Shown piece after piece: positions 1 to 63,092 of a stretch of DNA of 63,092 bases; the first letter of the stretch is position 1; each line of letters opens with the position of its first letter. The position numbers were made by a program, and so were the translations under genes. The notes under the pieces were generated by a model. It was not told the origin of the DNA and made no database searches. It saw only the letters and a program-made list of their open reading frames with translations. The stretch spans positions 1-63,092 of the forward strand of contig JAJOKP010000043.1 of assembly GCA_021129775.1 (NCBI GenBank). The letters run 5' to 3'. Source of the DNA: Clostridiales bacterium. Lineage in GTDB: Bacteria; Bacillota; Clostridia; Peptostreptococcales; NVVX01.

Positions 1-401
1 CCTTCTGTAGTTACTAAATTCCCTTGTTCATCTAATGCAAAATTACCTGCTCTAGTAAAAGACCTATTAAGAAAATTAGAATCATCTGTTACTATAAAAA
101 ATCCACTACCATTTATCATTAAATCTGTATTATAATCTGTTCTTTCAACAGCTCCTCTTATGTGAAATGTATCCATAGAAGCAACGCTAATCCCAAGTCC
201 TACTTGATGTGGATTAGTTCCACCTCTACCTTCTTGAGGTGATCCTGCTGCTCTTAGAGTTTGATTAAACACTTCTTGAAAAGTTACTCTTCCACCTTTA
301 AAACCTACTGTATTTACATTGGCAATATTATTACCAATAACGTCCATTCGAGTTTGGTGAGCACGAAGTCCTGATACAGCAGAAAACATAGATCTCATCA
401 T
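1..401 (-). CDS. flgE: Flagellar hook/basal-body rod family protein (FlgE-like), N-terminal part, truncated by window edge
   Basis: Reverse-strand translation MMRSMFSAVSGLRAHQTRMDVIGNNIANVNTVGFKGGRVTFQEVFNQTL..., RBS aataggaggtt just upstream; classic rod/hook N-terminus. Confidence 0.85.
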   Translation of the reverse strand, partial: MMRSMFSAVSGLRAHQTRMDVIGNNIANVNTVGFKGGRVTFQEVFNQTLRAAGSPQEGRGGTNPHQVGLGISVASMDTFHIRGAVERTDYNTDLMINGSGFFIVTDDSNFLNRSFTRAGNFALDEQGNLVTTE

Positions 402-494
402 TTTATAACAACCTCCTATTTTTTTGTTCCATTTCGTCAGTCAGTCAGAAATGGTAAGCCTCCATATCGAGTTCTCGATAATAGTTGGTCCGGC

Positions 495-869
495 TTAAAT
501 TATTACTGCTCCATCAATGTTTGTAAATGTACTTTCTTTTAGCTTTCCTTCAACAGTTGCAGTAATAATAGTTCTGTTTCTAACACTTGCAACAAATATT
601 TTGTTGTCCATCATTATTAGTGCCTCTTTTATTCCTTTATTTCCTGCAATATTTAATGCATTTGATATTCGTCCTTTTTCATCTGTCGAAAGTGAAATAT
701 CTCTTTGTTCTAACCTATTCATGGCATGTTTTGAAAATTTAACTTCGTTGGTTCTCTTTATTTGATCATTAAGAATGTTACTAAAATCACCATTACTTCT
801 TTTTTTCTGAATAGTGTTAGTCTTAATTTGCTTTATGGAGTTTGGCTGTATTTTTATATTGTTATACAT
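495..869 (-). CDS. Flagellar operon protein (TIGR02530-like)
   Basis: Position between flgD and flgE; FSKHAMNRLEQRDISLS...VASVRNRTIITA motif of this family. Confidence 0.8.
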   Translation of the reverse strand: MYNNIKIQPNSIKQIKTNTIQKKRSNGDFSNILNDQIKRTNEVKFSKHAMNRLEQRDISLSTDEKGRISNALNIAGNKGIKEALIMMDNKIFVASVRNRTIITATVEGKLKESTFTNIDGAVII

Positions 870-906
870 ACATGCACCTCCTTAAATATTTGCATCCATA
901 TAGTTA

Positions 907-1263
907 TTACCTGTTGTTGTAGCTGTTAAGAATTTGTTCTACTGTGGTATTTAGTAAAGTTATCTTATCTACGATATTCGTTTGACTAAGTACCATATTA
1001 TTGTTCATATGATGTATTTGCTCCATCACTTCATCTTTAAATGAATCCATACCACTGTTTAAATTCTGCATCTGCTCAAGAGACGAAAATTGCGCCATTT
1101 GAGCAATAAATTCTCTGTCTTCCATTGGGTTTAATGGGTCTTGATTTCTCATTTGAGCAACTAGCAATTCTAAAAACATATCTTTATCCATATTCGATGC
1201 AAAATCATTCTTTTTTTCTACATAATGCTCTCTGTATTGTCCTTGTAATTCTGAAACGTTCAT
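907..1263 (-). CDS. flgD: Flagellar hook capping protein FlgD
   Basis: [40 protein letters not shown]. Confidence 0.93.
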
Positions 1264-1277
1264 ATTTACCTCCTTTA

Positions 1278-2723
1278 CTATGCTAACATTTCAAACTGAG
1301 TTGTTTTAATGTAAGGGTTGTTATTAGTCATATTGTCACCATACATTGTAGTTTGCTGTGTAGCATTTGCCTGTAATTTCCCTTCGTTTTGTTTATTGTT
1401 TTGACTATAAGCAGAATGTTTAAATCTATTAAGTTGTTCTTGATACTGTCCTACTGAAACATTAAGACTTTCTACACCAAGACCTTTTTCTATTAGGATG
1501 GTTCTTAGTTGTTCAAGGTTGTTCTCTAACATTTCTTTCACTTGATAGTTTTCGGCATATAATGTGGCATTGACTAAGCCTTTTTCTACAGTAATATTAA
1601 CAGCTACGTTTCCTAATCTTTCAGGTGCAAGCTTAATCAATATTTCATTCTTATTGCTTGCAATGTTAACATGAATTTTTTCAATTACTTGGTTAAAAGC
1701 TTTTTTCATTTCTAGCGTTGATGATTTTTCTTGAACATCGAAATCAACTTTTGAGAAAACATTAGGTTTATTCCTTAAAATAGCTGCGCTATTTTGGGTT
1801 GTTTCCTCTTGACTAATATCATTAAATCTTGGAGTATTCTCTTTTTCTGTATTTGCGCTAACACTATTTTTATCTTTGGTCACGCTAATTTCGATCTTGT
1901 CATCATTATCACCATTCTCCAAAGTCTTTGCCATTTCGTTAATCTCGTGTGTTTCGGAGGTTTCTACAACTTCAGCTTTGAGTGCGCTAGTATTATTAAA
2001 TGACTTGTTAAATTTTTGAATGAAAACATCCAACTCTTCAATAATTTGATTAAATGCCTCTAATTCATTTTTGATGTCGCCACTGAAAACAGCTTTATTC
2101 TCAATTGAAGTGATTTGCTTCTGGATGCTATCCAATACTAGTTTAATCATTTCTTTTAACTGTTTACTTACTGCTTCATCAGTTTCGTTATTCACTCCAA
2201 CCTCACCTAATAGAAGTTCCATCTCAGTTAAAATCTCTTTAATTTTCGCAGGTTCTACATCTAAGCCTAGCATTTCTTCTAATTGTGTTATTATGGTTTG
2301 CAAGTTAGCTACAGTTTGTTGATTTGCACAAATATTAACTTCCTGACAGTTTTCAACATTAGCGTCTTTTGTTTTTTCTGTTTCGTTTGTGTCTTTAGTT
2401 TCTTTTGTGTCTTCTATTTCTTTTGTCTCTTTAGTTTCTTTTACCTCCTGCCCCTCTTCAGAAACACTTTCCGACAAAGCCGTCTGATGATTTTCATCAA
2501 TTTCATTTCTTTTAGATTGTTCACCTGCTGTTTCATTCTGAGCAATGCATCTACTTAAATTCTCTTCTTTTCTGTCTTTGCTCACCTTATAAATCTCTTG
2601 AACTTCTTTCTGCTGTTGTCTAAAGCTACTTGAAAAATCGTTAGTGATATCAAAACCACTCTTACTATTAGGCTTTCTAGCTGCCATTAGGTCTAATGTA
2701 TTCATTTGAATCTGCATATTCAT
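1278..2723 (-). CDS. fliK: Flagellar hook-length control protein FliK, with internal KETKD/E low-complexity repeat
   Basis: C-terminal [61 protein letters not shown]; gene order. Confidence 0.88.
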
Positions 2724-2766
2724 TCCACCCCCTTTCCTCTTTTTTTGTAAAATCTATTAGAGCCTG

Positions 2767-4014
2767 CTAGGGCTTAATAATTAATTTCTGAGACAGTTCT
2801 ACTGCTTCTCTAGTGTCTAGCTCTCCTAGAATACTAGCTATCAAATTATGTTTAAAATTATTTAAAATATCTATTACTAGCTGTTCTTCGGTAAAGCTAA
2901 CTCTTTCACCATTTGGCAATTCAACTTGCTTAAATATTTGATTGCGTCTTAACATTCGACTCATTAAATCAGCTACTTCTGCGACTTCCATCTCCTCATA
3001 AATTTGAGAAAGTTCATTTAATCTAATTTCAAAATTCCTAAATGCATCAATTGCTGGTACAAGGCTTTTAGAAAAGCTTTTGCTTTCCTCATCACGCAAA
3101 CTATTTAAAATCTCTCTTTCATTTATCGCTTCCACTAAAGAAAGAATAAACTCGTTATCAGCAGCATGAACGAGTATTTCAGCAGCATCTTTAACGCCCA
3201 TTTGCAAAAAAATTACCGCTAATTCATTTATATTATACTTTTCTATGTTTGTTAAATCATTTACTGCCTCACTAATACTTCCCTTAGCATAAATATCGGC
3301 TATTTCTTGCAAATTCTTATACTTCTTGTCGATACTTGCAATAATTTTCTCAAATTCATTTCTATTAGTTGATGGTAAGTTTCGCATTATGTTAAAAGTA
3401 GTTTTATCATCTAAGTAGATCAAATACTTTGCCGCAACCTGTGAATCTAATGTTCTAAAAAATAAATCCAATTGTTCGTTAGTTAATTTTCCTCCAACAA
3501 CCATTTTTTCTATCTCTGCTACTGCTGCACTAATTGGTAAAGATGTAATATGTTTGATAATTTCGTCGACATACGCTATTTCTTCATTATGAATTTCTTT
3601 CAAAGTCCGCTGTAAAATATTGCCTTCAAGCACTCTGCTTCTTAAAATTTCATTTACTTCCTGCATTTTGCGAGAATTCATTCCATTCATTATCACTAAT
3701 AAATCATTAAATAATTGTTGATCTTCTTTCCTAATAATAGTCAATTTATCTACAATTCTATCAATATCCATTAAAACATAATGCTTAGCAATCTGAAGCT
3801 TGATTTTCTCTTTCTCTTCTCTAGTTGGTAAATTAGCAAAATATCTTCCTACCCCCAAAGGAAACTCTGACATGAATTCGTTGGTTAAGTATTGAAATTC
3901 TTCACTTATAAAATATGTAAATGTAAGTGCAGCTAATGGAGCACCCAAGATAATAACTAAAATTAGCAATATGGCTATAAAGACATTTGTTTTTTTCTTC
4001 TCTTTGTTAGGCAT
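2767..4014 (-). CDS. MotE/YlxF-like flagellar protein with MgtE_N-like repeats
   Basis: N-terminal TM, MgtE-N-like helical repeats (LFFRTLDSQVAAKYLIYLDDKTTFNIMRNL), position between fliK and fliJ. Confidence 0.65.
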   Translation of the reverse strand: MPNKEKKKTNVFIAILLILVIILGAPLAALTFTYFISEEFQYLTNEFMSEFPLGVGRYFANLPTREEKEKIKLQIAKHYVLMDIDRIVDKLTIIRKEDQQLFNDLLVIMNGMNSRKMQEVNEILRSRVLEGNILQRTLKEIHNEEIAYVDEIIKHITSLPISAAVAEIEKMVVGGKLTNEQLDLFFRTLDSQVAAKYLIYLDDKTTFNIMRNLPSTNRNEFEKIIASIDKKYKNLQEIADIYAKGSISEAVNDLTNIEKYNINELAVIFLQMGVKDAAEILVHAADNEFILSLVEAINEREILNSLRDEESKSFSKSLVPAIDAFRNFEIRLNELSQIYEEMEVAEVADLMSRMLRRNQIFKQVELPNGERVSFTEEQLVIDILNNFKHNLIASILGELDTREAVELSQKLIIKP

Positions 4015-4023
4015 TTTCCTGTC

Positions 4024-4491
4024 CTATCCTTTGTTATTATTTGCAGTTTTAAAAGTTACAATTTGGTCAACTAACATTTCCTCAGCTTTTAGATAGTCGT
4101 ACTTAAAACTGTCATAATCTTTTTCTTTAAGCTTCTCAAAAATTTTTCTCTGTTTTTTTGCTTCAACTAATAGTTTTATTTCTTGATTAACACGTTCTTC
4201 AGATTTTTTAACTAATATATTTTGATTCTCAATTTTCATCTTAATATGTTCAAATTCGTCAGCGAAACGCCTTAGGTCTTTAATTTTAAGTCTTTTCTTA
4301 GTTTCTTCTCTCCACTTGATAACTATTTTTCCCTTGTTTTTTTCCATGTTTTCAAGTGAATCAGTCTCTTTTTTATGTTTCTTTGTAGCAAAACCCACGT
4401 CATACTTCTTTATATCTTCTTCCTTTTCTTTTACGTTTAAAACTGTTTGAAATCTAAATGTAAATTTCTTGTTCAATGCTCCACCCTCCAT
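4024..4491 (-). CDS. fliJ: Flagellar export chaperone FliJ
   Basis: Coiled-coil, FRFQTVLNVKEKEED N-terminus, downstream of fliI. Confidence 0.8.
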   Translation of the reverse strand: MEGGALNKKFTFRFQTVLNVKEKEEDIKKYDVGFATKKHKKETDSLENMEKNKGKIVIKWREETKKRLKIKDLRRFADEFEHIKMKIENQNILVKKSEERVNQEIKLLVEAKKQRKIFEKLKEKDYDSFKYDYLKAEEMLVDQIVTFKTANNNKG

Positions 4492-4535
4492 TCAAAGCTG
4501 TGTAGACTATATACATTGTTATTCTTTTAAAATTT

Positions 4536-5921
4536 TCACTCATTTATCAGATTTTTCATAATCTCGACTGTTTCATTATATGAATATTTCTCATCGTTAC
4601 CCTGCTTTAATAATTCATTAATCGCATCAATTTTCTCAATTGCATAATCTATTTTAATATTTGACCCTTTTGAATAAGCGCCAATATTTATTAAATCCTC
4701 TGCTTCCTTATATTCGGCAATAACTTCCTTGATCTTATTTGCATTACTCACATGGTCTTTACTTGTAATATTTGGCATTATTCTACTAATGCTTGCTAAA
4801 ATATCTATAGCTGGATAATGATTTTTGTTTGCAAGTTTTCTTGATAATACAATATGTCCATCTAATATCCCTCTAACTGCATCTGCAATTGGATCGTTCA
4901 TGTCGTCCGCATCAATAAGAACTGTATATAATCCAGTTATTGATCCTTTGTCTGATCTACCTGAGCGTTCTAACAATTTAGGCAAAACCGCAAAAACCGA
5001 CGGAGTATATCCCCTTGTCACAGGTGGCTCACCTATTGCTAGTCCAATTTCTCTTAATGCCATAGAAAACCTCGTTAGTGAATCCATTAGCAGAAGTACA
5101 TTTTTACCTTGGTCTCTAAAATATTCTGCAATTGATGTTGCCAAAAGTGCTCCCTTCATGCGCACTAAAGCGGGTTGATCTGAAGTTGCAATAATTACAA
5201 CGGATTTTTTTAACCCTTCTTCTTTTAGCTCATTATCTAGAAACTCGTTAACTTCTCTACCTCTTTCACCAATCAATGCTATTACATTTACATCAGCTTG
5301 TGTATTTCTGGCTATTGCTCCTAAAAGAGTGCTTTTTCCAACTCCACTTCCTGAAAATATCCCAAGTCTTTGCCCATTCCCACATGTAAGTAGTCCATCA
5401 ATTGCTTTTATTCCAAGTGACAGTGGTTCTGATATTTTACTACGTTGCAAAGGATTAGGTGGTGCGGCATTCACTGGGTATGTTATAGTAGTAGATAAAT
5501 GACCTTTGTCATCTATTGTGTTCCCGAGTCCGTCCAATACTCTTCCTAGCAAACAATCTCCTACTTTGACTTGGAGTTGAAATCCCGTTGCTTCTACTTT
5601 GCTCCCAGGTCCGATACCTTCCATTTCTCCTAGTGGCATCAATAATACTCTTTTCTCTTTAAAACCGACTACCTCTGCTAATACAAATTGTTTTTGGTTG
5701 CTTGTTCTTTCATATTTCCTTTTCTCTTCAAAAGCAACTCCATCTGCTAATATAGTTTTCTTGCTTTTTAACGTATATACCATACATACTTCACCAATTT
5801 TAATTGCAGGTCCTATTGATTCAATAGTTAGTCCAATAATCTGCGAAACTCGTCCTGTATACTTTATTAACTCTAAATCATTCAGGGCATTTTTAAATGA
5901 ATCCAAAGATAAACGTTCCAT
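4536..5921 (-). CDS. fliI: Flagellar protein export ATPase FliI
   Basis: Walker A GIFSGSGVGKSTLL, LLMDSLTRFSMALREIGLAIGEPP. Confidence 0.97.
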   Translation of the reverse strand: MERLSLDSFKNALNDLELIKYTGRVSQIIGLTIESIGPAIKIGEVCMVYTLKSKKTILADGVAFEEKRKYERTSNQKQFVLAEVVGFKEKRVLLMPLGEMEGIGPGSKVEATGFQLQVKVGDCLLGRVLDGLGNTIDDKGHLSTTITYPVNAAPPNPLQRSKISEPLSLGIKAIDGLLTCGNGQRLGIFSGSGVGKSTLLGAIARNTQADVNVIALIGERGREVNEFLDNELKEEGLKKSVVIIATSDQPALVRMKGALLATSIAEYFRDQGKNVLLLMDSLTRFSMALREIGLAIGEPPVTRGYTPSVFAVLPKLLERSGRSDKGSITGLYTVLIDADDMNDPIADAVRGILDGHIVLSRKLANKNHYPAIDILASISRIMPNITSKDHVSNANKIKEVIAEYKEAEDLINIGAYSKGSNIKIDYAIEKIDAINELLKQGNDEKYSYNETVEIMKNLINE

Positions 5922-5925
5922 ATAA

Positions 5926-6720
5926 TCACTCGCTTCTTAGTAATTCATTAAATGTTTTTCTAATTATCTCAATTTGAGTTGTCATGCTTGAATCTACAGT
6001 CCCAGCTGGAGTTTCTATAACTACACTGCCTTGTGGCAAGGATTTGTCAACTTTAATGTCTAATTTTTCTACTCCTTCAGTCATTAAAAACACTTTGTTT
6101 TTGGAGGAACTTACATAGTCCAAATCATGTTCACTTACTCTAATAGTCAATGCTTGCGTAAAAGTGCAATGTTTTATGCCTTTTTCAACTAATTTTAGCA
6201 GCAGTTCGTTGTCTTCGTTCAATTCATGCATTAAAACTTTTTCAATCGTTTCTAATACCAACTGAATCAATTCACTCTTCAAGTTGTGAGCCATTTCCTT
6301 TTTTTCATCTTGCATTTTTTGCTTAATTACAATTGCTTCATTAATGTAATTTTCTACCTCTTCATAACCACGTGTTTCTCCTTCTTTAAACCCAATTCTG
6401 TAAGCTTCTTCTTTAGTCTTTTCGAAAATTAGGCTGCTTTCGTTATAAGATTCCTTTATAATTGCATCTGCTTCTTCGTTTGCCTTTCTTAAAATTTCTT
6501 GATACTGAATTTCTGCACTTGCAAATAAGTTTTCTGGCGTAATTTCAATTTCACTCTTCTCATCAACTGGGAAAAATTCATTTTCATTTTGAACATCTTC
6601 TCTATTTTCTACTTCAAGTAACATTTTCTCTTCATTTTCCGATTTAATATCAATCTCTATTTTACCATCCAAAATAACATTAGTAGCTTTAAGAATTTTA
6701 AAATCAGACAATAATTTCAT
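5926..6720 (-). CDS. fliH: Flagellar assembly protein FliH (likely start MKLLSD at 6720; ORF extends to 6738)
   Basis: Gene order fliG-fliH-fliI; FliH-like C-terminus VDKSLPQGSVVIETPAGTVDSSMTTQIEII. Confidence 0.88.
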   Translation of the reverse strand: MKLLSDFKILKATNVILDGKIEIDIKSENEEKMLLEVENREDVQNENEFFPVDEKSEIEITPENLFASAEIQYQEILRKANEEADAIIKESYNESSLIFEKTKEEAYRIGFKEGETRGYEEVENYINEAIVIKQKMQDEKKEMAHNLKSELIQLVLETIEKVLMHELNEDNELLLKLVEKGIKHCTFTQALTIRVSEHDLDYVSSSKNKVFLMTEGVEKLDIKVDKSLPQGSVVIETPAGTVDSSMTTQIEIIRKTFNELLRSE

Positions 6721-7723
6721 CTCCCCCGCCACGTGCAATTATTATTTCGCCTGTTTCTTCAAGTGCTCTAATTGTATTTACAATTTTTTGTTGCGCATTT
6801 TCTACATCACTCAATCTTATTGGTCCCATAAACTCCATATCTTCTTTAATCATTTCAGCCATTCGCTTAGACATATTAGAATAAATAATGTCTGCCACTT
6901 CATCTGTAGCACCTTTAAGTGCAATTGCCATTTCTTTATTGTCAATCTCTCTAATAAATCTTTGAATCGACGTACTATCAAGGCTAATAATATCTTCAAA
7001 TACAAACATTTTCTTTCTAATTTCTTCAGCGAGCTCAGCATCTTCGGTATCAAGTGTATCCATAATATTCTTTTCAGTCCCTCGATCTACAGAATTAAGT
7101 ATTCCAACAATAGAATCTAATCCACCCGCTGCTGCAAAGTCTTGACTTGCAACAGACGAAAGTTTTTTCTCTAAAATCGACTCCACTTCTCTTATTATTT
7201 CTGGAGAAGTGCGATCCATAGTTGCAATTCGTTTCGCTACTTCCGCTTGTTTCGCTTGTGGTAATTCAGATAAAATTTTCCCTGACTGTTCTGGCGGCAA
7301 ATAGGCCAAAATTAAGGAAATCGTCTGTGGATGTTCATTTTGTATAAAACTCAACAAATGAGCTGGTTCTGCTTTTCTAGCAAAATCAAAGGGTTTAACT
7401 TGTAAAGAAGCAGTAAGCTTTGTAATGATGTCGACTGCTCTTTGCGAGCCTAGCGCTTTCTCAAGAATTTCTTTGGCATAATTAATACCACCTTCAGAAA
7501 TGTACTCTTGCGCAATACATATCTCATAAAATTCAGCCAATACTTTTTCTTTTTCTTCAGGTGAAACTTTTCTCATGTTAGCAATCTCAAGTGTTAATTC
7601 TTCAATTTCTTCATCATTCAAATGCTTAAATATCTCAGCAGAAGAAGCAGGTCCTAGGCTAATTAACAATATAGCTGCCTTTTCTCTTCCTGTAATTTCA
7701 CCTTTTGCAGTCTTTTTAACCAA
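6704..7723 (-). CDS. fliG: Flagellar motor switch protein FliG
   Basis: EHPQTISLILAYLPPEQSGKILSELP, MFVFEDIISLDSTSIQRFIREID. Confidence 0.97.
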   Translation of the reverse strand: MVKKTAKGEITGREKAAILLISLGPASSAEIFKHLNDEEIEELTLEIANMRKVSPEEKEKVLAEFYEICIAQEYISEGGINYAKEILEKALGSQRAVDIITKLTASLQVKPFDFARKAEPAHLLSFIQNEHPQTISLILAYLPPEQSGKILSELPQAKQAEVAKRIATMDRTSPEIIREVESILEKKLSSVASQDFAAAGGLDSIVGILNSVDRGTEKNIMDTLDTEDAELAEEIRKKMFVFEDIISLDSTSIQRFIREIDNKEMAIALKGATDEVADIIYSNMSKRMAEMIKEDMEFMGPIRLSDVENAQQKIVNTIRALEETGEIIIARGGGDEIIV

Positions 7724-7736
7724 AATACCGCCTCCC

Positions 7737-9281
7737 TTATTCCTCGCTTAACCAATTTTTTAATAATTGTGCTGCCATTTCGGGTTGCTTACTAATCATT
7801 TTTTCAATTTGCTTTTTCGATCGAGAACCTGATAAATCCAAGTTTAGTTCGTCATATTCTTCTACGGTTACTGCAGTCGAAAGCGCAGCATCGTCAGCTA
7901 TAGGAACTTTTTTTCTGGATTTTATGATAATAAAGAATGCAAAACCTAAAATAATCGAGCCAATAATTACCATTGCCCAAATTGGAAACCCATCTGCTAC
8001 TGTTCTATCATCGAGCATTCTAGCAAATTGCGTAGCCAACGTTGTGTCAAATTGTCTTACTCCTATCTGAACAACTGTAGTATCTAAACCAGCGGCAGCT
8101 GAGATAATGCTTACTAAATCTCTATTTTCCTCAGCTGTAAATTCGCCTCCAATAACAGCAGCTTCATTAATATATACTGCTACAGAAATATCTTTTACTT
8201 GTCCTCTAGAGCCTACAATTTTTCTTCGTAGTTCGTTTATTTCGTAATTAATGGTCTTGCTTGCTTCGCTATATCTAGCAGTATCTTGCTCGCCCTCTAC
8301 GTATTGTGTAGCCCCATCAATGTTTGAATCAGTGCCAGGGACTCCGCCTAAACCATCTTCGACTACTTTTTTTTGAAATTCTTGCATACTTCTAACAATT
8401 CCTCCAGTTTCCCCTTCGATAGGAGGAGAAAACTCAGTAATTTCAGTGACTTCACTATCAAAGTCAAGTCTTACATTTGACATTACAACAACATTGCCAA
8501 ATCCAAAAACAGTCGATAAAAACTCAGTTAGGGTTTCATCTAGTTCTGCTTCCACTGTTTTTTGTAAATTCATTTGATCATTTTGCGTGTATGCGCTACT
8601 ATCACCTCTGTTATTATTTAATACTCGTCCATCACTTCCATGAATTGTTACATTTTCAGGTTTTAGTCCTTGCACTGCGTTCGCAACAAGAATAGCAATT
8701 CCGTTAATACTTTTTTCCTCTAAAGTAGCACCCATTTCAAAATATAGAAAAACTGAAGCTTTTGCTTCTCTAATTTCATCTTGAAAAACAAAAGCTGAAG
8801 TATCATGCACTGCTAAATTAACGACTGCTTTTCTAATTCCATTGATTTCTTCTATAGTGCTAGCTAAAAAATTTTGTTGTGCTACAATAAATCTTTGCGC
8901 CCTCTCTTCGCTAGTCATCATAAAGGTGTTCCCAGCAAAAGCATTATCAAACGTAAAACGTGCGGTTGGTAATCCTTCGGTAGCTACAATAACTTGTGCT
9001 CTCATTTCGTCTTGTTTTGCAACTTTTACAATCCCACTCGCATCACCGAATTTTGCGTCCAAATTGTTATCTTGTAAAACTCGCATCACTTCTCCAGCTT
9101 CTCTAGGGCTTAGATTGTTATACAAAACAACATATTCCACTCTAGTAACATATAAGATTCCAACCGTAAGTACTGTCAAAATAAGTACAGAAATAACAAT
9201 CATTTGAATTTTTCTATTCTTATCTAAAGTTTGTAAATAGTCGTTTAATTGATTCCTCATTGTGTCTAACGAATCAACCAT
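7737..9281 (-). CDS. fliF: Flagellar M-ring protein FliF
   Basis: NLSPREAGEVMRVLQDN, FVAQQNFLASTIEEINGIRKAVVNLA, two TM segments. Confidence 0.96.
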   Translation of the reverse strand: MVDSLDTMRNQLNDYLQTLDKNRKIQMIVISVLILTVLTVGILYVTRVEYVVLYNNLSPREAGEVMRVLQDNNLDAKFGDASGIVKVAKQDEMRAQVIVATEGLPTARFTFDNAFAGNTFMMTSEERAQRFIVAQQNFLASTIEEINGIRKAVVNLAVHDTSAFVFQDEIREAKASVFLYFEMGATLEEKSINGIAILVANAVQGLKPENVTIHGSDGRVLNNNRGDSSAYTQNDQMNLQKTVEAELDETLTEFLSTVFGFGNVVVMSNVRLDFDSEVTEITEFSPPIEGETGGIVRSMQEFQKKVVEDGLGGVPGTDSNIDGATQYVEGEQDTARYSEASKTINYEINELRRKIVGSRGQVKDISVAVYINEAAVIGGEFTAEENRDLVSIISAAAGLDTTVVQIGVRQFDTTLATQFARMLDDRTVADGFPIWAMVIIGSIILGFAFFIIIKSRKKVPIADDAALSTAVTVEEYDELNLDLSGSRSKKQIEKMISKQPEMAAQLLKNWLSEE

Positions 9282-9303
9282 AAGCGCACCTCATCTCTAT
9301 GTA

Positions 9304-9609
9304 CTAAATCTGCATCCTAGAAATTTCTCTATACGCATCTAGAACTTTGTTTCTTACCTGCAGAACCAATTGCATAGCGATTTCTGCTTTTTGTGTATTA
9401 ATCATTATCTCGTGAATATTATTTAGCTGTCCAGTAGCTAAATCTTCAGCTAAAACTTCTCCCTTTTTTTCCAATAAATTTGCATTGCTAATGGCGTCAG
9501 CAAATAATTCACTAAACGTTGACCCACTCTTCAGTTTTTTGTCTTCAAATAGTCCTAAGTTTTTATTTTTGCCTATTTCAAAAACGTTATTTAGTTCTTG
9601 TATTTTCAT
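9304..9609 (-). CDS. fliE: Flagellar hook-basal body complex protein FliE
   Basis: C-terminal INTQKAEIAMQLVLQVRNKVLDAYREISRMQI. Confidence 0.94.
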   Translation of the reverse strand: MKIQELNNVFEIGKNKNLGLFEDKKLKSGSTFSELFADAISNANLLEKKGEVLAEDLATGQLNNIHEIMINTQKAEIAMQLVLQVRNKVLDAYREISRMQI

Positions 9610-9622
9610 TTAAATACCTCCA

Positions 9623-10066
9623 TTACCTTCCAATTTCTAGTGCTTTCATTGCCATTCCTTTTGCAGAATTTAGTGCTGTAACATTAGCTTCGTATGCCCG
9701 CGAAGCAGAAATCATGTTAGCCATTTCAGTAACAATATCTACGTTAGGCATCAGTACATAGCCTTTCTCGTCAGCATCTGGGTGCCCTGGATTATGAATT
9801 TTTTTAAGTGGTGAATTATCTTCTTTTATCCCTACCACTTCCACTCCAGTAAATCTAAGATTTTTTTTTGTTGCACTATTCAAATATGCAGAAAAAGGTC
9901 TGTTATCATTTTTTGTCTTGAAAACTACTACTTGTCTTCTATAAGGGGTACCACTTGGAGTTCTTGTTGTATTAGCATTTGCAATATTCTTAGAAATTAC
10001 ATCCATCCGCAAACGTTCTGCTGTTAGCCCTGTAGCACTTACATTAATGGAATTAAAAAGACTCAT
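9623..10066 (-). CDS. flgC: Flagellar basal-body rod protein FlgC
   Basis: MSLFNSINVSATGLTAERLRMDVISKNIANANTTRT. Confidence 0.95.
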   Translation of the reverse strand: MSLFNSINVSATGLTAERLRMDVISKNIANANTTRTPSGTPYRRQVVVFKTKNDNRPFSAYLNSATKKNLRFTGVEVVGIKEDNSPLKKIHNPGHPDADEKGYVLMPNVDIVTEMANMISASRAYEANVTALNSAKGMAMKALEIGR

Positions 10067-10069
10067 TTG

Positions 10070-10468
10070 CTACCTTCCTCCTTCTACAATTACTGTTCTT
10101 AATCTTCGTAAATCAGCATTCATTTTTGCAATAGTAGTGTTATAAGTAATGCTGTTTTTGGCCATTTCTGCCATTTCTACATCAATTTCAACATTGTTTC
10201 CATCTTCTCTAGTACTATAATCATCATGTCTCACTATTTCATATCTGACATTCTCTAATGACTTGCTTCCTATAGGGATATGTCTTCTGTGAGTTATGTT
10301 GCCACTTAATTTCGTGCTATCCAAATAGCTCTGTAATAGTTCTTCGAATTTTAAGCTAGATTTCTTAAAATTAGGAGTGTTTACATTTGCAATGTTATTA
10401 GCAATTACTTCATTTCTTTTCCACGAAGCATTCGCGACTTTTGTTAATAAATTAATATTATTAAACAT
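10070..10468 (-). CDS. flgB: Flagellar basal-body rod protein FlgB
   Basis: NEVIANNIANVNTPNFKKSSLKFEELL; first gene of flagellar operon. Confidence 0.94.
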   Translation of the reverse strand: MFNNINLLTKVANASWKRNEVIANNIANVNTPNFKKSSLKFEELLQSYLDSTKLSGNITHRRHIPIGSKSLENVRYEIVRHDDYSTREDGNNVEIDVEMAEMAKNSITYNTTIAKMNADLRRLRTVIVEGGR

Positions 10469-10611
10469 TCAAATCCTCCTTTATACGATAATCGCTCAGT
10501 GTTAAAATGCGTTAATATATAATTAGACAATACTAGATAAAATCCTTCTTTTTTTCTACATTTTTCTACATTATTTTGTATATAGTACATAAGTACTAAA
10601 CAAAAATATCA

Positions 10612-10690
10612 AATCGAGACAAGGGGACAGGGACTTGTCTGGTTTTCAAAGTAATTTGACAAGACAAGTCCCTGTCCTCTTGTCTCGATT
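10612..10690. repeat. Palindromic element A1 (28-bp arms, 1 mismatch) between codY and flgB
   Basis: aatcgagacaaggggacagggacttgtc ... gacaagtccctgtcctcttgtctcgatt. Confidence 0.95.
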
Positions 10691-10724
10691 CAACCTAAGG
10701 CTGAGCACCATTGTCTTAATTTTT

Positions 10725-11504
10725 CTATTGTTTACTTTCTCTTAAAGCTTCTAATAAGTAGTTATTTAGAATTTTGATATGCGTTCCTTTCATTCCTAAT
10801 GATCTTGATACGATGACACCAGCACTTTCAAATTTTCTAAGAGCGTTTACAATTACTGATCTCGTAATACCAACTCTATCTGCAACTTTACTTGCAACCA
10901 ACAGACCCTCCATTCCATTAAGTTCATTGAAAATATGTTCTACTGCTTCAAATTCTGAGTATGACAAAGTTCCTATAGCCATTTGTATAACGGCTCTCTT
11001 TCTTGTTTCCTCTTCCTTCTCACCGGTTTTTGCTCTAATTACTTCAAGTCCTATTACAGTTGAACTGTATTCTGCCATTACTAAATCATCTTCAATAAAC
11101 TCATCTTTATGTCGTGCTAGTATCAAAGTTCCTAGACGTTCACCACTTCCATAAATAGGCGTTATTGTAACTAGTTTATCAAAGCTCCCTACATCATCCT
11201 TAAATAGACTTAATAATGCTTCCCCAGTTATATTTGATTCAGTTTCTGAGAATTTTAATAGTTGGTCATTACATTCTTTCGAAAAAGTCTTTTCTCCTGT
11301 TTTTTTGTTCACTAAAATAGGACAATTTGACTCGTCTTTCAAACTAACCCCTAAAACTTTCCCTTTTACACTTGCTACATATACGTTTGCATCAAGTATT
11401 TCACTAAGAATTCTGCTTAATTCATTAAAAGAAATGTGATAATCATTAGTGTTTTGTAGTATTTTGTTAATTCTTCTTATTTTTCCTAGCAATGTAGCCG
11501 ACAT
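10725..11504 (-). CDS. codY: GTP-sensing transcriptional pleiotropic repressor CodY
   Basis: C-terminal wHTH SKVADRVGITRSVIVNALRKFESAGVIVSRSLGMKGTHIKILN. Confidence 0.97.
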   Translation of the reverse strand: MSATLLGKIRRINKILQNTNDYHISFNELSRILSEILDANVYVASVKGKVLGVSLKDESNCPILVNKKTGEKTFSKECNDQLLKFSETESNITGEALLSLFKDDVGSFDKLVTITPIYGSGERLGTLILARHKDEFIEDDLVMAEYSSTVIGLEVIRAKTGEKEEETRKRAVIQMAIGTLSYSEFEAVEHIFNELNGMEGLLVASKVADRVGITRSVIVNALRKFESAGVIVSRSLGMKGTHIKILNNYLLEALRESKQ

Positions 11505-11532
11505 ATAATTCCTCCTATTTAACTCTGGATTA

Positions 11533-11604
11533 GGGGTCAGGCTTGAAAAGTTGACAAAGCCTGAAATTTCATGATTGCTTTGTCAACTTTTCAAGCCTGA
11601 CCCC
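11533..11604. repeat. Palindromic element C1 (perfect 28-bp arms) between topA and codY; partial extra arm at 11631-11644
   Basis: ggggtcaggcttgaaaagttgacaaagc ... gctttgtcaacttttcaagcctgacccc. Confidence 0.95.
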
Positions 11605-11713
11605 ATTCACACATTCACACATCATTACTCTCAAGCCTGACCCCATTCATTACTCCTAATGCTAATACTAACATATTCATTGCTCATTTACAAGATAGTT
11701 AGTGTGATTTTTT

Positions 11714-13801
11714 TTAATTTTCTGTATCTTTGATTTTTTCCTCATGAATACACTCTTTTACACTACAAACTAATTTTTTTTCTTTTTTGGTTTCTTTATA
11801 CACCATCACCTCACCACATATCTTACATTTATAATTGCTTGGTCTATCCCAGGTTACAAATTTGCACTCGGGATACCTTGAACAACCAAAAAATATTCGG
11901 CCTTTTCGCGATTTTCTAACAATCACATCCCCTTTTTCGCATGTTGGACATTTTACTCCAATTTTATTTACTATCGGTTCAGTATACTTACATTCAGGGT
12001 AGTTTGAACAAGCCAAAAATTTTCCATACCTTCCATGTTTAATCAACATAGTAGCTTCGCATTTCTTACATACTTCATCGCTTTCTTCATCTAAATTAAT
12101 TTCTTCAATGTCCTCATCTGCAAATTTCAACATGACTTCAAAAGAAGAATAAAAGCTCTTAATTAGTTCCTTCCACTTCATGCTACCTTCTTCAACGTCA
12201 TCAAGTTTTTTCTCCAGTTCAGCTGTAAAGTGAACATTCAATATCTCCCCAAAATAATTATCAAGCATATTTGTAACAAAAAATCCTAATTCGGTGGGTT
12301 TTAGTTGTTTCACTTCCTTTTCTACATATCCTCTCGCTAAAATAGTAGAAATAGTAGGAGAATAGGTGCTTGGTCTGCCTATACCTAACTCTTCCATCTC
12401 TTTAACTAGTGTAGCCTCAGTAAATCTTGCAGATGGCTGTGTAAAATGTTGTTCCTTAATGGTTTTCAATAATTTAACTTCATCTTTTTCTGACAAATTA
12501 GGAAGTTTCAAATCTTTGCTTTTAGAAGCAAACGAATATATCTTTAAAAATCCGTCAAATTTCATTATTGACCCATGAGCCCTAAAGATTATGCCGTTAA
12601 CCTCTAAGTCGAATGTTACTGCATCAAAAATAGCTGGTGCCATATGACTTGCAACAAATCTTTCCCATATCAATTTATATAATCTTAGTTGATCCATCTT
12701 TAAAGATGTCTTTAAAAAATTAGGATGTCTTTCTGCTAAGGTTGGTCTTACGGCTTCATGTGCATCTTGAACATTTTTCTTGCCTTTTGAACTAACACTA
12801 GCCTTACCTAAATACTCTTTGCCAATTTCGTTATTAATATAGTTTTCTAAATTCGTTCTTACATCATTTGAAATCCTAGTTGAGTCTGTACGCATATAGG
12901 TAATTAGTCCAACTGTCCCCTCGCCTTTAACGTCGATCCCTTCATATAATTGTTGAGCTAATGCCATAGTTTTCTTTGTCGTAAAGCCAAGTTTAGTAGA
13001 TGCTTCCTGTTGCAAGGTGCTCGTTGTAAAAGGTTTGTTTGGGTTTCTCTTTTTAAGACTCTTCTTAATACTCTTTACGGTGATTTTTTTATTTTTAATC
13101 AGAGAAGTAATTCTATCTGCTTCTTCTTTTGTTTCAATTTTTTTATCCCCTTTTTCATCTGAATAAAATTTAGCCATAAATTCTTTATTTTTTTCATCTT
13201 TTACATCAATATTAATACTCCAGTATTCTTTAGGCACAAAACTAGTTATTTCTTTTTCTCTATCTACAATTATCTTAGTCGCTACAGATTGTACTCTGCC
13301 TGCACTCAGACCTTTTCTTAATTTTCTCCATAACAAAGGACTAATTTGGTAACCCACTAGCCTATCTAAAACTCTTCTTGCTTGCTGGGAGTTCACTAAA
13401 TCCATTTTAATTTTCCTTGGATTTTTTACAGCTGTTTTAACTGTTTCTTTTGTTACTTCATTAAATTCAATACGACATTGTTTATCTTCTGGTATATTCA
13501 AAGCATTTGCAATATGCCAAGATATAGCTTCTCCCTCTCTATCAGGATCAGTTGCTAACAAAACTCTATCAACTTTTTTAGCTTCTTTTTTTATGTCTTT
13601 TAATATAGGTCCTTTTCCTCTAATAGTAATATATTGTGGTTCGAAATCATTCTCAACATCTACACCTAATTTACTTTTAGGCAAGTCTATTATATGACCA
13701 ATTGACGGTACTACATTATAGTTTCTTCCTAAATACTTTTTTATAGTTCTTGCTTTAGCAGGTGACTCTACAATTACTAGTGATTTCGCCAAATAGAACA
13801 C
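11714..13801 (-). CDS. topA: DNA topoisomerase I
   Basis: SLVIVESPAKARTIKKYLG, GLITYMRTDSTRIS, C-terminal zinc ribbons CSNYPECKYTEP. Confidence 0.98.
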   Translation of the reverse strand: MFYLAKSLVIVESPAKARTIKKYLGRNYNVVPSIGHIIDLPKSKLGVDVENDFEPQYITIRGKGPILKDIKKEAKKVDRVLLATDPDREGEAISWHIANALNIPEDKQCRIEFNEVTKETVKTAVKNPRKIKMDLVNSQQARRVLDRLVGYQISPLLWRKLRKGLSAGRVQSVATKIIVDREKEITSFVPKEYWSINIDVKDEKNKEFMAKFYSDEKGDKKIETKEEADRITSLIKNKKITVKSIKKSLKKRNPNKPFTTSTLQQEASTKLGFTTKKTMALAQQLYEGIDVKGEGTVGLITYMRTDSTRISNDVRTNLENYINNEIGKEYLGKASVSSKGKKNVQDAHEAVRPTLAERHPNFLKTSLKMDQLRLYKLIWERFVASHMAPAIFDAVTFDLEVNGIIFRAHGSIMKFDGFLKIYSFASKSKDLKLPNLSEKDEVKLLKTIKEQHFTQPSARFTEATLVKEMEELGIGRPSTYSPTISTILARGYVEKEVKQLKPTELGFFVTNMLDNYFGEILNVHFTAELEKKLDDVEEGSMKWKELIKSFYSSFEVMLKFADEDIEEINLDEESDEVCKKCEATMLIKHGRYGKFLACSNYPECKYTEPIVNKIGVKCPTCEKGDVIVRKSRKGRIFFGCSRYPECKFVTWDRPSNYKCKICGEVMVYKETKKEKKLVCSVKECIHEEKIKDTEN

Positions 13802-13825
13802 CTCTCAATCTAATTCTTTTTATAT

Positions 13826-14932
13826 TTAACGTTTTTTCTTGTTAATGTTCGCTGCAAAGCACTTCCCTGGGAGTCGAGTTATAAATCCTTTTAACTCAAG
13901 TATAGTTAATATTGGACTTAACCTATTGATTTTATAACTACTTTTATATGCTATCAAATCTATATTAATTCGTTCTAACTTAATTATGTCATATATTTTT
14001 TGCTCTTCAACACTCAAATGGCTATTTTCTATAGCTGTTTCTTCTTTGTTCTCTAAATTGTACTTAAGTTTTAAATCTTCTATAACATCATCGACGTTAA
14101 GCAAGATTTTAGCTCCATCGGAGATAAGTTTATTAGTGCCAGCACTATTAATACTATTAATATTTCCAGGGACTGCATAAATTTCTTTTCCGTGTTCCAA
14201 GGCAAAATCAGCAGTAATTAACGCCCCGCTTTTAAGGGCTGCTTCCACTACTATTAATCCATCTGATAGCGCACTAATTATTCGATTTCTTGCAGGAAAA
14301 TGATATTTTAGCGGTAAAGTTCCAATGTAATATTCCGATAACACACATCCTTTTTCAATAATTTTATTATATATTTTAGTATTATATACAGGATAACATT
14401 CCTCTACTCCACAACCTAATACAGCAGTTGTATGATTATTATTATCTAATGCTGCTTTATGACTTTCTGCATCAACTCCTAAAGCCAATCCACTTACTAT
14501 AGAAACCTTCCATTCGCTCAGTTCAGATGCAAAACGGTAAGCAGCCCATCTTCCATAAGCAGTTGCTTTTCTTGTCCCAACAATAGCAATGCTCGGAATA
14601 TCAAAGTTGCATTTCCCCCTAATATATAAAACTCGCGGTGGGTCGTATATTTGTTTCAGTTTTATAGGAAAGTCGGAATCAAGGATTGTAATTATATTTA
14701 TTCCATGCTTTTTAATATTGTTTTTCACACTTTCATAATAATCGACATTTCTATTACAGATTATACTTTCAGCTATGCTATCATTTTTAAGCATATTCTT
14801 AATAGATTTTTCACTCGCAGTCCAAATTTCATTAATATCCCCATAATATTCTTCAATTCTTCTATAAATAGCATCTCTTGTTATACCAATGCTACTTAAC
14901 CAAATCAAAAGATCCCTATTCATCAATGTCAT
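13826..14932 (-). CDS. dprA: DNA processing protein DprA/Smf
   Basis: SIAIVGTRKATAYGRWAAYRFASELSEWKVSIVSGLALGVDAESHKAAL. Confidence 0.96.
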   Translation of the reverse strand: MTLMNRDLLIWLSSIGITRDAIYRRIEEYYGDINEIWTASEKSIKNMLKNDSIAESIICNRNVDYYESVKNNIKKHGINIITILDSDFPIKLKQIYDPPRVLYIRGKCNFDIPSIAIVGTRKATAYGRWAAYRFASELSEWKVSIVSGLALGVDAESHKAALDNNNHTTAVLGCGVEECYPVYNTKIYNKIIEKGCVLSEYYIGTLPLKYHFPARNRIISALSDGLIVVEAALKSGALITADFALEHGKEIYAVPGNINSINSAGTNKLISDGAKILLNVDDVIEDLKLKYNLENKEETAIENSHLSVEEQKIYDIIKLERINIDLIAYKSSYKINRLSPILTILELKGFITRLPGKCFAANINKKKR

Positions 14933-15735
14933 TATTTATTCTCCACTCTCCATTTTTTTATGTTCTCCTCAATAAATTCTTTTGTTTTTTTATGTGCTTC
15001 TTTACCATTCCCTTCAATAGTAAGAGGTTCTCCAAATTTTATATGGATTATCTTATCTCTATTTATAGGACCAAGATCTTTAATATACTTACCGTTTTCC
15101 CAGAAATCGGTTTTAATTGCAACAGGCAAAATCTTTACATTTGCTTTTTTAGCTAGTTTAGCCCCCATAGAGTTAAATTCCTCTGGAATAAACTCTATCG
15201 ACCGAGTACTTTGCGGAAAAACTATCAAAGAGCGTCCGTCCTCAAGAATAGATTTGCCTTCAGTTAAAACCTTCAATAAATCTTCTCTTGGATTAACTCG
15301 TCTAAGAATAATAGGTTTCATAGCTTTGATAACCTCACCAAATATTGGGTAATTAGCAAGACTCTCTTTTGCAATAAATGTAACATCCATTGCTGGCGCA
15401 ATAATACAAGGAAAAATAACAGTTTCTAATGTGCTCATATGATTACTAACAAAAACAACAGGTCCGCCGCATCTATCAAGATTGTCTAACCCTTGTATGT
15501 CAAAACGCCCTCCACAACCCTCTATAGTTTTAAAAACACTATATGATACTTTAGCCCATTCCTCTGTCGTATACTTTCCTTTAGTGGTCATAAAATAAGA
15601 TTTTATAATTTGAAAAATAAAAGCAGAAATAAATCGTATTCTAGAACCCAACATAATTCTATCTAATAAAAATCTCGGAATATTATCGGGGGTCACATAT
15701 TTATCCCCTCTAAAAAATTTCTCCACAATTTTCAC
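14932..15735 (-). CDS. 1-acyl-sn-glycerol-3-phosphate acyltransferase family protein
   Basis: FVSNHMSTLETVIFP (NHMSxxE variant of the NHxxxxD-type motif), FPQSTRS; PlsC-like. Confidence 0.8.
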   Translation of the reverse strand: MKIVEKFFRGDKYVTPDNIPRFLLDRIMLGSRIRFISAFIFQIIKSYFMTTKGKYTTEEWAKVSYSVFKTIEGCGGRFDIQGLDNLDRCGGPVVFVSNHMSTLETVIFPCIIAPAMDVTFIAKESLANYPIFGEVIKAMKPIILRRVNPREDLLKVLTEGKSILEDGRSLIVFPQSTRSIEFIPEEFNSMGAKLAKKANVKILPVAIKTDFWENGKYIKDLGPINRDKIIHIKFGEPLTIEGNGKEAHKKTKEFIEENIKKWRVENK

Positions 15736-16084
15736 ATCCTTTTCATGGCACTATAGTTGGTCGATGGTTAGTGGTCAGTTAGTCAACAAAAGTCATTAGA
15801 AAGTCATTAGGGACGGTTCTTTTTGACTCAAGTCTCAATTATAACTGTTTGATAATATACACACAAATATACTTTTCAAATTTGATTATAGCAGTTAATA
15901 GAATCTTGTGCAATATTTTTTTAGGTTTACTGTAATACAGGGTCAAATAAAAATTGATTGCCTAGGAAATTTACCCTTTTTTACAATTTCCGTTTAAATT
16001 CGACTTTTTTCTGCTTCACAAAAATGAAATATCGTGAATGAAATCTTGCATTTTGTATTTTTTTTATTTTATTTGAAATTTTGC

Positions 16085-16112
16085 TTGCATTTTCTTTGAT
16101 AAATGTTATAAT
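16085..16112 (+). promoter_or_regulatory. Candidate sigma-A promoter of the aminomutase gene (TTGCAT-N16-TATAAT)
   Basis: ttgcat tttctttgataaatgt tataat, about 137 bp upstream of the ATG at 16249. Confidence 0.6.
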
Positions 16113-16248
16113 GTTAGTGTTAAAACATTAACGAAATGACGTTTTAAAATGAATTTTTGAATTTCCCACATAATAATTGAGGCTAAAAAGGTAAATTATA
16201 TAAACTTAATTCTATGATTTTAAGCAAGGTCTAAAAGGAGGCAAACAA

Positions 16249-17526
16249 ATGGAGTGTTTAAAAACAGCAATTACAAGTAGAGAGATTTCGCTAGAGCGCG
16301 CAAAGCAATTAAAGTCTAAAATACAAGACTATCTCGACGTAAAAGATTCCATCCCAAAAGGAATGGCTGAAAAATTCATCGAAAAAAAACAAGATCTAAA
16401 ACAAAAAATGTTGTCCTTATTTAACGCTACTGAAAGTGATTGGGATGACTGGCAATGGCAATTGGAAAACAGAATTGCAGATGTTGATACTTTAACCAAA
16501 ATTATTTCACTCACCGATTCAGAAATTGAAGCAGTCAAAAGTGTAGGAAAAGAGTTTAGATGGGGTGTTTCACCTTACTATCTATCATTAGTTGACGAAA
16601 ATAGCAAATACTGCCCAATAAAACTACTGTCTATTCCAACATCTATTGAATTAGCCCCTTCTGATGGCTTAATTGACCCAATGGCTGAAGAATTCACAAA
16701 TCCTGCTGGCTCAATAACAAGAAGGTACCCTGATAGATTAATAATTAACGTAACTAACGAATGTGCTATGTATTGTAGACATTGTCAAAGAAGAAGAAAT
16801 ATTGGTGGAACTGATAATCATGTTTCAAGAGCTAAGTTGCAAGAGTCTGTTGACTATATCAGAGACAATCCAGAAATTAGAGATGTTCTCATAACAGGGG
16901 GAGACGCTTTCGCTTTGCCTGATTCTACAATTGATTGGTTGTTAGGTGAACTGTATGCAATTGACTCTCTCGAGTATATTCGATTAGGAACAAGAACTTT
17001 AGTGACTATGCCTCAGAGAATTTCAGAAAATTTGTTAAGCATTTTAAAGAAGTACCCACCTATTTATGTAAACACGCATTTCAATCATCCTATTGAAATC
17101 ACAAAGGAATCTAAGGAAGCGTGTGAAAAATTAGCTAACGCTGGGATTTCTATAGGTAATCAAGCAGTTTTGCTAAATGGAATAAACAACGATAAATTTG
17201 TAATGAGACTACTCAACCATGAAATGCTAAAAATTAGAGTGCGCCCTTATTACATTTTCCATGCAAAGAAAATAATTGGCACAACACATTTTAATACTTC
17301 TATTGATGATGGAATTGAAATAATGGAATATTTAAGGGGATATACTTCTGGAATGGCTATACCAACTTACATTGTTAATGCTACGGGCGGAAAAGGTAAA
17401 ACACCTTTATTCCCTAATTACCTTATTTCAAGAGGAAAGAATAATATTAAAATAAGAACATGGGAAGGCGAAGTAATAAATTATCCTAATTATCCGACTG
17501 TACCGATTGAAGAATTTATTGAATAA
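16249..17526 (+). CDS. KamA-family radical SAM aminomutase, predicted glutamate 2,3-aminomutase
   Basis: CAMYCRHCQRR radical SAM motif; specificity positions RPYYIFHAK and YIVNATGGKGK carry K and N instead of the D/D of lysine 2,3-aminomutase; RBS aaaggagg. Confidence 0.85.
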   Translation: MECLKTAITSREISLERAKQLKSKIQDYLDVKDSIPKGMAEKFIEKKQDLKQKMLSLFNATESDWDDWQWQLENRIADVDTLTKIISLTDSEIEAVKSVGKEFRWGVSPYYLSLVDENSKYCPIKLLSIPTSIELAPSDGLIDPMAEEFTNPAGSITRRYPDRLIINVTNECAMYCRHCQRRRNIGGTDNHVSRAKLQESVDYIRDNPEIRDVLITGGDAFALPDSTIDWLLGELYAIDSLEYIRLGTRTLVTMPQRISENLLSILKKYPPIYVNTHFNHPIEITKESKEACEKLANAGISIGNQAVLLNGINNDKFVMRLLNHEMLKIRVRPYYIFHAKKIIGTTHFNTSIDDGIEIMEYLRGYTSGMAIPTYIVNATGGKGKTPLFPNYLISRGKNNIKIRTWEGEVINYPNYPTVPIEEFIE

Positions 17527-17543
17527 TTATAGTTAGACAAGGA

Positions 17544-17618
17544 TCGAGACAAGGGGACAGGGACTTGTCTGGTCAAATTGTTTTGAAAACCAGACAAGTC
17601 CCTGTCCCCTTGTCTCGA
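17544..17618. repeat. Palindromic element A2 (perfect 30-bp arms, 15-nt loop) between convergent aminomutase and yraN; extra tail copy to about 17636
   Basis: tcgagacaaggggacagggacttgtctggt ... accagacaagtccctgtccccttgtctcga. Confidence 0.97.
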
Positions 17619-17647
17619 CCCGACCCTTGTCTCGACACTCGTTTGCT

Positions 17648-17995
17648 TTAAAAAGCATTTTCCAAATGTCTTAAATAGCATTTTTTATATTTTAATACAA
17701 CTTCAATAACATCAAATCTAAAATCAACAGTTTTGTTTGCATAATGTTTTACATATCGACTAGCAACCATTCTATATATTTTTTGTTTCTTATAATTCAC
17801 AGCCTCACAGGGCATTCCAAATTTAGTTGACCTTCTAGTTTTCACTTCAATATAACAAATCACATTGTCTTTCTTAGCTATAATATCAATTTCCCCTATT
17901 TTTGTTTTATAATTCGTATGTAAGATTTTATATCCTTTATCAATTAAAAATTTCTCACTTACTTCTTCTCCATACGCCCCTATTTTTTTATTCAT
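17648..17995 (-). CDS. YraN/UPF0102 endonuclease-like protein
   Basis: GEEVSEKFLIDKGYKILHTNYKTKIGEIDIIAKKDNVICYIEVKTR. Confidence 0.93.
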   Translation of the reverse strand: MNKKIGAYGEEVSEKFLIDKGYKILHTNYKTKIGEIDIIAKKDNVICYIEVKTRRSTKFGMPCEAVNYKKQKIYRMVASRYVKHYANKTVDFRFDVIEVVLKYKKCYLRHLENAF

Positions 17996-17999
17996 GCTT

Positions 18000-18620
18000 T
18001 TAACCCTTCCGAAGTATCTTCTTCAAAAAACTCTTTCTATGTAAATTGCTAGCTCCATACATAATTAAAGCTTCCTTATGTATTTTCGTTGCATAACCTT
18101 TATGCTTTTCTAATCCGTAATGCGAGTAATCTTTCGCCCATTCATAGCACATCTTGTCTCTCGTTACTTTAGCAATTATCGAAGCTGCCGCTATCCCATG
18201 AGAAAGCGAATCCCCTTTAATTATAGCTTTTTGTGGAGCATTAATATCGATTGTTTCAGCATCTATCATAATAAAGTCTGGTATAATGCTATTGCCCTTA
18301 ATACTAACTAAATTTTCTATGGCTTTTTTCATTGCAAGTTTGGAAGCGTTCTTTATATTTATTCTATCAATTTCTTCTGCTGATACTCTACCTATTCCAA
18401 TAGCAACCGCTTTTTCTTTAATAGTTTTAAACAAACTTTCCCTCTTTTTAGCAGATAGCTTCTTAGAGTCATTAACTCCTTCTATTCTCAACCCAACAGG
18501 TAGAATAACCGCCGCAGCCACTACATCGCCAAATAAACAACCTCTTCCTACTTCATCAACAAACGCTATATTCTTATAGCCTTGCTCCCAAATTTCTCTT
18601 TCTATACTTAACATGTCCAT
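18000..18620 (-). CDS. rnhB: Ribonuclease HII
   Basis: NIAFVDEVGRGCLFGDVVAAAVIL, GDSLSHGIAAASIIAKVTRD. Confidence 0.96.
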   Translation of the reverse strand: MDMLSIEREIWEQGYKNIAFVDEVGRGCLFGDVVAAAVILPVGLRIEGVNDSKKLSAKKRESLFKTIKEKAVAIGIGRVSAEEIDRINIKNASKLAMKKAIENLVSIKGNSIIPDFIMIDAETIDINAPQKAIIKGDSLSHGIAAASIIAKVTRDKMCYEWAKDYSHYGLEKHKGYATKIHKEALIMYGASNLHRKSFLKKILRKG

Positions 18621-18646
18621 ATTTTCTACCTACAAGCATGAGTAAA

Positions 18647-19498
18647 CTACTCGGTGCTCGGTCTTTCTAAAGTCATTTTGCCTATTGTACTAGACCTAAA
18701 CTCATCTAGCAAAATATTCGCGGTTCTCAAATAATCTGGTTCCCCACCTTTGACTATAAAGCCTCTATTTTTAGCTATTTCATTTAACACATCAAGTGGG
18801 CTACTCATTTTTCCAACTAAGTTATATCTGCTAGCTAAGTTTGATTTATATCCAAGTAGTAAATTCTCAATCAAATATAAAGCTAAGGTTTCAGTATCGA
18901 GCAATTCATCTTTAACTGCTCCAGTAAATGCAAGTTTCTTGCCGACTTCTGGATCTTCAAACTTAGGCCACAGGATTCCTGGAGTGTCCAGTAACTCAAT
19001 ATTGCCTTTTAGTCTTATCCACTGCTTTCCTTTTGTAACTCCGGGTTTGTCACCAGTCTTAGCACTTTTTCTCTTTACAAGTTTATTTATAATTGAGGAT
19101 TTACCTACATTAGGAATACCTACTACCATAACTCTAACAGCTCTTGCTCTTCTTCCTTTTTTAATAAGGGCATCCATTTTTTCTTTAACCTTCATTTCTG
19201 CTGCTTTCATAACATCATGAAGCCCTTTTCCACCTACTGAGTTAACAGGAATTGCAATTATTCCTTTTTTCTTAAAGTATTCTACCCATAACCCAGTAGC
19301 CCACGTGTCAGCTAAATCAGCCTTGTTTAAAATTACTACTTTAGGCTTCCCACCAATCATTGAATCAATATCTGGGTTTTTACTACTCATTGGAATTCTT
19401 GCATCTAAAAGCTCAAATATTACATCAACTAATTTTAGCTGCTCTTTTACCAATTCCTTAGTTTTTTTCATATGCCCTGGGTACCAGTGTATATTCAT
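18647..19498 (-). CDS. rbgA: Ribosome biogenesis GTPase YlqF/RbgA
   Basis: NIHWYPGHMKKTKELV, circularly permuted G motifs VILNKADL / GIPNVGKSSIINKL. Confidence 0.96.
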   Translation of the reverse strand: MNIHWYPGHMKKTKELVKEQLKLVDVIFELLDARIPMSSKNPDIDSMIGGKPKVVILNKADLADTWATGLWVEYFKKKGIIAIPVNSVGGKGLHDVMKAAEMKVKEKMDALIKKGRRARAVRVMVVGIPNVGKSSIINKLVKRKSAKTGDKPGVTKGKQWIRLKGNIELLDTPGILWPKFEDPEVGKKLAFTGAVKDELLDTETLALYLIENLLLGYKSNLASRYNLVGKMSSPLDVLNEIAKNRGFIVKGGEPDYLRTANILLDEFRSSTIGKMTLERPSTE

Positions 19499-19515
19499 AT
19501 TATCAGCCTTTCTTG

Positions 19516-19590
19516 GTCAGACAAGGGGACAGGGACTAGTCTGGTTTCCAAGACAATGCGACCAGACAAGTCCCTGTCCCCTTGTCTGAC
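19516..19590. repeat. Palindromic element A3 (30-bp arms, 1 mismatch) between rplS and rbgA
   Basis: gtcagacaaggggacagggactagtctggt ... accagacaagtccctgtccccttgtctgac. Confidence 0.96.
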
Positions 19591-19598
19591 TTTGTAAA

Positions 19599-19624
19599 AA
19601 AAGGCGAGGAATGACCTCGCCTTT
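19599..19624 (-). terminator. Rho-independent terminator downstream of rplS
   Basis: Minus strand: aaaggcgaggtcattcctcgccttttttt. Confidence 0.85.
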
Positions 19625-19632
19625 AGTGATTG

Positions 19633-19983
19633 TTACTTATCTTTTCTCTCTTTAATCTTAAAGGCAGCTTTACCAATTCTGTCTCTTAAGTAAAATAATC
19701 TAGCCCTTCTAACTCTACCTTTTTTAACAACTTCAACTTTTTCGATCTTAGGTGAGTGTAGTGGGAAAGTTCTTTCAACTCCAACACCTGAAGAAATTTT
19801 TCTTACTGTAAAAGTTTCAGCTATGCTTCCACCTTGCTTTTTAATTACGATACCCTCGTACACCTGTACTCTTTCTCTAGTACCCTCTTTAATTTTAACG
19901 TGCACTCTTACAGTGTCTCCAGTAACAAATTTATCAACTTTGTCTTTTAATTGCTCTTTTTCAATTGATCTAATTATATCCAT
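19633..19983 (-). CDS. rplS: 50S ribosomal protein L19
   Basis: [34 protein letters not shown]. Confidence 0.98.
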
Positions 19984-20059
19984 AATTACCCTCCTTCCTT
20001 CCTAGACGTTCATATTATCAAACAGAGGACCGCCCATTATAACTCTATTATTGTAACAT

Positions 20060-20345
20060 AACTGAAACTCCCCATAGCCGAAGCAAGGGGGTTCTTAGGT
20101 ACTTGCAAACTTCCAAATATACTCGAAAGCATATAAGACTAATCTGTTTCCCTAAGACTTTCACTATCAAAGATACCGATGCATCCATTAACGATAGTTT
20201 AACGCCCATTTCAAGACGTTGATATTAATTTATATCATAACGCATATTGCTATATAATACAAGTGTTTTAGCGTTTATTTTGAGCATATTTAAAACCGTG
20301 GCTTATATCCCTATAGCTGAAGCAAGGGGCTTTACGCCACTTGTG
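20060..20345 (-). mobile_element. Candidate non-autonomous relic of an IS200/IS605-like element (two end hairpins, internal promoter, no transposase ORF)
   Basis: Minus strand: GCCCCTTGCTTCAGCTATAGGG at one end, CCCCCTTGCTTCGGCTATGGGGAGTTTCAG at the other; TTGTAT-N17-TATGAT promoter-like sequence between. Confidence 0.45.
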
Positions 20346-20392
20346 GTAAATTACAATAGCAATGTTAGATGTTAATTTTTTTTCCATGGCTA

Positions 20393-21148
20393 CTACACTA
20401 AATCTGGTCTTCTATCTTTTGTTATCTGTAAAGACTTTTTTTTGCGCCAATCTTCTATATTTTTATGATGTCCAGATAATAAAACATCTGGAACTTTTAT
20501 ACCTCTAAATTCTTGTGGTCTGGTATATTGAGGATATTCCAACAAATTATTTGAGTGAGACTCCTCTATTATGGAGTCTTCATTAGATACAACGCCTGGA
20601 ATTAATCTTGTAATCGCGTCTATAACTACCATGGCTGGCAGTTCCCCGCCAGTTAACACATAGTCCCCAATTGAAATTTCATCAGTTACAAGGGTGTCAA
20701 TAACTCTTTGGTCAACTCCCTCGTAATGTCCACAGATAAATATCAAAGAGCTTTCTTTAGACAATTCTTTAGCCATCTCTTGATTAAAAACTTTGCCCTT
20801 AGGTGTCATATATATTGTTCTAATTTTATTGGTTTTTTTATGTTCACTCGTAATCTTTTCTTTAAATTCATCGTTTTCGTCCTTCTTGCTTTTTTCTTTG
20901 TTCTTCATATTGTTTAACGAACTCAAAGCATACTCATGGGCATCAAATAATGGTTGTGGTGTCATCACCATGCCTGCCCCACCACCAAATGGGTAGTCGT
21001 CAACTTTTTTATGCTTATTCGAAGCAAAGTCTCTTATTTGAATACAATCAATATCTATTTTTGCATCTTCAATCGCTCTTTTAATTATACTCTCACTAAG
21101 CATCCCTACAAACATTTGAGGAAACAACGTTAGTATTTTCACATCCAT
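20393..21148 (-). CDS. trmD: tRNA (guanine-N1)-methyltransferase TrmD, with a charged internal insert
   Basis: [53 protein letters not shown]. Confidence 0.97.
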
Positions 21149-21648
21149 TCTATCATTCCTTCAATTGGGTTTACGATAATTTTCTTTTCTTCTAAATTAA
21201 TTTCTATAATAAATTCCTTTACAGAAGGAATTAAAGTTTCTCGTTTTTTATCATCTTTAATAGCATAAACTTCATTTGAGCCCGACTGTATTATGCTCTC
21301 TACCTTGCCTACATATATGCTGTCAACAGTATATACACTAAGCCCAATTATATCAGTTATATAGTGAGTATCTTTAGGCAGTTTTCTTCTTTGTTTATCT
21401 TCAATTATTAAATAGCTATCTTTAAACTTTACAACTTGGTTAATATCGTCATAGTTCTCTAGTTGTAGAATAACAATGTTAGGTTTATATTTTATGTTGG
21501 TTATTGTTACTTTTTCATTAGTGCCTTCAACGAATACATAATCAAGTTCTTCAAACCTCTCAATATAATCAGTAAGAGGATAGACTTTAACCGCACCTTT
21601 TAGTCCGTGCGTACCAACGATTTGCCCTATTCTTAATTTATTTGACAT
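21139..21648 (-). CDS. rimM: Ribosome maturation factor RimM (ancestral start at 21648; alternative duplicated start at 21705)
   Basis: [30 protein letters not shown] extension to 21777 reads through palindromic repeat A4. Confidence 0.93.
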
Positions 21649-21721
21649 ATAACACCTGCTTATTTTAATATAACTCATGTGGCAAGGGGACGTTTTGTTT
21701 GACATATAACACCTGCTTATT
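21641..21721. repeat. 24-bp direct repeat with 57-bp periodicity around rimM start
   Basis: tttgacatataacacctgcttatt at 21641-21664 and 21698-21721. Confidence 0.95.
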
Positions 21722-21723
21722 AA

Positions 21724-21798
21724 GTCAGACAAGGGGACAGGGACTTGTCTGGTCAAATTGCTCTGAAAACCAGACAAGTCCCTGTCCCCTTGTCTGAC
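21724..21798. repeat. Palindromic element A4 (perfect 30-bp arms, 15-nt loop) between khpA and rimM
   Basis: gtcagacaaggggacagggacttgtctggt ... accagacaagtccctgtccccttgtctgac. Confidence 0.97.
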
Positions 21799-21815
21799 TC
21801 TTGTCTGACTATATC

Positions 21816-22046
21816 TTAGTCTACAATTTCAATAACAACTTTTTTATTTTCTCTCATTGCAGCAGATTTCACAACTGTTCTCATTGCTTTAGCAATTCTT
21901 CCTTGTTTTCCTATTACTTTTCCCATATCTTCTTGAGCTACTCTGATTTCAATCGTAATTGACCGATTACCTTCTGTTTCAGTAATCTCAATTTTGTCAG
22001 GATAATCTACTAAAGCTTCCACAATTACTCTTACAAGTTCCTTCAT
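21816..22046 (-). CDS. khpA: KH domain RNA-binding protein (YlqC/KhpA)
   Basis: EIRVAQEDMGKVIGKQGRIAKAMRTVVKSAA. Confidence 0.95.
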   Translation of the reverse strand: MKELVRVIVEALVDYPDKIEITETEGNRSITIEIRVAQEDMGKVIGKQGRIAKAMRTVVKSAAMRENKKVVIEIVD

Positions 22047-22066
22047 TTGAAAACCTCCAGTGCTTA

Positions 22067-22312
22067 CTACTCAATAATACCAGTTTTTTTCAATAAGTAT
22101 TTCACTGTATCTGTTGGTTGCGCTCCATCTTTAAGCCATTTCAAAGCTCTCTCACTTTTTATCTTAATTTCCTTTGGATCGGAAATTGGATTATAGTATC
22201 CTATTTCTTCAATGAATCTACCATCTCTTGGTGATCTTGAATCAGCAACTACTACTCTGTAGAAAGGTCTTTTTTTAGAACCCATTCTTTTTAATCTTAT
22301 TTTAACAGCCAT
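22067..22312 (-). CDS. rpsP: 30S ribosomal protein S16 (likely start [11 protein letters not shown] at 22312; ORF to 22357)
   Basis: [42 protein letters not shown]. Confidence 0.97.
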
Positions 22313-22381
22313 TTGTTTCACCTCCTTCAAATATTTGGAATATATAAGTGAATTCACTAAAATTCTACTTTAATATTAGTC

Positions 22382-23728
22382 TTAAGGGAAAGGAAATTTG
22401 AACTTCCCGCCTTTTTTCATAGATTTATCCATGCCAGTAAACTGTTTCATCATTTTTTTTGTCTGTTCAAATTGTTTTATTATTTGATTTACTCTTTGAA
22501 CAGTGGTCCCACTTCCTTTTGCAATTCTTTTTCTACGACTTGCATTCAGAATTTCTGGTTTTTTTCTTTCTTCTTTTGTCATAGATTTAATAATTGCTTC
22601 TGTGTATACTAAATCTTTTTCATTTACTTTCATGTTTTTTAACTGCTTTCCTGCTCCAGGTATCATTTGTAGTATTTGCTCCATAGAACCCATATTTTTC
22701 ATTTGCTCTAATTGATCTAAAAAATCCTCAAAATCAAACTGCTGATTTCGCATTTTTTCTTCTAGCTCTTTTGCTTTTTTCTCGTCAAAATTTGCTTGAG
22801 CCTTTTCAATTAAAGAAAGCATGTCACCCATTCCTAATATTCTTGAAGCTAGTCTATCTGGATGAAATGGTTCTAATTCACTTAATTTTTCGCCCATCCC
22901 TACAAATTTAATTGCTTTTTTAGTTACAGCTCTAACTGAAAGTGCTGCCCCACCACGAGTATCACCGTCTAATTTGGTTAAAATTATGCCATCAATACCT
23001 AGCCTCCCATGGAAGTTTTCTGCTACATTAACAGCATCTTGACCAGTCATAGAATCAATAACTAATAATATTTCATGTGGTTTTACTATCCCCTTAATGT
23101 TTACTAACTCGTCCATTAGCTCATCATCTATATGTAATCTACCAGCTGTATCAATTATTATTAAATCGTTACTATGCTCAACTCCATACTCAATGCCCTC
23201 TTTTGCAATGTCAACAGGGTTTTTACTACTTTCATTTGAGAATACAGAAACTCCCACTTGTTCGCCTACAACATGTAACTGTTTAATAGCAGCAGGTCTA
23301 TATACGTCACATGCAACTAAAAGTGTTTTTTTCCCATCTTTTTTTAAAACCCCTGCAAGTTTCGCTGCAGTAGTTGTTTTTCCCGCCCCTTGTAATCCAA
23401 CTAACATAATAACTGTCGGAGGTTTGGAAGCATAAATAATTTTACTTTGAGTATTTCCCATAAGAGACGTCAGTTCATCATTTACTATCTTAATTACCTG
23501 TTGCCCAGGAGTTAAACTCTCTAGCACATCTTTTCCTAATGCGCGTTCTTTAACATTCTTGATGAATTCTTTTACAACCATAAAATTTACATCAGCTTCT
23601 AACAAGGCAAGTTTTACTTCCCTCATTACAATGGTAATATCTTTTTCTGATACTTTTCCTCTGCTTTTTAATTTCTGCAAAGATTTTTGTAATTTTTCGG
23701 AAAGTCCGCTAAAAATCAATAATTTCAC
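22382..23728 (-). CDS. ffh: Signal recognition particle protein Ffh
   Basis: GLQGAGKTTTAAKLA, DTAGRLHIDDELM, Met-rich M domain. Confidence 0.98.
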   Translation of the reverse strand: MKLLIFSGLSEKLQKSLQKLKSRGKVSEKDITIVMREVKLALLEADVNFMVVKEFIKNVKERALGKDVLESLTPGQQVIKIVNDELTSLMGNTQSKIIYASKPPTVIMLVGLQGAGKTTTAAKLAGVLKKDGKKTLLVACDVYRPAAIKQLHVVGEQVGVSVFSNESSKNPVDIAKEGIEYGVEHSNDLIIIDTAGRLHIDDELMDELVNIKGIVKPHEILLVIDSMTGQDAVNVAENFHGRLGIDGIILTKLDGDTRGGAALSVRAVTKKAIKFVGMGEKLSELEPFHPDRLASRILGMGDMLSLIEKAQANFDEKKAKELEEKMRNQQFDFEDFLDQLEQMKNMGSMEQILQMIPGAGKQLKNMKVNEKDLVYTEAIIKSMTKEERKKPEILNASRRKRIAKGSGTTVQRVNQIIKQFEQTKKMMKQFTGMDKSMKKGGKFKFPFP

Positions 23729-23747
23729 CTCAATTTCAATGCAACAT

Positions 23748-24176
23748 TCAATTCGTTAGAGTAATCACTTGACCAATTAATTTACTTAGTTTTATAAAAC
23801 ACTTATCTTTTTCTTCTTGTTTTACATCTTTGTCTTTCAATATTCCCTCAAATTCTAAACACAAATTTTCAATTTTCCCAAACAATTTAATTTTCTCGCC
23901 TAATCCTGCAACTAAATGGAGTTTATTTTCGTATTCCGATAAAGATTTCTCTGATTTCTTAATAGTATCATGTACTGCTTGACGTGTAACACCAAGATTT
24001 TCAGCAATCTCTGTCAATGATAGGTCTTGATTATAATATAATTCCATTATTTCCAACTGTTTATCAGTTAATAGTTTTCCATAAAAATCAAGCATTATTG
24101 AAACTTCCACTTTTTTTTCAAGCATGTTTACACATCCTATCAACATAGAAAAAATATATCTGTAAAGCAAATTCAC
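23748..24176 (-). CDS. ylxM: YlxM family HTH protein (UPF0122)
   Basis: LLTDKQLEIMELYYNQDLSLTEIAENLGVTRQAVHDTIKKSE; upstream of ffh. Confidence 0.93.
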   Translation of the reverse strand: MNLLYRYIFSMLIGCVNMLEKKVEVSIMLDFYGKLLTDKQLEIMELYYNQDLSLTEIAENLGVTRQAVHDTIKKSEKSLSEYENKLHLVAGLGEKIKLFGKIENLCLEFEGILKDKDVKQEEKDKCFIKLSKLIGQVITLTN

Positions 24177-24300
24177 TTTACAGATGTATTCTATATCATA
24201 AATATTATCCTGTCAAATGTTTTTTCAAAAAAATTTATCTCAGTATGTTGCCAGCTTGTTACTAATAACTTTTCATTCTCCATCATCCATTCTCCATCAT

Positions 24301-24837
24301 CTATTTTCTTTTTTCTTTTTCTAATTTCAGCAAGAATTCTTTTCTCCAAATCCCACCACCATATCCTGTCATACTCCCATCTTTACCTATGACGCGGTGG
24401 CAAGGAATAATGATATTAATTCTATTATTTCTGTTTGCATTAGCAACTGCTCTAACTGCCTTAGGATTTCCCACTGCAACAGCTTGTTCTTGATAAGAAC
24501 GAGTTTCGCCGTATGGAATATCACTCAAAGCACTCCACGTTTTCTTTTGAAAGTCGGTTCCTTGAATTACTAAAGGAATATCAAATTCTTTCCTTTTGCC
24601 ATCAAAATACTCGTTTAATTGCTTAATTAAAGTCTCGAAATGTTTACAAGAGCTAGGTACTAATTTTTTGTTAAATATTTTTTTAAATTTTTCACCTTGA
24701 CTCTCTCTATTGTCTTCATCGATAAATTCAAGAAAAAAAATTCCCTCGTCTGTTCCTCCCACGAAAAATACACCAATTGGTGATAGGATTTCAATTGTTG
24801 CTATGTATTTATTGTTTTTACTAATTGTATTTTTCAT
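24301..24837 (-). CDS. ogt: Methylated-DNA-protein cysteine methyltransferase
   Basis: PCHRVIGKDGSMTGYGGGIWRKEFLLKLE. Confidence 0.93.
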   Translation of the reverse strand: MKNTISKNNKYIATIEILSPIGVFFVGGTDEGIFFLEFIDEDNRESQGEKFKKIFNKKLVPSSCKHFETLIKQLNEYFDGKRKEFDIPLVIQGTDFQKKTWSALSDIPYGETRSYQEQAVAVGNPKAVRAVANANRNNRINIIIPCHRVIGKDGSMTGYGGGIWRKEFLLKLEKEKRK

Positions 24838-24897
24838 TTTTTCTCCACATCTTTATCTGACACAAGATTCGCTCCTTTTTTCTAAAAAAAGAAAACC

Positions 24898-25101
24898 CTA
24901 TCTAAAATTTAGCAGGTGCTTTCTCTTTTTTTTCGCCTTATTAAGTGCATACGTCATATGTCCATCATGCGTTATTTCACCACGCAAAACTTTCTTAGCC
25001 ATTTCTTCATCCTCATCATCAATAAATAGTCCATCAATTTCTAAAGTAGCTCTCGAATTTTGTGAAGCCTTTTCAATTTCTTGCTCTGAATATTTTTTCA
25101 C
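24898..25101 (-). CDS. VbhA-like antitoxin domain protein (orphan)
   Basis: KYSEQEIEKASQNSRATLEIDGLFIDDEDEEMAKKVLRGEITHDGHM resembles VbhA-type Fic antitoxins; no Fic ORF nearby. Confidence 0.7.
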   Translation of the reverse strand: MKKYSEQEIEKASQNSRATLEIDGLFIDDEDEEMAKKVLRGEITHDGHMTYALNKAKKKRKHLLNFR

Positions 25102-25396
25102 TCCTACTTTCTCCTTTTTTTTTTGACATAATTACAATCGTTGCCAAAAAGTTATTGCACTTTATTAGTTCGTTCGCACCGTTCGCTTCGTTCGTTCGCT
25201 CACCCTTGTACGTTTACTCTTCTATATCAATTTGTTAATCCCTTTCTTAACACAAAAAAGCACTCGAAATTTAAAAAGAAGTGATTAGAAGCACGAAGGG
25301 GTCAATGGCTGATATGTTTTTTTATTGTCCGTATATTCTATCTTATTATACCATGAAACTATTGTATTTCAAACTAACCAACCCCAAAAAAGATAA

Positions 25397-25453
25397 GGAT
25401 CAAGCCAACAGTCTAGTGTATAATTTTAATCACCCAGACAGTTGGTTTGACCC
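25397..25453. terminator. Candidate bidirectional terminator hairpin 3' of the HD-GYP gene
   Basis: ggatcaagccaacagtct ... agacagttggtttgaccc with T-tracts on either side. Confidence 0.55.
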
Positions 25454-25469
25454 TCTGTATTTTTTGTGC

Positions 25470-27671
25470 CTAAGAGTTAATGCATTCAATAAACTTTTGC
25501 ACTAAATACGAATCGAACTGCGTTCCACTATTATTAATTAATTCCTCTATGGCTTCTTCTTTCGTTAATGCATGGCGGTACGGTCTCTCGGAAGTCATCG
25601 CATCATAAGCATCTGCAATTGCGGCTATTCTTGCTAGTAGTGGAATATCATCTCCTATTAAATTATCTGGATAACCTTTGCCATCTATTCTTTCATGATG
25701 ATGCCTTATAATCGGTAGAGTCTCTTCTAAAAACTCTAAACTGCTAATGAAGGATTCTCCGTTTGCTGGGTGAGTTTTGATTATTTCATATTCTTTTTGT
25801 GTTAAGGTACCATTTTTCAAAAGTATTTCATCTGGAATCCCTATTTTACCAATATCATGTAATATGCTCCCATGTTGGAGAATTTTAATATCCTGCGTAG
25901 AAAGACCAATTTCTTCACCTAGCGCAATACTATACTCCATCACGCGTTCGCTATGCCCCTTGGTATATTTATCTTTTAACTCTAGTCCTTTTATTAGAGC
26001 AATTAAAACGTCCATATACGTTGCTTCAATTTTAGCTAATAACTCATTATTTGCAATTGCACCGGAAATCATTTTAGAGAGTTGTTTAAAATACTGAGTT
26101 TGTTTCATGTTTAAATCGTCAGAGATATAACTCATTAGCCCTATTAACTCGTTGTCTTCACTTAAAATAGGAAGCTCATAACACATTCTTCCTTTCTTGC
26201 TCAAAGTTTTCGGGATAAATCTATCATCGTCGTATGCATTCTTACTATATAATTCACTTTTATTCTTACTTAGCCAAGCGAAAGTTCCTTCGTTACTACT
26301 TATTTTTAATTCTTTCACTTCTTTTTCGCTATAATTTACTGACTCTCTAATTGTAAATTTATTTATATCGGAATCAAATACATATATGGCAGATTTCGTA
26401 GCGTTAATTGTTTCATGAGTATAGGATAAAACCTCATTTAGTATAGCACTAAAATCAGAAACTGCGTAAAGTTTCTCACTTAACTTATTAATAAGTTTAG
26501 CATTCCATAAATTTTTGGTGATTTCATCATATGCTAACATAAGTTTTTCATTCATTTTATTTACTTCATTATTAGAATTGCAAAGTTCTAAATAATTAGC
26601 CTCTAATTCTTCATTTAAAGCTCTTAATTCTTCATCTCTTGCATATATATCTGCCATAGTTTTATTAAATTGAATAGCTATTTCAGATATTTCATCTTTT
26701 CTTACTATATCAGTTTGTGCACTTAAATCTCCTTCTTCAGCTTTTTTCATTTCGATAATTAAGTTATCCATTGGTTTAAATAATTTATGAGTACTAAAGT
26801 AAACCAAAGCAATAAGAAAAATAAAGCCGATAATTAAGATTAATGAAAATCTGTTAATAATACTGTTTGAAACATGATAAACTGCATCAGCAGGAACGTC
26901 AATACCCGCTAGCCAACCAGTACTAGATAATGGTGTATAGAATATATATCTATCCGCTCCTTTTTTATCAATATATTTAAAATAACAACCACTTTCGTCA
27001 CAGAGTTGCGTTTCTCCGTTAACCAGTTCAAATATATTTGAATATCCAAGTTTATCTAAATGTGGATGCATGAATATGTTACCATCAGCATCACTTAAAA
27101 AACCGTGTCCTGCATTATTAATGGATAAGTTGAAAATAATTTCTTTAATATCTTTAGCAGGCATAGCTCCAATTAATGCTCCTACAGTTTGATTATTATC
27201 TTTAATTGGCATAGTAATAACTACGATGTAGCTGTCATCGAAAACAGAGTAAACTGGCGGACTTATTATAGGTCCTTTACTGAAGATATCTTTATAACTC
27301 TCTCTATCTGGAAGCTGAGCATTCACTAAACCAGAAGTGTCAGTAATTGTTCTGTCTAGATAAACTAAGCCTATTTTATGAAAATGCCCTCCTGATACAG
27401 TCAAATCTAAGAATGGTTCTAATTTTACCCAGTCCATCTCTTTAGCAACATCTAATTCTGTTCTAATGCGTATTCTTTCTATCCCCAAAGTAATTAAGGT
27501 ATTCAACGGTTCAATTTTTGCGTTAATTTTGTCAATAGCATTTGAGCGCATGTGTGGCAATGTCACATTTTTGTTAAAATCTAATATCATTACCCAAGTA
27601 AATAGGTAAGTAATTATTGAGATAATTGTTATTAGTGGTATTTTGTATTTAAGCTTCATATAATACTCCAA
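25470..27671 (-). CDS. HD-GYP domain signalling protein (dCache-like sensor, HAMP, GAF-like, HD-GYP)
   Basis: Signal/TM N-terminus; HGSILHDIGKIGIPDEILLKNG ... HHERIDGKGYPDNL; RIAAIADAYDAMTSERPYR. Confidence 0.93.
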   Translation of the reverse strand: MEYYMKLKYKIPLITIISIITYLFTWVMILDFNKNVTLPHMRSNAIDKINAKIEPLNTLITLGIERIRIRTELDVAKEMDWVKLEPFLDLTVSGGHFHKIGLVYLDRTITDTSGLVNAQLPDRESYKDIFSKGPIISPPVYSVFDDSYIVVITMPIKDNNQTVGALIGAMPAKDIKEIIFNLSINNAGHGFLSDADGNIFMHPHLDKLGYSNIFELVNGETQLCDESGCYFKYIDKKGADRYIFYTPLSSTGWLAGIDVPADAVYHVSNSIINRFSLILIIGFIFLIALVYFSTHKLFKPMDNLIIEMKKAEEGDLSAQTDIVRKDEISEIAIQFNKTMADIYARDEELRALNEELEANYLELCNSNNEVNKMNEKLMLAYDEITKNLWNAKLINKLSEKLYAVSDFSAILNEVLSYTHETINATKSAIYVFDSDINKFTIRESVNYSEKEVKELKISSNEGTFAWLSKNKSELYSKNAYDDDRFIPKTLSKKGRMCYELPILSEDNELIGLMSYISDDLNMKQTQYFKQLSKMISGAIANNELLAKIEATYMDVLIALIKGLELKDKYTKGHSERVMEYSIALGEEIGLSTQDIKILQHGSILHDIGKIGIPDEILLKNGTLTQKEYEIIKTHPANGESFISSLEFLEETLPIIRHHHERIDGKGYPDNLIGDDIPLLARIAAIADAYDAMTSERPYRHALTKEEAIEELINNSGTQFDSYLVQKFIECINS

Positions 27672-27722
27672 TCTTAAATAATTAACTTAGATCTTAAATA
27701 AGTGAGACCCACCTGCTTGCGA

Positions 27723-27816
27723 GTCGAACGAGCTCAGGGTTTAAATCAAACGAAATTGCCTGTAATCAATCCTTCCCCATTTCCTTGGTCGAACGAGCTC
27801 AGGGTTTCAATCAAAC
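27723..27816. repeat. Direct repeat pair gtcgaacgagctcagggttt(a/c)aatcaaac
   Basis: Copies at 27723-27751 and 27788-27816; second copy abuts the stop codon of the MCP gene. Confidence 0.9.
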
Positions 27817-29888
27817 TAAATATTAAATTCTTTAATCAATTTCAACACATCTTCTGCCGAGGCAGATAAACTCTCACTTATAGATGCTATCTCTTCCATA
27901 GAAGCAGACTGTTCTTCAACTGCTGCTGAAATAGACTGTACTTCTTCAGTGGTTTGTTTACTTGACTCGCTAATATCACTGAATGTCTGAGCCATTTGAT
28001 GACTAGCACTTGATACTTCTTGTGTTGAAGCTGAAATGTCTTGTATTTGCATAGCTGTTTGGTTTGCTAATTCTCTTATTTCTTCAAACTTATTATCAAC
28101 TTCGTTAATTGTTTTTGATCCCTCTTCAACCGCTTCAATTGTCACGTCCAGTGAAGAATTTGCATCATCAATTACTTTTTGGTTGTCACTTATTAATTTT
28201 GAAATCCGATCTGTTGATTCTATTGATTGCTCTGCTAATTTCCGTATTTCTTCAGCTACAACCGCAAATCCTCTACCTGCTTCCCCAGCTCTTGCAGCTT
28301 CAATTGCCGCATTAAGTGAAAGTAAATTAGTGCGATCAGAAATCTCATTTATTACATTTAATATATTACCCATATCTTTAGAACTTTCATCAACTTTTTT
28401 CATGGCTACACCGACTTGCTTTGATTCCATATCTATTTTATTCATTTTCTCCGTTGCTACATTAACTGTTTCTTTTCCTATCTCAATCGTACTTATCATT
28501 TCTTCGCCCATCGCAGCCATGTCGTTTGAACTTGCAGCGATATTTTGCATTGTAGCTGATATTTCTTCGACTGCTGCTGCTGTTTCCCCAACTGCACCTA
28601 ATTGCTTGCCAGTATTTGCTGCAACTTCTTGTGCAGAATTCGCTGTGTAATCGGACGCTTTTGCCATTTCTTCGGTAATTACAGATAATTCTTTAGATGA
28701 ATCCACTGCGTTTTTAGTATTATTGTCCGCAGTTTCAATAAACTCCTTAAGATTTATAGTCATTTTTTCAAAAGACCTTGCTAAATTTCCAATTTCATCT
28801 TTCCGCTTTAATAGTGAATCTTCTATTTTTTGTTTCAAATCTTTATCTGCTATCTTTAGTGAAATGTCGCTTATTTTTTTAATTGGCTTAGTTATACTAA
28901 TCGCTACGAAGTATCCTATTATTCCGACTAAAATAACAATCACTAATGTCGATAACAAAATCCTATTTATTAGTGCTCTGAGTCCAGCTAAAGCTTCGCT
29001 TTCATCAATTTCAACTATTAATCCTACTGGAGTATCTCCTAACATGCTAACTTCAAGAGAACCAAATATACGAACACCTCTATAGTCTACATAATCATAC
29101 ATGACTTCATGAAAATCAAAATTTTCGTTTTCGATATGTTCTCTCAAAACATCAACAGCTTTAGTGTTAATAGTCACATTTAATGCTGCACCTTCTGTGT
29201 AATCTCCTAATAATGTGTTCGTAAGTAGAAGACCATCAGCATTAATTAAGTAAGCATTGGCAGATTCTCCAAGTTTATCAAGACCCGAATGCACAAAACC
29301 ATCAAAGACTTTTTGTGGAACTACCATATTTAGAGTTCCTATAATCAGACCAGATGAGCCATATTCTCTTATTGGTGTTGATACAACCATAATATTGTCT
29401 CCGACAAATTCCAAATAGAACAAATCTGAGAAATTCGTTTCTCCCCCTAGAGATGTTTGGATATACTCGCGCGTACTAAGATCCACACCCTTAAGAGCAT
29501 CATGGGTAGTAAATAGAACATCTCCTTCTTTTGTAGTAATAAATATTGCACCATATTCAAAGAATTCTTTTTTTAGCCTCGCTGATTCTTCAATGTACTT
29601 CACTTTCTCACGCCAAGCAGAACTACGAGTGTCCCAGTTATTTAATTTTAAGATTTGTAAACTTTTATAAATTTCTTGACTTTTTGCAAAAACTTCCACA
29701 TCGACTTTTATTTCCGCAAAGAATTTACTCTGTTCGCTTTCTTTTAAATTAGAATACATCTCAAGTGTTGTAAAAACCTCTTCTCTAATAGATTGCGAAG
29801 CAGAGTAATGTGACAAAGCACCTACTAATATAACTGGGATAATACTAATTGCAAGAACAATAGTAATTAACTTAGTTTTTAAACTCAT
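27816..29888 (-). CDS. Methyl-accepting chemotaxis protein with extracellular Cache domain
   Basis: HAMP plus signalling hairpin [41 protein letters not shown]. Confidence 0.97.
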
Positions 29889-30171
29889 ACCTAAATCCTC
29901 CTTTAACTGTTTGGTCTCGAAATTATCCGAGCGTGTTTTTTCAAAACTTCTACTTACACTTCTTACATTCTAACCATAAATCTACTACTGCACCAACGAG
30001 CCGTGGATCGAACTATGTTCCTTTGCAAACTTTAATCTCCACTAAGCAGTCATCCGAACTAAATGCATGGTTAATTGTCACGTAGAATGTGTGTTTTATG
30101 TAATGTGGCAAGGGACTTTTTGACCCGATTCGTGTCATCGATATTCGCGACACTTTTTGTTTCGTGATCAG

Positions 30172-30200
30172 GTCAGACAAGGGGACAAGGACTTGTCTGA
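30172..30200. repeat. Solo half-unit of palindrome family A
   Basis: gtcagacaaggggacaaggacttgtctga. Confidence 0.85.
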
Positions 30201-30470
30201 TAAAATGGTATTAAAAGAAAGAAAAACGACACACAAAACTTAACTGCATATGCAGCTAGATTTATGTGCCATTTATCTTATTATAGTTATTAAAACCTTT
30301 GCTTTTATGGTTGATTGATGCAATAAACGTGCCAGTTTCATCGTTAAACTTCTCCTTTTTTGTTTTGCTGCATTTTTTATTAACATAGTAAGAAAATTTA
30401 TACATTCTATTTTCTACACGTTTCTACAATATCCTTTATTTTTCTTGAAAAATTCTAAATATTTCTTATC

Positions 30471-30547
30471 ATGTGGCAAGGGGACGTTTTGTTTGCCACA
30501 CTCTTCTTAATAGCAGGCGTGGCAAACAAAACGTCCCCTTGCCACAT
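30471..30547. repeat. Palindromic element B1 (perfect 29-bp arms, 19-nt loop) 3' of the phosphofructokinase gene
   Basis: atgtggcaaggggacgttttgtttgccac ... gtggcaaacaaaacgtccccttgccacat. Confidence 0.97.
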
Positions 30548-30556
30548 TAGATTGAA

Positions 30557-31774
30557 CTAAACATTCACAATCTTATCTGCCATTGGCGCTCTTAATCTAT
30601 GTGCAACAGGGAATCCAGAACCAACCAACGGTCTTAGATAGAACTTAAATGCATTTGTAACGCCATTCCCTTCTTTGTTAATAAAATCATCAGACATAAG
30701 CTTTGTTTTTCCAGCTACTTCACTTAAATTAACTAATTCGTAACCAACTGAATAAAATCCTGTTCTTTTAATAACAATAGAACCGTCAACGTTGTTCCAA
30801 AGCGCATATTGAGCCGCTTTTTCGCCAACTTCTCTTGCTTCTTGTTGGTCTACATCCGATACTACGTCTATAAATGATCTTTGCAAATAACCAAACGTAT
30901 CTGATCTTACTCTCTTTATATTTAAACGCTCTTTAATTGTACTTGACAATAAATCTCCTAGTATTCCAGTTCCTGATAGTTGAACATTGCCATGTTGGTC
31001 AAATTCTTTAACTTTGCTGAGCTCTGCCATAATTGGATTTCCTTTATCATTATGAACTCCTTCAGAAATAGCAATAACACATCTGCCATATCTGTCATAA
31101 ATCTGTTTTACATCTTTCAAAAACTTTTCTATGCAAAAAATTCTTTCTGGTAGGTAAATTAAATGTGGACCATCGTCTGGATATTTCTGAGCTAATACAG
31201 ATGCAGCTGTTAAAAATCCAGCATGTCTTCCCATAACAACCCCTATATAAACACCACCCATAGCTCTATTATCAAGATTCACACCTGTAAATCCTTGTGC
31301 AACAAACCTAGCAGCCGAGCCATAGCCTGGAGTATGGTCATTTAGGACTAAGTCATTATCAACAGTCTTAGGAATATGTATTGCTCTAAACTCATAATTG
31401 GCTTTTTTAGCACTATCGTTGACAATTCTAACTGTATCAGAGGAATCATTGCCTCCTATATAGAAAAAATAACGAATATCATGCGCTTTCATAACTTCAA
31501 ACATTTCCTTGCAATATGCTTCGTCTGGCTTAACTCTAGTTGATAACAACGCTGAAGAGGGAGTCACTGCAACTTTTTCTAGATTATTCGTCGTTTCCAT
31601 TGTTAAGTCCATAAAGTTCTCATTAATAATACCTTCAACACCTTTTATTGCCCCATACACCTTCGTGATTTGGTTGAATTTACGCGACTCCAAAACTGCC
31701 CCAACCATTGACTGATTAATTACTGCAGTTGGACCTCCACCTTGTGCAATTAAAATTTTACCTGTTAACTTCAT
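30557..31774 (-). CDS. 6-phosphofructokinase, PPi-dependent type
   Basis: GGGPTAVINQS, FFYIGGNDSSDT and IPKTVDND (PPi-type; ATP-type has GGDGS and PGTIDND). Confidence 0.88.
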   Translation of the reverse strand: MKLTGKILIAQGGGPTAVINQSMVGAVLESRKFNQITKVYGAIKGVEGIINENFMDLTMETTNNLEKVAVTPSSALLSTRVKPDEAYCKEMFEVMKAHDIRYFFYIGGNDSSDTVRIVNDSAKKANYEFRAIHIPKTVDNDLVLNDHTPGYGSAARFVAQGFTGVNLDNRAMGGVYIGVVMGRHAGFLTAASVLAQKYPDDGPHLIYLPERIFCIEKFLKDVKQIYDRYGRCVIAISEGVHNDKGNPIMAELSKVKEFDQHGNVQLSGTGILGDLLSSTIKERLNIKRVRSDTFGYLQRSFIDVVSDVDQQEAREVGEKAAQYALWNNVDGSIVIKRTGFYSVGYELVNLSEVAGKTKLMSDDFINKEGNGVTNAFKFYLRPLVGSGFPVAHRLRAPMADKIVNV

Positions 31775-31973
31775 TTCATCACTCCATTTTCTTATATTTT
31801 TTAAAAATTTAGTTCAATTAAATAAACTTTTTCTCAAAATAAAGCGTTCTTTGCGAGACCCATTCGACTTCACTTCGTCAGATAAGGAGACAGGGACTTG
31901 TCTGGTTTCTGACTACGCCACGGGGACGGTTCCTATGTCTGGCTACGCCATGGGGACGCCTTGTCTAACCTCT

Positions 31974-32912
31974 CTAACCAAACAAAACATCTATGAATCT
32001 GTTCGCATCAAACTCCTGTAAATCAACCATTTTCTCACCTACTCCAATTAATTTAACTGGTATTTTTATTTCTCTGCTTATACTAATGACTACTCCACCT
32101 TTTGCAGTTCCATCCAGCTTGGTGAGAACTAGTCCGGAAATATTGGCTGCTTCTTTAAAAACCCTTGCTTGTTGCACCGCATTTTGGCCAGTTGTTGCAT
32201 CTAAGACTAAAAGTACTTCTTTAGTTGCATCTTTATACTCTCTATCAGTAATTCTAAAAGTTTTAGATAGTTCATTCATAAGATTTATTTTGTTATGAAG
32301 CCTCCCTGCAGTATCACATATTAACACATCAATTTCTCTTGCTTTGGCCGCACATATTGCATCATATATGACAGCCGATGAATCAGCACCTTCTTGATGC
32401 TTTATTACGTCAACTCCAACTCTGTCAGCCCAGATTTTAAGCTGTTCTGATGCCGCTGCTCTAAAAGTGTCACCAGCAGCAAGTAATACTTTTTTATCTT
32501 GACCCTTAAGTTTATATGCAATTTTGCCAATGGTTGTAGTCTTTCCTACTCCATTAACTCCCACAACAAGTATGATTGCAGGACTCGGCTCAATATTTAA
32601 CTTGTTATTGTCTGAACACTCGTTTAATATTTCAACTAACTTTTCTTTAAGAATTACTTTAATATCTTCAGGATTTTGCAGTTTGTCAGTTTTAACCCTA
32701 TCTTTCAAATCATCAATTATTTCTAAAGTTGTCTGCACACCTATGTCTGCTGTAATTAGAATCTCTTCCAATTCCTCAAACAAATTTTCATCTATTTTGT
32801 GAAATGATTTCACCAAATTATCTACTTTTTCAGTAATACCTTGCTTAGTTTTAGATAATCCTTCTTTTAATCTCTTGAAAAGCGAAGTTTTTTCTTCATT
32901 TTTGTCAAACAT
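31974..32912 (-). CDS. ftsY: SRP receptor FtsY (likely start 32912; ORF to 32933)
   Basis: GVNGVGKTTTIGKIAYKL, DTAGRLHNKINLMNEL, LTKLDGTAKGG. Confidence 0.97.
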   Translation of the reverse strand: MFDKNEEKTSLFKRLKEGLSKTKQGITEKVDNLVKSFHKIDENLFEELEEILITADIGVQTTLEIIDDLKDRVKTDKLQNPEDIKVILKEKLVEILNECSDNNKLNIEPSPAIILVVGVNGVGKTTTIGKIAYKLKGQDKKVLLAAGDTFRAAASEQLKIWADRVGVDVIKHQEGADSSAVIYDAICAAKAREIDVLICDTAGRLHNKINLMNELSKTFRITDREYKDATKEVLLVLDATTGQNAVQQARVFKEAANISGLVLTKLDGTAKGGVVISISREIKIPVKLIGVGEKMVDLQEFDANRFIDVLFG

Positions 32913-32922
32913 TTTCTTCCTC

Positions 32923-35900
32923 CTAGCTTGCAATTTCGTTATCTACATCTGTTAATCTAACAGACACCAGTTTAGATATACCCTGTTCCTGCATAGTCAC
33001 CCCATATAATACATCTGCAATTTCCATTGTCCCTTTTCTATGTGTTACAACAATAAATTGTGTATCTTTTGATAGTTCTTTCAAAAAACTAGCGAAGCGG
33101 GTTACGTTAACATCGTCTAGCGAAGCCTCTATTTCATCTAATACGCAGAATGGACTTGGCTTAACAAGCAATATTGCAAACAGCAGAGCAATTGCTGTTA
33201 GCGCACGTTCTCCCCCTGATAAAAGAAGCAAGTTTTGCAATTTTTTGCCAGGTGGCTGTGCAACTATTTCTACACCAGAAGATAAATTGTTATCTCCTTC
33301 TGTTATAACTAAATCCGCTTTTCCTCCTCCAAATAGTTTTAAAAAAACCTCGTTGAAATTCTTCTTGATTATTTCAAACTGTTCTTTAAACTGCCTCTTC
33401 ATTATTTTTTCCATTTCTTTAATAATATCTTTCAATGATTCTTGCGCCATGCACAAATCTCTCTGTTGAGTATAAAGAAACCCATGTCGCTCTTTAACAC
33501 TCTTATATTCTTCAATCGCCTCTACATTCACATTTCCTAGCTCTCTTAACTCGTTCTTAATAATTTTAATTTCTCTCGTAGTTTTACTTGCGTTAATATT
33601 ACCTTCAATAGAGTCCATCGCTTGTTCGTATGTCAATTCATATTCTTCCCACAATTTCTCAGTGACTGTTTGTTTTTGAATATCAAGTTTAGTTACACTT
33701 AAATTCAGCTTATGTTCGTTGTTTTGTAAATCGAAAATTGTTTTTTCTGCACTTTGAGCTAACTCTCTTGTATTATTTTCTCTAACTATTAATGATGATT
33801 TTTGAGATTTTAGCTCTTCAATTTCCATTTCAAGGGTTCCGGATTTTTTTACTAATATATCAATATCTGATTTGATGATTTCCATTTCCTTTTCCAATTC
33901 AAATCTCTTGCTCTTTGTCAACTTGATTTCTTCTCTCTTAGTATTTAGTAATTCTTCTCTCCCTCTAATAGTTTCTTGTAGATTGTCCACTTCTACCAGT
34001 ATTGACTTCTTATTTTCAATTAGTGAAGCCTTTTCAACTTTTAATTTTGTTATTCCATCTCTTAAAGTATCAATATTTACTTTTTTATTGTTTAGCTCTT
34101 CTTTTACTTTAGAAATATTCTCTTGTATAGAGGATATTTTGCTCTCATATACTAATATTTCTTGATCAATTTTAGCAAGTTTGTATTGCGTTTCCGTTTT
34201 TACACCAGTTAGTTGGAGAATTTCGCTAGCAAGTCTCTCGTATGATTCGTGTACCTGACTTTTTTCTTTAGCACTCTGTTCAACCTTGTTTTTCAATGTA
34301 GCTTCTTTGACTATATATTCTTGCTTTCTTGTTTTTAACTTTTCAATTTTATAGTGCATTAGTTGCCTTCTATCTTTTAGCAAGTGCAGTTCTTTCTGAG
34401 TAGTTCCGATGTTAGAGCTAAGACTAATAATATGTACTCGCAAATCTTCTAATTCTCTTTTTCTGCTTAAAACACCCATTTTCGCTTTTGAATTACTCCC
34501 ACCAGTTAACGAACCACCTATATTGATAACATCTCCATCCATAGTGACAATCTTAAATTTGTATTTAAGCGCTTTAGCTACCTTAGTCCCTTCGTCTAAA
34601 TTAGAAACAATTAGTACTCTTGCTAGTAGGTTTGAAAAGACACTATTATACTTTGCACTAAATTCTACCACATCGTATGCGGTTTTGACACTGTTGAATT
34701 TGTTGATTATTTTTTTTTCATCATTACTAATATATCTGTCCAAAATAGTATTTAATGGCAATACTGTTATTCGTCCCAAATTATTTTTTTTCATATAATA
34801 GATTATTCGTTTTGCATCCTCTTCATTTTCAGAAACTATGTTTTGAATTGCTGCACCTAAAGCAGTTTCAATTGCAATTTCGTACCCTTTAGGAGCCTTC
34901 AGTATGTCAGCTACAACACCATAAATACCTTCTCCGAGATTCTTGTTTCCTCTACATGCTTCAAGAATATTTTTTACTCCTTTATAAAAGCCATCATGCT
35001 CTCTCTCCATAGTTTCTAAAATATTTTTATTAGCGATTTTTTTATTTGCATTTTCTCTAATTCTCACTAGGTTAATCTCTTTACTTCGCAACTCTTTTCC
35101 CAAATTATTATCTTCTCTACACAGATTAGCTAAGTCTAATTCTAGTTTTTCTAAATCTCTTTGAACACATTCTAAATCTCTTGTGAATGTATCTGTATTT
35201 TCACTAATCATCGCTAGTTTGTTTTGTGTCTTTTCACTTTCTTCGTCAATTTGAGCAATTCTTTCATCCATAGTCTTTATCAAAGTTTTATACCCATTTA
35301 ATTCACTTTTCATATCAGCAATCTTGTTCATGTAATCAATTATGTCAGATTTATCATTTTCAATTTCGCCCTCTTTATCTATGTTATAACTAATACTTCT
35401 ATTAAAATCGCTCTCTTCATTTTGTAAGTTTATTTCTAAATTGTCTAGCTGATTACAAACTGATTCAAGTTGGCTTAACTTTTGATTTAAGTTTACGTTA
35501 GCTTCTTGCTCGTTTTGTATTCTCATTTCAATTTCTTTTTCTAATCTCGTCTTTTCATCATCGCAATTAGCGATTTTCTCCTTATGTAAATCAATCTGTC
35601 CTTTGGCTTTGTCAGTTTCGTTTTTTGCTTTGTAGTAGTTATTTTGGCTATTTAAGAATTGTTCTTCATTTTCATTTAATTCCTCTTTCATTTTTTCTAG
35701 CTCATTAAAAAAACGATCCTTGTCTTCAAGAACTTGCTTGCCAGTTTCTCTTAGCTCCTCTATTTGTTCTTGCTTCTTTACTAATCTCTTTTTAAAAACA
35801 CTAATTTCACTCGCGAAATAATTGACTTCAATCTTTCTTAATCCATCTTTAAGTTCAATATATTTGCTCGCCTTACTACTTTGCCTTTTTAGAGGATCAA

Positions 35901-36504
35901 GCTGATTTTCGAGCTCACGCAATATATCTTGTACTCTAAGTAAATTATCTTTTGTTTTCTTTAATTTTTTCTCCGCAACTTCTTTTCTTATCTTGTATTT
36001 AATTATTCCTGCTGCTTCCTCAAATATTTGTATTCTATCTTCTGGCTTGCTGCTTAATATCTCATCAATTTTCCCTTGTCCAATAATCGAATAGCCTTCT
36101 TTACCAATGCCTGTATCCATTAATAGCTCTCTAATGTCCTTTAACCTGCATGTTGACTTATTTAAGTAATATTCGCTTTCTCCAGACCTGTAAACACGTC
36201 TAGTAATAGTAATTTCACCATAATCAAGCGGTAGTACTCCTAAAGAGTTATCTAAAGTTATCGAAACTTCAGCCATTCCTACAGGTTTTCTAGTTGCAGT
36301 CCCTGAAAAAATTACATCTTCCATTTTACTACCTCTTAGTAATTTAGGGCTTTGTTCACCTAGCACCCATCGAATAGAATCAGAAATATTACTTTTTCCG
36401 CTACCATTTGGTCCAACTACGGCAGTAATCCCTTTTTCAAATTGCATTTCGATTCTTTCTGCAAACGATTTAAATCCCTGTATGTCTATTTGTTTCAGAT
36501 ACAT
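32923..36504 (-). CDS. smc: Chromosome segregation protein SMC
   Basis: MYLKQIDIQGFKSFAERIEMQFEKGITAVVGPNGSGKSNI; hinge; LLLSGGERALTAIALLFAI. Confidence 0.98.
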   Translation of the reverse strand: MYLKQIDIQGFKSFAERIEMQFEKGITAVVGPNGSGKSNISDSIRWVLGEQSPKLLRGSKMEDVIFSGTATRKPVGMAEVSITLDNSLGVLPLDYGEITITRRVYRSGESEYYLNKSTCRLKDIRELLMDTGIGKEGYSIIGQGKIDEILSSKPEDRIQIFEEAAGIIKYKIRKEVAEKKLKKTKDNLLRVQDILRELENQLDPLKRQSSKASKYIELKDGLRKIEVNYFASEISVFKKRLVKKQEQIEELRETGKQVLEDKDRFFNELEKMKEELNENEEQFLNSQNNYYKAKNETDKAKGQIDLHKEKIANCDDEKTRLEKEIEMRIQNEQEANVNLNQKLSQLESVCNQLDNLEINLQNEESDFNRSISYNIDKEGEIENDKSDIIDYMNKIADMKSELNGYKTLIKTMDERIAQIDEESEKTQNKLAMISENTDTFTRDLECVQRDLEKLELDLANLCREDNNLGKELRSKEINLVRIRENANKKIANKNILETMEREHDGFYKGVKNILEACRGNKNLGEGIYGVVADILKAPKGYEIAIETALGAAIQNIVSENEEDAKRIIYYMKKNNLGRITVLPLNTILDRYISNDEKKIINKFNSVKTAYDVVEFSAKYNSVFSNLLARVLIVSNLDEGTKVAKALKYKFKIVTMDGDVINIGGSLTGGSNSKAKMGVLSRKRELEDLRVHIISLSSNIGTTQKELHLLKDRRQLMHYKIEKLKTRKQEYIVKEATLKNKVEQSAKEKSQVHESYERLASEILQLTGVKTETQYKLAKIDQEILVYESKISSIQENISKVKEELNNKKVNIDTLRDGITKLKVEKASLIENKKSILVEVDNLQETIRGREELLNTKREEIKLTKSKRFELEKEMEIIKSDIDILVKKSGTLEMEIEELKSQKSSLIVRENNTRELAQSAEKTIFDLQNNEHKLNLSVTKLDIQKQTVTEKLWEEYELTYEQAMDSIEGNINASKTTREIKIIKNELRELGNVNVEAIEEYKSVKERHGFLYTQQRDLCMAQESLKDIIKEMEKIMKRQFKEQFEIIKKNFNEVFLKLFGGGKADLVITEGDNNLSSGVEIVAQPPGKKLQNLLLLSGGERALTAIALLFAILLVKPSPFCVLDEIEASLDDVNVTRFASFLKELSKDTQFIVVTHRKGTMEIADVLYGVTMQEQGISKLVSVRLTDVDNEIAS

Positions 36505-36556
36505 GTTTATCACCTCGAATTACTCAATATTCAAGAACCAATGAAGAATAAATTAA

Positions 36557-37264
36557 TCAACGAACAAATTCTCCTAATGCTTTTTTGGCCGCTTGTTGCT
36601 CAGCCTCTTTTTTACTCTTGCCTGCCCCTCTTCCAAGTACCTTTTCACCTAAAAAAATTTTTACTTGAAAAGTTTTATTATGGTCAGGACCTAATTCTCC
36701 GATAACTTTATATGTTATTTTTTCTTTGGATTTGCTCTGGCATAACTCCTGCAAATGAGTTTTATAATCTTTATTTAATTCTCCCTTAACAGCTAGTTCT
36801 ACATTTTCAACAAAAATTGAAAGAACGAATTTTCTAGCTGCATCAACCCCACCATCAATATACATTGCACCTATCACTGCTTCCATTGCATCTGCTAAAA
36901 TAGATACTCTTTTTCTTCCACCAGATGATTCCTCCCCTTTACCTAGCCTTAAATATTTACCTAAATCAATTTTAAAAGCTCTTTCAGCTAATGATGCTTC
37001 GCAAACAACATTTGCTCTAATCTTCGTAAGTTCACCTTCAGGCAGGTTAGTATATTTATTAAATATGTAGTCACTCACTACCAATCCAAAAATCGAATCT
37101 CCTAAAAATTCTAATCTTTCGTTATATGACATTTTTCTATTTTTGCACTCTTTGGCATAAGAACTATGAGTTAGTGCCTCTTGCAAAAGAAAACTATCTT
37201 TAAATTTATAATCAATAACATCTTGAATCTCGTTTAGTTTTTTAGCACTCATTCTGTCAAACAT
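36557..37264 (-). CDS. rnc: Ribonuclease III
   Basis: NERLEFLGDSIFGLVVSDYIF and C-terminal dsRBD. Confidence 0.97.
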   Translation of the reverse strand: MFDRMSAKKLNEIQDVIDYKFKDSFLLQEALTHSSYAKECKNRKMSYNERLEFLGDSIFGLVVSDYIFNKYTNLPEGELTKIRANVVCEASLAERAFKIDLGKYLRLGKGEESSGGRKRVSILADAMEAVIGAMYIDGGVDAARKFVLSIFVENVELAVKGELNKDYKTHLQELCQSKSKEKITYKVIGELGPDHNKTFQVKIFLGEKVLGRGAGKSKKEAEQQAAKKALGEFVR

Positions 37265-37348
37265 AGGTTTCTCTCCCTGACTTAATAATTTAACATGATA
37301 TTCCCATAACTATTCTACTATGTTTGGTGACTAATTGCAAAAAAAAAA

Positions 37349-37367
37349 ATAGAGATTTGTTCTCTAT
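37349..37367. terminator. Bidirectional-looking terminator between M23 peptidase gene and rnc
   Basis: aaaaaaaaaaatagagatttgttctctatgttttttattt. Confidence 0.75.
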
Positions 37368-37471
37368 GTTTTTTATTTACTAACAACAATTTGTTCACGC
37401 AAGTGTACTCCTCTACATCATCAGTTTTTGTCCCTGTGATTTCTTTCGATGTACAATGGATTCGCTCGAAA

Positions 37472-38383
37472 CTAATTGTCTAACACTTCTACATAAATTC
37501 GTAACACATCCTCATACGGCAAATCTTTTCCTAAAAACACATCACCAAGCCATATTTCAAAATGCAAATGTTGGGCTCCACTACTACTAAGTATTTTACC
37601 CACTACAGAATTTTTTGTACCACTGTTTCCTATGCCACCGACAATAAATCCTTCTTTTATTGTTTGTCCCACTTTAAGATCAGAAGCAACACTATCAAGA
37701 TGTGCATAACGAGTTATTATACCATTCTGATGCTCTATCCATACTTGCATACCACGTAGCTTGTCCAACTTTTTTTCAGGTGTAATGTCTGCCTCGTGTG
37801 AAATTTTGATGACCTCGTTATACTCTTCTAAGGTCATTTCTTTAAAATCATGATCAACACGTATAACAATACCATCTGCGGCAGCGACAACATTCGTCCC
37901 AAAAGCAAAGCCATAATAATCAATTCCCTCATGAATCCCATTTCTATAAGACCTAGAAGCGTTTGGAAGGCGTCCGCTTGCAGTGGTAACAGATGCGTTT
38001 TCTATTGGAGAATTTAAAAAAGCAAACAATTCTATGGTTTCTTCAACTGCCATCTTATAAAGATCATGAACAATCTTAGCACCTTCCTGCTCCGCATCTG
38101 CAACGTCAACATTTGTGGATACACCTTCTTCTGAAGTTAGTATAACTTCATCTTCTTCACTATGGTTAACTCCCTCTTCAACCTTTGGTAAGTCAGCTAC
38201 CACTTCACCAATGCCTTCCGCTTCAGAATTTTCTAAATTGCTTTGCTCCATTGGCTGATTAATTTTTCTATATGGTGCAGCTGTACTCATCTCTAAATCA
38301 AAGATATCATATATTCCCACTAAAATAAACAAAATAATCACCAAAAAAATAACCACTAAATTTTTTTTACGCACTTCATTCAC
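37472..38383 (-). CDS. Membrane-anchored M23 family peptidase (SpoIIQ-like architecture)
   Basis: N-terminal TM; HEGIDYYG ... HLHFEIW metallopeptidase motifs. Confidence 0.85.
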   Translation of the reverse strand: MNEVRKKNLVVIFLVIILFILVGIYDIFDLEMSTAAPYRKINQPMEQSNLENSEAEGIGEVVADLPKVEEGVNHSEEDEVILTSEEGVSTNVDVADAEQEGAKIVHDLYKMAVEETIELFAFLNSPIENASVTTASGRLPNASRSYRNGIHEGIDYYGFAFGTNVVAAADGIVIRVDHDFKEMTLEEYNEVIKISHEADITPEKKLDKLRGMQVWIEHQNGIITRYAHLDSVASDLKVGQTIKEGFIVGGIGNSGTKNSVVGKILSSSGAQHLHFEIWLGDVFLGKDLPYEDVLRIYVEVLDN

Positions 38384-38598
38384 TCCTTTATCTCTGAAAT
38401 ATATAAAATATGTCGAGTTTAGCTAATTAATTATGGGATCACGTTATTTTTAAGTTCATATCAATAAATGCTATAGTCGTCCGTTGCCAAAGCTTTTCTG
38501 TAATTCAAAATGATTTTATCATTCATTACTTACATTTTAACAATAATGATAAGATTTCGCAAGTGCTATTTATGAATAGTAGAGTAGCAAAATATTTC

Positions 38599-38780
38599 TT
38601 AACAAGCATATTTAACTATTTCCATACGTTTTCTAAGCTTTGTTGGTAAGCATTTTATTTTATTATTCTTTGACATGAATCTACTTATTACATCCACAGT
38701 TACACAACTCCTAGTATTAAATAAATTATAATCCTCTTCATAAGCCAGCCCTATTAGTAGTGTCCCAATCAACGTTATGC
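38599..38780 (-). pseudogene. Fragment of a DUF2087-like regulator
   Basis: Manual translation GITLIGTLLIGLAYEEDYNLFNTRSCVTVDVISRFMSKNNKIKCLPTKLRKRMEIVKYAC*. Confidence 0.5.
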
Positions 38781-39235
38781 CTACTTTGTTTTCATCATTA
38801 AATACTCATTAATTCCTTCAACATAAAAATTCGGCAGTTCCCCCACTACCACGTAACCCATTCTTTCATATAGCCTTTTTGCATCGATGTTAAAATCTCC
38901 TACCATCAAGAAACTTTGTTATAATTTTCACATAGTTTACTTTCAAAGAAATTAATTAGCTCTCTACCGTATCCTTTTTCTCTTTGCTTAGGACATACAA
39001 TAATAAGGTGCAAATAAGGATATTTAGAGAAAGTTCCATCCTGTGAATACCAAATAAAACCTACCACTTGATTCTTCTTTAAAGCTAAATATACTCTGTT
39101 TTTCTCTATTGCTTTTTTTAATATCCTCTGCACATCTGTATTAGGAAAGTACAGCTTTACAATTTCTGAATTTCTGATTAATTCGACTATTTCTTCTAAG
39201 TGCATTTCTTGCCCTTTAATTATTTCTATTCTCAT
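38781..39235 (-). pseudogene. GNAT acetyltransferase interrupted by a -1 frameshift
   Basis: MRIEIIKGQ...CPKQREKGYGRELINFFESKLCENYNKV | FLMVGDFNIDAKRLYERMGYVVVGELPNFYVEGINEYLMMKTK* in another frame; shift near 38911-38913. Confidence 0.85.
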
Positions 39236-39236
39236 T

Positions 39237-39921
39237 TTACATGCTTTCCTTTGTTTTTTCACCTACATAAATAAAATGTTCACACGAAGCCCATGTAATC
39301 GGATTGGTAGACGTTTTGTAAATTATATCAAGCCATTCTTTGTAAGCTTCTTCTGGTAATAGATTTATTTTTTCTTCGCTTTGTGCAACTAATCCTTCAA
39401 CTCCTGTTATTACTTTCTTTTCTAAATCAAACTGGCTCTGGATATTTCTTTATATAGTCAAGCATAGGTGCATATGCAGAAATGAAAGCGACAAAAATTA
39501 AACCACCTGGCTTTAGTTTTTTCATGCATTCTTGTATCACTCTTACTCTATCAGATTCTTCTGTAAAATGATACAGCGGACCCATGCATAAAACAACATC
39601 AAATACTCCCTCCACATCTTCTGAAAGATTTAGCGCATTTCCATGGATAAACTCTTTAATTTCTACACTTGCTTCTTTTGCTTTTTCTTTTCCTAGTTTA
39701 ATATTTTCACTTGATAGATCTAGTAAACTCACTTCATGTCCTTGGTTCGCTAGAAATATTGAATATCTTCCAGGTCCACCTCCAACATCTAAAATTTTAG
39801 ATGAATTATTTATATATTCACTCAAGTACCTCTTTGTAATATGAAACTCTACTTTGTGCCTGTTCAATCTCTCCCACTCATAATTTGCATTCTCATCGTA
39901 AAAATTTTCGACTATGCTCAT
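39237..39921 (-). pseudogene. SAM-dependent methyltransferase with internal deletion/frameshift
   Basis: N-part ILDVGGGPGRYSIFLANQGHEVSLLDLS...YIKKYPEP; C-part in other frame DLEKKVITGVEGLVAQSEEKINLLPEEAYKEWLDIIYKTSTNPITWASCEHFIYVGEKTKESM*. Confidence 0.8.
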
Positions 39922-40436
39922 ATTATCCCAACTTTCTTTTCTGAATATTGCACATTATATATTAGGTATCAGCACTATTATTTCGCTAATTTTCACAATT
40001 TTCTTTCGTTTTTCTATAATGCAATTACCTTTTTTCATAATATACATTCTTTCTACAGACTACATTATTTCTCCTTCAAATTTTTTCAATTGCTTTGTAA
40101 TTGAATTAGCCTTCTATTTTCAAAAAACAGCCATCGTCCCATGTAATTTGGGCTTTTAATTGTTTAGGTTAACAAGGAGATGGGGTTGTTGTCAACTTTA
40201 TGCTTTAAAGACAGCTCCCCTACTAATCCCTACCCCCCATCAGACTGCGTAAAAAGCTAAGCAACGTTAATATTTATGCATAATAACGTCAATATCTCAA
40301 GATAAACATATTAAAAATTCTAAGACATGAATAATAATTCGCAAAAATTTAGTTGTTGCGCAGTCTGCCATCCCCATTTGCTTACACTAATAGGTATATT
40401 GACATTGTAGAATAGATAACTGACTCCGAATATTAC

Positions 40437-40961
40437 CTATAATTTTTGATTTCCTTGAAGCGAAGCCTTTATCCTTTCTAATATGTATAGGAGGAGTATA
40501 GTAATAGTAATGAATGTAAATAATAGTATCAAATTAAAATATAAGCCTGCACCACCTCTAGGCTCACAAACTCGAAATATCATTATAATGCAAAAGATTA
40601 CAATTGTTGATGTATATGTAATGCATATTGAATTAAACCTATTCTTCAACACATTTTTATATATATTTTTAAATTTAATATTGGGCAGCCCTTTTAATTT
40701 TTTCATATGCCTTTTTATTTCTGACAATATAGCTTTATAATCCCATATCAGAAAGAATATAAAGATTATTTTTAACCTTATTAATAAATGAGTGTAAGCA
40801 AATCTGCCTACTTTAGGGGTATCCATCCCCGACACCATCATATAACTATTTGCAAAGGTTATCAACGCAAATACACCACATATTTCAGCAAAAACACTTT
40901 CTTCATCAGCAAACCAACGATATATGCTCTTTATTTTTTTGGCAGCATTTTCTATAATCAT
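40437..40961 (-). CDS. Uncharacterised multi-pass membrane protein
   Basis: 174-aa ORF with about four hydrophobic segments; no family recognised. Confidence 0.5.
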   Translation of the reverse strand: MIIENAAKKIKSIYRWFADEESVFAEICGVFALITFANSYMMVSGMDTPKVGRFAYTHLLIRLKIIFIFFLIWDYKAILSEIKRHMKKLKGLPNIKFKNIYKNVLKNRFNSICITYTSTIVIFCIIMIFRVCEPRGGAGLYFNLILLFTFITITILLLYILERIKASLQGNQKL

Positions 40962-41017
40962 GTTTTCTTCACCTCTACTAAATTGTTTTCTCGACTAGAG
41001 CTTAAATGATTATGGAA

Positions 41018-41764
41018 CTATTCAACCAGTCCCTCAAGAATTTCTAAACTCTTAAATTTGTACACATTGGTATGTTCTAAAATATATCTTTTTGTTATTT
41101 TACTTAAATCCTCATTTAAAAATTGACTAATTTTAAGTTTTGTGATTTTTTTCATATCTGCATTTAATAAATAGTTTGCTAATCTCATTGTGTGCTTTGA
41201 TACATTCACTGCGCATTTATCTTTACCTACACATTGTTCACAAAGCAAGCCACCTTCTCTATGGCTAAATTTATGGGTAATCATTTCTTCATTTCCGCAT
41301 TCTACGCATGAATTAATATTTGGTTTTAGCCCGGAAAATTCTAAAAACTGTAGTTCAAAGGTTCTAACTATGGTGTTTATCTCAATATTTTTTCTTTTTA
41401 ACATATACAGAGTCTTTCCGAGTAAATTAAACAAACTATTATTTGTTTGGTCTTCTGTTATTACCGCTCCTACTAATTCTAATATATATGATGCATACGA
41501 TAGTTTAAAGATATCTTCTCGCAAAGAATAAAAAATTTCTATTGCATCACACTGATTAACTGTATGCATACTTCTACCTTTGAATATTATAAACTCACTA
41601 TAACTAAAAGGTTGAATTCCTGCTTTAAAAGCGCTCTTAGGTCTTCTTGCTCCCTTTGCTATAGCACTTACTTTTCCAAGTTTTCGCGTAAATATTGTGA
41701 TTATACTATCATACTCTGAGTACTTTATACTCTTTATAACGAAGCCTTCTGTTTTAATTTGCAT
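41018..41764 (-). CDS. recO: DNA repair protein RecO
   Basis: TEGFVIKSIKYSEYDSIITIFTRKLGKVSAIAKGARRPKS; zinc cysteines CVECGNEE ... CEQC. Confidence 0.96.
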   Translation of the reverse strand: MQIKTEGFVIKSIKYSEYDSIITIFTRKLGKVSAIAKGARRPKSAFKAGIQPFSYSEFIIFKGRSMHTVNQCDAIEIFYSLREDIFKLSYASYILELVGAVITEDQTNNSLFNLLGKTLYMLKRKNIEINTIVRTFELQFLEFSGLKPNINSCVECGNEEMITHKFSHREGGLLCEQCVGKDKCAVNVSKHTMRLANYLLNADMKKITKLKISQFLNEDLSKITKRYILEHTNVYKFKSLEILEGLVE

Positions 41765-41844
41765 ATGTTCTCTCCTGCATTCATCGTATGCTCTTCGTAG
41801 CCAAGTGACAGTTGGAGATGGAGACGGAGCATTTTTGTCACATG

Positions 41845-42732
41845 TTATTTATATCCAAGTTCTCTCAGTGTAACAGCATTATTCCGCCAATTTTCTTTGA
41901 TTTTCACCCACAGTTCTAGGTATATTTTTGAACCAAGTAAAGATTCAATGTCAATTCTTGCACTTTTACCTATTCCTTTCAGCTTTCTTCCTTCTTTGCC
42001 AATTATAATGCCTTTATGTGATTTTTTTTCGCAAAAAATTGTTGCATGTATATCAATGATCTCTTTGTCTTTTCTTGCTTTCATTAATGTTACTTCAACA
42101 GCAACTCCATGTGGAATTTCTTGTTCTATATAGTTAAGTACTTTTTCTCTTATAATTTCTCCTACTATTACTCTTTCTGGTTGATCTGTTATCATATCTT
42201 CTGGAAAATACTTTGGTCCTTCTTCGAAGTGCATCAATATTTTATCTACAAGTGACGTTAAATTTAAACCTTCCTTAGCCGATATGCCTACGATTTCTGT
42301 AAAAATACCAGAAGCTAAATACTCTTGATACAATATATTAAATCTTTCTTGTGCCATTAAATCGATTTTGTTCATTACTAAAATAATAGGTGTCTTGATA
42401 ACTTCAAGTTGTTGCATAATAAATCTATCGCCTGGTCCTATTTTACTACTATCGTCAACTACAAATAATATAACGTCAACTTCTCTTAAAGTTTGAATAG
42501 CAGTCTTTACCATAAAATCACCTAGTTTGTGCTTAGGTCTGTGTATTCCAGGTGTATCTAAGAAAATTATTTGTGACTTTTCATCAGTGTAAATGCATTG
42601 TATTCTATTTCTTGTAGTCTGCGTTTTGTCAGAGACAATCGCTATTTTTTCACCAATTAATTTATTCATTAATGTAGATTTTCCTACATTAGGTCTTCCT
42701 ATAATTGAAACAAATCCCGATTTGAACTCCAT
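41845..42732 (-). CDS. era: GTPase Era (likely start MEFKSGF at 42732; ORF to 42759)
   Basis: SIIGRPNVGKSTLMNKLIGEKIAIVSDKTQTTRNRI; KH domain. Confidence 0.98.
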   Translation of the reverse strand: MEFKSGFVSIIGRPNVGKSTLMNKLIGEKIAIVSDKTQTTRNRIQCIYTDEKSQIIFLDTPGIHRPKHKLGDFMVKTAIQTLREVDVILFVVDDSSKIGPGDRFIMQQLEVIKTPIILVMNKIDLMAQERFNILYQEYLASGIFTEIVGISAKEGLNLTSLVDKILMHFEEGPKYFPEDMITDQPERVIVGEIIREKVLNYIEQEIPHGVAVEVTLMKARKDKEIIDIHATIFCEKKSHKGIIIGKEGRKLKGIGKSARIDIESLLGSKIYLELWVKIKENWRNNAVTLRELGYK

Positions 42733-42733
42733 T

Positions 42734-43147
42734 TTACTTCCCTCCATTACTACTATCATTCAAATCACTCGGAGCAAAAGAAAATGGAATGATTTCGTCA
42801 AGCGTATATTCTTTGTAGTTAGTTTCTGATGTTGCAACTATAATTTTCATCTCCCTAGCAAATTCAAGAAACACTTGCCTACAAATTCCGCAGGGGAAAG
42901 TAATGCTATTTAAGTCGCCTACTATTGCTATTGCAAGTATTTTTCTCTCTCCTTCTGAAACTGCCTTAAATATTGCAGTTCGCTCAGCACAATTTGTTGC
43001 ACCATAAGAAGCTGACTCTACATTACAACCTGTATATATTTTTCCTGAATCCATTAATACAGCTGCCCCAACAGGAAAGTTAGAATACGGAACATATGCG
43101 TTTTTTCTAGCTTCTATAGCCATATTTATTAATTCTTTCTTATCCAT
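42734..43147 (-). CDS. cdd: Cytidine deaminase
   Basis: YSNFPVGAAVLMDSGKIYTGCNVESASYGATNCAERTAI, PCGICRQV. Confidence 0.97.
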   Translation of the reverse strand: MDKKELINMAIEARKNAYVPYSNFPVGAAVLMDSGKIYTGCNVESASYGATNCAERTAIFKAVSEGERKILAIAIVGDLNSITFPCGICRQVFLEFAREMKIIVATSETNYKEYTLDEIIPFSFAPSDLNDSSNGGK

Positions 43148-43170
43148 TTTTCGCCTCCAAAATATTTAGT

Positions 43171-44316
43171 CTACTGAAGCTCAATTTCACCATTTCTAGG
43201 GAATACACAAATCCAAGTTTTTCCTCTGTTAATTTCAAGAATCCTTCCATCAATGTCTTTAAATATATACGGAGAGTGATGCGATTTTCTGCTCCATGTT
43301 ATTGGAATTGCTTTTCCATTCGTTATATATTTTCCTGCCCCACTAGTAATTAAGTTCATATCTCTTCTAAACGCCTCATCGCCCCGAATCTCCCATATAT
43401 CCGTATAAAGAATGAAAATATTTTTGACTGCTAGTTGCTTACCATTATACTCATCAATGTGTGGCTTGCCAAATTGATACCTTAAATATAAATTTGTAAC
43501 TGAATCAAAGTGGAATTCTGGAATATATTCTTTTGAAAAACGAATTGTCACTTTTTCGGCTTTGGTCCCAGTTGGAAACCATTCTTCTTTGCTAAAAACA
43601 AACATGGGTGAATAAGTTTCTTTTAACTTTATGCGATATCCAACAGCATCCCACGCTTTTAGTATTCTTCTGGCATTAGTGTATAAACTATGCTCAAACA
43701 TTCCCCTTTGTCTCTTTCTAGTTGAATCTCTCCAAGATAAAGCTTGCTCTAAATGCGACAAAGAGTTTAAGTTAGCTAGTTTTAGATTCTTTATAGCAGA
43801 TGCAGCTAATGGGCTCACTCCATGATGTACAAATACTGCATCATGATTTAATGCAAAGTCAATAAAATAGTGCCTCGCACTACGTAACGGTCCAATTTTT
43901 TCCGCATCAAATTCTTTAAATAGTGCAATCAATCTAGTTATTTCTCCTTCCGCTAAAGTCTCGTAAATAATATCTGCTTGAGATATTCCGCTTTGCGGAA
44001 GTGCTTTTTTAATGTTATTTATTACTACCGCCACTGGTCTTCTAATTGCAATTTCTTCATCTATCCACAAACCAGTTAACGAGTTGATTTCTTTTCCTGC
44101 TAGACTCTCTATTTCTTTTTCGGCTCCCTCTTCGCCGTCTCCATTAGTTGGTACTCCTTCAACATTTTCTGAGCCAATCAAGGCAATGTTGTTTTCAGCT
44201 TCTATTTTTGTCTTTTCACCACTATCATAAAAAAACTCTTCCTGTTTACATCCCATAATACCAAGCAAAAGTGTAAAAAGAAGCAGTACTAGCAAAACTT
44301 TTTTGACGTGTCCCAC
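43171..44316 (-). CDS. DUF3048 (YerB-like) lipoprotein
   Basis: Lipobox LLLGIMGC; RPVAVVINNIKKALPQSGISQADIIYETLAEGEITRL. Confidence 0.88.
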   Translation of the reverse strand: MGHVKKVLLVLLLFTLLLGIMGCKQEEFFYDSGEKTKIEAENNIALIGSENVEGVPTNGDGEEGAEKEIESLAGKEINSLTGLWIDEEIAIRRPVAVVINNIKKALPQSGISQADIIYETLAEGEITRLIALFKEFDAEKIGPLRSARHYFIDFALNHDAVFVHHGVSPLAASAIKNLKLANLNSLSHLEQALSWRDSTRKRQRGMFEHSLYTNARRILKAWDAVGYRIKLKETYSPMFVFSKEEWFPTGTKAEKVTIRFSKEYIPEFHFDSVTNLYLRYQFGKPHIDEYNGKQLAVKNIFILYTDIWEIRGDEAFRRDMNLITSGAGKYITNGKAIPITWSRKSHHSPYIFKDIDGRILEINRGKTWICVFPRNGEIELQ

Positions 44317-44319
44317 TTA

Positions 44320-44943
44320 TTAGCTCTTCCTTTCTGTTTTTTTAACGTTTGTAAAGATTTCTAATGGTTTTACAATTCCACCCGAAACAACCAGTTTAAT
44401 AGCATCTTCAACTGATATCTTTAGAGATATTGTATCCTTTTTAGGTAGCATAATGTATAGTCCCGAAGTAGGATTGGGTGTAGTCGGTATAAATAAACTA
44501 ACTATTTCTTCTCCTAATATTTCCTCAACTTCTAATAGTCCCGCAGAAGTTACAAAAGCTATCATATAAATCCCTTTCGATGGATATTCGACTAAAACGG
44601 CTTCTCTAAAGCTAGTTTTCTTGCTTCCATATATTGTTTCAGTTAATTGCTTTATTGAGTAGTATATTGTTCGAACTAAAGGAATCCTTCCAAATACAAA
44701 CTCAGGTATAGAACTTGCATTTTTCCAGCTTAAGCGTCTTGCAGCAAATCCCGCACCAAAGACTAAGAGCAACGTGATAAATACACCGAGTCCATATATT
44801 TGGAATCCAATTAGCAGTTCTAGTGGTTTTCTAAAAATAACATCAACCCTATTAAGTATCCATATAATTAGGATTAAAGTTAAGGTTGTAGGCAACAACA
44901 CCACTAAGCCAGTCAATAATGTAGTTCTTATATCTTTCCACAT
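44320..44943 (-). CDS. DUF502 family membrane protein
   Basis: TTLLTGLVVLLPTTLTLILIIWIL; PNPTSGLYIMLPKKD. Confidence 0.88.
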   Translation of the reverse strand: MWKDIRTTLLTGLVVLLPTTLTLILIIWILNRVDVIFRKPLELLIGFQIYGLGVFITLLLVFGAGFAARRLSWKNASSIPEFVFGRIPLVRTIYYSIKQLTETIYGSKKTSFREAVLVEYPSKGIYMIAFVTSAGLLEVEEILGEEIVSLFIPTTPNPTSGLYIMLPKKDTISLKISVEDAIKLVVSGGIVKPLEIFTNVKKTERKS

Positions 44944-45073
44944 ACGATCATCCCTCTCTAAGGTGACAACAGGGACGAGGTTGTTTTGTCACACTTGCAT
45001 CCCCAATGTTACCCCTAATTAAATGACATTAGCACTATTTGTGCGGTAACAAGCATTCATTTTTCTTCGTTAA

Positions 45074-45772
45074 TCAAGAAAATAGTCTAAACAAAATTAT
45101 TGTAATTAGTATACCTAAAATCCCACCAACAATAACTTCAAGTAAGCTATGTATCTTAGTTTCTATCCTGCTTTGTGAAACAAGCAATGCCATTAAAACC
45201 GCCATTGTAGTTATGAATGCATCTCCTGAAACAAAAGCAATTGAAGTTGCCAAGGAAAAAGATACCGATGCATGTCCACTTGGCATTCCACCACGAAAAG
45301 CTGTCCCCTCTTTAAACTGCGCTTTTAGTATTATCGTAATAATCACTACAATAATTAATGTTATAAACGAAATATGTGTTGGGACTTGTTTAACATATTC
45401 AAGCACTCTCAAAGCATATGGATTTATTTTTCTGAAAAATAAGAAATAGGCTACAACTATTGCATTTAACGATGAAATTAATACAGCTCCTGCGGCAACA
45501 TTTTTTGCAATTTTTGCAAATTCATGGTAGTCGTCAGTTATTAAGTCTATAGTTTTCTCAATTGCAGTGTTAATCATCTCTGTAATAACAACTAAAGATA
45601 TCGTCAGAAACAATATTATTACTTCGTATTTAGTCAAATCAAAGAAAAGAGTCACAAATAATATTATTGCAGCTATAACGAAGTGAATTTTCATATTCTT
45701 TTGCGTTTTAATAGAATACAATATTCCTTCCACTGCGCAATTAAAGCTATCAATCATTTTTCTTATTCTCAT
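45074..45772 (-). CDS. dgkA: Diacylglycerol/undecaprenol kinase (DgkA) fused to a PAP2-like domain
   Basis: SFNCAVEGILYSIKTQKNMKIH...EMINTAIEKTIDLITDDYHEFAKIAKN; C-terminal MPSGHASVSFSLAT. Confidence 0.92.
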   Translation of the reverse strand: MRIRKMIDSFNCAVEGILYSIKTQKNMKIHFVIAAIILFVTLFFDLTKYEVIILFLTISLVVITEMINTAIEKTIDLITDDYHEFAKIAKNVAAGAVLISSLNAIVVAYFLFFRKINPYALRVLEYVKQVPTHISFITLIIVVIITIILKAQFKEGTAFRGGMPSGHASVSFSLATSIAFVSGDAFITTMAVLMALLVSQSRIETKIHSLLEVIVGGILGILITIILFRLFS

Positions 45773-45786
45773 TTATTTTACTCCAT

Positions 45787-46251
45787 TCATTCTCTTTTTA
45801 ACCCTATCAAATTCAAAACCTCTTCCTCTTTAACCCTCATTTCTTTTTTGCAAGCCTTATTTTCATGATTGTAGCCCATTAAATGAAACATACTATGGAC
45901 TGTTAAAAAAGCAATCTCTCTGTGTACACTATGCCCATATTCGTTTGCTTGTTCTATCGCTTTCTCTGTAGAAATTACTATATCACCCAACAATCTCTCT
46001 TCTTGGTACAGAGAACCATTCCCTGTACCATTATTCATTGGGAAAGACAATACATCCGTCGCACCTTGCTTATCTCTATACCTATAGTTTAATTCACTAA
46101 TCTCTATATTATCAACAAATGATAAACTTACTTCATACTTAATATCGCACTTTTCAATATTAAAACATGCAGTCACAGTTTTTTCTAGTATCTCAAGTAA
46201 TTCGTCATCAATAGTTAATGCATCTTGCCTATTATCAACTACTAAGCTCAA
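45787..46251 (-). CDS. ybeY: rRNA maturation RNase YbeY (likely TTG start near 46251; ORF to 46308)
   Basis: ELNYRYRDKQGATDVLSFPM, LTVHSMFHLMGYNHE. Confidence 0.95.
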   Translation of the reverse strand: MSLVVDNRQDALTIDDELLEILEKTVTACFNIEKCDIKYEVSLSFVDNIEISELNYRYRDKQGATDVLSFPMNNGTGNGSLYQEERLLGDIVISTEKAIEQANEYGHSVHREIAFLTVHSMFHLMGYNHENKACKKEMRVKEEEVLNLIGLKRE

Positions 46252-48346
46252 GTGATTTTCTTCCTTTCGATTCAATTTTTTTATTGTCAGGGTACTCGAT
46301 TCTCTCATGGAAAGTGCCCATTATCGTTTTAACAAATATTTTTTTTATTATCTCTAATTCCTTCAAAGTCAGATTACATTCTTCCATCTGGCCATCGTCT
46401 AATTTATCTTTAATTATCTTCGTAATAAACTTCTCTATTTTTTCCTCTGTAGGAGAAGATAAACTTCTTATTGCGGCCTCTACAGAATCTGCAAACATCA
46501 CTATTGCAGTTTCTTTTGTTTGTGGCTTAACACCCCAGTATCTAAAACTTTGTTCATCAATTTCTTCTCCATTAGCCATTTCTTTTGCTCTATGATAGAA
46601 ATAATAAACTAAAGTGGTTCCATGATGTTGAATAATAAAATCTTGAATTTCAACAGGTAGTTTATACTTTTTTGCCATTTCCATTCCATCTTTAACATGT
46701 CCTGTTATTATCAATGTGCTTAATGATGGCGATATTTTCTCATGGGGATTTTCTTTTGTCAATTGATTCTCTTTAAAAAAATATGGTCTACTTGTTTTAC
46801 CGATGTCATGATAAAACGAGCCTACTCTAGCTAACAATGCATTAGCTCCAACAGCGTTAGCTGCTGCTTCACTCAAGTTTCCAACAATAATACTATGGTG
46901 ATATGTGCCTGGTGCTTCAATCATGAGTTTTTTTAGCAAAGGATGGTTCTGACTCGAGAGTTCTAGTAGCTTTATTTGCGTAAGAATACCAAATACGCTC
47001 TCCCACAACGGTAGTGAACCAACTGTCAACACCGAGCAAAATACTCCATTTAAAAACGCGAATAGAGCAATCGTTAGTATGTCATACACGCTGGTCATGT
47101 TAATTAATTCAAAACCAATAATAGTAATACTTTGCACTACACCTACTATGAGACCAGATATAAATATCTTACCTCTTTGGTCAGCATTAATAATACTTAA
47201 CACTCCTGCAGTTCCACCTAGTAACGTCATAAAAATTATAGAAACGTTGATATCAGTAACAATACCTACCAAAATAGTTATGCACAAATTAATAACTAAC
47301 GCTAATCGCGCATCAACCAATAACGCAATTAACATAACTGAAGCAGCAATAGGCACTAAATAGATTGAAATCCCCGAAATAGCTCTTGCCATAAACAAAG
47401 TTATTAGGAAAAGTATTATTAATAAAAGTAGTTGACCTATTTTCTTTAATACTCCCTTATTAAATATTCTCATGTACGACACTAATAAGAGTTGCATTAC
47501 TAACACAATCAATAATATGCCAAAGTAAAGCATAAAATCTGCCGTTTTATCACCTTCTAGCAAGCCCAATTCACTTAGAATCACTAAGTCGTTTGCTGAG
47601 ATAAGTTCACCTTCTTTGACAACTGTATCGCCTTCTCTAATTAGTATATCTTCCACTTCATTTTTTGCTTCAATTCTTTTCTGCTCACTAGAAATAATAT
47701 CTAAAAAGTTATTCGGTCTAATAGTTGCGTTTACAACTGAAATTGCAAGTTCCTTATGCATATCACTAAAACCTTCAAACTCTGATATATACTCTCTAAT
47801 ATTATTTTTTTCCACTTGTAGGTCTTGAGTTTTCAACCCATCTCTCAAAAATAAAGCTACAGTTTCGTATATAAAGTTTTCTAGGTATTTCAATTCATCT
47901 AACGGTGATTGTACCGTCAAAGCCAAGATATGAGATGGAATATTTAGTTTGTTCAGCATGACCACTTCTTTTTTTGCAGGTAAATCTAATCCCTCATCTT
48001 TAATTACACTATTAATGAATTCGAAAAAATTCTCTATATCTTTATTAACTGCTGTAAGTACCATTGGGTCGACTTTAAATACCGATTCTGATTCGCTTGC
48101 TGCTTTTTGTTTCAACTGCTCTGTTTCTCTAGTATCAACAATGTCTCTAGTTGCAAGTATATCAATGGGGGCTGCATTTCCGACCTCAAGATTATGCTTT
48201 TGTGGCATAAGTACTAGTACTAAAAACGAAAAAACGCTTGCAAAAAAGAATAAGGCTAATAAGACATGTACTGCTCTTTTGCTCGTGAATATTCTTAAAA
48301 TTGAATCATTCATTAGCCACTTAAAAAAGCTCTTAATTCTTCCCAT
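46235..48346 (-). CDS. pgpH: 7TM receptor with HD hydrolase domain (PgpH/YqfF)
   Basis: 7TM region; EAPGTYHHSIIVGNLSEAAA, SFYHDIGKTSRPYFF. Confidence 0.95.
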   Translation of the reverse strand: MGRIKSFFKWLMNDSILRIFTSKRAVHVLLALFFFASVFSFLVLVLMPQKHNLEVGNAAPIDILATRDIVDTRETEQLKQKAASESESVFKVDPMVLTAVNKDIENFFEFINSVIKDEGLDLPAKKEVVMLNKLNIPSHILALTVQSPLDELKYLENFIYETVALFLRDGLKTQDLQVEKNNIREYISEFEGFSDMHKELAISVVNATIRPNNFLDIISSEQKRIEAKNEVEDILIREGDTVVKEGELISANDLVILSELGLLEGDKTADFMLYFGILLIVLVMQLLLVSYMRIFNKGVLKKIGQLLLLIILFLITLFMARAISGISIYLVPIAASVMLIALLVDARLALVINLCITILVGIVTDINVSIIFMTLLGGTAGVLSIINADQRGKIFISGLIVGVVQSITIIGFELINMTSVYDILTIALFAFLNGVFCSVLTVGSLPLWESVFGILTQIKLLELSSQNHPLLKKLMIEAPGTYHHSIIVGNLSEAAANAVGANALLARVGSFYHDIGKTSRPYFFKENQLTKENPHEKISPSLSTLIITGHVKDGMEMAKKYKLPVEIQDFIIQHHGTTLVYYFYHRAKEMANGEEIDEQSFRYWGVKPQTKETAIVMFADSVEAAIRSLSSPTEEKIEKFITKIIKDKLDDGQMEECNLTLKELEIIKKIFVKTIMGTFHERIEYPDNKKIESKGRKSLELSS

Positions 48347-48366
48347 AATAGTCCTCCAATAGATTT

Positions 48367-49332
48367 TTATCTATTATTCTCGTTTTTTTCATATGCTACA
48401 ATAATCTTTTGAACTAACGTATGTCTAACTACGTCTTTTTCCGATAGAAATTGAATTCCCACTTCTTTTATATCCTTTAATACTTTTGTGGCGTGCAGCA
48501 ACCCGCAAGTTTTAGCTTTTGGCAAATCTACTTGTGTAATGTCACCTGTAACTACGATTTTAGAACCTGCTCCTAACCTCGTTAAAAACATCTTCATCTG
48601 CTCTTTGGTAGTGTTTTGTGCTTCATCTAGAATAATAAAAGAATAATTTAGCGTTCTGCCCCTCATAAATGCAAGTGGCGCTACCTCTATTACATCTCTC
48701 TCACTATATTTTTCAAATTTCTCTGCTCCTAATATATCAAACAGGGCATCAAATAAAGGTCTTAAATATGGGTCAACTTTTTCCTTCATATCTCCTGGCA
48801 AAAAGCCTAAGCTCTCTCCTGCTTCAACAGCAGGTCTTGTTAGTATTATTCGATTAACTTGTTTGTTTTTTAAAGCTTTTACTGCCATTGCTACAGCTAG
48901 ATATGTCTTCCCTGTTCCTGCAGGCCCGACAGTTAGTGTTAGGTCTTTTGACTCAATAGTTTTTACATACTCTTTCTGTCCTAAAGTCATTGGCTTTATT
49001 GGTTTTCCTTTTTCTGTCACAAACACAATATCGTTTTTCAGACTGTCTGAGTCTTCCTCACTGCCATTTTTAAGCGAATTTAGTGTGTATTTAATATGTT
49101 GAGTCGTCAAATTATCCCCACTATTGATTACTATTATTAGTCTTAATATTAGCTTTTCACATAATTTTACTTGTATCTCCTCGCCTGTAATAATAATGCC
49201 CTCTTGTCGCAAAGTAATATCTACATTTAACAATTGCTGAATGATTTTAATATTGCTATCGTAATCACCAAACAATTCTCTAATAATTTCTGTGTCGTAT
49301 GCTTTTATTGTTTTTTGAATAGTATCAGCCAA
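48367..49332 (-). CDS. phoH: PhoH family protein (TTG start, RBS ggaggag)
   Basis: TVGPAGTGKTYLAVAMAVKALKN, FIILDEAQNTTKEQMKMFLTR. Confidence 0.96.
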   Translation of the reverse strand: MADTIQKTIKAYDTEIIRELFGDYDSNIKIIQQLLNVDITLRQEGIIITGEEIQVKLCEKLILRLIIVINSGDNLTTQHIKYTLNSLKNGSEEDSDSLKNDIVFVTEKGKPIKPMTLGQKEYVKTIESKDLTLTVGPAGTGKTYLAVAMAVKALKNKQVNRIILTRPAVEAGESLGFLPGDMKEKVDPYLRPLFDALFDILGAEKFEKYSERDVIEVAPLAFMRGRTLNYSFIILDEAQNTTKEQMKMFLTRLGAGSKIVVTGDITQVDLPKAKTCGLLHATKVLKDIKEVGIQFLSEKDVVRHTLVQKIIVAYEKNENNR

Positions 49333-49335
49333 AAA

Positions 49336-49452
49336 CTACTCCTCCTCTAATTCTGCTTTTAGTTCAATAACTACATAATATCTTCTATGTACTATTTCGA
49401 CAAAAATATCTTTATTCCTTTAGTTTATTATTTCATAATTACTCTTTTCTGT
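49336..49452 (-). pseudogene. yqfD: Degenerate yqfD 3' remnant immediately upstream of phoH
   Basis: Manual translation TEKSNYEIIN*RNKDIFVEIVHRRYYVVIELKAELEEE* versus full-copy TEKKNYEIVNCRNREIFVEAIHIEHFEVIEVTRRLEHE. Confidence 0.8.
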
Positions 49453-49487
49453 CCAGAAAGATGTAAAAGATATATCAGAATTTTTAC

Positions 49488-49520
49488 AGAAAAAACCCCA
49501 TCAATCATTTTTGAAGGGGA
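49488..49520 (-). terminator. Terminator at the end of the phn operon
   Basis: Minus strand CCCCTTCAAAAATGATTGATGGGGTTTTTT. Confidence 0.75.
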
Positions 49521-49546
49521 CAAAGTTTCTGAACATAGATTTATCT

Positions 49547-50356
49547 TTATCTTAATAATTCAAATTCATTAATATAATTCGAACCAACAAAACTTTTGTT
49601 TCGCTCACCGTAGCGACCATGATAATCAGAACCTGCTGATAAGAATAAACTATGCTCCATTGCAAGTTCTTTAATTCTCTCTGATTGTTTTGTAGTAACT
49701 GAAGGGTAACTAGCTTCAATACCCATTAACCCGCTACTTACCAGTTCCTTTAAGGCATCAAGATTGTCATACACTGTAGGATGCGCTAATATAGGTATTG
49801 CTCCTGATTCTCTCAGAGCTCTTGTAGCGTCAATATGAGAAGGGTAAGCGATTCTCATCTCCAGAGGTCCACTGTTTTTAAACATTTTGCAGTAGAATTC
49901 TCCATATATATTGCTTGCATATCCTTTTTTAATAAGCACTTCCATAATATGCTGTTTGTAAAAACCGTGAATACCTCTCGTTTCTTTAAAATCTTCAAGT
50001 GAAATATCGTAACCCAAAGCAATAAGCTTTTCAACTTGCTTAACCCCATTACTATGCCTTTGTTTGGTTGTCGAAGCAATCATATCATCTAATGCTCTGA
50101 ATCCGCTTTGCACATACAGCCCAATAATATGACAAGATTTATTCCGCTTGTAGTCATAAGCGCTTATTTCAATCCCTGGTATATATTGCACACCATATTT
50201 CTCGGCTAAAACACGATGTTCTTCTACACCATACATTGTGTCGTGGTCGGTGATAGATATTAATGTAACGCCATTATTTTTAGCCATTCGAAAGACTTCT
50301 TCTGGGGTGTCACTACAGTCTGTATAGCTAGTATGCACGTGTAAATCTGCTTTCAA
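49547..50356 (-). CDS. PHP-domain phosphoesterase, candidate PhnPP (phosphoribosyl 1,2-cyclic phosphate phosphodiesterase)
   Basis: MKADLHVHTSYTDCSDTPEEVFRMAKNNGVTLISITDHDT; terminal gene of the phn cluster. Confidence 0.75.
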   Translation of the reverse strand: MKADLHVHTSYTDCSDTPEEVFRMAKNNGVTLISITDHDTMYGVEEHRVLAEKYGVQYIPGIEISAYDYKRNKSCHIIGLYVQSGFRALDDMIASTTKQRHSNGVKQVEKLIALGYDISLEDFKETRGIHGFYKQHIMEVLIKKGYASNIYGEFYCKMFKNSGPLEMRIAYPSHIDATRALRESGAIPILAHPTVYDNLDALKELVSSGLMGIEASYPSVTTKQSERIKELAMEHSLFLSAGSDYHGRYGERNKSFVGSNYINEFELLR

Positions 50357-50446
50357 ACTTTTTCCCCCTTCATATAAAAAAATAAACTTGCTTTGTTAAA
50401 GTTCCTCCGCTTCCAGAGTGTAACACAACTCTAGAAGCAAAAGAAT

Positions 50447-51271
50447 CTAATCAATAATGCTTTTTTGTCTAAAATAATTTATTGACACTTCCATTATAAG
50501 TGCAGTAACGAATATTAGTATAACACCAAAACCTTGTTCTGCATGGTTTCCTGCTCTAGCAGCGTTATTTATCATCGTTCCAATTGTACCGGGTACTCCT
50601 ACTGCTGGCCCAATAACAACCGCAACCGCAAAATTAATTTCACTCCGTATAGCAACCCAAGAAATCATTTTAGTTAATGATGAAGGCAAAACCGCAGCAA
50701 AGACTATCTGCAACCAATTTGAACCAGTTGCCTTTAATGCTTCTATAGTTCCACCATCGATTTCTTCAAATGCTTCAGCAAATGATTTAATGAAGAAAGA
50801 TAATGTGTGAAAAAACATTCCTACCACTGCTGTCGTTGCAGTAAGACCATATCCTGAAACCAGAATGAGAACCCATATAATTGTAGGTACAGCTCGCACA
50901 AAAGATGCAGCCCCACGAATAGCAGATGCTATTTTCCCATTCGTTAGATTTCTCGCAGCGAATAAACCCAAGATCAGTCCTATAAAATAACCAGATAAGG
51001 TTGTTAAAAAAGCTAAAGCAAGTGTATTAAGAAGACTTCGAATCATTTCAATTCTTTTTACGTTTTCCACTAAATCGAATCGAAGAAAATTTCGAGCAAT
51101 GTTCATAGCAGTCTCAGCTTGAAAAAATTCCCATCTAAATTCAATTCTAAAAAAAACCGTGTATATAGTTGTAAGAAAAAAAATAATAATGATACTATAG
51201 ATAGTGTAATCCGTCAAACTCATTATTTTCAGTTTCGGGCGATAGATAGTTAAGTCCCTAGCTCTATTCAT
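50447..51271 (-). CDS. phnE: Phosphonate ABC transporter permease PhnE (second)
   Basis: EALKATGSNWLQIVFAAVLPSSLTKMISWVAIRSE; next to phnC/phnD. Confidence 0.92.
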   Translation of the reverse strand: MNRARDLTIYRPKLKIMSLTDYTIYSIIIIFFLTTIYTVFFRIEFRWEFFQAETAMNIARNFLRFDLVENVKRIEMIRSLLNTLALAFLTTLSGYFIGLILGLFAARNLTNGKIASAIRGAASFVRAVPTIIWVLILVSGYGLTATTAVVGMFFHTLSFFIKSFAEAFEEIDGGTIEALKATGSNWLQIVFAAVLPSSLTKMISWVAIRSEINFAVAVVIGPAVGVPGTIGTMINNAARAGNHAEQGFGVILIFVTALIMEVSINYFRQKSIID

Positions 51272-52104
51272 GATAATATCCTCTTTCTTATCTGTATTGA
51301 TATTTGGTCAAAAATCAGTATTGTAATTACGACCATTATAACAGCAGCCATTAATTCATCAAATCTTCTAAAGTGCCTGTACACACCAATTAGGCGACCA
51401 ATACCTCCCCCTGCCAACATACCAATGATGGTTGCTGAACGAATATTTGATTCAACTGCATACAATGCCCAAGAGAGTGCAACCGGAAGCGTCTCTGGAT
51501 AAACAGCATGTACAATTATTTGCCAATAATTTGCTCCTGTTGCTTCTAATGCTTCTATACTATGCGAATTAGTTTCATCAATCATATCACTAAATAGTCT
51601 TGCGTTGAAAGCACACGTGCCAAGAGTCATAACAAGAAGTGCTAAAAACTCACCAAACCAGAATGCCATCAAGAGTATTATTGCCCATATCGGAGTCGGT
51701 ACATTTCGCACAAAACCTGCTACTACGCGTAATGAGCCTTTCAAAAATCTGTTTTTCCCTGTTTTGTTTGACATCCCAATGGCTGAAAAATATGCCAAAA
51801 AGCAGCCTATTGTTCCTGCAGATATAGCTAAAATAATTGTAACCCATATCTCTTCTAATAAGATATTTAGCGAGCTAAAATTAGGTGGCAAGTACAATTC
51901 GAAAAAACGTGCAACTACTTTGCCAAAATTCCTGAATATAAGAAAAAAGTCGAATCCTATCAATTCTGCTGCAAGGCAAGCAACAATAAACATGCCAAAT
52001 ATAGTTCCTATCGTTTTTACCAGATTATCATTGAAAAATTTTTTTAGACTTATTTTTTTTCCCTCTTTTTTAGCATGCCAGAATTTCATCAATTTGCGCT
52101 CCAT
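51268..52104 (-). CDS. phnE: Phosphonate ABC transporter permease PhnE (first)
   Basis: EALEATGANYWQIIVHAVYPETLPVALSWALYAVESNIRSATIIGMLAGGGIG. Confidence 0.92.
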   Translation of the reverse strand: MERKLMKFWHAKKEGKKISLKKFFNDNLVKTIGTIFGMFIVACLAAELIGFDFFLIFRNFGKVVARFFELYLPPNFSSLNILLEEIWVTIILAISAGTIGCFLAYFSAIGMSNKTGKNRFLKGSLRVVAGFVRNVPTPIWAIILLMAFWFGEFLALLVMTLGTCAFNARLFSDMIDETNSHSIEALEATGANYWQIIVHAVYPETLPVALSWALYAVESNIRSATIIGMLAGGGIGRLIGVYRHFRRFDELMAAVIMVVITILIFDQISIQIRKRILS

Positions 52105-52873
52105 ATATATATGCTATTTTATCTTTTGTCAATTGAATAGGCGAACCATTAAAAACTACTTCTCCATCTTTCATCCCAATAATTCTATCAGAATAGTTCA
52201 AAGCTACTTCAACTTGGTGCAGGTTCACAAGGCAAGGAATCCCCATAGATTTACTAATGGCTTTTAAATAATCCATAATAACTTTTGAAGCCTGGGGATC
52301 TAAAGATGCAATTGGTTCATCACATAAAATCAATTTCGGATTTTGAATTAATGCCCTTGCTATCCCAACGCGCTGTTTTTGTCCTCCAGATAAATTAGAG
52401 CATTTAAAGAACTTACGCTCAGAGAGTCCAAACATATCTAACAATTCCATTGCTCTTTTTACGTCTTCTTCAGTATACAAAGACAATGCACTACGTAAAG
52501 TGGAATAGTAACCAAGCCGACCGTGTAATACATTTTCTAATGCAGTTAGTCTATATACCAAATTATAGTGTTGAAACACCATTCCAATTTGTTTCCGTAC
52601 GTTGCGAAGTTTCTTTTTGCTAATCCCAATAGTCTCGTTTTGCTCAACCACTATGCTGCTGCCCGCATTTGGCTCTATCATTTGATTAATACAACGAAAA
52701 AGAGTCGATTTTCCAGCTCCACTTTCTCCAATTACTGAAACCAGCTCCCCTCTAGAAACGGAGAATGATACATCCTTAAGTGCCTCTGTTTGCCCTTTAT
52801 ATGTCTTACTTAAATTTTTGATTTCTAATGTGTTTTTTCCCACTATTACACCTCCTGATAAATTTTTGTACAT
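52070..52873 (-). CDS. phnC: Phosphonate ABC transporter ATP-binding protein PhnC
   Basis: GESGAGKSTLFRCINQM, LSGGQKQRVGIARAL. Confidence 0.95.
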   Translation of the reverse strand: MYKNLSGGVIVGKNTLEIKNLSKTYKGQTEALKDVSFSVSRGELVSVIGESGAGKSTLFRCINQMIEPNAGSSIVVEQNETIGISKKKLRNVRKQIGMVFQHYNLVYRLTALENVLHGRLGYYSTLRSALSLYTEEDVKRAMELLDMFGLSERKFFKCSNLSGGQKQRVGIARALIQNPKLILCDEPIASLDPQASKVIMDYLKAISKSMGIPCLVNLHQVEVALNYSDRIIGMKDGEVVFNGSPIQLTKDKIAYIYGAQIDEILAC

Positions 52874-53006
52874 ATTATAGATTCGCCCACAGAAAGATTG
52901 TACTTTTCAGTATGAAACACTAAATTAATCACTATACACCAATCTATTTCATCCGATTTATATTCCCCTTTGCGTCTCTCTGTAGGCAAATTACTATCTT
53001 TACATA

Positions 53007-53981
53007 CTACTTCTCTTCCTCAAACATTACCTCTAAAAATTCATAAAACTCAGGCTCTACAGCAAGAAATCTATCCTCAATATGCAGAGATTCACCAACT
53101 GGATTCTCTGTAAACATTCCTTCAGAAGCATTTTCTGGTGTCAAATTAACAAAATGTTCAACTATTGCATCAATGTGTTCTTGTTTCATAAATTCTTTGT
53201 TTATCCAAAACGGACCGTTTGGAACTAGTACTGTTGCAATTACATATAAATTATCTCGATGTGGTTCAAGATGCGGAAGATCTTTATCTCTGTCAACTGA
53301 ATCCCATGTTGCGCCAGCGTAAACTTTTTTATTTACAACAAGGTTCACACTTCCAGAATGGCACCCTCCAAATTGAATCTCCGAGAAAACACCACCATCC
53401 TCTGTAGTTAATTCAAACACTTGAGAACGCGAGCTAATTTCGTTTGTTCCATCAGGTCCAAAAAGATTCCAAAATGTAGTGGTTGGCACTAATCTTCCCG
53501 ATGTAGAAGTCGCTGCTACAAACCCAAAAGATTTTCCTTTAAGTGATTTTAATGCTTCTTCTTCGCTCATTCCTTCAAAATCACTCTTGTTATCAATATG
53601 CGTTACAATAAGTGAATAGTAGCCTGAAGCAACGCCTTTAGGTGCTCTAATAAACATAGGATAAATATTATTATTTTCTATACGCGCTTTCGCATATGTT
53701 GCTCCAGATGGTGTTCCTATATGAGCAGTCCCTGATAAAATAGACTCTGCTACCACAGAATAATCATCTGCAACGGTATATTCTACTGTTACATTAAACG
53801 GCTCTAACGCTATGTTCATTTCTTTCATAACAAAGTATAAGTACTCTGTCATCTCTCCTGCATCATTTGGTAATGCGGCAAGAGTATATACGACAGGCTC
53901 TTTCTCACCCATAATCTGACAACCAGTAAATACTGCAGAAATCAAAAGCACTACAACCACTAGCGTAATAATTTTTTTCAT
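53007..53981 (-). CDS. phnD: Phosphonate ABC transporter substrate-binding lipoprotein PhnD
   Basis: Lipobox VFTGC; solute-binding protein upstream of phnC/phnE. Confidence 0.9.
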   Translation of the reverse strand: MKKIITLVVVVLLISAVFTGCQIMGEKEPVVYTLAALPNDAGEMTEYLYFVMKEMNIALEPFNVTVEYTVADDYSVVAESILSGTAHIGTPSGATYAKARIENNNIYPMFIRAPKGVASGYYSLIVTHIDNKSDFEGMSEEEALKSLKGKSFGFVAATSTSGRLVPTTTFWNLFGPDGTNEISSRSQVFELTTEDGGVFSEIQFGGCHSGSVNLVVNKKVYAGATWDSVDRDKDLPHLEPHRDNLYVIATVLVPNGPFWINKEFMKQEHIDAIVEHFVNLTPENASEGMFTENPVGESLHIEDRFLAVEPEFYEFLEVMFEEEK

Positions 53982-53998
53982 TTTGAATCCTCCTAGTT

Positions 53999-54760
53999 TT
54001 AAATTGTTTTACGTAAATCCGACAATTGCGAAGCTTCTTTCATTTCAGTAGGAACTAATTTTTTTTCTCGCAGCCTCCTTTCTTCCATATTGTATTGTTT
54101 GTCGCATAATCCATGCATAAATTCTATATCATGAAAAATGCCTAACATCGTTGTCCCATCTCGTTTCAATTTCTCAATTAATGACCTCACTTTTTCTTTT
54201 GAAGCAATGTCTAATGATGCTGTTGGTTCGTCTAGAAGTAATAGTCTTGGCTTCTTAATCATTGCCGCTGCAACATTTAACCTTAATTTTTCACCTCCTG
54301 AAAATATAATAGGATAGCTATCCCATAGTTCTTTATCTAATTGAAAATGAGCTAATATTGCTTCAGCCTCTACTTTTGCATAAATTTCGTCATAGCCCAT
54401 TTCAAGCACAGCATTTTCAACGACTTCTCTAGCTGTTGTTCTAGGCATTATCTTTAAAAATTGAGAGACATATCCTATTTCATATTTACGCAAATATATA
54501 ATTTGTCTCTCAGTTGCTTTGTACAAATTTATGTAGCCAAATTTCTCTGAATCATAGTAGATATCTCCTTTTTCTGGCAGATAACTGCGATAAATACTCT
54601 TTAGAATTGTTGATTTTCCTGAACCACTCTTTCCTGTAATGCCAACGAATTCACCTTTGTTAAGAACTAATGAAACCTCATTGCAAGCTTTGATATATCT
54701 GTTTATGTTGTGGAGAGTAAATGATTTTGAAATGTTTTCAATCTTTAGTAATGGTTTCAT
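53999..54760 (-). CDS. phnL: C-P lyase subunit PhnL (ABC-type ATPase)
   Basis: LKIENISKSFTLHNINRYIKACNEVSLVLNKGEFVGITGKSGSGKSTILKSIYR; FSGGEKLRLNVAAAM. Confidence 0.93.
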   Translation of the reverse strand: MKPLLKIENISKSFTLHNINRYIKACNEVSLVLNKGEFVGITGKSGSGKSTILKSIYRSYLPEKGDIYYDSEKFGYINLYKATERQIIYLRKYEIGYVSQFLKIMPRTTAREVVENAVLEMGYDEIYAKVEAEAILAHFQLDKELWDSYPIIFSGGEKLRLNVAAAMIKKPRLLLLDEPTASLDIASKEKVRSLIEKLKRDGTTMLGIFHDIEFMHGLCDKQYNMEERRLREKKLVPTEMKEASQLSDLRKTI

Positions 54761-55403
54761 TTAATCCCTCTTTCCTGTCATGCTTTATAATAAAACTGCT
54801 AATATCTCCACGAAAATCATAGAGATTTTCTTTTATTTTCTCATGTGGCCAATCCCACCATTTAATTCTCTCAAGTGCTTCGATCATACTTTCTGCAAAT
54901 CTAAATCTAATCACTTTTGCTGGCACGCCTACTGCAATTGCATAAGGAGGTATGTTTTTAGTTACCACCGAACCTTGCCCAATAACTGCTCCATTCCCAA
55001 TTTCAATCTCGGGCTTAGTCAAGACTCCGTGACCAATCCAAGTATCGTGACCAATTGTTGCAATTCTTGCTTTTCTTTTTGCAAAAAAATCTTCATCATC
55101 CTTATTGTCAAGTCCATACATTTTGCTGCGATACGTGAAATGGTGTAATGTAGGTCTTTCTAGTGGATGATCCGTTGCTCCCACGCGAACATATGCAGCG
55201 ATATTAGAAAATTTACCAATGTTTGTATTTTGAAAAATACAATTGCTTCCTGTATAAGAGTAATCACCTAATGTTGTATTTTGAAGCATTGTAAAAGCGC
55301 CAATTTCGCACCATCTTCCTATTTTAGATGAAGTCATTTTCACTGTTTCATGAATAAAACCTTTTTCACTCAGCTTTTTTTCCAAACTCCCCATAGCTAG
55401 CAC
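54738..55403 (-). CDS. Hexapeptide-repeat acetyltransferase of phn operons (TIGR03308-like)
   Basis: HDTWIGHGVLTKPEIEIGNGAVIGQGSVVTKNIPPYAIAVGVPAKVIRFRF between phnM and phnL. Confidence 0.88.
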   Translation of the reverse strand: MLAMGSLEKKLSEKGFIHETVKMTSSKIGRWCEIGAFTMLQNTTLGDYSYTGSNCIFQNTNIGKFSNIAAYVRVGATDHPLERPTLHHFTYRSKMYGLDNKDDEDFFAKRKARIATIGHDTWIGHGVLTKPEIEIGNGAVIGQGSVVTKNIPPYAIAVGVPAKVIRFRFAESMIEALERIKWWDWPHEKIKENLYDFRGDISSFIIKHDRKEGLNETITKD

Positions 55404-56581
55404 CTATACCTTACTTGAAACACATGAGCTCCATCTACAAAACATGAGGTAATAGCTGGCAAATCATCTTCACCGATTTCAATAATCAATACATCTGCTC
55501 TTTTGCCTTTTTCAAGGGAACCTAATTCGTTATCTATCTTAACAGCTATTGCAGGATTTATAGTTGCTAGCTTAAACATTTCACTAAGGTCATGTCCATA
55601 CTTTCTATGTAGTTTAAAAATAGAGTGTAAAATTGCTGCTGGATAGTAGTCACTACATAGAATGTCGATAACTCCTGCTTCTATCGCTTCATGTGCGTTT
55701 AAATTTCCTGAGTGAGAACCACCTAATAATACATTAGGAGCCCCTGCTACTGTGTGAAATCCCGTCTCATGTGCCTTCTTAGCAACTTCCACGGTTATAG
55801 GAAACTCTGAAATAGTTACTCCGTACTCTTTCATAATTTTTAACTTTTCAACTGAATCGTCATCGTGAGAGGCTATAGCTACGTTTTTTGCTTTAGCTAA
55901 TTTTGTTATTTCTTTATAATCACTATCTACTAATTTGGGTTGTTTTTCGCGTATTTCAATAAGTGTATCTATTTCTCCTTCTGACATTGTGTTTCCATAC
56001 AAGCGAGTCATTTTCTTAAAACCCTCTATACTTCTGTACTGCCCCTGCCCTGGAGTATGATCCATAAAAGATAGCATATCTACTTTTCCTTCGTTAATAT
56101 AAGTTTTTAACTCGCAGATACTCTCTACATTATCAATTTCGAACCGAGCATGGAATTTATGCCTAATCAAATAATCTTGTAGCTGAGTTTTAGATATCAA
56201 GTCAATTAATTTTTTAACATTTTCTTTTTTTCTTATAGGTTTATTATTATTTCCATTTAGTTTATATAGACTTAAGGAATGGTACATAGTAGTAACTCCA
56301 TGTGTTAAAAGTTCTCTTTCCGCTTCCTTAAGAGCTAGCTTAAAGTCCATTAAGCTTGATGGTCTTGGCGATGCAATATGCTCTATGTAATCTGCATGAA
56401 TGTCAATAAACCCTGGAGATACATATCCTCCTTGCGCGTCAATAACCTCATGTATTCCTTCCAATTTTTCTCTTTCTTCTTTCTTGAGTACTTCAAAAAT
56501 AATTTGCCCTTTTAATAGTAAATCATATCCGCTGATGATACCCTCTGGCGTAACTAATTTTCCATTCGTTATTGCAATCAT
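55397..56581 (-). CDS. phnM: Phosphonate metabolism amidohydrolase PhnM (likely start 56581; ORF to 56623)
   Basis: VSPGFIDIHADYIEHIASPRPSSLMDFKLALKEAERELLTHGVTTMYHSLSL. Confidence 0.95.
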   Translation of the reverse strand: MIAITNGKLVTPEGIISGYDLLLKGQIIFEVLKKEEREKLEGIHEVIDAQGGYVSPGFIDIHADYIEHIASPRPSSLMDFKLALKEAERELLTHGVTTMYHSLSLYKLNGNNNKPIRKKENVKKLIDLISKTQLQDYLIRHKFHARFEIDNVESICELKTYINEGKVDMLSFMDHTPGQGQYRSIEGFKKMTRLYGNTMSEGEIDTLIEIREKQPKLVDSDYKEITKLAKAKNVAIASHDDDSVEKLKIMKEYGVTISEFPITVEVAKKAHETGFHTVAGAPNVLLGGSHSGNLNAHEAIEAGVIDILCSDYYPAAILHSIFKLHRKYGHDLSEMFKLATINPAIAVKIDNELGSLEKGKRADVLIIEIGEDDLPAITSCFVDGAHVFQVRYRC

Positions 56582-56603
56582 ATTGATTCTCTTTCCTCTC
56601 TTT

Positions 56604-57446
56604 TTAAAGTAGTGAGTGCACAAGTTGTTGCGTATATGGCTGTTGTGGGTCTTCTAATATTTGGTCTGTCAATCCAGATTCAATAACGCATCCTTCAAGC
56701 ATCACCAAAGTACGATTTGCCAGCATTTTTATAACTCCTAAATCATGTGATACGATAATCATACTGATATTAAGATCTCTTTGAATTTTTCTAATTAAAT
56801 CCAAGACATTTGCCTGTACCGAAAGATCAAGCCCTGTTGTAACTTCATCTAAAAATAATACAGGGGGATTATTTGAAAGTGCTTTCGCTATTTGTACACG
56901 CTGCTGCATTCCGCCTGAAAAAGTTGAAGGTGCATCCTTACGTCTAAATTCTTCTATTTTAACTACATCCAATAATTCGTTAGCACAACTAGATATTTGT
57001 CCTACATTTCGTGACCCTGCCGCAATTAATTTTTGCGCAATATTGGATATAGCTGAAAATTTCATTTGCAAGCCTAAATATGGATTTTGATAAACCATTC
57101 CTAATGAATAATCCCTAAGGTATCTTTTTTGTTGTGATGTAGTATTAAAAATGTTCTCTTTCCCTTCCTTATGCGAAAATAAATAAACTTCCCCTTTTGC
57201 AACTTCCTGTTCAAAGTAGAGAGATCTCACAAGAGTAGATTTCCCCGATCCGCTTTCACCAACGATGCCTAGTATTTCTCCCTCATACAAATCAAAAGAC
57301 ACATCTCGACAAGCATAGATTGTATAACAATGTGAACAATAGTTACGGTTTAAATTGCTTTTATCCTCATTACAATACTCACATCCTTCTCCAAATTGTC
57401 TAGTAATGTTTTTAACGCTTAGTACTTTCTTCTCAAAATCTTGCAT
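56604..57446 (-). CDS. phnK: C-P lyase subunit PhnK with N-terminal Cys cluster (likely start 57446; ORF to 57482)
   Basis: CEYCNEDKSNLNRNYCSHCYTIYACRDVSFDLYEGEILGIVGESGSGKSTL; FSGGMQQRVQIAKAL. Confidence 0.95.
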   Translation of the reverse strand: MQDFEKKVLSVKNITRQFGEGCEYCNEDKSNLNRNYCSHCYTIYACRDVSFDLYEGEILGIVGESGSGKSTLVRSLYFEQEVAKGEVYLFSHKEGKENIFNTTSQQKRYLRDYSLGMVYQNPYLGLQMKFSAISNIAQKLIAAGSRNVGQISSCANELLDVVKIEEFRRKDAPSTFSGGMQQRVQIAKALSNNPPVLFLDEVTTGLDLSVQANVLDLIRKIQRDLNISMIIVSHDLGVIKMLANRTLVMLEGCVIESGLTDQILEDPQQPYTQQLVHSLL

Positions 57447-58291
57447 TATGATTTGCCTCCTTTGTTCAAGCGTTTGAGGCAATCACTTGAATCATTGCAT
57501 TGATAATAAACTTCATCAGTTTCTTCTGTTTTGATTTCGTCCAAAAAAACATTTGCTGCACCACATAAATTGCATTTCAGCCCAGTTTGGTCTTCTAGTT
57601 CAAAAGGATAATCCTCAAATGCCAAAGAAACAACCTTTGTATATGGGGGCACTGCATATATTTTTTTCTCACGTCCAGCTCCAAGCAAAATAAGAGCTTC
57701 GCTTTCGTTTAGTTTTGAATTATCGTATTTTGGAATCGGACTTGGTGTCATGACGTAGCGATTGTGTACGAACACTGGATGCGCAGCACCACCTGTTACC
57801 ATCCCAAATTTAACGATCTTTTCAAAGAGAACTAACCACGCTCCACTATACTCCCCATCGGCGTGCAGCCTTTTTGTTTTATATTCACTTGACTCAACAA
57901 AACGAAGCGGTTCGGGCATTGGAACTTGCAAAACTAAAATTTGTCCTTTTTTTAGTTCTTCCTCTGGTATACGATGTCTAGATTGAATTAATGAAGCTTT
58001 TGATGTATCAACTGTATCTTTTATGCCTGTCGTTTTTCTTACTAAACTTTTAATACTGACTGCATTAACTGATTCATCTGTCCCTTGATCTATAACCTTG
58101 ATAATATCCTTTTTTGTTACAAGTGATAAAGTTAGCTGAAGCCCACCTGTTCCCCACCCTCTTGCTATTGGCATTTCTCTTGAAGCAAAAGGTACTTGAT
58201 ATCCTGGAATAGCAATGGCTTTTAATGTAGCTCTACGTATTTCTCGTTTTGAACCTTCATCAAAGAAAGCAAAATTATATTGGTTTTCCAA
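57446..58291 (-). CDS. phnJ: Alpha-D-ribose 1-methylphosphonate 5-phosphate C-P lyase PhnJ
   Basis: YNFAFFDEGSKREIRRATLKAIAIPGYQVPFASREMPIARGWGTGGLQLTL; C-x2-C-x21-C-x5-C Fe-S motif. Confidence 0.98.
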   Translation of the reverse strand: MENQYNFAFFDEGSKREIRRATLKAIAIPGYQVPFASREMPIARGWGTGGLQLTLSLVTKKDIIKVIDQGTDESVNAVSIKSLVRKTTGIKDTVDTSKASLIQSRHRIPEEELKKGQILVLQVPMPEPLRFVESSEYKTKRLHADGEYSGAWLVLFEKIVKFGMVTGGAAHPVFVHNRYVMTPSPIPKYDNSKLNESEALILLGAGREKKIYAVPPYTKVVSLAFEDYPFELEDQTGLKCNLCGAANVFLDEIKTEETDEVYYQCNDSSDCLKRLNKGGKS

Positions 58292-58294
58292 TTT

Positions 58295-59398
58295 CTACTT
58301 CTCCTTTCTAGTCTTACGCACACTATCTAATTTAGATTGGAATGTTACGTAATGAGGTAATTTTAAATGAGAAATAAAACCGCTGGCTTCTACTGAATCT
58401 ATATGATATAAAACAAATTCTTCATCGTGAGTTGGTGAGTCTTCTTTCATCTCTAAACAGCGATCTAGAATACTCATTGCTATTGCTTTAGATTCATTTT
58501 GTCCATAGCAAATACCATAACCCACTTCAAGTCTCTCTTCTCTTGTTCCATCTTTGTTTTTTATCGTTGTTGGTATAATGGACTCAACTTCTGTCACACG
58601 GATAGATCCAATATAATAACTGTCATCATCCTCTTTTGAACTTTCTATTGGCGAATCAATATAAATCGGTAATAGACCAACACGAAGTTCGCCTACTGTA
58701 GGATGCACAGAACCAAATCCTCTAAGTGAAGCGTATCCAAGAGCTGCAACAGCTCCTGTTTGACCTCTAGTCAAAATTTGAAGGCGTTCGCTACGCTTTG
58801 TTGGAAACTTTAGAGATTCTTTTGTTACGTCTTTTGGTTCGTCATTGTTTATCTCATAGTTAATCATGATGCCTTCTTCTCTTAAATAATCGATAACTTT
58901 TGGAAAACGTATGGATTTAGTGTCATAGTTAATATCAACTGCCACTTTATTATACTTTTCAACCCATTTTTTTATTTTTCGCGAGTCTTTCTCTTCTACC
59001 GCTATGTTAAAATCAATTAGTCTATGAGTATAGTCATAAGAGGTCCCAAGAATTTGCCCCCCAGGGATATCTTTAAAACTTGCTGAAATACGTCTCTCTA
59101 TTTCCATAGTTTCGCTCTCAATGATTCTTGAATAATGCTTTCTAGGTAGAGTTGATCTAAAGGCTCTAAGTAGAAAAACTACTTCTTCTGGATTTCCCTC
59201 TGACTGTTTGACTGCTATAGCAGCAAGTTCTTCATCATATAACGATGCTTCACTCATCACTTGATCAATAAGACCACGCATACCAGACTCAATATTTTTA
59301 AGCTTTAGTATACCACCATTTTTAAATCGTTCATATTTAATGCGCTTAATGGATTCTTGAATCGCTTTTTGTCCTCCCTTTACAGCAACATAAGCCAT
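58295..59398 (-). CDS. phnI: C-P lyase subunit PhnI
   Basis: MAYVAVKGGQKAIQESIKRIKYER; YASLRGFGSVHPTVGELRVG. Confidence 0.97.
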   Translation of the reverse strand: MAYVAVKGGQKAIQESIKRIKYERFKNGGILKLKNIESGMRGLIDQVMSEASLYDEELAAIAVKQSEGNPEEVVFLLRAFRSTLPRKHYSRIIESETMEIERRISASFKDIPGGQILGTSYDYTHRLIDFNIAVEEKDSRKIKKWVEKYNKVAVDINYDTKSIRFPKVIDYLREEGIMINYEINNDEPKDVTKESLKFPTKRSERLQILTRGQTGAVAALGYASLRGFGSVHPTVGELRVGLLPIYIDSPIESSKEDDDSYYIGSIRVTEVESIIPTTIKNKDGTREERLEVGYGICYGQNESKAIAMSILDRCLEMKEDSPTHDEEFVLYHIDSVEASGFISHLKLPHYVTFQSKLDSVRKTRKEK

Positions 59399-59400
59399 GT

Positions 59401-59988
59401 TTATTCACTCCCTCTCACTGTAGTTGTTCTTGGTAATGCCATTAAATCGGAAGATTTGTCTAGAAAATACATCTCAATACCAAGGGGATATTCGTCGTTT
59501 TTTTTGCTTCTTATATCGATCCATCTATCGAAATAATCCATATAGATAATTTTATGTCCTTTGATACCAGGCCCTGAACTCAAATTTGCCTCTCCTTGAC
59601 TAACACTTTCTACCTCGCAGATTACAGTAGCTGAAAGATGAGGATTAATCAAAGTTCCAATTTTTGCTTCCATCAACGCTTCATCTTTCTCACTATTAGA
59701 AGCTGAAGCCAGAACAAAAATAAAATCTGCTTCGCTAACTGAAACTGATTTAGCGTAGGTCAGTCTAGCTATTAAATCACTCGCTTTTCCTTCAACATCA
59801 CCAGCAACAAAATAACTTACTTCTGCATCAAGTAGCATATAAACCATAATTATTGTGGCTTCATAAAAAGGTAGTATTAATTTATTGTTTTTAATGGATT
59901 TAGTAAGAGAGTAAATATCTCCTGGATAACTATTCGCTTTCACTAATTTGCGGTAACTATAAGCAACATCATGAATCAAATCTATCAT
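59401..59988 (-). CDS. phnH: C-P lyase subunit PhnH
   Basis: Position between phnG and phnI; LSSGPGIKGHKIIYMD, YPLGIEMYFLDKSSDLMALPRTT. Confidence 0.95.
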   Translation of the reverse strand: MIDLIHDVAYSYRKLVKANSYPGDIYSLTKSIKNNKLILPFYEATIIMVYMLLDAEVSYFVAGDVEGKASDLIARLTYAKSVSVSEADFIFVLASASNSEKDEALMEAKIGTLINPHLSATVICEVESVSQGEANLSSGPGIKGHKIIYMDYFDRWIDIRSKKNDEYPLGIEMYFLDKSSDLMALPRTTTVRGSE

Positions 59989-60423
59989 TTAAGCCTTAAC
60001 CTCCTCATCAAGAGTTTCAAAATCAACTTTTGTCTTTAAAATTTGTTTGCAAATCAATGCTTTTTTTTCATCTATTTTCAATTTTTCTTCTTTAATCATA
60101 AGATCCAAATCTTTTGTTTCCCTTACCTTTGCATTATACGCTGCATCAATAATTGCCAAGTAGTTGGCTCTTTTTTTATGTGCCCCTTTTATAATCCCGA
60201 GTCCAATAACCCCATCTAACATAACCTTGCATTCAGTTACAAATACTTCACCTAAATAGAATAAATGTTTTTGGGCGCTTTCTCTCATTTTCACCATAAT
60301 TAGACCACTATTAGGTTCTTCAAGTATCTCAATATTGTGCTTGTTTTCTATGATTTTTGCCATTTCTTCTAGTTTTTCTATATCACAGTCTATTAAAATT
60401 TCCGTTCTTTGTTTTCGTCTCAT
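59989..60423 (-). CDS. phnG: C-P lyase subunit PhnG
   Basis: EPNSGLIMVKMRESAQKHLFYLGEVFVTECKVMLDGVIGLGIIKG. Confidence 0.94.
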   Translation of the reverse strand: MRRKQRTEILIDCDIEKLEEMAKIIENKHNIEILEEPNSGLIMVKMRESAQKHLFYLGEVFVTECKVMLDGVIGLGIIKGAHKKRANYLAIIDAAYNAKVRETKDLDLMIKEEKLKIDEKKALICKQILKTKVDFETLDEEVKA

Positions 60424-60494
60424 TATTATCTCTCTTTCTATCTTGATTTTCTATTTATAACTAACAAAAGCAAAATTCTTTCCTTTAAATAAAT

Positions 60495-60516
60495 ACTATC
60501 TTGGCGCCAAGTTAGT
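60495..60516. promoter_or_regulatory. 22-bp near-perfect palindrome, candidate PhnF operator upstream of phnG
   Basis: actatcttggcgccaagttagt (central cttggcgccaag perfect). Confidence 0.6.
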
Positions 60517-60518
60517 AA

Positions 60519-60579
60519 TGTTAAGAAGAAGTTAATTCTATTTAAAGCTTGCATTAAGAACGTGTAAATAACTTGTTAA
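60519..60579 (-). promoter_or_regulatory. Six hexamers on an 11-bp register, candidate PhoP-box array
   Basis: Plus-strand hexamers tgttaa(60519) agttaa(60530) tttaaa(60541) cattaa(60552) tgtaaa(60563) tgttaa(60574); minus-sense TTAACA-like. Confidence 0.65.
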
Positions 60580-60587
60580 TAAATAAT

Positions 60588-60628
60588 GCGCCTCACTCAC
60601 ATGACTAGAAATCACGTGAACGAGACGC
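60588..60628 (-). promoter_or_regulatory. 17-bp stem RNA hairpin in the phnF-phnG leader, fully paired only as minus-strand RNA
   Basis: GCGUCUCGUUCACGUGA uuucuag UCAUGUGAGUGAGGCGC; all four non-Watson-Crick positions are G-U in this orientation. Confidence 0.7.
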
Positions 60629-60739
60629 TTTCTTTTAATTAAAACCTGAAACCAATTTCTTCTAATTTATATTTAATTAATTAATACTTAAATCCATTAA
60701 AACTTGATTTTAAGTAGCACTGTTGCGTTAAAAGATTGC

Positions 60740-61454
60740 CTACCACTTTGGCTGTAATCGGTAAACAAAACGATCTCCACGATAAACAATTTTGGTAATT
60801 TCTAATATTTCATTAGTTGCTTTGTCCATACACTGAGATTCAAGAAGAAGAATAGGCACTAAACTCGGACATTTCAGCACTTCTCTTTCATATCTAGACG
60901 GTAATAGCGTTTGAAGATCTGATTGTTTATAATAAAAACTGCTATATCCATGTTCTTTATAATACCTAAACATTGAAGTTATTGTTGGTCCATCTTTTTC
61001 AATCTCCTTGAATAATTTGTTAGATACATAGGAAGTATGTAATGCGACCTCTTCATCATTTATGATACGGAGCCTTGAAATTTTGAATATTCGATCTTCC
61101 ATGCTAATATGCAACTTTTTTCTAATTCTAGAATCATTTTTTAGCTCAGTAAAATCAATATTAATAGTTTCAAGCTTGTGCCTATTTTTTCCCATTTTTT
61201 TCGGTAAAACTAGTGTCACCTTCTAACAATAGCTCTATTCTATCATGCTTTGATTTATAATAATGCCCTTTACCTTGTTTTGAATAAACATAACCCATTT
61301 CTGTTAACCTTTCATATGCTTTTCGCACATCATGTCTAGTAGAGCTGTATATCTTAGTTAGTTTATTTTCACTAGCCAACTGCCCATCAACTGCATATTC
61401 ACCATTTCTAATACTTTCTACAATATCATCAACTATTTTCATCCATACAGCCAT
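60740..61454 (-). pseudogene. phnF: GntR/UTRA regulator (PhnF-like) split by a frameshift in a homopolymer
   Basis: ORF 61182-61454 (GntR wHTH) ends ...GDTSFTEKNGKK*; ORF 60740-61219 resumes ...KMGKNRHKLETINIDF (UTRA); 7-T run at 61195-61201. Confidence 0.85.
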
Positions 61455-61492
61455 AGTATTCTCCTTCCATAACTAAGCCAAATCATCAACGA

Positions 61493-62685
61493 CTACTCAT
61501 TCAATTCGATTTGTTTTTTGATTCCTATGTCTTCGATAACCTCGGCCCATAACTGGGCTTGCATATAATCACCAATCACCTTAAATTCAATCTTTGTATC
61601 TACTATTTCACTTTCTTTCGAAACTTTACTCTCTAGAACTTCTAAAAGTACTTTATGAAGGGCTTCTCTTACATTTTCATGTTCTAGCCTTCTTGTCACT
61701 TCGATTACTTCAAAGTGTTCTATATGTATTGCTTCTACAAAGATTTCTCTATTCCTGCAATTTACTATTTCGTAATTTTTCTTTTCTGTAATGTATTTAT
61801 CAAACTTAACTTCTTCTTTACCAATGTTGTATTCCGTCTCACCTAAAAAAACAATTATTTCACTAAGTCTATTTCCAGTTTTTTTCTGCACTATTTTAAA
61901 CAATGGGTGTGTTTCTTCTAACTCATAATATGTTCTTGCATATACTTCACCAAATGCATGTGTAAGTATCAATTTATAAATATTCTCCCTAAATAAAACG
62001 CCAGATATCAACAAGTCTCCCTCTGCAACAATATCACCTTTTTTAACTACTGCATCTCCACCACGTGCAATTATGCTCTCAATAACGCCATTCTTTCTTG
62101 CCACAACATTAGCTGGAATATTTTTGTCTGCTCTATTAGGCGAAGGAACTTTCTCCGATATTTTAATTTCAGCGTAAACGCCTCTAATTTCAATACCCAC
62201 CCACGCCAATTCTGGAATATGTATCATTAAAAAATTCTCAATTGCCCTCAAGTCAATATTATGATGCCTTACTCCAGTTTTAAACCCCACTTCTTCTAAT
62301 TTCATCAAAACATTTTCTCTGCAAATTATATCATTACCTACTACATCAATCCTAAATATAAATCCGGAAAGGTAAAATAAAACAATAAAAGAAAAAAATG
62401 CCCAACTACTAGCATTTTTCTTTTTAAAAATTTATTTGTCCATTTTTTGTAGCTGTTCTCTTCAATAATACTGACTCGAAATCCATATCTCTTATAGAAT
62501 TCAACTAGCTTTTTATAGTTTTTTAAGTTGATTTTAAATTCTAACAGGGTATATTTTTCACGTTTTACATCCCAAATATCAATTCCCTTACTAATACATA
62601 AATTTAATATCTTCTCTAAAGCTAGTCCTTCTAACCTGACAGTTACAAAATTTTTAAAACATTTTCGAAGTCGCACTGGTAACAC
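61493..62685 (-). pseudogene. yqfD: Sporulation protein YqfD, full length but split by one frameshift
   Basis: ORF 62341-62685 then other frame GFIFRIDVVGNDIICRENVLMKLEEVGFKTGV... to 61493; shift in aaa run near 62368-62370. Confidence 0.85.
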
Positions 62686-62693
62686 TTCCTTTT

Positions 62694-62990
62694 TTAGGTT
62701 GAAAATATCAATCTCTCAATTTTACCGTTGATTGCTATTTCATCTGACGATATGCTCTTTAAATGTAGTTTTTCTCCTTCAATCGCTAATATTCCGTACC
62801 TAGTACTAATACGCATTTTTTTTTCTGTATATTCAATGATTCCCTTATGATTTTCAATGAAAATTTGAAGGTTCCCAATCATAACTACTTTAGATGTATC
62901 TAACATTATATCTTTCGGAAATTCTAAAAGTTCTGCAATAGATTCTTTTGCTTCATAGCTCTTCATTAAAAGACACACCCCCATATACAA
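62694..62990 (-). CDS. yqfC: YabP/YqfC family sporulation protein
   Basis: AELLEFPKDIMLDTSKVVMIGNLQIFIENHKGIIEYTEKKMRISTRYGILAIEGEKL; adjacent to yqfD. Confidence 0.92.
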   Translation of the reverse strand: MYMGVCLLMKSYEAKESIAELLEFPKDIMLDTSKVVMIGNLQIFIENHKGIIEYTEKKMRISTRYGILAIEGEKLHLKSISSDEIAINGKIERLIFST

Positions 62991-63092
62991 ATATTATGCC
63001 TTTCAAGTACATATAGACCTAAAAAAGGACCTACATATTAGGGCTTGTGATAAAATAAGCTGTGCAATGTTGCGAAGGATTTTCGTTCATAA

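Follow-up and report, generated by a model that had tools for sequence, protein, structure and literature searches.

The window, that is the whole 63,092-nt stretch of DNA that was analysed, carries a C-P lyase/phosphonate operon on its minus strand, the first gene of which is phnG (59989..60423; PF06754, 114 bits). This is followed by the rest of a closely spaced phn cluster (49547..59988, minus strand) with phnH, phnI, phnJ, a phnK-like ABC gene, a phnM-like amidohydrolase, a hexapeptide acyltransferase, a phnL-like ABC gene, a phnD-like binding protein, a phnC-like ABC gene, two phnE-like permeases and a PHP-type hydrolase, the last five having been named from position and sequence. A Pfam scan confirmed PhnG, PhnH, PhnI and PhnJ and then the ABC and amidohydrolase genes, in keeping with the identification of phnG in the preliminary description of this DNA. 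As the genes are co-directional and closely spaced down to 49547, one promoter could serve them all, transport genes included. The operon is patchy within the genus of the window, having been lost or acquired, since two genomes of that genus (G001 and G002) are both without phnG.

Upstream of the operon lies phnF (60740..61454, minus strand), which is found in two reading frames as the result of a one-base frameshift in an A-run near 61195. Its halves, GntR at 61182-61454 and UTRA at 60740-61219, are both above the Pfam cut-offs (PF00392 and PF07702 respectively) and supply the N-terminal GntR winged helix, the C-terminal UTRA domain and the linkage to phn genes that characterise PhnF, divided here between the two frames. 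Between phnF and the promoter region of phnG is a terminator-like hairpin of 19 pairs with a T-rich tail (60588..60628, minus strand) that is very stable (z-score -6.4) and is best read as the terminator of the preceding phnF transcript, insulating the promoter; a role as the component of a switch was considered and rejected in favour of this. When the phnG leader was searched for RNA elements, nothing in Rfam matched it up to E=1.

Six TTNACA-like hexamers in exact 11-bp phasing occupy 60519..60579 of the minus strand and form a putative PhoP/PhoB-type binding site. These are TTAACA (60579-60574), TTTACA (60568-60563), TTAATG (60557-60552), TTTAAA (60546-60541), TTAACT (60535-60530) and TTAACA (60524-60519), and their coordinates agree with those given when they were first noted as Pho-box-like repeats upstream of phnG. 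Against TTNACA the array scores 26 out of 30 scored positions, the middle hexamers TTAATG and TTTAAA being weak matches, whereas the best arrays in 20,000 dinucleotide-preserving shuffles of the 316-bp AT-rich intergenic region had a mean score of 16.5 and a maximum of 23, with 26 reached in none of them. The same scan with periods of 7-10 and 12-19 gave scores of 14-17, period 11 alone standing out. When a phased four-hexamer pattern with no more than one mismatch is sought throughout the 2.2-Mb genome it is found at two sites, the phnG array and the region upstream of a sugar-type ABC transporter.

Similar phased arrays elsewhere in the genome precede pstS (C22), a Na/Pi cotransporter with a PhoU domain (C90), a zinc phospholipase C (C28) and, on C39, a UDP-glucose dehydrogenase and a sugar-type (Ugp-like) ABC transporter, genes such as a Pho regulon would be expected to include (PMC4415409). 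A few similarly strong arrays are found within coding sequence or at unrelated sites, and the pattern is therefore not specific by itself. The Pho box is defined by its 11-nt direct-repeat unit (PMC4415409), and the array before phnG has six such units, in a register that is kept in 60 relatives, and stands in the promoter of a phosphorus-acquisition operon, that for C-P lyase, in a genome where pstS and others are preceded by the like. The best PhoB-like protein of the genome (G000:C13:5268-5948), which adjoins a histidine kinase, scores 260 bits against a cut-off of 296 bits that is passed in 2 of 14 control genomes.

Beside the end of the array is the 22-bp palindrome ACTAACTTGGCGCCAAGATAGT (60516-60495, minus strand). 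Its location directly downstream of the hexamers is as previously reported, but perfect symmetry is limited to the 12-bp core CTTGGCGCCAAG (60500..60511, minus strand), the 22-mer having 2 mismatches with its own reverse complement; the core is a putative PhnF operator with the conserved form CTTG-N4-CAAG. The genome-wide search for the palindrome that had been suggested found ACTAACTTGGCGCCAAGATAGT nowhere else in the 2.2 Mb, even with up to 3 mismatches allowed. A candidate for a second operator in the genome, at C94:2264, contains CTTGGCGCCAAG and was rejected, as it is within a coding ORF and the match is therefore probably due to chance. Genome-wide, the 15-bp operator motif is confined to phn promoters in the genome of the window (G000) and, among its nearest relatives with phnG, in G035, G007 and G056, with two sites in G007, one on the phnG and one on the phnD side, and has zero sites in G001 and G054, while the larger genomes (Bacilli, Desulfosporosinus) have 1-3 sites each, a subset of which was checked.

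For comparison, a set of 80 phn loci was used together with phnG loci from further genomes of the same order, and most phnG promoters of these relatives carry CTTGGCNNCAAG, usually as CTTGGCAACAAG. The register was examined in 60 non-redundant phnG promoters, mostly from Bacillota, that were anchored on the operator with the window excluded, a hexamer being counted when at least 4 of 5 positions matched TTNACA. Hexamers are found at -14 from the operator in 75% of the relatives and at -25 in 80%, with further peaks at -34 to -36 and -45/-46 and with the positions between mostly near zero, against a shuffled background with a mean of 4% and a 99th percentile of the highest column of 18%; the hexamers of the window lie at -13, -24, -35, -46, -57 and -68. 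The 11-bp register is thus kept beyond what AT-rich chance would provide, which is what the preliminary description had wished to see checked, and it is the TTNACA sequence, beyond mere A/T tracts, that is fixed in position across Bacillota of widely differing base composition. Many Paenibacillus and Bacillus-type loci have a second operator upstream of phnG with the same array and -10, apparently the phnC/D promoter. In loci of Solibacillus and Caryophanon (L142, L143 and L144) a second palindrome, of the TTGGCGCCA type, precedes the phnG hexamers, ~50-60 bp before the main operator, and is perhaps a second PhnF site.

Directly after the operator is TAGTAT (60493..60498, minus strand), a putative -10 element ~70 nt downstream of which phnG starts. 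In 60 of 60 relatives a TANNNT sequence starts 13 bp after the start of the operator, and it is near absent at other nearby positions. The -10 proposed originally was GATAGT, which lies 18 bp from the last TTAACA and is also picked by a simple consensus scan; given the invariant TANNNT register of the relatives, which points to TAGTAT, GATAGT is probably not the real -10. The proposal that the palindrome core sits in the spacer before the -10 holds, since the space from the array to TAGTAT is taken up by the operator, but the accompanying idea that the last TTAACA acts as a -35 does not, as it is 20 bp from TAGTAT and so too far away for an ordinary -35. This hexamer is best read, from its spacing, as the proximal half-site of an activator. 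The distance from the TTNACA hexamer to the -10 in the relatives is 20-22 bp, and at the 16-18 bp expected of an ordinary sigma-A promoter 4/6 matches to a -35 are found in 3 of 61 cases. Judged on these distances, the promoter appears to depend on an activator, with the operator filling the spacer and a response regulator that would occupy the -35 region.

The gene phnG is present in 18 of the 396 genomes of the order, and the operator is found at its promoter in all nine that have a PhnF-type gene and in none of the nine that do not, although many of the PhnF-less genomes come from one genus and these are therefore not 18 independent cases. Eight of the nine PhnF genomes have CTTGGCNNCAAG or a sequence within one mismatch of it, and one has CTTGTTAACAAG. 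At L179 (G138) this variant, which is perfectly palindromic and differs at its centre, stands directly upstream of phnG. Three more distant operator-bearing genomes have no phnF nearby and a PhnF ortholog elsewhere (57%, 48% and 43% identity), whilst those operator-less genomes that were tested have paralogs of 25-30% identity or no match at all. The palindromic operator is therefore present where the regulator is present, including where the ortholog is in trans, which supports the palindrome being tied to PhnF as its putative repressor operator. The PhnF-less genome G399 has a strong hexamer array (17/20) and no operator, as expected if array and operator are separable modules. Within a PhnF-less genus (g38) the Pho arrays are not clearly above chance, leaving G399 as the one genome that speaks for Pho control without PhnF.

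A histidine following the first arginine of the recognition helix is found only in genomes where the operator has a GGCGCC centre (the window, L007/G035, G074 and L084/G068) and otherwise in L147, where the protein is a divergent one. The position aligns with the residue after Arg48 of NagR, an arginine that reads G-4 (PMC4333415), and by our numbering it is position 39 of the HTH, for which a correlation with the bases at the operator centre has been reported in HutC regulators (PMC4494728). Strong at first sight, this covariation is a single event, the GC form of the operator having arisen once on the PhnG tree, and is suggestive only. Among 388 genomes of the class the GGCGCC-centre pattern gave eight other matches, none of which had phnG in the flanks examined.

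The array, operator and -10 conserved in relatives, together with the co-occurrence of operator and PhnF, suggest that the composite promoter first proposed, with activation by the Pho system and putative repression by PhnF, was largely the right reading. We would put at roughly 85% the probability that this is a composite promoter of a C-P lyase/phosphonate operon, made up of a PhoP/PhoB-type array, a PhnF operator and a TANNNT -10, in which the binding proteins, the directions of their effects and the ligand are inferred from sequence. Upon Pi starvation a phosphorylated PhoP/PhoB-type response regulator would bind the 11-bp array head to tail and, with the proximal hexamer approximately at the -35 location, recruit RNA polymerase to a TANNNT promoter that has no proper -35. 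The HutC-type repressor PhnF, bound to CTTG-N4-CAAG between the array and the -10, would block initiation until freed from the operator by a ligand, perhaps a phosphonate or an intermediate of the C-P lyase pathway. With activation by Pi scarcity and a block by PhnF, expression of the operon would require both low Pi and release of the repressor.

It would seem unlikely that the array is functional here while the operator is a relic, with phnF truly broken and the operon answering to Pi alone. Such a situation would fit with the two frames of phnF in the assembly and with the existence of PhnF-less relatives that have phn operons, G399 with its strong array among them. Set against this, the break is of one base in an A-run, a typical site of assembly or sequencing error, both halves are otherwise open and align to a profile from relatives in which the phnF orthologs are intact, and the operator, which the PhnF-less relatives do not have, is perfectly palindromic in the window. 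The break may be an assembly error, slippage or real loss, each of which is compatible with the sequence, and as phnF is frameshifted PhnF repression may be absent in the source organism; the operator itself is intact.

That the palindrome is bound by some regulator other than PhnF, or that PhnF activates there, we consider improbable. In favour of this are the three relatives in which phnF is not adjacent to the operon and the form of the operator, as most HutC-type regulators have conserved operator boxes GT-N4-AC (PMC4494728) and CTTG-N4-CAAG does not provide the GT and AC boxes 4 nt apart. Exceptions to this consensus exist within the HutC subfamily (PMC4494728), so an operator that does not match can be a divergent one and PhnF is not excluded by it. 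The strict co-occurrence with PhnF, in trans where phnF is not adjacent, argues for PhnF, as does the histidine that accompanies the GGCGCC centre, albeit as a single event on the tree, and the operator abuts the -10 in 60 of 60 relatives, which is a blocking position. It is very improbable that the hexamers arose by coincidence in AT-rich DNA or serve as a structural element of phased A/T tracts (a DNA bend or UP element) and are not regulator sites, for although the region is AT-rich, its middle hexamers are weak and T-rich tracts near helical phasing are able to bend DNA, the array outscores every shuffle, period 11 alone stands out, TTNACA keeps its positions in compositionally diverse Bacillota and like arrays precede Pi-starvation-type genes in the same genome.

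The logic of the composite promoter, Pho activation combined with PhnF repression, is known elsewhere, and the operator is divergent; that of PhnF in Mycobacterium smegmatis is reportedly TGGTATAGACCA, unlike CTTG-N4-CAAG. According to PMC7866108 (citing Gebhard and Cook 2008; Gebhard et al. 2014), the GntR-type PhnF of M. smegmatis represses phnDCE, an operon that rises under Pi limitation, and the control predicted here for phnG would be of the same kind. The two systems differ in that phnF of M. smegmatis is divergently transcribed, there are two sites in a bidirectional promoter and it is a Pi transporter that is controlled (PMC7866108). The C-P lyase operon of E. coli, phnCDEFGHIJKLMNOP, has a Pho box and a gene for the regulator PhnF (PMC7866108). 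There the Pho box precedes phnC and phnF is one of the genes of the operon, whereas here phnF comes before the operon, on the far side of a terminator, and phnG is the first gene served by the promoter. Promoters with a Pho box for PhoP or PhoB (PMC4415409) have the same head-to-tail 11-nt direct repeats before phosphorus-acquisition genes; the array here has six units, an operator is inserted between it and the -10, and the bound protein is putative. The closest solved relative of the GntR domain is NagR/YvoA of Bacillus subtilis (PMC4333415; PDB 2wv0, 4u0v, 4wwc), which shares with the PhnF system the HutC-type repressor class and a palindromic operator. In each half-site NagR reads two guanines, and six nucleotides separate its half-sites (PMC4333415), whereas CTTG and CAAG are four apart, and an Asn is found where NagR has Arg38.

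A search of the main texts of open-access papers found no description of this operator or promoter geometry; the supplementary tables of PMC4494728 may hold PhnF groups. We would give even odds that C-P lyase operons of Bacillota have a rigid and so far undescribed class of promoter, where a divergent PhnF operator replaces the usual -35/-10 spacer, so that a single invariant segment of DNA serves both for Pho activation and for phosphonate-specific repression, and that in the lineage of the window the recognition helix has changed together with the centre of the operator. For the control of C-P lyase in Bacillota the arrangement amounts to an exact promoter model, in which the distances from activator array to operator and -10 are fixed, and CTTG-N4-CAAG with its immediate -10 is a motif for the computer search of PhnF regulons. 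Through C-P lyase, methylphosphonate becomes a source of methane and phosphonate pollutants are degraded, and the probable gating by Pi starvation and a PhnF signal would therefore bear on the timing of both in anaerobes and soil bacilli.

Two more observations concern repeats in the genome of the window. The 11-bp tandem-like repeats (TTAACAACTGC...) at G000:C9:51427-51498 (L056), which are intergenic and lie before a threonine-synthase-like gene, match the hexamer pattern yet look like a simple repeat. The phased hexamer arrays on G000:C39 (L049) number three, at 10410-, 11343+ and 17162+; they lie ahead of genes for a glycosyltransferase, a sugar-type ABC system and a UDP-glucose dehydrogenase and are possibly part of a Pho-controlled glycolipid or teichuronic-acid-like response.
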